From a virus, in IMG/VR virus record IMGVR_UViG_3300025410_000579, positions 1 to 29,746 of that record: DNA of 29,746 bases; one strand, given 5' to 3'. The notes under the pieces were generated by a model. That model searched no databases. It had not been told where the DNA came from and saw only the letters and a program-made list of their open reading frames with translations. Below are positions 1-29,746 of the stretch, piece after piece. The translations under genes and the position numbers were made by a program. Every line of letters starts with the position of its first letter. The first letter of the stretch is position 1.

Positions 1-410
1 ATTCGCAAGACCGTTACGAAGGTATGCTTGTTGTTCGTAGTGAATTGCGTAGTATGTGCAGTCATCATCACCAACCTGTGGCTGGTGTGGCTTATATTGG
101 TATTATTGCTGCCGATAAACTTATTGGCTTATCTAAGTATTCCAGAATCGCACAATGGTGCGCCCGACGAGGCACTCTCCAGGAGGAGCTTTGTAATGAA
201 ATTGCTAAAGAAATAGGCCGTGCCACAGGTGCTGAAAACATTGGTGTGTATATGCAAATGACACACGGATGTTGTGAGAATCGCGGTATTATGGCACATA
301 GTTCGTTAACACAAACAACTGTACTCAAAGGTTCTTTTAATACCGACGGTAACACAAAGAAAGAATTCTTTGATAACATTAAACTACAACAAGAATTTGC
401 GCCAAGATAA
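1..410 (+). CDS. folE: GTP cyclohydrolase I (FolE), C-terminal part, 5' truncated by window edge
   Basis: Converts GTP to 7,8-dihydroneopterin triphosphate, the entry to folate and to 7-deazaguanine (queuosine-type) synthesis. The frame is open from base 3, so the gene begins before the window; about 135 residues are visible. The family signature is clear: a zinc-site block M-C-S-H-H-H-Q-P, then KLIGLSKYSRI and WCARRGTLQE, then the second cysteine block THGCCENRG, matching the Cys/His zinc ligands of bacterial FolE. The C-terminal stretch ending in KKEFFDNI is also typical. A Met at base 24 lies inside the conserved domain and is not a real start. Phages often carry folE with queC, queD and queE; a QueD-like gene occurs at 9617. 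Very confident on the family; which pathway it serves is inference. Confidence 0.95.
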   Translation, partial: SQDRYEGMLVVRSELRSMCSHHHQPVAGVAYIGIIAADKLIGLSKYSRIAQWCARRGTLQEELCNEIAKEIGRATGAENIGVYMQMTHGCCENRGIMAHSSLTQTTVLKGSFNTDGNTKKEFFDNIKLQQEFAPR

Positions 411-454
411 GTGGTCCGTAATATTTTAAATTTTAAATATATGATAACGATTTT

Positions 455-497
455 GAGCAAAAAAGTTCTTGCTCTCTCCACACTTTTCAAGTAAAAT
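455..497 (+). promoter_or_regulatory. Weak sigma-70-like promoter with small hairpin upstream of the glycosyltransferase gene
   Basis: TTGCTC (469-474) and TAAAAT (492-497) are spaced by 17 bases, ahead of the 518 start. The -35 matches consensus at only three positions, so this is tentative. GAGCAA (455-460) and TTGCTC (469-474) can pair as a 6-bp stem. There is no T-run after it, so it is not a convincing terminator for folE. Confidence 0.3.
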
Positions 498-517
498 AAA
501 CATATCTAAGGAAAACA

Positions 518-1231
518 ATGAAAAAAGGTAAACTGAATATCCCAAGTCGTCAAGCAATGTCTGCTAGACCTGCTACAACCACATCGGCTGTAAAATCTGG
601 AGGCACATTGCCATCAGTAATGATTGCTGTTCCAGCAATGGAAATGGTTAACGCTGAATTTGCACAACACTTGGCTATGGCAGCCGCTAATATGGTTGCT
701 AATGGTATTAAGATCAATTGTGCATTTAACATTGGATCTGTAATTACTATTGCAAGACGTAATTTAGTTGACATCTTCCTAAAGAGTGACTTCAGTCACA
801 TATTTTGGGTCGACAGTGATATGAAGTTTCCTATCGATGCTCCTATGAGATTGTTGGCTCGTAATAAACCTATTGTCGGTGCTAACTATCGTAGACGTCG
901 ATTTCCTAATCCAAACTTTACAGGTATGACAGGAACATCAGGTGCATTTACTGAATTCCAAACAACCGATAATAGTCCAGATATGGAATTGATTGATGTT
1001 TTACCACACGGATTAGTGATGTGTAAAAGAGAAGTTTATGAAAAAATTCCTCAACCACATTATCTACAAGAATATGTTCCTAGCCTAAATTTAGAAATTG
1101 GCGAAGACATATATTTCTGTCAACAGGCACAAAAAGCAGGTTACGAAGTTTGGTGTGATCAACAATTGAGTAGAGAAGTTTCTCATATTGGTATCTTCCA
1201 CTTTAATTATAATCTCAGTGTGCCTAAATAA
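518..1231 (+). CDS. GT-A type glycosyltransferase (family 2-like)
   Basis: A 237-residue protein predicted to transfer a sugar from a nucleotide donor. The DxD metal/nucleotide-binding motif is visible as W-V-D-S-D (residues 97-101) after a beta strand, followed by a K-P-I-V-G-A-N-Y-R-R block near 118-126 and a G-E-D-x-x-F-C-Q-Q-A block near 195-204, then C-D and S-H-I-G near 213-225, all in the order seen in phage GT-A enzymes. The first ~28 residues are Ser/Thr/Ala-rich and probably disordered. SD AAGGA lies just upstream of the ATG. The acceptor (DNA base, virion protein or host glycan) cannot be told from sequence. The UDP-sugar decarboxylase-like gene at 11535 could supply a donor sugar. 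Confidence 0.8.
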   Translation: MKKGKLNIPSRQAMSARPATTTSAVKSGGTLPSVMIAVPAMEMVNAEFAQHLAMAAANMVANGIKINCAFNIGSVITIARRNLVDIFLKSDFSHIFWVDSDMKFPIDAPMRLLARNKPIVGANYRRRRFPNPNFTGMTGTSGAFTEFQTTDNSPDMELIDVLPHGLVMCKREVYEKIPQPHYLQEYVPSLNLEIGEDIYFCQQAQKAGYEVWCDQQLSREVSHIGIFHFNYNLSVPK

Positions 1232-1243
1232 AAAGGTTAACTT

Positions 1244-1411
1244 ATGTTGTTCGAAAGTATAGAAATTCGTAAAGTATGTAATGGTGTTATTGTTACATTG
1301 CGTAGCGAAGAAGACGAAGATCAAGAGTATGTCTATGACACTGATCGTAAGGCGATTAAGTTTGTCAAAGATTTACTCGAAACAAAAAATAAAGAACAGG
1401 TTATTGCCTGA
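1244..1411 (+). CDS. Small unknown acidic protein (55 aa)
   Basis: A short reading frame between the glycosyltransferase and the next gene, with an AAGG-type SD before ATG 1244 and tight spacing on both sides (12 bases after the upstream stop, 5 before the next start). It begins MLFESIEIRKV, carries a very acidic stretch (SEEDEDQE) in the middle and ends with an amphipathic helix (DRKAIKFVKDLLE). There are no transmembrane segments or Cys motifs. Function is not recognised; placement and spacing support a real gene. Confidence 0.65.
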   Translation: MLFESIEIRKVCNGVIVTLRSEEDEDQEYVYDTDRKAIKFVKDLLETKNKEQVIA

Positions 1412-1416
1412 GAAGT

Positions 1417-1878
1417 ATGAATATAAAAAAATCTTACAATATAGACGATGTCGTGTGGGTGTATGGAATTTCTCGCACCAATAATAAATTAACACAAGGT
1501 AAGATTATTCATTCTTTTACTCTTGAACACGCAGGATACAATAATGAAGTACATTATGTTATTAGTATTCCAAATGAAATTGAACCTTTATTAGAAGTTC
1601 GTACCTGGCACAACATAAGTCAAGATAGTAAAGGCCCTGTTGGCACCTTTAGAGAAGTAATTGCTGAAATTAATTCAGATTCTGTAGATAAAAAATTATC
1701 ACAGTTAGGATTAACAATAGACTCTGATTCTTCATATGAAGATGATGAACAAGATCCTACTCCAGAACAAATACACGCGGCCCTTGAAAAATCTCAACGA
1801 GACAGCGAGCACACTCCTTTATTGATCAAAGAAACAAAACCTAAACGTAGAAATTTTGTTAGAAAGAAAAAAGCGTGA
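1417..1878 (+). CDS. Conserved phage protein of unknown function, acidic linker and basic tail
   Basis: A 153-residue protein. Residues 1-85 look like a compact beta-rich domain (DVVWVYGIS, VHYVISIPN, LLEVRTWHNISQD), which resembles a family I associate with large aquatic myoviruses. Residues ~95-120 are strongly acidic (DSDSSYEDDEQD) and the end is strongly basic (KPKRRNFVRKKK), suggesting a disordered tail that could contact nucleic acid. The stop overlaps the GTG start of the next gene (GTGA), so translation is probably coupled. No enzymatic motif seen. Confidence 0.75.
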   Translation: MNIKKSYNIDDVVWVYGISRTNNKLTQGKIIHSFTLEHAGYNNEVHYVISIPNEIEPLLEVRTWHNISQDSKGPVGTFREVIAEINSDSVDKKLSQLGLTIDSDSSYEDDEQDPTPEQIHAALEKSQRDSEHTPLLIKETKPKRRNFVRKKKA

Positions 1879-2204
1879 TCAACGATCCCTGGCTGAGTAT
1901 GCTTCAAGGGCTTGTCCAAAATTATGATGAATTGAAAGATATTGTGGATAATGGTTATAAAGTTATTCCTACATTAGAAAAAATTCAGGGTGGGTGGAGT
2001 CTACGATTAGAAGAACAATTCAATAAATCCAATGATTATATCGCACTAGAATATGATAATTTAGATACAAGAGTTATATGGACAGTATCTCAACTCGAAG
2101 ATTGGCCTGATGTTAAAAGAACTGCTTGGGATATGTGGAAATTTAAAAACAAATCAGATGCTGAAAAGTTTATCACATTATATTATTTAAAATGGGATCG
2201 GTAG
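1875..2204 (+). CDS. Unknown phage protein, GTG start (109 aa)
   Basis: The start is GTG at 1875, overlapping the previous stop by four bases; no ATG occurs near the N-terminus. The protein is rich in Trp and ends ITLYYLKWDR. The next gene also ends with a similar EFYLRWG pattern, so the two may be diverged relatives or may both belong to a widespread phage family with this C-terminal motif. The middle (IALEYDNLDTRVIWTVSQLEDWP) looks like beta strands. No catalytic motif. Function unknown. Confidence 0.7.
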   Translation: MINDPWLSMLQGLVQNYDELKDIVDNGYKVIPTLEKIQGGWSLRLEEQFNKSNDYIALEYDNLDTRVIWTVSQLEDWPDVKRTAWDMWKFKNKSDAEKFITLYYLKWDR

Positions 2205-2500
2205 TATTTAAACAGGTTAACAAAAACGGGCAATTATGCATCGAGGAAATTCATAAAGTGGTTGTACATCGATTTAGTCTCGGTGATGTTGAAGATCCAG
2301 ATTTATATGCCGCTGACCCATTATGGAAATGGCAAGAAAGCGAATCAGGCAAATTTGTAATGGAAAATGCTGTTGATCAACCCGAATGGCACAGACAACA
2401 CAATATAATGAGCTTCGGATACGAGTATGCAATAGTAGCAAAATTAGAAAAGAAAAAACTTGCAGAATTTTATTTAAGATGGGGCAAACCAAATGACTGA
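2192..2500 (+). CDS. Conserved phage protein of unknown function (102 aa)
   Basis: Starts inside the end of the previous gene (13-base overlap) and overlaps the next by 8, so it sits in a translationally coupled chain. The sequence has the pattern EDPDLYAADPLWKW, then a GKFVMENA segment, a P-E-W-H-R block, then FGYEYAIVAKL and FYLRWG. This matches, from memory, a protein family recurring in T4-like phages without known function. Its aromatic, mixed alpha/beta character suggests a small globular protein. Confidence 0.75.
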   Translation: MGSVVFKQVNKNGQLCIEEIHKVVVHRFSLGDVEDPDLYAADPLWKWQESESGKFVMENAVDQPEWHRQHNIMSFGYEYAIVAKLEKKKLAEFYLRWGKPND

Positions 2501-2729
2501 AGTAGTGCGAATTGGTGATAAATGTATAGTAAAACAAGCTACTAATAATAAAACAGTAGAAGCCGAAGTATTTGATTTTAAAGAACAAAAAAATTTAATT
2601 GTAGTTTTGAATAAATCAGTTAAGTTATCAATGATCTGGAATGGTAAATTATACGAAGGACGGATGGCCGGTATTGATTTTACAAGTCCTGGACCTAGTA
2701 TAAGTAAAACAACAACAGGAAGAAGTTAA
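2493..2729 (+). CDS. Unknown small basic phage protein (78 aa), possible SH3-like barrel
   Basis: Starts within the preceding gene (8-base overlap). The N-terminal 60 residues alternate short hydrophobic strands with turns (RIGDKCIVKQ, VEAEVFDF, LIVVLN, MIWNGKLYEGRMAG), which is compatible with an SH3-like beta barrel. The last ~15 residues are Ser/Thr/Pro-rich and probably flexible. Its stop is followed after one base by the ATG of the MazG-like gene. No family recognised. Confidence 0.65.
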   Translation: MTEVVRIGDKCIVKQATNNKTVEAEVFDFKEQKNLIVVLNKSVKLSMIWNGKLYEGRMAGIDFTSPGPSISKTTTGRS

Positions 2730-2730
2730 A

Positions 2731-3099
2731 ATGACAAATCCATTTAGAGATCAAGAAAAATTTATGCGGGCCTGCGATCAAACTGTTGACAAGTTTAATG
2801 AAAAACAATACAATATGTATTGTGGATTGATTGCAGAAGAATTTACAGAATTGAATTCTGCGATTACTCAAAGAGATAAAGTTGAACAATTAGATGCACT
2901 AATTGATATTTTAGTTGTTACTATTGGAGCTATCCATAGTGGCGGCTTTGATGCCGAAGGTGCCTGGAAAGAAGTTATGGCTACTAACTTTGCCAAAATT
3001 GATAAAGAAACCGGCAAGGTTCGTAAACGTGAAGATGGTAAAGTACTAAAACCTATTGGATGGACTCCGCCTGATTTAAAACCGTTCATTGAGAAATAA
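2731..3099 (+). CDS. MazG-like / PRA-PH-type nucleotide pyrophosphohydrolase
   Basis: All-alpha NTP pyrophosphohydrolase-like protein of 122 residues. The metal-binding EExxE-type motif is AEEFTE (35-40) and the second acidic helix is E-Q-L-D-A-L-I-D-I (52-60), the usual ExxD arrangement of the MazG/PRA-PH superfamily. The C-terminus (a K-x-x-R-E-D-G-K-V-L-K-P segment followed by W-T-P-P-D-L) matches the tail common in phage members of PF01503. Phage MazG-like proteins are thought to hydrolyse nucleotides or the alarmone pool; the substrate here is unknown. An AGAAG SD precedes ATG 2731. Confidence 0.85.
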   Translation: MTNPFRDQEKFMRACDQTVDKFNEKQYNMYCGLIAEEFTELNSAITQRDKVEQLDALIDILVVTIGAIHSGGFDAEGAWKEVMATNFAKIDKETGKVRKREDGKVLKPIGWTPPDLKPFIEK

Positions 3100-3100
3100 A

Positions 3101-3925
3101 ATGAAAAATTATTGGAGTTGTACAAAATTTGCTGATTGGATTCGCGGTACTGAAAAATTATCTGCGGCTACCAGTGAAGAGTGGGACCAATGGCGTACTA
3201 CCGCGCAAATGCGACACAACTTCCGTTATTGGCTTGCGGAAGAAGGACTAGATTATCTTCAAAGTTTTGTTTATTACATACCAAACAAACTGAATGATAT
3301 ACGTTACTATATTAACAATCGCTGGGTTTCTCACAGCCATCGCCTTACTGCAAATTCACGAGACATCAAACCGGGTAATTGGTGTGACGTCGGCTATCGC
3401 TTTCTCCCTTGTTTGTTTAACGAACTCGTAGACTTTGTTGAAGTAGAATTAGCTTGGCACCACTGTATGTGGGATGAAGAAGCAACAGCAAAGTTTAATC
3501 CTCCTTGGTGGCGTAAAGGATGGCTTCGTTGGAGAACCTGGCGCTGTCCTGAAGCTGGTATAGCGCATTTGAATTGGGCGGCTAGTCTTACCAATAAAGA
3601 CTACATTGAACTAGGTGAAAAGGAAGAGCCTACTTATCAAGCTATAGCCGCAAAAGAGATTTTAGAACTATATCAATGGTGGTGTATCAAATATCAAAAT
3701 CGTCCCGATCCCTACGATGCTAGTGGATGGACCGCCTACTGTGAACTTAGCCGTTTACAAAATGGTGGCAAGTTAAATTGGGATGGCGCAAAAGATTCAC
3801 CTGAATTGGCTCAAGCAAGAGATCTAGCACACGAAGAACTTCGCCGACTTGAAGCAGAGTATGAAGCAGAAGACGAAGCTATGATGATTCGTCTCATTAA
3901 GGTTAGACAAAGCCTATGGACTTAA
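3101..3925 (+). CDS. Conserved Trp-rich phage protein of unknown function (274 aa)
   Basis: I chose ATG 3101 (MKNYWSCTKFADWIRGTEK) rather than the in-frame TTG at 3089, because 3089 falls inside the previous gene and family members seem to begin near WSCTKFADWIRG. The protein is unusually rich in Trp, with clusters PPWWRKGWLRWRTW near the middle and YQWWCIKYQNRPDPYDASGW later, and ends in an acidic coiled helix (EELRRLEAEYEAEDEAMM). The pattern is a recurring unknown in large phages. It overlaps the next gene by 10 bases. Confidence 0.8.
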   Translation: MKNYWSCTKFADWIRGTEKLSAATSEEWDQWRTTAQMRHNFRYWLAEEGLDYLQSFVYYIPNKLNDIRYYINNRWVSHSHRLTANSRDIKPGNWCDVGYRFLPCLFNELVDFVEVELAWHHCMWDEEATAKFNPPWWRKGWLRWRTWRCPEAGIAHLNWAASLTNKDYIELGEKEEPTYQAIAAKEILELYQWWCIKYQNRPDPYDASGWTAYCELSRLQNGGKLNWDGAKDSPELAQARDLAHEELRRLEAEYEAEDEAMMIRLIKVRQSLWT

Positions 3926-4113
3926 CAGAAACTAAATGCCCAAAATGTAGTAGCCCAAGATCGTATTCTGGAGAATACGATACTTATTACTGCGAAAATT
4001 GTAACGAATGGCTAGAAGACATTTGTACTGATAGAGATTGTGTTTATTGTAATACAAGACCTCTAACCCCAAGTGAACACTATTCGAAAGATTGTGATGT
4101 CAAAGATCTCTAA
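3916..4113 (+). CDS. Small zinc-ribbon protein (65 aa)
   Basis: Contains CPKC (8-11) and CENC (26-29) spaced as in a classical zinc ribbon, followed by C37, C42 and C45 (CTDRDCVYC) and a last Cys at 60, enough for one or two zinc sites. Such small proteins often contact nucleic acid or another protein, but nothing identifies a partner. The ATG lies within the end of the preceding gene and the 3' end overlaps the next gene by 17 bases, so the three are likely co-translated. Confidence 0.75.
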   Translation: MDLTETKCPKCSSPRSYSGEYDTYYCENCNEWLEDICTDRDCVYCNTRPLTPSEHYSKDCDVKDL

Positions 4114-4627
4114 AAGTCCAGAACGTAATACTTTTCAGGTAGAAGGCCACATCAAAAGAGCCAAAAAGGAAGGCAAAGAACCCAATCCAGCATATTTACA
4201 AATGTGGGAAAACTTTCGAAAAATTGATGCTGAGCGAGAAGTAGATCCTAAATGGCAAAAGAATAACTTGGAATATGATCTAAGATCTACTCAGTGGATC
4301 TGTGACAAAGTTAAAACATCAGATACCTACGCCCAAAACTTATATGCGGCAATGTGTAATATGCAGTTCCAACAATTAGAAGTTGTTCCAATTCTAAAAA
4401 ATGAACGCTGGAGTTGTAGTTGGCGTCACGCCGGTGGTATTGTTGCCGATATGCGTGAAGAAGGAGACTATATTGATTGGTACTGTAGTGGCATCGGTGG
4501 ACTAACTAACTACGATCCAAACGAAGGACGTAAAGAAGGATTTGTAGAAGAAGGCGTAGTTACTGACGAAATCCGAGAAGATCTAAAAAAATTAGGTTGG
4601 GTTCCAGTAGAAAGGGATGATGAGTGA
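4097..4627 (+). CDS. Conserved phage protein of unknown function (176 aa)
   Basis: I chose ATG 4097 (MSKISKSPERNTFQVEGHI); an upstream in-frame TTG at 4073 and GTG at 4094 are less likely. The protein has a basic N-terminus (HIKRAKKEGKEPNP), then a helical segment with QWICDKVKTSDTYAQNLYAAMCNMQF in which the Cys and aromatic residues look conserved, then a beta-rich C-terminal half (RWSCSWRHAGGIVADMR, DYIDWYCSG). This pattern resembles a well-kept T4-like phage family of unknown role. It overlaps the next gene by four bases. Confidence 0.78.
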   Translation: MSKISKSPERNTFQVEGHIKRAKKEGKEPNPAYLQMWENFRKIDAEREVDPKWQKNNLEYDLRSTQWICDKVKTSDTYAQNLYAAMCNMQFQQLEVVPILKNERWSCSWRHAGGIVADMREEGDYIDWYCSGIGGLTNYDPNEGRKEGFVEEGVVTDEIREDLKKLGWVPVERDDE

Positions 4628-5175
4628 AGATAGCATTAAGTAAACGAACAATATTAAGAAACGGTGGCATATATGATGCTATCGAAAACTCTTGGTACGA
4701 CTATCTTAAAGGACACGAATTAATATTTGTTCCAAATAGATTAGATCAAGATTTTGATGCCCTTGCAGATTCCGTTGATAGTTATATTATTACCGGAGGA
4801 GATAATAGACTCATAAGACGTAAAACAGAACGTCGAATGGCTATTGCTATGATGAAACGTAATAAGCCAATTGTTGGTGTTTGTCACGGTTGTTTCCTAT
4901 TAACCAAATTCTTAGGAGGAACTACTGGTCGTAAAGAAGGGCACAAAGATAGCGAACACAATGTAAAATATCACGGACACGATTACCCAGTAAATAGTTA
5001 TCATCGTTTCCATATTGAAACTCTGCCTAGTAGTGCCCAAATACTGGCCACAGATGATGACGGGCACTGTGAAGCGTGGTTGGATCACAACATTGCCGGA
5101 GTAGTCTGGCATCCTGAACGTTTAGAATCCGGATGGATTCCTCCCGAATTAAATAGATTTTTTGGTAAGTCTTAA
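4624..5175 (+). CDS. Class I glutamine amidotransferase (peptidase C26-like)
   Basis: A 183-residue stand-alone GATase-1 domain that should hydrolyse a gamma-glutamyl amide. The nucleophile elbow is G-V-C87-H-G and the other triad residues are H163 and E165 in W-H-P-E-R, with the oxyanion-strand motif YIITGGD at 54-60. GTG 4624 is the start, overlapping the previous stop (GTGA). Relatives include gamma-Glu-GABA hydrolases and the Campylobacter gamma-glutamyl-CDP-amidate hydrolase that works in capsule phosphoramidate synthesis; a role in glycan or nucleotide amination is possible here but not shown. Domain call is secure, substrate unknown. Confidence 0.88.
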   Translation: MKIALSKRTILRNGGIYDAIENSWYDYLKGHELIFVPNRLDQDFDALADSVDSYIITGGDNRLIRRKTERRMAIAMMKRNKPIVGVCHGCFLLTKFLGGTTGRKEGHKDSEHNVKYHGHDYPVNSYHRFHIETLPSSAQILATDDDGHCEAWLDHNIAGVVWHPERLESGWIPPELNRFFGKS

Positions 5176-5177
5176 TT

Positions 5178-5528
5178 ATGAGTAAGCCAATTGTACTAAC
5201 ACCAACACAATGGTGGAAATTAAAGGGCCGCCTAGACAATGATTATGGTCGTACCACGATGATGATCAGTTGGAAGACGAAACGAGTATTGGGCTTTACT
5301 GTACGCGAACACTCGGGCTATAGACCTAGAACAGTTCGAGAGTTAGATGATTATGACCGTAGCGATAACATTTGGCACGACACTGAACGAGAACGAAAGT
5401 TCCATAGAGAGAACACACACGAGCACGTCATTTGTCTTGACTTTTACAATGAACCAAAACGCACAATGTTCTTGTTAAAATATTCCGAATATTTGTACAA
5501 CTCTGACAAAATTATGGTTGACAACTAA
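5178..5528 (+). CDS. Unknown protein (116 aa)
   Basis: Starts two bases after the amidotransferase stop. The sequence opens MSKPIVLTPTQWWKLKGRL and has a central beta-like region (MMISWKTKRVLGFTVREH) followed by a highly charged, Arg/Asp/His-rich stretch (RELDDYDRSDNIWHDTERERKFHRENTHEH) and a short hydrophobic C-terminus. No family recognised. The 3' end contains the -35 box of the promoter for the next transcription unit. Confidence 0.65.
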   Translation: MSKPIVLTPTQWWKLKGRLDNDYGRTTMMISWKTKRVLGFTVREHSGYRPRTVRELDDYDRSDNIWHDTERERKFHRENTHEHVICLDFYNEPKRTMFLLKYSEYLYNSDKIMVDN

Positions 5529-5546
5529 CCAAACCTACTGTATAAT
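5518..5546 (+). promoter_or_regulatory. Consensus sigma-70 promoter for the 5580 gene
   Basis: TTGACA at 5518-5523 and TATAAT at 5541-5546 are separated by exactly 17 bases: a perfect match to the host housekeeping promoter. The -35 overlaps the stop codon region of the preceding gene. Predicted transcription start is about 5552-5553, at the first bases of the leader hairpin. It most likely gives strong early expression of the 402-residue protein. Confidence 0.85.
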
Positions 5547-5550
5547 ATAA

Positions 5551-5573
5551 CTATTGTTTAAGCACAATAGGAG
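5551..5573 (+). promoter_or_regulatory. Leader hairpin overlapping the Shine-Dalgarno of the 5580 gene
   Basis: CTATTGT (5551-5557) is the exact reverse complement of ACAATAG (5564-5570), with a 6-base loop. The SD AGGAG (5569-5573) shares its first two bases with the 3' arm. The stem would sit at the extreme 5' end of mRNA from the promoter at 5518. It could stabilise the message, like known 5'-terminal stem-loops, or tune translation. Confidence 0.6.
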
Positions 5574-5579
5574 CAAAAA

Positions 5580-6788
5580 ATGGCAACAGTAGCAGGCGTA
5601 AAGATCAAACCCAAAACAAAGCGTATCACTAGCCAATCGGTTAGAGACAATGCCAAACGAGATCATAGTCCAAAATGGGAGGGTTGCGAAACACTTTCAG
5701 CAGAAGAATTTACAGCTAAATTCCGTGATGCGATGCGTTACTATAATTTAAACTTTTCTGGTAAAGATCTTAAACCCAAAGTTATTGATTGGTTAGGACG
5801 CCAGGGCCATACTAGAGATTTTATCCAAAGTTTTAAGAAAACCAAAGATACAAGATCCGGTGTTACAATGGGTGCAATCGCCTCTTGCCTTATAAAAGGT
5901 ATGCCAGATGTTCGTGCAGACTTTAACCAAGGTCGAAATACAGCAGAATGGTTACTCAAAGAAGTTAACAAAGTTATCGAAGATGGCAAGAACGATATTG
6001 AAGAAATTGTAATAGATACTAAAAAAGAAACATACGTTCCACCTGTTGTTACGATACAAGATCGTATTCGGGAACAAGCAGTAGGTATGAGTGACGAATT
6101 AGATGCCGCAATCGATAGTTGGATTTTAAATCCCGAGGCATTTGATCCAAAAGAATTTAAAGTAGTTAATTTGTTGCGTGGCAAAGGTGCTAAAGCCGCA
6201 CAGGCAAGATACATCAAAAGTTTTTTCCAAAGCGGACATAATGAATTGTTAGAACTTGCTACAGGCACAGATGATCAATTAATTGAGTCTTATAAAAAAC
6301 ATAGTCGTAAAAATATCAAGAAATTGATTGAATTTTATGAAGGCATTATGTCAGCCTGCGAACAGATTGTAGCAGAGGCAAAAGTTCTTAAGAAGCCACG
6401 TAAAACTAAAATCAAACCAGCTGAAGATTTGGTTAAGAAGGTTAAATTCCGTGTTACAGATGATAAACTAGGAATTACCTCAGTGCCGCCTGCACAGTTA
6501 ATCGGTGCTCAAAGTGCTGTGGTCTTTAATACAAAGACACGCAAAATTGGATACTATATTGCTACAAGTTCAGCAGGACTTGCTGTAAAAGGTACAAGTC
6601 TTATCAACTTTACAGAAAAAAGTACACAAAAGACTTTGCGTAAACCAGAGGTTCAGCTCAAGGAATTTAAGGAACAGAATACACAGAAACGTGTAGAAAC
6701 TTGGTTTACCAAGAGTGTCAAAACCACAGAAACTGTGCTTAATGGACGATTGAACGAGGATATTGTTATTTTGAAGGTATTTAAATGA
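5580..6788 (+). CDS. Conserved phage protein of unknown function (402 aa), strongly expressed candidate
   Basis: Preceded by the best promoter in the window, a leader hairpin and AGGAG at good spacing, so probably an abundant early product. The N-terminal 130 residues are basic and helical. A long acidic/helical centre follows (residues ~130-275, with EYVPP-like spacing and many Lys). The C-terminal third (VKKVKFRVTDDKLGITSVPP, then QLIGAQSAVVFNTKTRKIGYYIA, GLAVKGTSLINF, TQKTLRKPEVQL) is the most conserved-looking part and resembles a domain seen in other large aquatic phages. Its stop overlaps the next ATG (ATGA). No catalytic motif; DNA binding or scaffold roles are possible but unproven. 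Confidence 0.8.
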   Translation: MATVAGVKIKPKTKRITSQSVRDNAKRDHSPKWEGCETLSAEEFTAKFRDAMRYYNLNFSGKDLKPKVIDWLGRQGHTRDFIQSFKKTKDTRSGVTMGAIASCLIKGMPDVRADFNQGRNTAEWLLKEVNKVIEDGKNDIEEIVIDTKKETYVPPVVTIQDRIREQAVGMSDELDAAIDSWILNPEAFDPKEFKVVNLLRGKGAKAAQARYIKSFFQSGHNELLELATGTDDQLIESYKKHSRKNIKKLIEFYEGIMSACEQIVAEAKVLKKPRKTKIKPAEDLVKKVKFRVTDDKLGITSVPPAQLIGAQSAVVFNTKTRKIGYYIATSSAGLAVKGTSLINFTEKSTQKTLRKPEVQLKEFKEQNTQKRVETWFTKSVKTTETVLNGRLNEDIVILKVFK

Positions 6789-7039
6789 CACTACCAGATG
6801 AACGGTTTCGTAGCGTAATGCAAACAGCAGAGTTTCTTGCCGAATTGGCAGATCCAAAAACAACTCCTAACGTGCCTAAAAATATTCGTCAACGTGCTTT
6901 ATGGTGCCTACGTCACTTTCCAAATTTTTACGATTTAAAAGAAATTGAACAGGTTGCTCCGCACATTGTGGAAGAACATATGGAACCACTTTATAGGATG
7001 GTAAAAGCCTATAATCAAGAAAATAATGGAACTAAGTAA
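6785..7039 (+). CDS. BPSL0761-like protein (84 aa)
   Basis: The N-terminal pattern (LPDERFRSVMQTAEFLAELADP, then P-N-V-P-K-N-I-R-Q-R-A, then L-R-H-F-P) matches the small BPSL0761-type proteins found across proteobacteria and phages, which have no firm function. It is all-alpha and of the usual length. It begins by a 4-base overlap with the 402-residue gene and is therefore in the same operon. Confidence 0.75.
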   Translation: MTLPDERFRSVMQTAEFLAELADPKTTPNVPKNIRQRALWCLRHFPNFYDLKEIEQVAPHIVEEHMEPLYRMVKAYNQENNGTK

Positions 7040-7046
7040 AAACATC

Positions 7047-7076
7047 TTGACTATAAGCAATGAAATAGTTTATAAT
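7047..7076 (+). promoter_or_regulatory. Sigma-70 promoter for the 7097 operon
   Basis: TTGACT (7047-7052) and TATAAT (7071-7076) are spaced by 18 bases; five of six and six of six matches. Expected start near 7083, giving a very short leader with AGGAA before ATG 7097. It would drive the chain from 7097 through at least 8662. Confidence 0.8.
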
Positions 7077-7096
7077 TTTATATATAGGAAAATAAA

Positions 7097-7288
7097 ATGA
7101 ATATATTAACAACAATTCGAGAATGGTATATTAAGAACGATACCAAGATTACTTGGTTTTTAATTGGTTACAATTTGTTGGCAACAGTTGAATATATTGC
7201 TCAACAAGATTGGTCTATGGCGGCTATTACTGCGATTATAGTAATTGCCTTGGTAACAGCAGATCAAGCAGGAGTACAAGCACAATGA
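7097..7288 (+). CDS. Small membrane protein, two predicted helices (63 aa)
   Basis: Residues ~18-38 (ITWFLIGYNLLATVEYIAQ) and ~39-56 (WSMAAITAIIVIALVTA) are hydrophobic enough to form two membrane helices with a short turn between. The N-terminus is short and charged, the C-terminus is a small polar tail. SD AGGAA precedes the start. It overlaps the next gene by four bases. The role is unknown; inner-membrane proteins of this size in phages include lysis, superinfection-exclusion and host-takeover factors, and none can be picked here. Confidence 0.75.
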   Translation: MNILTTIREWYIKNDTKITWFLIGYNLLATVEYIAQQDWSMAAITAIIVIALVTADQAGVQAQ

Positions 7289-7824
7289 TCTCAATGAAAG
7301 AATTTATGAAGTTGGTTAACTATCGTATCACCGAAGGTAGCGAGTATATGTGGCAATGTTATGGGCCAACTGCCTACTTGTTAGACAGCTGGAATGGTGA
7401 TTTTGACGGACACAGTTTTAGTATTATTTTCGATACTAACGATCAAACAGTTTATGAAGTACAAGCTCACGACTACTTGCATCAACGTGCGTATCGTATG
7501 ATCAATCCCAACTTTGAAAAAAAGCATCGTAAAGAATCCAAGCGTAAAAACATCAATAAGAACGAAGCATGGGAAAATGTTAATTACGTTGACTTAGATG
7601 TTGACGATGACTTTATACAAAAAGGTCTGGCTATTGCCGCAGGTGAGGACTACGATACAGACGTTATGGTAAGTTTGGATTTGCCCACCGATATAATTCT
7701 ACAGGCCGCTTTAGCCGCACATAAAGAAAACATTACACTCAACGACTATATTAACAAGGCATTGGCTAATATGGTTGAAATCTATAAAGCTGATGGCAGA
7801 TTGAATGATACAACAGATATATGA
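7285..7824 (+). CDS. Protein with C-terminal ribbon-helix-helix / HicB-like segment (179 aa)
   Basis: The start is taken as ATG 7285 (MISMKEFMKL), with AGGAG 11 bases upstream and an ATGA overlap; an ORF extending back to 7210 would run inside the membrane-protein gene. Residues ~1-85 are a mixed domain with several Trp, Tyr and Cys; ~85-125 is charged (KKHRKESKRKN, then DLDVDDD). The tail from ~129 (VSLDLPTDIILQAALAAHKE followed by ITLNDYINKAL) has the strand-helix-helix pattern of RHH/HicB-type DNA-binding segments. Possible regulator; no adjacent HicA-like toxin is seen. Confidence 0.7.
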   Translation: MISMKEFMKLVNYRITEGSEYMWQCYGPTAYLLDSWNGDFDGHSFSIIFDTNDQTVYEVQAHDYLHQRAYRMINPNFEKKHRKESKRKNINKNEAWENVNYVDLDVDDDFIQKGLAIAAGEDYDTDVMVSLDLPTDIILQAALAAHKENITLNDYINKALANMVEIYKADGRLNDTTDI

Positions 7825-8240
7825 AACAAGAATTAGAAGAATATCTTTGTCGGGTGTATCCAAAGATGATGACAAATCGTGATCTATCTGTAACCAAAAC
7901 TTCTACGTGCTGGGGGTTCGAATGTGGAGATGGGTGGTTTCAGATTTTGAATCAACTTATGGGGAATATTCAAAGTTACATTAATTGGAAAAATAAAGAT
8001 AGCGAAGTAGTACCACAGGTGGTGCTAGATCAAGTTAAAGAAAAATTTGGCACTCTACGTTTTTACTATACGGGTGGAGATGATTACATTCGTGGACTAG
8101 TAGATATGGCAGAAAGTATGAGCGGAGTTACCTGCGAGGAATGTGGTAAGCCTGGAACCAGATCCGGCAGTGGGTGGATTCGAACAGTATGTATAGAACA
8201 CGGCGGTGTTGATTATAGCACTCCAGAAGAGGAACTCTAA
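7821..8240 (+). CDS. Conserved phage protein with CxxC...CxxH zinc site (139 aa)
   Basis: Starts with a 4-base overlap. The C-terminal part contains C105-E-E-C108 and C124-I-E-H127, spaced like a zinc-binding knuckle, preceded by the QVKEKFGTLRFYYTGGDDYI block that I associate with a recurrent phage/bacterial unknown family. The N-terminal half holds a cluster of Trp/Cys/Gly residues (CWGFECGDGWFQIL). Enzyme activity cannot be assigned. The stop is immediately followed by the next start (TAATG). Confidence 0.75.
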   Translation: MKQELEEYLCRVYPKMMTNRDLSVTKTSTCWGFECGDGWFQILNQLMGNIQSYINWKNKDSEVVPQVVLDQVKEKFGTLRFYYTGGDDYIRGLVDMAESMSGVTCEECGKPGTRSGSGWIRTVCIEHGGVDYSTPEEEL

Positions 8241-8662
8241 TGAAGATTGGTCTTAGTTATAGCCGGTGTGTGCGTGACATTGTTGATGGTCGTGTAGATA
8301 TTGACGATGTGTTGATCATTATTGCTCGTACAGATTTTGACCCGCATGATGACGAACAATGGTCAGGTATCTGGCAAGGGTATCATGATAGTTACGGATT
8401 GAGCAATCCGGAATGGCGTAACTATCCGCCCGAAGACGAGGATCGCTTTCGCTCGGTAAGTATTGAACTTTGGGAAACTGGTCGACTACACCAGCCTCGT
8501 AAGTTTGGGTATCATGCTAGACGCATGCCGTACTATTGGTTAGAAGCAGGTCTCCCATCAGAAGAACTTGACAAAAACCCTGCTGTTAAAAAAGCCTGGG
8601 AACAATTTCAAATTGTTGCAGGGTTATCAGATTCAAAACAAATTCTTAAAGATAATTTTTAA
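8240..8662 (+). CDS. Conserved T4-like phage protein of unknown function (140 aa)
   Basis: Begins MKIGLSYSRCVRDIVDGRVD followed by IDDVLIIIARTDFDPHDD, then EQWSGIWQGY and, further on, the FRSVSIELWETGRLHQPRKFG block. This combination matches a small protein conserved in T4-like phages of aquatic bacteria. Length is normal. It shares its first base with the previous stop. Function unknown; an ordered alpha/beta fold with several invariant-looking Arg/Trp/His residues. Confidence 0.8.
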   Translation: MKIGLSYSRCVRDIVDGRVDIDDVLIIIARTDFDPHDDEQWSGIWQGYHDSYGLSNPEWRNYPPEDEDRFRSVSIELWETGRLHQPRKFGYHARRMPYYWLEAGLPSEELDKNPAVKKAWEQFQIVAGLSDSKQILKDNF

Positions 8663-8671
8663 AGGAAATAA

Positions 8672-9268
8672 ATGTATAATAATTTAGTACCAATGGTCGT
8701 AGAAAAGACCGGCCAGGGTGAGCGTGCCTTTGATATCTATAGTAGACTGTTAAATGAACGTATTGTATTCTTAAACGGCCCTGTACACGATGTTAGTGCC
8801 AATTTAGTCATTGCACAAATATTGCATTTAGAGAGTGCCGATTCTGAGAAAGATATTCACTTTTATATCAATAGTCCCGGGGGTGTTATTACTGCTGGTA
8901 TGGGAATTTATGATGTTATGCAGTTTGTTAAACCCAATGTTGCTACCTATGTTATGGGTCAGGCCTGTAGTATGGGAAGTTTTCTAGCACAGTCGGGTAC
9001 AGCCGGTAAACGTTATATGCTTCCAAATAGTCGTCATATGATTCATCAACCCAGTGGTGGTGCAAGTGGAATGGCATCTGATATTGAAATTTCATATAGA
9101 GAAATTATGTATTGGAAAAAACGTTTAACAGAGCTTTATGTTGAGCATAATACAGCAGGTAAAACATATGCAGATTTCGAACGTGATATGGATAGAGATA
9201 CATTTATGGCAGCCACAGATGCACTAGCATACGGATTATGTGATAAGATAATTGATAAAAGAAATTAA
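8672..9268 (+). CDS. clpP: ClpP-type ATP-dependent protease proteolytic subunit
   Basis: A 198-residue serine peptidase of family S14, close to full length for bacterial ClpP and lacking only a long propeptide. The triad is visible by alignment with E. coli ClpP: S100 in [10 protein letters not shown]125 in MIHQPSGG, D176 in RDMDRDTF. The N-terminal [20 protein letters not shown] and the [21 protein letters not shown] block are canonical. It would assemble as a barrel with a host unfoldase (ClpA/ClpX), or process virion proteins. AAGGA SD before ATG 8672. No frameshift or lost residue, so likely active. Confidence 0.95.
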
Positions 9269-9278
9269 ACTATAGTAA

Positions 9279-9323
9279 AAACTCCCGGCAAGTAAGATTA
9301 AATATTCTTACTCAAGGGAGTTT
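9279..9323 (+). promoter_or_regulatory. Two-part stem-loop masking the Shine-Dalgarno of the 9327 gene; possible embedded late promoter
   Basis: The outer stem is AAACTCCC (9279-9286) with GGGAGTTT (9316-9323), and the inner stem AGTAAGA (9291-9297) with TCTTACT (9306-9312). The SD GGGAG lies wholly in the 3' outer arm. The apical loop contains TAAATA (9299-9304), the core of a T4-type late promoter, whose start would fall near 9310 inside the hairpin and free the SD. It could also act as a weak terminator after clpP, though it lacks a T-run. Confidence 0.6.
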
Positions 9324-9326
9324 CTT

Positions 9327-9500
9327 ATGGCACATTTTATTATAATATTACTTTTATTTTTTAGCGCAGTTGTAGGGTGGGGATTATTGTTATTCACCTC
9401 AGTCCGTTGGTGTTCTATCTACAAGAAAGAGATCGCAATGATCGAAGAAATTAAAACAGATATTCTTGTGGTTAAAAAAGAAATCAATCAATTAAAATAA
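9327..9500 (+). CDS. Small membrane protein with N-terminal helix and coiled tail (57 aa)
   Basis: Start ATG 9327, six bases after GGGAG. Residues 3-24 (HFIIILLLFFSAVVGWGLLL) form one hydrophobic membrane helix, with W28 and Y32 at the interface. Residues 33-57 are alternating Lys/Glu with heptad-like Ile/Val/Leu (EIAMIEEIKTDILVVKKEI), suggesting a cytoplasmic coiled coil. This resembles small phage inner-membrane proteins, but no family can be named. Its SD is hidden in the upstream hairpin, so it is probably regulated at translation. Confidence 0.7.
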   Translation: MAHFIIILLLFFSAVVGWGLLLFTSVRWCSIYKKEIAMIEEIKTDILVVKKEINQLK

Positions 9501-9503
9501 TCA

Positions 9504-9532
9504 TTGACAAATATCTGTGTAAATATTAAACT
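9504..9532 (+). promoter_or_regulatory. Sigma-70-like promoter (perfect -35, weak -10) after the 9327 gene
   Basis: TTGACA (9504-9509) and TAAACT (9527-9532), 17-base spacer. The -35 is perfect, the -10 matches four of six. Transcripts would begin near 9538 and carry an AGCGG/CCGCT stem (9541-9545 with 9563-9567) and the second hairpin at 9584-9606. Confidence 0.5.
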
Positions 9533-9566
9533 ATACATACAGCGGTCTTTAGAGCATTCATCCCGC

Positions 9567-9608
9567 TATACAAATTCTGCAAGCCTATGCTATAATTTAA
9601 CATAGGAG
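9567..9608 (+). promoter_or_regulatory. Extended -10 promoter nested in a Shine-Dalgarno-masking hairpin (queD-like gene leader)
   Basis: TGCTATAAT (9588-9596) is an extended -10 with TATACA (9567-9572) 18 bases upstream as a weak -35. CCTATG (9584-9589) pairs with CATAGG (9601-9606), and the SD AGGAG (9604-9608) overlaps the 3' arm. mRNA from this promoter should start near 9602 and lack the 5' arm, leaving the SD open; read-through mRNA from upstream could fold and hide it. Confidence 0.6.
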
Positions 9609-9616
9609 AAAAAAGC

Positions 9617-10120
9617 ATGACACCAGTAGTTTACAAATATACAAGTACGAAAGAATATATTGACGCATTTCCTTGCGCTTACAGACAGTGGAGAGCAGAT
9701 AGCCACTGTAATTTAAATCACGGTTACTCATTTAGTATGAAGTTCTACTTTGGCACCAACGATTTAGATGTTCGCAATTGGGCTGCCGATTATGGCGGAT
9801 TAAAAGAACTTAAAAAGATCTTAGAGGATCAATTTGATCACACAACACTGGTCGCACAAGATGACCCAGAATTAGAATTCTACAAAGAAATGGAACGTCG
9901 TAAACTAGCTAAACTGACTATCTTACCAAGATTAGGCTGTGAAAGTTTAGCAGATATGCTTTACAAGTATGTTAATGGTGTTTATATTCCAGATATGTGG
10001 GGACCAAGTGAAGCATCTAGACTTTGGTGCTACAGAGTCGAAGTTAGAGAAACACAGGCCAATATGGCTTTCCGTGAAGGTCATAGAGAATGGAACGAAG
10101 ATTTACTCGAAGGACTATAA
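9617..10120 (+). CDS. QueD / 6-pyruvoyl-tetrahydropterin synthase-like protein
   Basis: A 167-residue member of the phage QueD-like subfamily, expected to act on dihydroneopterin triphosphate made by FolE and give 6-carboxytetrahydropterin, a queuosine/7-deazaguanine precursor. Seen: H30-C31-N-L-N-H35-G-Y near the active site, the W-A-A-D-Y-G-G-L-K-E-L-K block (55-66), F-D74-H75-T-T-L-V-A, and G-C-E109-S-L-A-D. Compared with E. coli QueD, two zinc histidines appear replaced (the early His is Tyr, and H-G-H is H-G-Y), a variation that seems usual in this phage subfamily. Activity is likely but not certain. Starts with AGGAG spacing and sits behind its own nested promoter/hairpin. Confidence 0.8.
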   Translation: MTPVVYKYTSTKEYIDAFPCAYRQWRADSHCNLNHGYSFSMKFYFGTNDLDVRNWAADYGGLKELKKILEDQFDHTTLVAQDDPELEFYKEMERRKLAKLTILPRLGCESLADMLYKYVNGVYIPDMWGPSEASRLWCYRVEVRETQANMAFREGHREWNEDLLEGL

Positions 10121-10203
10121 TGGTAGTTATGAAATTAAACAATCATATAGAAAAAAGAGCCGATAAAGAAAAAGAACAATTTCGTTTATACACAAGGAAA
10201 ACT

Positions 10204-10554
10204 ATGAGTAAAATTATAAAATATAATGTCAATGACGTAGGTGGAGATGTTATTAAAGACAACGAAACATATCTACTCAAAGATAATAAAACATTAAACA
10301 ATTTAGTATTAAGTAGTACATTATTAAAAGTAGGACAACAAACTCGAGGTCATCGTCATCCTGGACAAGAAGAAGTTTACATATTTGTAAAAGGTCACGG
10401 TCAAATGATTGTCGGAGACGAGACCGACGATCCTTTCTTTGTTACTGCCGGCGATATTGTTTTGATTCCCGATGGTGCATTTCATCGTGTAATCAATGAT
10501 GGCGAAATGAATTTACTTTTTAATTGCGTCTTTGATGGAAAACGGAATCATTAA
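10204..10554 (+). CDS. Single-domain cupin protein
   Basis: Cupin motif 1 is G-x5-H-R-H-P-G-Q-E-E-V-Y-x6-G and motif 2 is G-D-I-V-L-I-P-D-G-A-F-H-R-V-I-N, giving a complete His/His/Glu...His metal site. Start ATG 10204 has AAGGA six bases upstream and gives 116 residues that begin just before the first beta strand. An in-frame ATG at 10120 overlaps the previous stop (TAATG), has its own GAAGGA and would add 28 basic residues; it is a real alternative. Small cupins of this shape include sugar-phosphate isomerases, epimerases and oxygenases. The nearby sugar genes make a carbohydrate role plausible, but the substrate is unknown. Confidence 0.85.
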   Translation: MSKIIKYNVNDVGGDVIKDNETYLLKDNKTLNNLVLSSTLLKVGQQTRGHRHPGQEEVYIFVKGHGQMIVGDETDDPFFVTAGDIVLIPDGAFHRVINDGEMNLLFNCVFDGKRNH

Positions 10555-10708
10555 AAAAGTATGGCGCCTTTGGGCAAAATCTCTTGGTGAGAAAACAGGT
10601 AGTACGGATCAAGAAGCAGATAAAATTGCTTGTATTCGTACTGCTATTGTGTTATCATATATTATAACAAACTGCTTTATAGTAGCAGGTGTTGTTCGTC
10701 ACTGGTGA
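10535..10708 (+). CDS. Small single-helix membrane protein (57 aa), conserved phage type
   Basis: Begins at ATG 10535 inside the 3' end of the cupin gene and ends at TGA 10706-10708. The sequence MENGIIKKVWRLWAKSLGEK followed by an acidic TDQEADKIA segment, a hydrophobic helix (IRTAIVLSYIITNCFIVAGV) and the end VVRHW matches a small protein I recognise from T4-like marine phages; function unknown. One membrane helix is predicted, with the N-terminus cytoplasmic by the positive-inside rule. Its last 32 bases overlap, tail to tail, the end of the minus-strand endonuclease gene. Confidence 0.8.
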   Translation: MENGIIKKVWRLWAKSLGEKTGSTDQEADKIACIRTAIVLSYIITNCFIVAGVVRHW

Positions 10709-11324
10709 TTATTTTGTTTAATTTATAAAGACTTATTTTTAATTTAACCATAGCATCTGCTTTACACTCATAAAAAACACCGTTGATTATAACAGGAGTC
10801 CTATTGGGTGATTTTTGTTTTCCTTTTACACCCTTATTCCAAGGCACATTTCCTTTAAGAGTATCAGATATTTTTTTCTTTTGTTCGGCACTCATAGGTT
10901 TTTGGTAATTATGATTGTTGATTCCAGATTTAGATTCGGACATTTTTTTCTTTGTTTCGTCTGATAGTTTTCTATTTTTAGCCGACATTAATATTTTCTT
11001 TCGTCTTTCATTATTATGTTTATAACCTACAACTCCATCTCCGCCTAGTGTTGAATTATAACCGTTATTAAACGAATTATATTCTTTTATAAATTTCAGT
11101 TCCATTGTTTCTAAACAATGTTTTCCATCTTTAGATTGATATACAACTTCCCATTCAAAATTATCTCATCCATATTTCTTGATAGCATTATAAAATTTAG
11201 ATGTTCTTTCTTTATATTCAAAATGATGTTTGTGTTTTCTGCGTGGCCATTTAGAATCAAAACCAATATATGATTTACCATTAATCTTATTTGTGGCTTT
11301 ATAAATTGAATATATTTTGGACAT
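10677..11324 (-). pseudogene. GIY-YIG homing endonuclease with NUMOD modules, interrupted by an in-frame TGA
   Basis: Reading the minus strand from ATG 11324 gives a GIY-YIG nuclease N-terminus (IYSIYKATNKINGKSYIG, then RRKHKHHFEY), a TGA at 11168-11166, and then continuous frame to TAA 10677. Past the stop the frame carries D-N-F-E-W-E-V-V, the G-Y-N-S-T-L-G-G-D-G motif, two NUMOD3 repeats (KLSDETKKKMSESKSG and MSAEQKKKISDTLKG) and a C-terminal NUMOD1-like segment (VFYECKADAMVKLKIS). The TGA falls in the usual KYGxDNF-W region where Trp (TGG) is expected, so a single G-to-A change explains it. An internal Met gives a 142-residue fragment lacking the catalytic domain. As TGA is a stop elsewhere here, this is probably a recently inactivated free-standing homing gene. 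It is AT-rich and opposite in strand to its neighbours. Confidence 0.88.
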
Positions 11325-11329
11325 ACATT

Positions 11330-11337
11330 TATTTATC
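11330..11337 (-). promoter_or_regulatory. Late-promoter-like octamer for the minus-strand endonuclease
   Basis: On the minus strand GATAAATA (11337 to 11330) matches the T4 late consensus TATAAATA at seven of eight positions. The predicted start, about six bases downstream, falls on the A of ATG 11324. No Shine-Dalgarno is visible, so the message would be leaderless if this is right. Confidence 0.4.
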
Positions 11338-11355
11338 ATTGCGGGTGTAATATGG

Positions 11356-11384
11356 TTGACTGTTAAGTAAAAATCCTGTACAAT
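11356..11384 (+). promoter_or_regulatory. Sigma-70 promoter between the endonuclease relic and the epimerase gene
   Basis: TTGACT (11356-11361) and TACAAT (11379-11384), spacer 17: five of six matches in each box. It points into a ~150-base stretch without an ATG-started gene, then the 11535 gene, so it either drives that gene with a long leader or served a gene now lost. Confidence 0.75.
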
Positions 11385-11483
11385 ATAACTTATACAAACA
11401 CATACGGATTAAGCGATTTATCATTGCCTTGTGAACCAAAGCAACCTGGAGAAATTTGTCCGGCCTGCGGTAAGGTGTATTAA
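11367..11483 (+). pseudogene. Start-less zinc-knuckle coding fragment
   Basis: A frame open from 11367 to TAA 11481-11483 has no ATG or GTG. It ends P-C-E-P-K-Q-P-G-E-I-C-P-A-C-G-K-V-Y, with a CPAC knuckle and an upstream Cys, a very protein-like ending. The only candidate start is TTG 11424, giving 19 residues. It may be the 3' remnant of a small zinc protein cut off by endonuclease-associated rearrangement, or a tiny peptide from the promoter at 11356. Confidence 0.35.
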
Positions 11484-11488
11484 ATAAG

Positions 11489-11517
11489 TTGCTATCTATT
11501 AGCATATAATATATAAT
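11489..11517 (+). promoter_or_regulatory. Sigma-70 promoter for the UDP-sugar decarboxylase gene
   Basis: TTGCTA (11489-11494), spacer 17, TATAAT (11512-11517). A second TATAAT at 11505-11510 has no -35 at a usable distance. The start would be ~11524, leaving a very short leader with AAAGGAC before ATG 11535. Confidence 0.65.
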
Positions 11518-11534
11518 GTAACAAAAAGGACAAA

Positions 11535-12470
11535 ATGAAAAAAGTATTAGTAACTGGCGGTGCTGGATTTTTAGGATCACATCTTTGCGATAGATTAGTC
11601 AATGAAGGTCATCACGTTTTATGTGTTGACAACTATTTTACAGGCAGTAAGAATAATATTGCTCATTTATTAGATAAGAAAAATTTTGAAGTTTTAAGAC
11701 AAGATGTTTGTTTTCCACTTTATGTAGAAGTAGACGAGATTTACAATCTTGCTTGTCCAGCAAGTCCGTTTTATTATCAATGGGATCCTATCCAAACAAT
11801 GAAGACCAGTGTACTAGGTGCTTACAATTTGTTAGGGTTGGCAAAACGCACAGGTGCTAAGATTCTGCAGGCTAGTACCAGCGAAGTATATGGTGATCCG
11901 TCAGTGCACCCACAAACTGAAGATTATTGGGGAAATGTAAACCCAATTGGTATTCGCAGTTGCTACGATGAGGGCAAACGTGCCGCAGAAACATTGTTTA
12001 TGGATTACTGGCGTGTTCACTCAGTTAAGGCTAAGATTGTTCGTATTTTTAATACGTATGGTCCAAGAATGTCCGAAGGCGATGGCCGTGTTGTTAGTAA
12101 CTTTATTGTCCAGGCATTAAAAGGCAATCCAATTACTGTATACGGTTCTGGAGAACAAACTCGTAGTTTTTGTTATGTTGATGATCTAGTAAACGGATTA
12201 ATGACATTTATGGCCAATGATGATGACGAATTCATTGGTCCTGTTAATATGGGAAATCCCGGTGAGTTTACAATGAACGAACTTGCTCAAAAGGTTATAG
12301 ACCTAACAGGTAGTAAAAGTATTATCCTACAGCAACCATTACCCCAGGATGATCCAAAACAAAGACGTCCTGATATAACTCTTGCCAAAACAAGATTAGG
12401 TTGGGAACCAACTATAGATTTAACAGCAGGACTACAAAAAACGATCGATTATTTTAATAAAACATTATGA
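11535..12470 (+). CDS. UDP-glucuronate decarboxylase-like NAD-dependent sugar epimerase/dehydratase (SDR)
   Basis: A full-length (311 aa) extended short-chain dehydrogenase. NAD-binding G8-G-A-G-F-L-G14 and D32, catalytic T115/S116 in STSEVYGD, and Y144-D-E-G-K148 are present. The family-specific block N-L-A-C-P-A-S-P (71-78) with [20 protein letters not shown], and the [14 protein letters not shown] region, are typical of UDP-xylose synthase, which makes UDP-xylose from UDP-glucuronate. A related 4-epimerase or dehydratase is less likely. Together with the glycosyltransferase at 518 it suggests phage-directed pentose decoration; the acceptor is unknown. Own promoter at 11489; the stop overlaps the next start. 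Confidence 0.88.
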
Positions 12471-12697
12471 CACAATTTACATTTTATCCGGAAGTTAATA
12501 CAGATCCGGTGATGACAATGTCCGCTCCACCAGAAAATAGTGTTATGCTGTATTCTGGAAAAACAGAAATGTTACGTATCGCCAAGGATGGATTTTATGT
12601 TCGGGGTGAAAAAGTTCCTGCCGACAAAAAAGAAGCAGAAGAGGTGTATAAAGCATTTAAATCATTTTTAGTTTGGCACGGACTAACAAGAGAATAA
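12467..12697 (+). CDS. Small conserved phage protein (76 aa)
   Basis: Overlaps the previous stop (ATGA). The centre ([19 protein letters not shown]) and C-terminal helix ([17 protein letters not shown]) match a small family recurring in T4-like cyanophage and related genomes, usually near structural or metabolic genes, without known function. The N-terminal ~30 residues are Pro/Thr/Ser-rich and probably extended. Confident it is a gene; no role can be assigned. Confidence 0.75.
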
Positions 12698-12699
12698 TT

Positions 12700-12873
12700 A
12701 TGACAAAATGGACAGTTACAGTTGAAGAAAATCCAGAAAATCCAGATGAGGTAATTTTACCATTACCACAAGATCTAATTGATCTACAAGGGTGGAAAGA
12801 AGGAGATACTTTGGAATGGATTGACAATAATGATGGATCTTGGTCTTTACAAAAAGTCAAAGATAGTGTATAA
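12700..12873 (+). CDS. AbrB/MazE-like DNA-binding protein (57 aa)
   Basis: I chose ATG 12700, two bases after the upstream stop; an in-frame start at 12673 lies inside the previous gene. The sequence MTKWTVTVEENPENPDEVIL then PLPQDLIDLQGWKEGDTLEW and a terminal DGSWSLQKV segment has the swapped-hairpin AbrB/SpoVT pattern (PLPxxL...GWKEGDTLEW). Members are transcription regulators or antitoxins; no partner toxin is next to it, so a stand-alone regulator is likelier. The last part carries the -35 box for the following gene. Confidence 0.75.
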   Translation: MTKWTVTVEENPENPDEVILPLPQDLIDLQGWKEGDTLEWIDNNDGSWSLQKVKDSV

Positions 12874-12874
12874 T
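12846..12874 (+). promoter_or_regulatory. Sigma-70 promoter for the 12894-14086 pair
   Basis: TTTACA (12846-12851), spacer 17, TATAAT (12869-12874), lying over the 3' end of the AbrB-like gene. Expected start near 12881, followed by AAGGA before ATG 12894. It would drive the small basic protein and uvdE. Confidence 0.7.
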
Positions 12875-12893
12875 ATAATTTTAAGGAATAAAA

Positions 12894-13061
12894 ATGGCAT
12901 ACGATCCAAAATCAATTAAATTACCAAAACAGATAAAACGTTCAGCGGCACAAATTATTGATCCACACAAGCGTGGTGAGTTTATTCGTAGCTATGTTAA
13001 AATTTTAGAATCAGAATCATCCGGACGTAGCGCAAGGCGCGACAGAAAAGATGCACAATGA
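12894..13061 (+). CDS. Small basic protein (55 aa)
   Basis: ATG 12894 with AAGGA upstream; the stop overlaps the uvdE start (ATGA). The sequence MAYDPKSIKLPKQIKRSAAQ, then a short helical middle (RGEFIRSYVKIL), ends in a Ser/Arg/Lys/Asp tail (SSGRSARRDRKDA). Net charge is strongly positive, and the pattern recurs in phages as an unknown small protein. It may bind nucleic acid; that is inference from charge only. Confidence 0.65.
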   Translation: MAYDPKSIKLPKQIKRSAAQIIDPHKRGEFIRSYVKILESESSGRSARRDRKDAQ

Positions 13062-14086
13062 TCGCCCGTATTGGATTTGCGTGTAAATGGATTGATCACG
13101 CAGAACAATGCGATGGTATTAAATCCACTGATGATGCCAAACAGTACAACACAGGAAGTACAACCGTTGCCTGGCTTAACCGCCAGACTCGTAATGTAGC
13201 CGAACAAAAACTTTGGGACCTAATGGTAGGTAACATTGAAGCGGTTAGAAAACTTGTAGAAAGGGTAGGGGGTTTAGATGAACATTTACGAATGGTACGT
13301 ATTGGTAGCGATATATTGCCTGTTTATACTCACGATGACTGGCGTTATTTTTGGCATCGTTCTGACATCATTGAATACTGTGAACGCCACTTTGGACAAG
13401 TGGGTGATGATGCTCGTAGGCGGATGGTGCGTCTCAGTTTTCATCCGGGCCAGTTTACAGTTCTGGCATCAGATAATCCTGCCATTGTCGATCGTAGTAT
13501 AGAGGAGTTCGAATATCATGCAACAATGGCCCGTTGGATGGGATTTGGCAAAAGTTTCCAAGACTTTAAAATCAACGTACACATTGCCGGCAGACAAGGC
13601 CCCGAAGGTATCAGGTTGGCCTATCAACGTTTATCGCCCGAAGCCCGCAATTGTATTACTATCGAAAACGAGGAGATAAGCTATGGATTGGATGACTGCC
13701 TTAGTATTTGTGATTTGGTTCCTATCGTTCTGGATATTCATCATCATTGGATTAAAACAGGAGAGTACATCTCCCCCGTGGACTCCCGTGTTGAAAAAGT
13801 TATTCAGTCTTGGCGTGGTGTCAGGCCTACTATGCATTATTCTGTTAGTCGCGAAGATTTACTCATTGGTCACGATCCACTAATACTTCCTAATCATTCA
13901 CAACTTTTAAACGAAGGTTACAAAAAGGGAAAGCTCAGAGCACATTCTGACTTTTATTGGAATATAAAAGCAAATGAATGGGCCTTGAGCTTTACAAAAA
14001 CACACGATATTATGTGTGAGTCCAAGTCAAAAAATCTGGCTAGTTTTGCACTCGCCAAACAGGCTAAAGAATTAGGCTTTCTTTGA
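13058..14086 (+). CDS. uvsE: UV-damage endonuclease (UvdE/UvsE), TIM-barrel nuclease
   Basis: A 342-residue homologue of UVDE, which nicks DNA 5' to pyrimidine dimers and 6-4 photoproducts and starts alternative excision repair. Seen: RIGFACKW at the N-terminus, a T-T-V-A-W-L-N-R motif (residues ~35-42), the metal-binding strand L-S-F-H-P-G-Q-F-T-V-L, H-I-A-G around 175, E-N-E-E near 208 and V-L-D-I-H-H-H-W-I near 228. Length and order fit the family (PF03851). A phage of sunlit water would benefit from such repair. No in-frame stop or lost metal ligand is visible. The 3' end overlaps the antisense gene by 15 bases. Confidence 0.92.
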   Translation: MIARIGFACKWIDHAEQCDGIKSTDDAKQYNTGSTTVAWLNRQTRNVAEQKLWDLMVGNIEAVRKLVERVGGLDEHLRMVRIGSDILPVYTHDDWRYFWHRSDIIEYCERHFGQVGDDARRRMVRLSFHPGQFTVLASDNPAIVDRSIEEFEYHATMARWMGFGKSFQDFKINVHIAGRQGPEGIRLAYQRLSPEARNCITIENEEISYGLDDCLSICDLVPIVLDIHHHWIKTGEYISPVDSRVEKVIQSWRGVRPTMHYSVSREDLLIGHDPLILPNHSQLLNEGYKKGKLRAHSDFYWNIKANEWALSFTKTHDIMCESKSKNLASFALAKQAKELGFL

Positions 14087-14380
14087 ACGAGGAGCTTTTT
14101 TGGCGGCTGGTGTTTTTGCGGCCTTTGGCTTTGCGGCCTTTGGTGCTTTAACTGCCTTAGTAGCTTTAGGTTCACGTGGTTTACGTGGCTTTTTGGCTGG
14201 TGCAGTTTCTACAACCGGGGCAACTTCAACTACAGGAGCTGGAGCTTCTTCTTTGGCGGTAAACTTGATTCCGTTGTCTGAAGATGTTTCTGCTTCAACA
14301 ACTGTCTTAGCAGGTGCTCTGCGATTAAACCAAATTGCAACACCTATAGCTACAATAACAATAGCAATAATAATTTCCAT
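14072..14380 (-). CDS. Membrane-anchored Lys/Ala/Pro-rich protein, histone-H1-like tail (102 aa)
   Basis: The only intact minus-strand gene. Residues 2-18 (EIIIAIVIVAIGVAIWF) form an N-terminal membrane helix followed by R-R, so the rest faces the cytoplasm. Residues ~22-60 are acidic and Pro/Val-rich. Residues ~61-102 consist of AAK/AKP/KAP-type repeats with K-P-R-K-P-R-E-P, like the C-terminal tails of histone H1 and bacterial HU/AlgP-like proteins that bind DNA. A clear AAAGGA SD precedes ATG 14380 on the minus strand. It converges on uvsE with a 15-base overlap and diverges from sod. A role in tethering DNA to the membrane is inference. Confidence 0.8.
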   Translation of the reverse strand: MEIIIAIVIVAIGVAIWFNRRAPAKTVVEAETSSDNGIKFTAKEEAPAPVVEVAPVVETAPAKKPRKPREPKATKAVKAPKAAKPKAAKTPAAKKAPRSKKA

Positions 14381-14419
14381 AATAGGATTCCTTTATAAAA
14401 TGCAAGTTTATTTAACCTG

Positions 14420-14427
14420 AATAAATA
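14420..14427 (+). promoter_or_regulatory. Late-promoter-like octamer upstream of sod
   Basis: AATAAATA matches the T4 late consensus at seven of eight positions. The predicted start coincides with the ATG of sod at 14433, and sod has no recognisable Shine-Dalgarno, so the message could be leaderless. TATAAAAT (14394-14401) is a second AT-rich candidate in the same 52-base divergent gap. Confidence 0.35.
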
Positions 14428-14432
14428 ATGTT

Positions 14433-15005
14433 ATGCAAAAAAGTTTAACTGAATTAAAACAAATTATTATAGAAGCCGAAACTAAAAAAGAAAAACTTGT
14501 TTTAGAATCGCTGCCATACGATCGCGGAGATTTACAACCTGTAATGAGCGAAGATACCATAGATTATCATTATGGTAAATTAGCCAAAGGATATGTGGAT
14601 CGTTATAATAAAGGCGAGGGGGACCCTGATTTTAATCTAGCAGGTGCTTTCCTACACAATATATTTTTTCCGCAATTAAAAAAGCCCGTCGGTAGTAATA
14701 AACCGTTTGATGCTAGTGCCGAATTCATTGACAAGCATTTTAAAGGTGGATTCGACGAACTTAAGAGCACAGTTGAAACCGTCGCAATGAAAATACAAGG
14801 TAGTGGTTGGATATATCTTGCAAGAAATGGGCAGGTCAAAACAATAACAAATCATCAGGTACGTCAAGATATTATATTGTTGATTGACTGGTGGGAACAT
14901 TCTTTCGCTTTAGACTATCGAGCAGACAAGCAAAAATACCTAAAAAACATATGGCGTATAATTGATTGGTCTGTTATAAATGATAGATTAAGTATAAGGA
15001 CCTGA
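14433..15005 (+). CDS. Iron/manganese superoxide dismutase (phage type)
   Basis: Dismutates superoxide. Metal ligands are in the expected order: H46 (YHYGKLAKGYVDRYN), H75 (GAFLHNIFFPQL), D152 and H156 (D-W-W-E-H-S-F-A-L-D-Y, corresponding to the DxWEHAYYLDY signature). The C-terminal half, from ETVAMKIQGSGWIYLARNG onward, is the Fe/Mn-SOD C domain. The first ~25 residues are an extra helical segment with no signal peptide. The last 19 codons (14949-15005) are a replacement tail: a second diverged copy of the same tail lies after the HNH gene. The 3' end also carries the AAGGA SD of the HNH gene. Confidence 0.92.
   Translation: MQKSLTELKQIIIEAETKKEKLVLESLPYDRGDLQPVMSEDTIDYHYGKLAKGYVDRYNKGEGDPDFNLAGAFLHNIFFPQLKKPVGSNKPFDASAEFIDKHFKGGFDELKSTVETVAMKIQGSGWIYLARNGQVKTITNHQVRQDIILLIDWWEHSFALDYRADKQKYLKNIWRIIDWSVINDRLSIRT
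14949..15005 (+). repeat. Upstream copy of the sod 3' tail (direct repeat with 15473-15526)
   Basis: Encodes I-W-R-I-I-D-W-S-V-I-N-D-R then L-S-I-R-T-stop. Twelve of the first 13 residues equal those encoded at 15473. At DNA level 31 of the first 39 bases agree, and apart from one codon (ATA versus GCT) all differences are synonymous. Confidence 0.9.
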
Positions 15006-15006
15006 A

Positions 15007-15489
15007 ATGAAAAGAAAAAATAATAATATTCATAGAAAAATTTACGAAGAATATCACCAATGTTCTTTATTACCATATGTAGAAATTCATCACATTGACG
15101 GAAATCATAAAAATAATTCTATCGAGAATCTAATGGCTGTTACAGCACAAGAACATTTTGAAATACATAAAAAACAAGGTGATAAGGCCGCGGCAGCTCT
15201 TATAGGAATCAGGGCAGGTATTAGTTCGGAAGAAAGAAAACAACTTAACAGAGAACAAGCGATTAAAAATAATGCGTTAGGAGTATCGGGATTTTCTTTA
15301 GGACACGCTAGTTCTGCAGGTAAAGTTGGCGGAAAAAAGGGTAGAGAATATGCTAAAAAACATAAAACTGGTATATTTGCACTCAGTCCAGAAAAGAATA
15401 AACAAAGACACTTTAATTCAGTAGTATCAAGATTAATTAAAAATGGCAAGGCTAGTGCTTGGCCCAAACATCATATGGAGGGCTATTGA
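15007..15489 (+). CDS. HNH homing endonuclease inserted at the 3' end of sod
   Basis: A 160-residue HNH nuclease. The beta-beta-alpha metal core is V-E-I-H28-H29-I-D31-G-N with N41 and H50/H54 (NLMAVTAQEHFEIHKKQGDK). The rest carries the GxSSAGKVGGKKG and GIFALSPEKNKQRH motifs common in phage HNH homing enzymes. It starts one base after the sod stop, using an SD that lies in the sod tail. Its last codons (K-H-H-M-E-G-Y) read the vestigial sod tail in another frame. Free-standing homing endonucleases move by cutting an allele that lacks them; here the inserted unit spans roughly 14949-15472 and its target is the sod 3' end. Confidence 0.9.
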   Translation: MKRKNNNIHRKIYEEYHQCSLLPYVEIHHIDGNHKNNSIENLMAVTAQEHFEIHKKQGDKAAAALIGIRAGISSEERKQLNREQAIKNNALGVSGFSLGHASSAGKVGGKKGREYAKKHKTGIFALSPEKNKQRHFNSVVSRLIKNGKASAWPKHHMEGY

Positions 15490-15526
15490 TTGGTCAGTTA
15501 TTAATGACAGAATTAACTTAAAGTAA
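15473..15526 (+). pseudogene. Vestigial original 3' end of sod, displaced by the HNH insertion
   Basis: Encodes I-W-R-A-I-D-W-S-V-I-N-D-R-I-N-L-K-stop, in sod-type frame but cut off from the gene body by about 0.5 kb. It overlaps the end of the HNH gene in a different frame. It probably represents the ancestral sod terminus and marks the right border of the inserted unit. Confidence 0.85.
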
Positions 15527-15545
15527 TGTTATTCTGTTTAAAATG

Positions 15546-15554
15546 TGTTATACT
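15546..15554 (+). promoter_or_regulatory. Extended -10 promoter for the small acidic protein
   Basis: TGTTATACT is an extended -10 (TG, one base, TATACT). No good -35 lies 16-18 bases upstream, which is acceptable for extended -10 promoters. The start would be near 15561, giving a short leader with GGAGA before ATG 15573. Confidence 0.5.
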
Positions 15555-15572
15555 CTAAGTGGAGAAAGAATT

Positions 15573-15803
15573 ATGCCCAACAATGTCACAGCAACAGTAG
15601 AAATTGAAGAAATTGAAGAATTTGAAGAAACAGAAGATTTTGGCAAGGATGATTATGGTTTTATCCTTGGCCCAGATGGAGAACTTAAAACATTTATGAT
15701 TCCAGAGCATCTAATGGATGATCCTCCAGAAGAAGTAAAAATTATATTAAGTATATTTGGAATCGACAATATACATGATTTAGAGAACAGAACACTGCAC
15801 TAA
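15573..15803 (+). CDS. Small very acidic protein (76 aa)
   Basis: I use ATG 15573, which follows TGGAGA; an in-frame ATG at 15543 lies in the promoter itself. The N-terminal half alternates Glu with hydrophobic residues (VEIEEIEEFEETEDF), the C-terminal half is globular-looking (GFILGPDGELKTFMIPEHL, then P-P-E-E-V-K-I-I-L-S-I-F-G-I). The net charge is highly negative; DNA mimicry is a possibility that charge alone cannot prove. No family recognised with certainty. Confidence 0.65.
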   Translation: MPNNVTATVEIEEIEEFEETEDFGKDDYGFILGPDGELKTFMIPEHLMDDPPEEVKIILSIFGIDNIHDLENRTLH

Positions 15804-15822
15804 ACGATATGGGTTAATTTGG

Positions 15823-15854
15823 CTAAATATCTCTATAGTGAGCTAACTAGAGGA
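15823..15854 (+). promoter_or_regulatory. Candidate late promoter core with SD-pairing hairpin ahead of the fibre operon
   Basis: CTAAATA (15823-15829) carries the TAAATA core of a T4-type late promoter; the start would be near 15835. CTCTA (15831-15835) can pair with TAGAG (15848-15852), which overlaps the SD AGAGGA of the 15860 gene. A late start would remove the 5' arm. The stem is short (5 bp), so support is modest. Confidence 0.35.
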
Positions 15855-15859
15855 ATATT

Positions 15860-18800
15860 ATGGCCATAGATCCAGGAATCTTAATTAACATAGGCGGACA
15901 AGAAAACGACGGTACAGGTGACAGCATACGTACTGCGTTTGAAAAAGTAAACTTTGTTTTTACCGATATTTACGGTAACAATGGTGCGATTACTACATCA
16001 ACTTTGTTGGTTAACACCCAACTTATCGGCCCCGATTTAGCTATACCTGCTAATTCTGATACTATTATTCCTTTTGGAGTAATAACAGATGTTCATAATT
16101 GGTGGGATGGTACTAATAACTTATTCCAACCAACTGTTGCAGGTCATTATCAATTTGATGCAAATGTTAACTGGCAACCGGGTTCAGGTACAGGTCAAAT
16201 AAATTCACAGGTTAGAAAGAACGGAGCCGGCGGAACAGTTAGTATTGTACAAGACCAAATTAATACCACAGATAATCTTTCACAAATTCATAGCGGTATT
16301 GTTTTCTTAGATGGACAGACTGATTACTTAGATTTTACAGCATATACAAGTTCTCCATCTGGCCAGGTACTTACAAATAGTGTAACTAGATTTTCAGTAT
16401 TTTTAATTGGTAATGCGGAAAATGTTAGTGCTACTAATATTGGTACATTCAATCAAAATAGTGCAACATATTTTTTCAACGAAGTTAAATTAATTCCAGG
16501 GCTTGCTCAAGAAATAACGGTACTAGGAACCTCTTATAATAATTTAGATACACTTGTTCAAAATAATTATACAAGTTTAGTTTCATTAATTTCCAATAGC
16601 ACTGGAAGTATTGCAACTCTGTTAGAATCTTTAGTGAGTAGTTTTGAAAGTACAGCAACAACTTCCACCTCCTATTTTACTCAATTAATAACATTAATTA
16701 ATAATAGCACCGCTAGTATTGCATCAGAATTAACAACATTAGAAACTAAATTTAATAATAAAGTTGTTGCTGATTCTGCAACATACACAAATTTACTGTC
16801 ATTAATTAGTAATAGCACCGGCAGTATTGCTACACAAATTAGTACTCTAAATGCTGAGTTTCAAAGTTTGTCAACAAGTACTGGTGCTACTATAAGTTAT
16901 GTAAATCAGGCTATTGCATCCAGTACGGCCAGTATTGCTTCTCAACTACAAACATTACAAACTAATTTTAACAATAAGGTTGTGGCTGATTCAGCCACAT
17001 ATACAAATTTAGTAGCTTTGATTAGTGATAGTACAGCAAGTATTGCATCTGATCTTACAACACTGTCAACTAATTTTAATGATAAGGTTGTTGCTGATTC
17101 ATCTACTTATACAAATTTAGTTACATTGATCAGCAATAGTACAGGTAGTCTTGCCACGCAGGTTAATACATTAAACAGCCGGTATACAGGTTTAGTTGGT
17201 AGTTTAACAAATTATGTTAACAATGCAACCATTAACCAAATTAACAGCACTGTTGCAAGTAGCACCGCTAGTATCGCTTCACAGTTAACCTCATTAAGCA
17301 GTAATTTCAACACATACCAAACTAGTGCCGCAAGTAGTTTTACTAATCTTATTACATTAGTTAACAATAGCACAGGATCATTGACTACTCAGGTTGCAAC
17401 ATTGCAAGGAAATTATGTAAATGTTGCTACTAGTGTAACTTCCATTTATAGTAGCACTGATCAATTAGTTGCTCTTGCAAATAGTGCTACTACCTATGTT
17501 AATCAGGTACAGTCAATCATTGCGGCATTTAATAGTGCAACCAGCACATCTTCTGTGACAATTGGCGAAGTTAATTTAATTGTTGCCAACAGCACAGCAA
17601 GTCTTGCAACCAACGTAAATTATCTAAACAGTGTTTATCAAAATACGGTTAGTATTGCTATTAGCAGTTTTACAAATGCTATTACACTACTCAACAATAA
17701 TACAGCCAGTATTGCAAGAAATTTAAGTACATTACAAACTAACTTTAACAATAAAGTTATTGCCGATTCAGCCACATATACCAATTTGGTATCTCTAATT
17801 AGTAACAGTACAAGTAGTTTGGCTACACAGGTCAACTCCCTACAAACTAACTTTAACGATAAAGTTATTGCTGATTCAGCTACATATACCAATTTAGTAT
17901 CTCTAATTAGTAACAGTACAAGTAGTTTGGCTACACAGGTCAATACATTAAATAGTCAATATACAGGAATAGTTGGCAGTTTAACTAATTTTGTTAGCAC
18001 AGCAACTATTCGTCAAATTAATACAACAGTTGCCAGCAGTACAGCAAGTCTGACCACACAGGTCAATACATTAAACAGTCAATATACTTCTATAGTAGGT
18101 AGTTTAACCAATTTTGTTAATACGGCAACTATTAACCAAATTAATAGCACTGTTGCAAGTAGTACAGCTAGTATAGCAAGTCAGGTCAATACTTTATCTG
18201 CAAATTACAGTGGAATACTTAGTACATTGACAAATGTAGCAAGTTCTTTAACTAATTTAACAACCACAGTTAACAGCAAAGCAAATTCCAGTGATGTTAC
18301 TACATTAATAGCAAATAGTACGGCCAGCGTTGTAAATCAGGTTAATGTATTACAGGCTAGTTTCAATAATTATCAAACCACAGTTGCAGGTAGTTTTACT
18401 AATGTAATTTCACTTATTAATAGTAGTACTGGTACAGGTAGTTTAGCTACTCAACTTAATACATTACAATCTAATTTCAATACTTATCAAACTGTGGTTG
18501 CAAGTAGTTTCACTAATCTTATTACATTGGTTAACAATAGCACAGGTAGTTTGGCATCTAGTGTTAGCAGTTTAAATGCTAGTTATAGCGGAGTGGTAAG
18601 CACAGTAAATGGTGTATTGAATACATTAACTAATGTTGCAAATTCTTTAACCAATATAAAAAGTTCCTTAACAAATATTACTAGCTCGTTGACCAATATC
18701 TCTGGTTCATTATCTAATTTAACAACTACTGTAAACAGTAAAGCAAGTATAAGTGATGTTAATACTGCGGTAGCAAACAGTACTGCGGCTATTGTTACTA

Positions 18801-19819
18801 CTGTGTTAAATGAAGTTGTTGCATATAATACCGGCAGCGGTGCAACTATTTCTCAGGTTAATACTATTGTTGCAAATGCCACTGCAAGTATTGCAACCAG
18901 TGTTAGTACTTTGCAATCTAATTACAGTACTTTAAATTCTACAGTATCTTCACAGGGAAGCAGTTTAAGTTCATTGTCAGGAACAGTATCTTCACAAGGA
19001 AGTACCCTTAGTTCATTACAAGGAACCGTTTCAACTCAAGCAAGTACTATCAGTACCCTACAAGGTAATATAGCCACTGTACAGGCCAGTTATGGAGTTA
19101 CGGTAAGTGCAGGCGGAGCAATTACAGGATTTAAATTATTAAGCGGCAGTGGCGGGACTAGTGATTTTATTATCAACGCCAGTAACTTCAAGATATATAA
19201 TCCCTCAGGAAGTCCTCAACCAGCATTTACCATAGATGGCAGCGGCAACGTTGCTATTCAAGGTGGTGTTCAAGTTGGTACACTGACATATTCAGCAGGA
19301 TCAGGATTTGGAGGAACTGGCGGTGCTATCCTCAATGTAGATGGATCATTTGCATTTGGTAGTCCAACTCATAATCTTGCATTTGACGGAACCACCCTTT
19401 ATTTAGATGGTGCAATTGTAGGTACCAGTAATATTCAGGCCAACGCTGTTTCAGTCACTGCCGGTGCATCTTTAGCGTCACCCTATTCTGGGTTTGGTCC
19501 AGCAACTATAGCATCTGTTACAATAGATTCAGGAGGTAGTCCTGTGTGGGTTATAGCTAATGTTTCAATATCTGCAAACGGTGGCGGAGGTGGACACGGT
19601 AATTGGGAGATAGATTTATTAGACGGTAATGGCAATATATTAGATTCTATCGATTCTGGAGTAGCACCTACTACTGGATCTTATAAATTTGCATTATCAG
19701 GCTACGTGAGTTCACCGTCATCTGGAGCATTAACATATTCTCTTAGTTTGGCCTATAACTCTTCGGTATTGTCAATAAACCCTCCCACAAATATTTTTGC
19801 CATAGGAGTAAAACGATAA
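15860..19819 (+). CDS. Giant tail-fibre / host-specificity protein (1319 aa)
   Basis: The longest gene here. Residues 16-35 (E-N-D-G-T-G-D-S-I-R-T-A-F-E-K-V-N) match the virion-attachment N-terminus shared by T4-like structural proteins. Residues ~50-185 look like a C1q/TNF-like jelly roll. Residues ~215-1075 are a Ser/Thr/Asn-rich coiled shaft built from repeats such as L-I-S-N-S-T-G-S-I-A-T-Q. Residues ~1073-1170 (VTVSAGGAITGFKLLS, FIINASNFKIYNPSG, AFTIDGSGNVAIQGGVQVGT) match the C-terminal region of lambda-J-type tail-tip proteins (DUF1983). Residues ~1195-1319 form another beta-rich, glycine-rich tip. Expected to be a trimeric fibre binding the host surface. SD AGAGGA; first gene of the adhesion cluster. 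Confidence 0.85.
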   Translation: MAIDPGILINIGGQENDGTGDSIRTAFEKVNFVFTDIYGNNGAITTSTLLVNTQLIGPDLAIPANSDTIIPFGVITDVHNWWDGTNNLFQPTVAGHYQFDANVNWQPGSGTGQINSQVRKNGAGGTVSIVQDQINTTDNLSQIHSGIVFLDGQTDYLDFTAYTSSPSGQVLTNSVTRFSVFLIGNAENVSATNIGTFNQNSATYFFNEVKLIPGLAQEITVLGTSYNNLDTLVQNNYTSLVSLISNSTGSIATLLESLVSSFESTATTSTSYFTQLITLINNSTASIASELTTLETKFNNKVVADSATYTNLLSLISNSTGSIATQISTLNAEFQSLSTSTGATISYVNQAIASSTASIASQLQTLQTNFNNKVVADSATYTNLVALISDSTASIASDLTTLSTNFNDKVVADSSTYTNLVTLISNSTGSLATQVNTLNSRYTGLVGSLTNYVNNATINQINSTVASSTASIASQLTSLSSNFNTYQTSAASSFTNLITLVNNSTGSLTTQVATLQGNYVNVATSVTSIYSSTDQLVALANSATTYVNQVQSIIAAFNSATSTSSVTIGEVNLIVANSTASLATNVNYLNSVYQNTVSIAISSFTNAITLLNNNTASIARNLSTLQTNFNNKVIADSATYTNLVSLISNSTSSLATQVNSLQTNFNDKVIADSATYTNLVSLISNSTSSLATQVNTLNSQYTGIVGSLTNFVSTATIRQINTTVASSTASLTTQVNTLNSQYTSIVGSLTNFVNTATINQINSTVASSTASIASQVNTLSANYSGILSTLTNVASSLTNLTTTVNSKANSSDVTTLIANSTASVVNQVNVLQASFNNYQTTVAGSFTNVISLINSSTGTGSLATQLNTLQSNFNTYQTVVASSFTNLITLVNNSTGSLASSVSSLNASYSGVVSTVNGVLNTLTNVANSLTNIKSSLTNITSSLTNISGSLSNLTTTVNSKASISDVNTAVANSTAAIVTTVLNEVVAYNTGSGATISQVNTIVANATASIATSVSTLQSNYSTLNSTVSSQGSSLSSLSGTVSSQGSTLSSLQGTVSTQASTISTLQGNIATVQASYGVTVSAGGAITGFKLLSGSGGTSDFIINASNFKIYNPSGSPQPAFTIDGSGNVAIQGGVQVGTLTYSAGSGFGGTGGAILNVDGSFAFGSPTHNLAFDGTTLYLDGAIVGTSNIQANAVSVTAGASLASPYSGFGPATIASVTIDSGGSPVWVIANVSISANGGGGGHGNWEIDLLDGNGNILDSIDSGVAPTTGSYKFALSGYVSSPSSGALTYSLSLAYNSSVLSINPPTNIFAIGVKR
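17733..17944 (+). repeat. 108-bp tandem duplication in the fibre shaft
   Basis: The segment from 17733 is repeated almost base for base from 17841 (TACAAACTAACTTTAAC in each), a 36-residue unit. A related unit of 41 residues recurs from 17941 to 18064 (CAATACATTAAA). High identity at synonymous positions points to recent duplication by recombination or slippage. Confidence 0.8.
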
Positions 19820-20199
19820 TGTTTGTTTATGTAAACAGCCAAGGCTATGTTCAAATGATTCAAAACGGTGGGTTAGCTCAAACTCTTCCTGGTTTAACCA
19901 GATATGAAATAGATACACCATTACCGGCCTCGCCCAATGTTGAATATGCTTATCATTGGGAGAGAAAAGTTTGGGAAGATCCTAGAACACCAACACAAAT
20001 AACTACACAGTTAGCGCAGGTGGCTAGAGATAAAAGGGCGATATTATTAAGTAACAGTGATTGGACACAGCTACCAAACAACCCATTATCAAATGACGCA
20101 CAACAGGCCTGGGCAACATATCGTCAACAGTTGAGAGATATTCCTACTCAGGCAGGATTTCCGGGAACTATTAATTGGCCTACTGCTCCTACAAGTTAA
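19819..20199 (+). CDS. Tail-fibre assembly chaperone-like protein (126 aa)
   Basis: Starts on the last base of the previous stop (TAATG), so coupled to the giant fibre gene. The C-terminal half reads R-D-K-R-A-I-L-L-S-N-S-D-W-T-Q-L-P then N-P-L-S-N-D-A-Q-Q-A-W-A-T-Y-R-Q-Q-L-R-D-I-P, the signature of phage tail-assembly chaperones (PF16778 type) encoded just after fibre genes, and ends with the usual INWPTAP. The N-terminal ~50 residues hold the Y-x-W-E-R-x-V-W segment also seen in this group. It should help the fibre fold or assemble and is probably absent from the virion. Confidence 0.85.
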   Translation: MFVYVNSQGYVQMIQNGGLAQTLPGLTRYEIDTPLPASPNVEYAYHWERKVWEDPRTPTQITTQLAQVARDKRAILLSNSDWTQLPNNPLSNDAQQAWATYRQQLRDIPTQAGFPGTINWPTAPTS

Positions 20200-20208
20200 A
20201 GAACACCG

Positions 20209-22398
20209 ATGGCAATTACTTGGACAACACCTCAGGGACTTTTAACCACAGCTAGTGTAAATGTTTTTACATCTATTACTGTATCTGCGTCTAATGCAAA
20301 TTCTTATAAGGTCATTAGTGGTCAACTTCCTGCAGGATTGTTTTTCTCATCAACTGGTACAATTTCTGGGATTCCTAGTGTAGTTGAAGAAACAACTCAC
20401 AATAAGTTTGTTATAAGAGCATCTAATACATCTACAATAGCAGATAGAACATTTTTTATAGATGTTGGTGCAGTTAATACTAATTTTTGGACATCTCAGG
20501 GAGGATACTTACCCGTTGGATATCACGGTGATGATTATATTTTAAATCACAAATATGTAGATTATTCTATAGCTTCGTTAACAACTAGTACCTCGGCATT
20601 AAAATTTTATATGAATGATTTAAATTTGTTGCCTCCGGGATTAACCCTAACCGAAGAAGGTAGGTTGTATGGTGTTGTTAAAGATAAATTTGTTGCCACA
20701 ACATCTACAATGTTAGGGTACCCACATCTTTATCAATTTGATGTTGTTGCCACTGATGGTATAGTTAAAAGTACAAGTGGTATATTTAAAATATTAGTTG
20801 TTAGTCCAGATATGCTAAGAGCAGACAGTGGACTTTTTGGATTCACTACTAGTAGTTTTATAAATTTAAACAGTAATACCAGTGTAATTCAAGATATTGC
20901 TAGTTTAGGATATGTCGAAGCTCCACAATTTGTTAATAGTTCGGATTTAGGAATTGTGAGAGCAAACAATAATGAATTTATTCCTGTAACTGCTTATGAT
21001 GCATCTCCATTTCAAGGACCCATAACATATTCTATACAGGAAGGTCGTCCAGAAATTGCAACTACAACAACCTATTATACAAAATATATTAACAACTTCC
21101 CTGTAAATTTTTATACATCAACAACCTACACAAATTATATTCCTGATCCTGCTTGGAGTTTACCTACAGGATTACAAATAGATAGTACCACTGGTTATAT
21201 CTATGGACACATCCCTTATCAACCTGAATATAGTAAACAATATAATTTAAATGTGTTTGCTACAAAAACGGACATATATAGTGGAAATAAATCTACAGGT
21301 ACTAATATTTTTAATTTAATTGTTGAAGGCAATGTGTCTAGTTATATCGAGTGGGTATCCGACAGTGATCTTGGTAGTATAAATTTTGGAGTTACCAGTG
21401 ATCTTGCTGTTGTTGCTAAACAGGTTAATTCCGCCTACACAATAAAATATAAATTAATTGATGGGTCATTGCCAGTAGGACTTACATTGCAACGAGATGG
21501 AACAATTACAGGATATGCATATTATTGGGCTCCTAACACATATTCGTTTACAGTAGAAGCCAGCGATGTTTATGGACTTAGTGCTGTAACCAGAACATTT
21601 ACTTTATCTACAGTCAAAACAGATAACATACAATATACTAAAATCTGGTTACGTCCGTTCTTAAAGCCTGAAAAACGTACAACATATCAAAGCTTCACTG
21701 CTGATACATTTATATTTGATCCTACATTAATATATAGATATTATGATCCTAATTTTGGTGTACAACACGATATAAAAGTAGTTTTAGAATTTGGTATAGA
21801 AAAAATGAATATAGATGATTATGTTCCAGCATTGCGTCAAAGTTTCTACAGGAAAAGATTATATTTTGGAGATGTTAAAACTGCAATAGCCCAAGATATC
21901 GATGGCAACATTCTTTATGAAGTTGTGTATGTAGATGTTGTAGATGATATGGCAGGTGCAAGTTCAGTTGTTTATAGTGGTAACAATATTTTGTATCCTG
22001 GTGGTATAGACAATATGAAAACACAACTTCGCAGTTTAGAATTTCAAGATGGTTCTATAATCGGCGTCAATGATTATTTAGAGCCCAAATTTATGCGAAC
22101 TCTAGGATCTACAGGCAACCAAATTCCGATGTATATGAAAGTTATTCCATTATGTTATGCATTACCAGGACAAGGTCAACGTATTGTTAATAGAATTAAA
22201 CTCAGCGGATTTGATTTTAAACTATTAGATTTTGAAATAGACAGATTAGTTGTACAAGATACACTGGATGGTACTACAGCTAAATACCTAATATTTGAAA
22301 GACAAAGTGTCGGTGATACAATTCCTTCCGATGACATATTATACGAAGAAAACATCACGTGGGAATTTAACGACGGTGTTATTTTAACTAGGACCTAA
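20209..22398 (+). CDS. Virion structural protein with repeated Ig-like (He_PIG) domains (729 aa)
   Basis: At least three to four He_PIG-type beta domains occur, each with the G-L-P-x-G-L-x-x-x-x-x-G-x-I-x-G motif: residues ~35-75 ([19 protein letters not shown]), ~140-160 ([15 protein letters not shown]), ~315-340 ([16 protein letters not shown]) and ~410-460 ([18 protein letters not shown]). The C-terminal ~250 residues change character ([38 protein letters not shown], then [18 protein letters not shown]) and resemble the end of large baseplate/fibre-associated proteins in aquatic T4-like phages. Ig-like folds on virions usually bind carbohydrate weakly. Weak SD. Confidence 0.8.
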
Positions 22399-22400
22399 AA

Positions 22401-23159
22401 ATGACAGCAATTACCAATTTACCATCAGTCAACACACTTACAAATCAAATTATAATACCGGTAGTTGATGGGTCTGATGGAAATAAAACTAAAAAAATTA
22501 ATATAGAACAAATTGTTTCCTTGTCAAGGGGTCCACAGGGTAATGTAGGACCTACAGGCCCGAATGGAGGGCCTCAGGGACCTGCCGGAGTTACTGGACC
22601 TACAGGAAATCAAGGACCCACAGGTGCTGGTGCTACCGGTCCAACTGGGCCAAGGGGAAATATTGGACCCACGGGATTAGGCTCAACTGGACCACAGGGT
22701 CCTACTGGTGCCGCGAGCAACGTTGTAGGACCAACAGGTGCACAAGGACCCACTGGTCCAGCAGGTACAGGTGGTGGTTCATTTACAAGAACATTGTCAT
22801 CAGCAAGTACCGCTCCGTTGGCCAGCGGTGCTACGGCTTATAATAATTGGCCAGGATTTAAAAGCTATGCAATATTAAAATTACAAACTTCGGCAGCATC
22901 TTGGGTTAGATTGTATACTTCTAATGATGCAAGAACTGCGGATTCATCTAGAGTACAAAGTATAGATCCGTTGCCAGGATCCGGAGTAATACTCGATGTT
23001 ATAACAACTGGAAGTTCAGCTCAACTTATTAGTCCTGCTGTGATAGGATTCAATGATGAAGATCCTACAACATCAACAATTTGTGTATCAATAACAAATC
23101 TTACTAGTTCAACTCAATCATTAGGATTGACAATGACTTTATTGCCATTAGAAGTATAA
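22401..23159 (+). CDS. Collagen-like tail fibre (252 aa)
   Basis: An N-terminal segment ([18 protein letters not shown]) followed by V-V-D-G-S-D is the usual virion-attachment element of phage fibres with a collagen shaft. Residues ~44-128 are Gly-X-Y triplets rich in G-P-T/G-P-Q, which should form a triple helix. Residues ~130-252 are a beta-rich C-terminal head ([49 protein letters not shown]) that may bind the receptor or trimerise. AGGA lies 7 bases before the ATG. Probably a short secondary fibre. Confidence 0.85.
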
Positions 23160-23164
23160 TATAA

Positions 23165-25345
23165 ATGACGTATACTACAACATTAAATGTATCATACGGA
23201 ATTGATCCTGCACAATTTGTAAATTTATATACCCCTTCTGGTACGCCTCTAGGAACTATATTACATATACACGGTGGAGGATGGATTGCTAATAATTCTA
23301 CCACAGGGCCATCACCTACTGCTACTGATCCAACGATGGTACAATTTGTAAGTGCAGGTTATGCAGTTATAGATATGCAATATAGAGATAGAGCATCTGG
23401 TGGCGGTACCACTGTTACCAATCATATTCCCGGAGATGTATCCGATGTAGTAACTGTATTAAGCTATTGTTTAGATTCAGTTGCGGCAGCAAACAAAGGA
23501 GGACAATGGCCGACTATACAAAACTATATTTCTAATAATCAAGGATTAGTAGTAGGAGGTACTAGTGCCGGGGGACATTTGACTATTATGGGAGTATGTA
23601 CTTACGGTACATCTTCTGGTCTATGGCCAAAAGGTGCTATTAGTATATCTGGACCAACTGACATAGATTATTTTACAACTTCAACTAATTTTATAGATCC
23701 ATATATAAGAAATTCTTTTGTTGATCAGTATATACAAACAATGTTAGAGTCTGATCAAAAATTAGCAAGTCCTTTTTGGCAATATGGTTCGCAGATAGGC
23801 GAAGGCGGGGCACCTACACCGGGACCTTGGTTTAATGCAGTAAATTCCAGCAATTGTAAATTTGTTTTTGTACAAAATGAAAACGATACACTTGTTACTT
23901 TACACAATGTAGCTCCAGCCATTGATAGTTTTTCTCAGTATAATACCAATACCACTGTTGTGCGTGTTGTTGAAGGCCCGCCATTAGGTAATTGGGATAC
24001 ATTTAATTCAATATCTATTAAAAGTACATTGTCTTCGACTAGTCAGTTGCCCAATACAGGACAAACCTTAGGCGATGCATATATATTACCCAACGGTGTT
24101 TGGGTATATAATAATGGAACTTATACAGGAGATAATACATATCCTGCATCAGTAAATGGATTCACATTATGGTTTCAACATAATTATACCGTTGCTGAAT
24201 ATCCTCGAATATTAGACATTGCTAATAATATTTTTAAAAATCTTCAATTATCACCTGCTCCTGGAAATTTAACAGGTATTTACGGTGCTCCTATTATTAT
24301 TTCTGATGTAGGACAAACTTTTTCAGTATCAGGCGGTACTGGTCCTTATTCATATGAAATTGCAGAAGGTGTAATACCTCCTGGATTATCATTGATCTCT
24401 TTTCCTAATAATCCAAACAATGGATTATTAACAGGAATACCTACTGTTCCAGGATTATATAATTTTAAAATAAGAGCCACAGATGCTAATGGTGCAACTG
24501 TAACCGGTGATTATCAGGTTATGTTTAGTACCAGTACTGTTACATATAATTCAAAACTATTACCTCAAGGACAAGATTCTGTGTTTACAGGATTTAGATA
24601 TCCTAGAAATTTCTGGCATAGTCAGTATAGTTCTGGAGTTGGCGGATTATTCAATGCAAATATATCTGATAGTGTTAACGCTATTTCAGATTTTACAAGT
24701 ACACACGCTTACGTTGTTGATGAAATACATTGGGGTACTGGCAAACCCACAGGAGACGATTTACAAGCACTATGCGATTATTGGAGATATTATGGTATAA
24801 GTCCAGGTGTTGGAATAACTCACGCGGCTGAAACAGGATACGGTGGAATTACTCCTGTGCCTACTGCTACAATACTCGCAGATGCTATTCGTGCAGATTG
24901 GGTAGCATTAGATCCTTATTTGTATATTGCCAGCATTCCTGGATTTAACAACGGGGATACTACTATAAATCAATCAAATATAACAAATACCATAAATGGT
25001 CTAATAGCGTGGACGCAGGGATGGATTAATAGATTGGCTCCTTATGGAATTCCAGTTGTATTAATTACCCAAGGAATTAGAGAATTAGGAATATCAGAAT
25101 CATACGTAGACCAATATCTACAAGCTCAATATACTACGTTTAACAGTTATAAAACTCCTCTGAGATTTGTATTTCCATATGAAGTATTAATAGGACTTTC
25201 AGTCTATGAATTTGCTAACGTTGATGTTAGTTCGTATGTTTTGGCACATCCATTGGCAAAAACCAATCAAAAATATCCAAGGTTAGTAGATGCAAGGCCA
25301 AAAAAAGGACAAACTTATCCGAGATTTAAGATCACCAACAGGTAA
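23165..25345 (+). CDS. Tail-spike candidate with alpha/beta-hydrolase esterase domain and Ig-like domain (726 aa)
   Basis: Residues ~1-360 form an HSL/BD-FAE-like esterase: oxyanion motif H36-G-G-G-W40, nucleophile elbow G-T-S134-A-G-G, Asp candidate D241 (E-N-D-T-L-V) and His candidate H339 (or H247). Between D241 and H339 an extra module (~288-322: SSTSQLPNTGQTLGDAYILP, then GVWVYNNGTYT) of the type found in phage fibres is inserted. Residues ~372-455 are an He_PIG Ig-like domain (IPPGLSL...LLTGIPTVPG). Residues ~465-690 look like a separate alpha/beta domain (YVVDEIHWGTGKPT, YGISPGVGITHA), not assigned. No signal peptide. The likely role is removing ester groups (e.g. O-acetyl) from a surface polysaccharide on contact. 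Enzyme type is inference; catalytic motifs are seen. Confidence 0.8.
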   Translation: MTYTTTLNVSYGIDPAQFVNLYTPSGTPLGTILHIHGGGWIANNSTTGPSPTATDPTMVQFVSAGYAVIDMQYRDRASGGGTTVTNHIPGDVSDVVTVLSYCLDSVAAANKGGQWPTIQNYISNNQGLVVGGTSAGGHLTIMGVCTYGTSSGLWPKGAISISGPTDIDYFTTSTNFIDPYIRNSFVDQYIQTMLESDQKLASPFWQYGSQIGEGGAPTPGPWFNAVNSSNCKFVFVQNENDTLVTLHNVAPAIDSFSQYNTNTTVVRVVEGPPLGNWDTFNSISIKSTLSSTSQLPNTGQTLGDAYILPNGVWVYNNGTYTGDNTYPASVNGFTLWFQHNYTVAEYPRILDIANNIFKNLQLSPAPGNLTGIYGAPIIISDVGQTFSVSGGTGPYSYEIAEGVIPPGLSLISFPNNPNNGLLTGIPTVPGLYNFKIRATDANGATVTGDYQVMFSTSTVTYNSKLLPQGQDSVFTGFRYPRNFWHSQYSSGVGGLFNANISDSVNAISDFTSTHAYVVDEIHWGTGKPTGDDLQALCDYWRYYGISPGVGITHAAETGYGGITPVPTATILADAIRADWVALDPYLYIASIPGFNNGDTTINQSNITNTINGLIAWTQGWINRLAPYGIPVVLITQGIRELGISESYVDQYLQAQYTTFNSYKTPLRFVFPYEVLIGLSVYEFANVDVSSYVLAHPLAKTNQKYPRLVDARPKKGQTYPRFKITNR

Positions 25346-25353
25346 TATAAATA
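25346..25353 (+). promoter_or_regulatory. T4-type late promoter
   Basis: TATAAATA, a perfect eight-of-eight match to the T4 late consensus, directly after the stop of the esterase gene and 22 bases before ATG 25375. The start would be ~25359. It fits late expression of the large collagen-like fibre. Confidence 0.65.
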
Positions 25354-25374
25354 CATTATCATTAGTTGATAATT

Positions 25375-28300
25375 ATGACCAGACTTACCAGACCACTACC
25401 CTCATCTATACCGCATTTAACAAATCCTACCGAAGGAACCACACAATTTATTGTGCAAGATTCTGCGGTAACACAATATTTGACTGTAGATCAAGCATCA
25501 AGCCTGCTTGTTTTATCAGCACTTTCACATTTAAATAATTTTACACAAGGGCCGCAAGGACCCACTGGGTCACAGGGGTCAACTGGTCCAACTGGTATTT
25601 TAGGACCTACTGGTGCAACAGGTAATATCGGACCTACTGGACCACAAGGAGTAACCGGCTCTCAAGGACCTACTGGAGTACAAGGGCCGACTGGACCACA
25701 AGGCACACAAGGGCCAACTGGAATTAAAGGTGCAACTGGAGCCACCGGCTCTCAAGGTAATTTAGGTCCAACAGGACCATCAGGTTCAGGACCAACTGGT
25801 CCTACAGGAACTGGTGCTACTGGACCACAAGGCCCCATAGGAAATACAGGTACACAAGGCCCCACTGGAGCAGGTGCTACTGGTGCTACTGGTGCTACTG
25901 GTTCTCAAGGTAATTTAGGACCCACCGGTGCGGCTGGTACATCAGTTAATATTATAGGTTCGACCTCAACCAGTGCAGGAATTTTAGGAGTAGACCCAAG
26001 CCCAGTCAACGGTGACGGTGTTATTGCAGAAGATACTGGACATTTATGGGTTTACAACGGAACATCATTTGTTGATGTTGGAACAATCAAAGGTCCAACT
26101 GGACAACAAGGCCCAACTGGTCCAACCGGAGCTCAAAGCAATGTTGCCGGTCCAACAGGTCCACAGGGTCCAACTGGCGCAACAGGCAGTACAGGAGCAA
26201 CAGGATTTGGAGCAACTGGTAACACAGGGCCTACTGGTGCTACCGGACCAGGCGGAACAGGTAGTGTTGGAGCAACCGGTGCTACTGGACCTACAGGAAC
26301 ACAAGGTACTGTTGGTAACACAGGGCCTACTGGTGCTACTGGACCAGGCGGAACAGGTAGTGTTGGCCCAACCGGACCTACAGGTATACAAGGTACTGTT
26401 GGTAACACAGGTCCAACAGGAGCAACAGGCCCGGGTGGAACAGGTAGTGTTGGAGCAACCGGTGCTACTGGACCAACAGGAACACAAGGACCTATTGGAC
26501 CACAGGGACCAACTGGTTCCGCAGGTAGTACTGGTATTAATGGAGCAACCGGTGCTACTGGACCAACAGGAACACAAGGACCTACTGGAACACAAGGACC
26601 TACTGGACCACAGGGACCAACTGGTTCCGCAGGTAGTACTGGTATTAATGGAGCAACTGGGCCAACAGGAACACAAGGACCTACTGGACCACAGGGACCA
26701 ACTGGTTCCGCAGGTAGTACTGGTATTAATGGAGCAACTGGGCCAACAGGAACACAAGGACCTACTGGTAGTACTGGTCCGGTTGGCGGAAGTAATGGTC
26801 AAATATTATATAATAATAGTGGAGTTGCTTCCGGTAGCAGTAATCTAACATTTGACGGAAGCAATGTAGTATTAGCAGGCAATTTAACTGTAGGTGGCAC
26901 ATTAGCATTTAATGGTACTGCTACTTATATTTTAAGTACAAATACATATTATACTGATAACATCTTAGAAATACACGTTCCACCTAGTGGTGTTAACGGG
27001 TTTTGGACCACAGACGATGGAAAAGACATTGGTATTCGTATGCACTATTATAATGGTGCTGATCAAAATGCCGCGTTGGTATTAGCCGACAATACAAAAT
27101 GGTTAGAATGGTATCAAACAGGAGCAGAAGTCAACGGAGACTTTACTTCTGCAACATACGGAACATTTAAGACAGGTTCTATTGTTCTAGTCAATACAAC
27201 TGCATCCGTTAGCACTGTTACAGGAGCATTAACTGTTGCTGGTGGTGTTGGTATTGGCGGTAGTTTATATGTTGGAAATACCTCAACCTTCTACGGAGTA
27301 AGTGGCAATAGCGATTATAAAGCACCTATTATCAAACTTGATATGTTGGGTAATGTGTTTGGTGGTATTGGAGCCAGTGCTAATGGTGTAGTCAAGGGTG
27401 GCATTTCTTGGGATACAAACGGTGACATGTATATTGACTCTATTGGAGGTTATTTTTTATTCAACGATCTTGCTGGTGGAAATAATTTAGCATTTATCAA
27501 CGGAAATCAATACTTTTTAAGTGTAACACAAGGTGCTGCCGCTAAGATTAGTACCCTTAATGTTGGCCTAAATGGAACAGCTAGTACAAGTACAACTACA
27601 GGTGCATTAACCGTACAAGGTGGCGTAGGTATTGGCGGAAATATTAATATTGGCGGAACTGCTTATATAAATGGTTCGCAGGTTATTACTACAGGAACCA
27701 TAGCAACATTTGCAAGTCTAGGACCAACAGGTGCCCAAGGGCCAACTGGGCCACAAGGATCTACTGGATCTAATGGTGCTACAGGAGCACAAGGACCCAC
27801 CGGTGCTCAAGGCCCAACAGGACCACAAGGAAGTCAAGGTAATGCTGGTGCTACAGGAGCACAAGGACCCACAGGACCACAAGGTATTGGTTATAGTTTA
27901 ACAGCAACTGATAGTGCTACAATTGGTAGTTCAGGATCATATTCCTGGGCAACAAATGGCTCATCATTGACCAGCCCTCTTGTAGCCGGTAGCAGAATTC
28001 GTGTAACAGTATCTGGTAGTTCATCAAATTGGATAGAAGGAGTTGTTACAGGCTGGTCAAGCTCTATTCTAAATATGACTGCTGATCTAAGTTCAGGTTC
28101 AGGAGCATATTCAAATTGGGTTATTAATGTTGCTGGACAACCAGGAGTAACTGGACCACAAGGATCTACTGGTGCACAGGGACCCCAAGGTGCACAGGGA
28201 CCGACTGGTGCCAACGGTACAAATGGAGTTACAGGTCCAACCGGTAGTACTGGGCCGGTTGGGGGTAGTTCAGGACAAGTATTATATAACAGCAGTGGTT

Positions 28301-28692
28301 CTGCCTCAGGAAGTAGTAATTTAACTTTTGATGGAACAGCATTGACTGCAATATTCAAAGGTTATAAAGAAACAGTTAATACATTAGGCAATACTAGTTC
28401 TAATACTAATTTAGATTTGAGTACTGCTAATGTATTTGATATCACATTAACTGGTAGCCCAACATTTACATTTACAAATGCCCCAGCATCTGGTACATTA
28501 ATATCAGCTACGGTTATTTTACGTCAAGATAGTACAGGTAACAGATCACCGACATTTACTAATGCACATTACACAGAAGGAGCTACTCCTGTATATTCAA
28601 CTGGGGCAAACCAAATAGATGTACTTACATTCTTTACAGTTAATGGTGGTTCGTACTGGTTTGGCACATTTGCTATGGCCGCAGTTTCATAA
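25375..28692 (+). CDS. Large collagen-like tail fibre (1105 aa)
   Basis: ATG 25375 ([20 protein letters not shown]) is preferred over the in-frame TTG at 25366. After a short virion-attachment segment (to ~57) come long runs of Gly-X-Y triplets (~58-190, ~242-465, ~782-840 and ~922-960), broken by small beta modules: a [18 protein letters not shown] module (~200-240), a [13 protein letters not shown] module at ~471 that recurs near 962, and GGVGIGG-type modules with a globular head (~500-770). The final ~100 residues form a beta-rich tip. Expected to be a trimeric fibre. There is no clear SD. The repeats make its length prone to change. Confidence 0.88.
26221..26480 (+). repeat. Collagen-coding repeats, units about 96 and 87 bp
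   Basis: AACACAGGGCCTACTGG begins at 26221 and again at 26317, and a close relative (AACACAGGTCCAACAGG) at 26404. Each unit holds the [12 protein letters not shown] segment. All spacings are multiples of nine or three bases, keeping the Gly-X-Y frame. Confidence 0.8.
26501..26770 (+). repeat. Collagen-coding tandem repeat, 81-bp exact unit
   Basis: CACAGGGACCAACTGGTTCC occurs at 26501, 26609 and 26690. The copies starting at 26609 and 26690 agree over 80 consecutive bases; the first is separated by 108 bases. Each unit contains a non-collagen A-G-S-T-G-I-N-G break. Recent expansion is the simplest reading. Confidence 0.88.
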
Positions 28693-28707
28693 AGGAGAAA
28701 AATTAAA

Positions 28708-29043
28708 ATGGCAATAACAAAAATAGACGACGTTTTTTTATATGTTGGTATCACAGATGGCGTAACCGAAGCTAACAATATTAAAAAATGGTTAGTTGCT
28801 AACAATATCAAATATACACTATTGTTTTACGGTGACGATGCACAACACGCAGACGTTATTGGAGCATTAAATTCTTGGTGGCCTGGGGCTAGCATCGTTG
28901 ATTTTCCAATATTAGTATACACAGAAATTCACGATGATTTACCACCAAGCCAATATCCAAGAAAATATTTTCAAACTTTAGTTGATTTACAAGGCAGCAA
29001 TTTTTTAAGTACATATACTTTGACTAATTCCAACCCTAGATAA
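28708..29043 (+). CDS. Small protein with possible cysteine-less thioredoxin/glutaredoxin fold (111 aa)
   Basis: Strong SD AAAGGAG, 28 bases downstream of the fibre stop region. The order beta-alpha-beta with D-V-F-L-Y-V-G-I, then I-K-K-W-L-V-A-N-N-I-K-Y-T-L-L-F-Y-G-D-D, and later D-F-P-I-L-V-Y (a cis-Pro-like element) resembles glutaredoxin-type folds, but no Cys pair is present, so redox activity is not expected. It looks like small proteins located next to fibre genes in T4-like phages. It may be a minor virion component or assembly factor. The fold is inference. Confidence 0.65.
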   Translation: MAITKIDDVFLYVGITDGVTEANNIKKWLVANNIKYTLLFYGDDAQHADVIGALNSWWPGASIVDFPILVYTEIHDDLPPSQYPRKYFQTLVDLQGSNFLSTYTLTNSNPR

Positions 29044-29057
29044 TAGGAAAGTAATAT

Positions 29058-29746
29058 ATGCCAGTTGCCTTTAGATCAGAGATGCGCAGAACAATTAGAC
29101 CAGCTGGATCAGTGACCTTAAATTCCAGTACAACTTTCAAACAACCGTTTGGTGTTAAAACTGCTACACTCACTGGATATGCCGCAGTTAGTAATCCTGG
29201 CTCGCCAGGTAGTCAAGGCTCAGCCGGTAGTCAAGGTAACTCTGCTCCAAAAGGCAACGATGGAACTAACGGAGTAGGCGGGCCAGGAGGAAGTGCAGGC
29301 GGGCGCGGTAATAATGGAACAGGCGGTGCAGGTGGCAATGCTGGAAATCCCGGGCAATACGGAGGTGCAGGAGGGGGCGGTGGCGGAAGTGCTGGGGATC
29401 CTGATGAAGAGCTAGGTGGTGGTAATAGTTACAATGCTATCTACTGGGAACCATCACCATTGGCCAATAGTGGAAGCCCGGGTAATGCGGCAAATCCCGG
29501 TACATATCCAGCATTCGGAGGGGCACCCGGAAATGGTGGAGCTGGCGGTACTGTTAATTTTGTTGCATATATTCCAAATAGTTATCCTGGAACTCCAGTA
29601 ATAAGTATATATGTGGGCCTAGGAGGAACCTCGGGTAATGCAGGTGGTGCTGGTCCAGCAGGGTCTGGTGCAGGTTCTGGCCAACCTGGAGCCGCTGGAA
29701 ATTCAGGATCAGCTGGTGGCAATGCACCCAATACTTGGCCAGGAAA
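29058..29746 (+). CDS. Glycine-rich adhesin / tail-tip protein, 3' end beyond the window
   Basis: ATG 29058 has AGGAAAG upstream, and the frame is open to the window end (229 codons). The N-terminus (VAFRSEMRRTIRPAGSVTL, then FKQPFGVKTATLTGYAAV) looks like a virion-binding beta segment. From residue ~47 it is dominated by Gly, Ala, Asn, Ser and Pro, with G-G-A-G-G-N-A-G-N-P-G-type and poly-Gly stretches. It is not a strict Gly-X-Y repeat, so not a collagen helix; it resembles the polyglycine sandwich of receptor-binding adhesins (gp38-like) or glycine-rich fibre tips. High local GC reflects GGN codons. Function as adhesin is inference. Confidence 0.8.
   Translation, partial: MPVAFRSEMRRTIRPAGSVTLNSSTTFKQPFGVKTATLTGYAAVSNPGSPGSQGSAGSQGNSAPKGNDGTNGVGGPGGSAGGRGNNGTGGAGGNAGNPGQYGGAGGGGGGSAGDPDEELGGGNSYNAIYWEPSPLANSGSPGNAANPGTYPAFGGAPGNGGAGGTVNFVAYIPNSYPGTPVISIYVGLGGTSGNAGGAGPAGSGAGSGQPGAAGNSGSAGGNAPNTWPG

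Follow-up and report, generated by a model that had tools for sequence, protein, structure and literature searches.

Hybrids of mitochondrial genes formed by mobile ORFs are known in fungi, namely for atp6, atp9, cox2 and nad3 of Glomus (PMC3630166) and for atp6 of Allomyces macrogynus (Paquin et al. 1994, as cited in PMC3630166). In these hybrids, an endonuclease ORF is accompanied by a foreign C-terminal segment that replaces the tail of the gene in frame, while the native C-terminus lies downstream of the ORF and is partly deleted or silent; the native and inserted tails encode very similar proteins but show many DNA differences (PMC3630166). In T4-like phages, the free-standing Seg/Mob genes (mobE, segF and segG) are located beside their targets and the flank is co-converted; the cut site is distant from the insertion site and belongs to a region that is conserved and functional (PMC2988022, PMC12724721). 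Their products can combine an N-terminal HNH part with a C-terminal binding region, and protection comes from donor sequence taking the place of the target (PMC2988022, PMC12724721); for free-standing homing genes, protection of the carrier is assumed to come from this replacement (PMC12724721). The HNH genes mobA of T4, in the topoisomerase gene, and mobE of Aeh1, in nrdA, occur in or at a core enzyme gene whose reading frame is affected. Finally, one-sided illegitimate break repair has been documented in the homing of the T4 td intron, with homology on one side and microhomology junctions and degradation on the other (PMC2988022).

Here we describe a phage locus in which an HNH gene adjoins sod, the gene for superoxide dismutase (SOD). 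The whole stretch of DNA analysed (29,746 nt), called the window, is a metagenomic IMG/VR virus record (IMGVR_UViG_3300025410_000579). The order and reading frames of the fungal gene hybrids were found in it, with an endonuclease ORF, a substitute C-terminal segment in frame and a native C-terminus downstream of the ORF; the foreign origin of the first tail is deduced from relatives. The fungal cases involve LAGLIDADG or GIY-YIG endonucleases in mitochondria, whereas here an HNH_3 gene, a phage sod, near-isogenic empty sites and several junction types are present. Integrases that rebuild their tRNA target gene, with which the locus had previously been compared, resemble it in part but fit less well than the fungal hybrids. 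The features of the Seg/Mob genes listed above are shared by the locus, as far as its presumed target is concerned. In contrast to it, the descriptions of the T4 cases compared do not mention a displaced tail remnant; here homology is often lacking on the right side, and the gene bears scars. The mobA and mobE insertions split the host gene into two polypeptides, whereas here the substitute tail restores a full-length enzyme. The td case was a laboratory construct with an intron, whereas here we deal with natural alleles and a free-standing gene. A search of the open-access literature for phage sod genes with homing genes gave no relevant papers. The principle is known from fungal mitochondrial hybrids and T4 co-conversion, and the phage, HNH and sod case looks new.

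Organization of the sod locus and its two tails

The sod gene (14433–15005, plus strand) encodes an Fe/Mn superoxide dismutase of 190 aa matching Pfam Sod_Fe_C (E = 4.5e-20) and Sod_Fe_N (E = 2.2e-10), and the metal ligands of the family are recognisable in YHYG, FLHNIFF and DWWEH. The D-W-W-E-H codons (GACTGGTGGGAACAT, 14886–14900, plus strand) form the presumed target or cleavage zone and correspond to the usual left edge of the swap in relatives. They are followed in the window by S-F, the usual residues being A-W. The sod tail joined to the HNH gene (14901–15005, plus strand) is probably the incoming donor tail, judging from matched pairs of relatives. Its last codons, SIRT, occupy the position of the sod stop and the HNH leader in other carriers, and it is thanks to this upstream tail that sod of the window is full length. 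The ATG of the putative free-standing HNH_3 homing-endonuclease gene (15007–15489, plus strand, 160 aa) lies 1 nt past the sod stop. Besides HNH_3 (E = 6.8e-9), its product matches several PHROG HNH endonuclease families. A displaced remnant of the native sod tail, detached from sod (IWRAIDWSVINDRINLK followed by a stop; 15473–15526, plus strand), was recognised by tblastn, DNA alignment and the match to the flank of the empty locus L002. The native downstream gene (MPNNVTATVE..., 15573–15803, plus strand) is the same neighbour that is found in the empty loci L002 and L008 and in the occupied L007.

The duplication of a sod tail segment, reported in an earlier note on this DNA, is real. The upstream tail IWRIIDWSVINDR runs from 14949, and the downstream copy, IWRAIDWSVINDR-INLK and a stop, lies at 15473–15526; their 39-nt cores have 8 mismatches, which change one residue (I to A) and are otherwise synonymous. 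The second copy was recovered by tblastn of the tail with an E-value of about 3e-8 and is thus not a chance match, and the local DNA alignment of tail against tail scored 29.5 (z = 10.9). The same search for a second tail in 208 empty relatives gave a top score of 20.5, apparently an AT-rich chance match. Candidate second tails in L116 and L118 (19.5 and 17.5) and in L041 also looked like AT-rich chance alignments and were rejected.

The remnant consists of the last 17 codons and the stop of the old native tail. The last 17 nt of the HNH ORF lie within it, and the HNH stop is borrowed from it out of frame (HHMEGY, then the stop). Together with its flank, the second copy is 78% identical to empty L002 over 320 nt, from −59 to +245 around the L002 sod stop. 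Because it is contiguous with the native flank, as in L002, the second copy is best read as the displaced native tail. This agrees with the earlier reading of the HNH unit as an arrival at the 3′ end of sod: empty relatives have a single tail and then the same downstream gene, which in the window clade, for instance in L002, is the same MxNNVxATVE gene. The expected I-N-L-K ending of empty sites held for part of them, since many clade members end in I/L-N-L-x but L002 ends in ISTKTS.

A clear donor for the upstream tail of the window was not found in a 39-nt comparison with relatives. Its nearest neighbours were empty alleles of the clade, with 6 differences, and the nearest neighbour of the remnant was L275, on the same contig as L002, with 4 differences. 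Since no clear donor emerged, the upstream copy is considered foreign mainly from the anatomy of the locus and from the matched pairs. It should be noted that the closest empty relative of the window in the collections scanned is only 77–78% identical, and the left boundary and the donor in the window are deduced from relatives.

Comparison of occupied and empty alleles

Scans of IMG/VR yielded several hundred sod loci, from which 211 empty and 20 occupied distinct alleles were retained after the removal of duplicates. In all 20 distinct occupied alleles the HNH gene directly follows sod, and the 211 empty alleles have no HNH gene there. The site beside sod is thus polymorphic for presence and absence, and both this comparison and the anatomy of the locus confirm the earlier placement of an HNH unit at the 3′ end of sod.

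The replacement of the tail in the presence of the HNH gene, likewise proposed earlier, was shown by near-isogenic occupied and empty pairs among the relatives. L115 and empty L369 are identical at 359/360 positions up to the H codon of DWWEH, then at only 47/60, after which the HNH gene begins. Similarly, L007 and empty L002 share 97% identity over 470 nt of sod and then 34/60 positions in the tail running into the HNH gene. In L126, L088, L089 and L091 the switch is situated about 25 nt upstream of WEH. The drop of identity in the tail was greater in carriers than in comparisons among empty nearest neighbours (Mann–Whitney p = 2e-5), with little or no drop against a distant nearest empty allele in L001, L086, L087, L116–L118 and L128. 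The swap in relatives therefore starts further upstream than position 14949, near DWWEH (14886–14900 in the window), and the matched pairs of relatives show co-conversion of the sequence flanking the presumed target.

The right ends are more diverse. Relative to the native sod stop, they lie at −59 in the window, at about −35 in L126, at −13 in L111, at −4 in several loci, at +12 in L007 and at +102 in L115. L007 rejoins the L002 flank at +12, and in L115 the 99.7% identity to L369 resumes after the HNH gene from +102. The tail and HNH gene of L109 and L111 are the same as those of L115, and L111 rejoins an L369-like flank at −13 (100% over 314 nt), where the C-terminus of the HNH protein (PRVG) reads into the remnant. 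The right ends at +102 in L115 and −13 in L109–L114 apparently reflect two acquisitions, or one acquisition and a later deletion. In L126, the tail DFWRIVNWDVVNERL precedes the HNH gene and the remnant KINWDVCNERL with its stop follows it. In L084, L086 and L087, among others, the right edge falls at −4, where the stop and the start of the following gene overlap, and has a seamless appearance. In the sequences aligned, the left edge recurs in one short zone near DWWEH, and the right edge is irregular. Natural phage populations offer a readable series of presumed homing products, with near-isogenic alleles, a left switch point and several right ends.

On the tree of the sod body, the carrier state changes 16 times (16–18 times on short body windows), and on the tail tree 11 times, or 14 times without the first 9 nt. 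The fewer changes on the tail tree are modestly consistent with the tail travelling together with the HNH gene; without the first 9 nt, carriers cluster on this tree to a modest degree.

A passive mosaic exchange, in which the HNH gene hitch-hikes at a recombination junction and the end of sod is swapped without nuclease-driven homing, is an unlikely origin of these patterns. The strict linkage of gene and target in many lineages, the carrier state having changed 16 times on the body tree, speaks against it, as do the alteration of all carriers at the same codons and, in several pairs with varying right ends, a left switch that keeps to the same 25-nt zone. Nevertheless, phage genomes are mosaics, nuclease genes are known at exchange boundaries (PMC10448857), and a homologous crossover would naturally fall in the conserved DWWEH run.

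The position of the HNH gene between two tail copies also recalls a transposon-like insertion that duplicated the sod tail, the copies having diverged afterwards. We regard this as very improbable, given that 8 of 39 nt differ between the copies, mostly synonymously and including AGG versus CGT, that the second copy is absent or shorter in other carriers, and that in matched pairs the change is found in the tail joined to the HNH gene. Even less credence can be given to an intron comprising 14949–15472 or a similar segment, although the downstream tail has an intact frame and a junction at ATATGG would yield a complete SOD: searches of Rfam at the gathering threshold and at E ≤ 10 gave no match to group I or group II introns, the sod frame with its own tail and stop is complete before the HNH gene, little of the segment lies outside ORFs, and the second tail is absent from nearly all relatives. 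An assembly chimera of two sod alleles could be suspected in a metagenomic virus record, but it is the least probable origin of all. A second, separately listed IMG/VR record (L001, IMGVR_UViG_3300006123_000634) is identical in arrangement, without a mismatch over 8570 nt, and L126, L111 and L007 have structures of this type that end differently.

Presumed target and proposed course of homing

The motif TGGTGGGARCAYGYNTGG was present in 177 of the 211 empty alleles and in none of the 20 occupied ones (0/20). When 75 well-conserved SOD columns were compared between carriers and empties, the two largest losses in carriers were observed at positions 158 (W in 92% of empty versus 30% of occupied alleles) and 153 (W in 98% versus 60%), in the numbering of the window SOD; these two positions flank WEH. 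Since kinship inflates a simple motif test, independent pairs were taken on a sod body tree built without these codons. Motif loss and HNH presence agreed in 8.5 pairs and were opposed in 0 (median sign-test p = 0.008). Both the motif counts and the independent pairs indicate that the carrier's own presumed target is altered. The earlier note had suggested that the recoded tail may remove the target of the nuclease. A changed target in the carrier is retained from this suggestion, but the presumed target is DWWEHxW, about 60 nt upstream of the duplicate, and the synonymous differences within the 39 nt resemble the usual divergence of a donor. L002 and L369, the closest empty siblings of other carriers, lack the full motif because F follows WEHA; they may be partly resistant or past carriers.

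Based on these comparisons, we consider it likely that the HNH gene is a free-standing homing unit whose product cuts near D-W-W-E-H. By homology on the left, the unit and an altered sod tail would be co-converted together, and on the right the joining would be illegitimate. The occupied and empty alleles, the tail switch, the irregular right junctions and the loss of DWWEHxW in carriers are directly seen by comparison, and from them we infer the cleavage, its exact position, the resistance and the direction of transfer. In a phage that lacks the HNH gene, the HNH protein would nick or cut sod within or close to the D-W-W-E-H-A-W codons, which include two metal ligands. The carrier phage would serve as the repair template, so that, starting from the left homology in sod, the sod 3′ end of the carrier, the HNH leader and the HNH gene would be copied. 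The copied tail is presumably resistant because it is altered in the target codons. On the right, where the downstream genes of carrier and recipient often differ, illegitimate or microhomology joining may connect the copied strand to the recipient at an irregular position. The recipient would thereby end up with the HNH gene, with a sod gene that is full length but has a swapped tail, and in some cases with a scar. In the window, the native tail would have lost about 48 nt between the presumed cut and ATATGG, and what was left of it is the scar.

More tentatively, there could exist a class of phage homing units whose cargo is regularly the cleavage-resistant 3′ end of the target gene plus the nuclease, and for which one-sided homing with illegitimate right ends is normal; the chances of this seem a little short of even. 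If it is true, differing downstream genes are no barrier to the entry of such a unit into a phage, and an auxiliary metabolic enzyme repeatedly has its C-terminus remodelled. Already on the main reading, a selfish element has here swapped the C-terminus encoded by an auxiliary metabolic gene and left the gene unbroken. Two questions become testable in this system, namely by what means the genome that carries a free-standing HNH nuclease is protected from it if the insertion leaves the target uninterrupted, and how homing crosses into genomes that are homologous on one side only.

HNH family and neighbouring elements

The assignment of the HNH_3 gene as a free-standing HNH homing gene is well supported by its predicted domain, the polymorphism, the co-conversion and the target change. 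The pattern I-H-H-x-D-G...N-N...N-L...E-H is invariant across 20 HNH members. Relatives sharing the C-terminal region are all located directly downstream of sod wherever upstream DNA is present, the exceptions being HNH loci cut off at a contig end; distant relatives with only the N-terminal HNH part in common are located elsewhere. No member of the family was confirmed in bacterial and archaeal genomes, and in a search of named phages only the N-terminal HNH part was matched, to I-TevIII-like proteins. The predicted fold gave no significant match in Foldseek, with I-HmuI at rank 3 (E = 0.87, TM 0.24), and the sequence profile match to I-HmuI was weak (E = 0.14). PDB sequence and fold searches returned designed repeat proteins and unrelated folds.

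Most carriers contain a T4-like late promoter (ATAAATA) between the sod stop and the HNH start. A hairpin, CTYGTG-GGAA(CA)-CACRAG, with fold z from −3.3 to −7.0 and a C-G to U-A change in the stem, comes next and immediately precedes the HNH ATG. These elements were seen at L084:2973–3003, L087:2956–2991, L123:2957–2985 and in other carriers and are absent from the window. The hairpin of the carriers resembles those that are known to mask ribosome sites in homing genes, mobE among them. HNH genes with the same N-terminal domain also occur in the terminase large subunit gene of L097, L099, L100, L101, L103 and L104. As read from sequence, they appear to lie between split intein halves, in a "fractured gene" arrangement.

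In the window itself, the remains of a second homing endonuclease, apparently frameshifted, were found at 10677–11339 (minus strand), with a GIY-YIG-like start in one frame and a NUMOD3 part in another (phrog_314). A lysine/alanine/proline-rich basic protein is encoded opposite to sod at 14072–14380 (minus strand), and two long collagen-like (GPTGPT) proteins, probably tail proteins, are encoded at 22401–23159 and 25366–28692 (plus strand).
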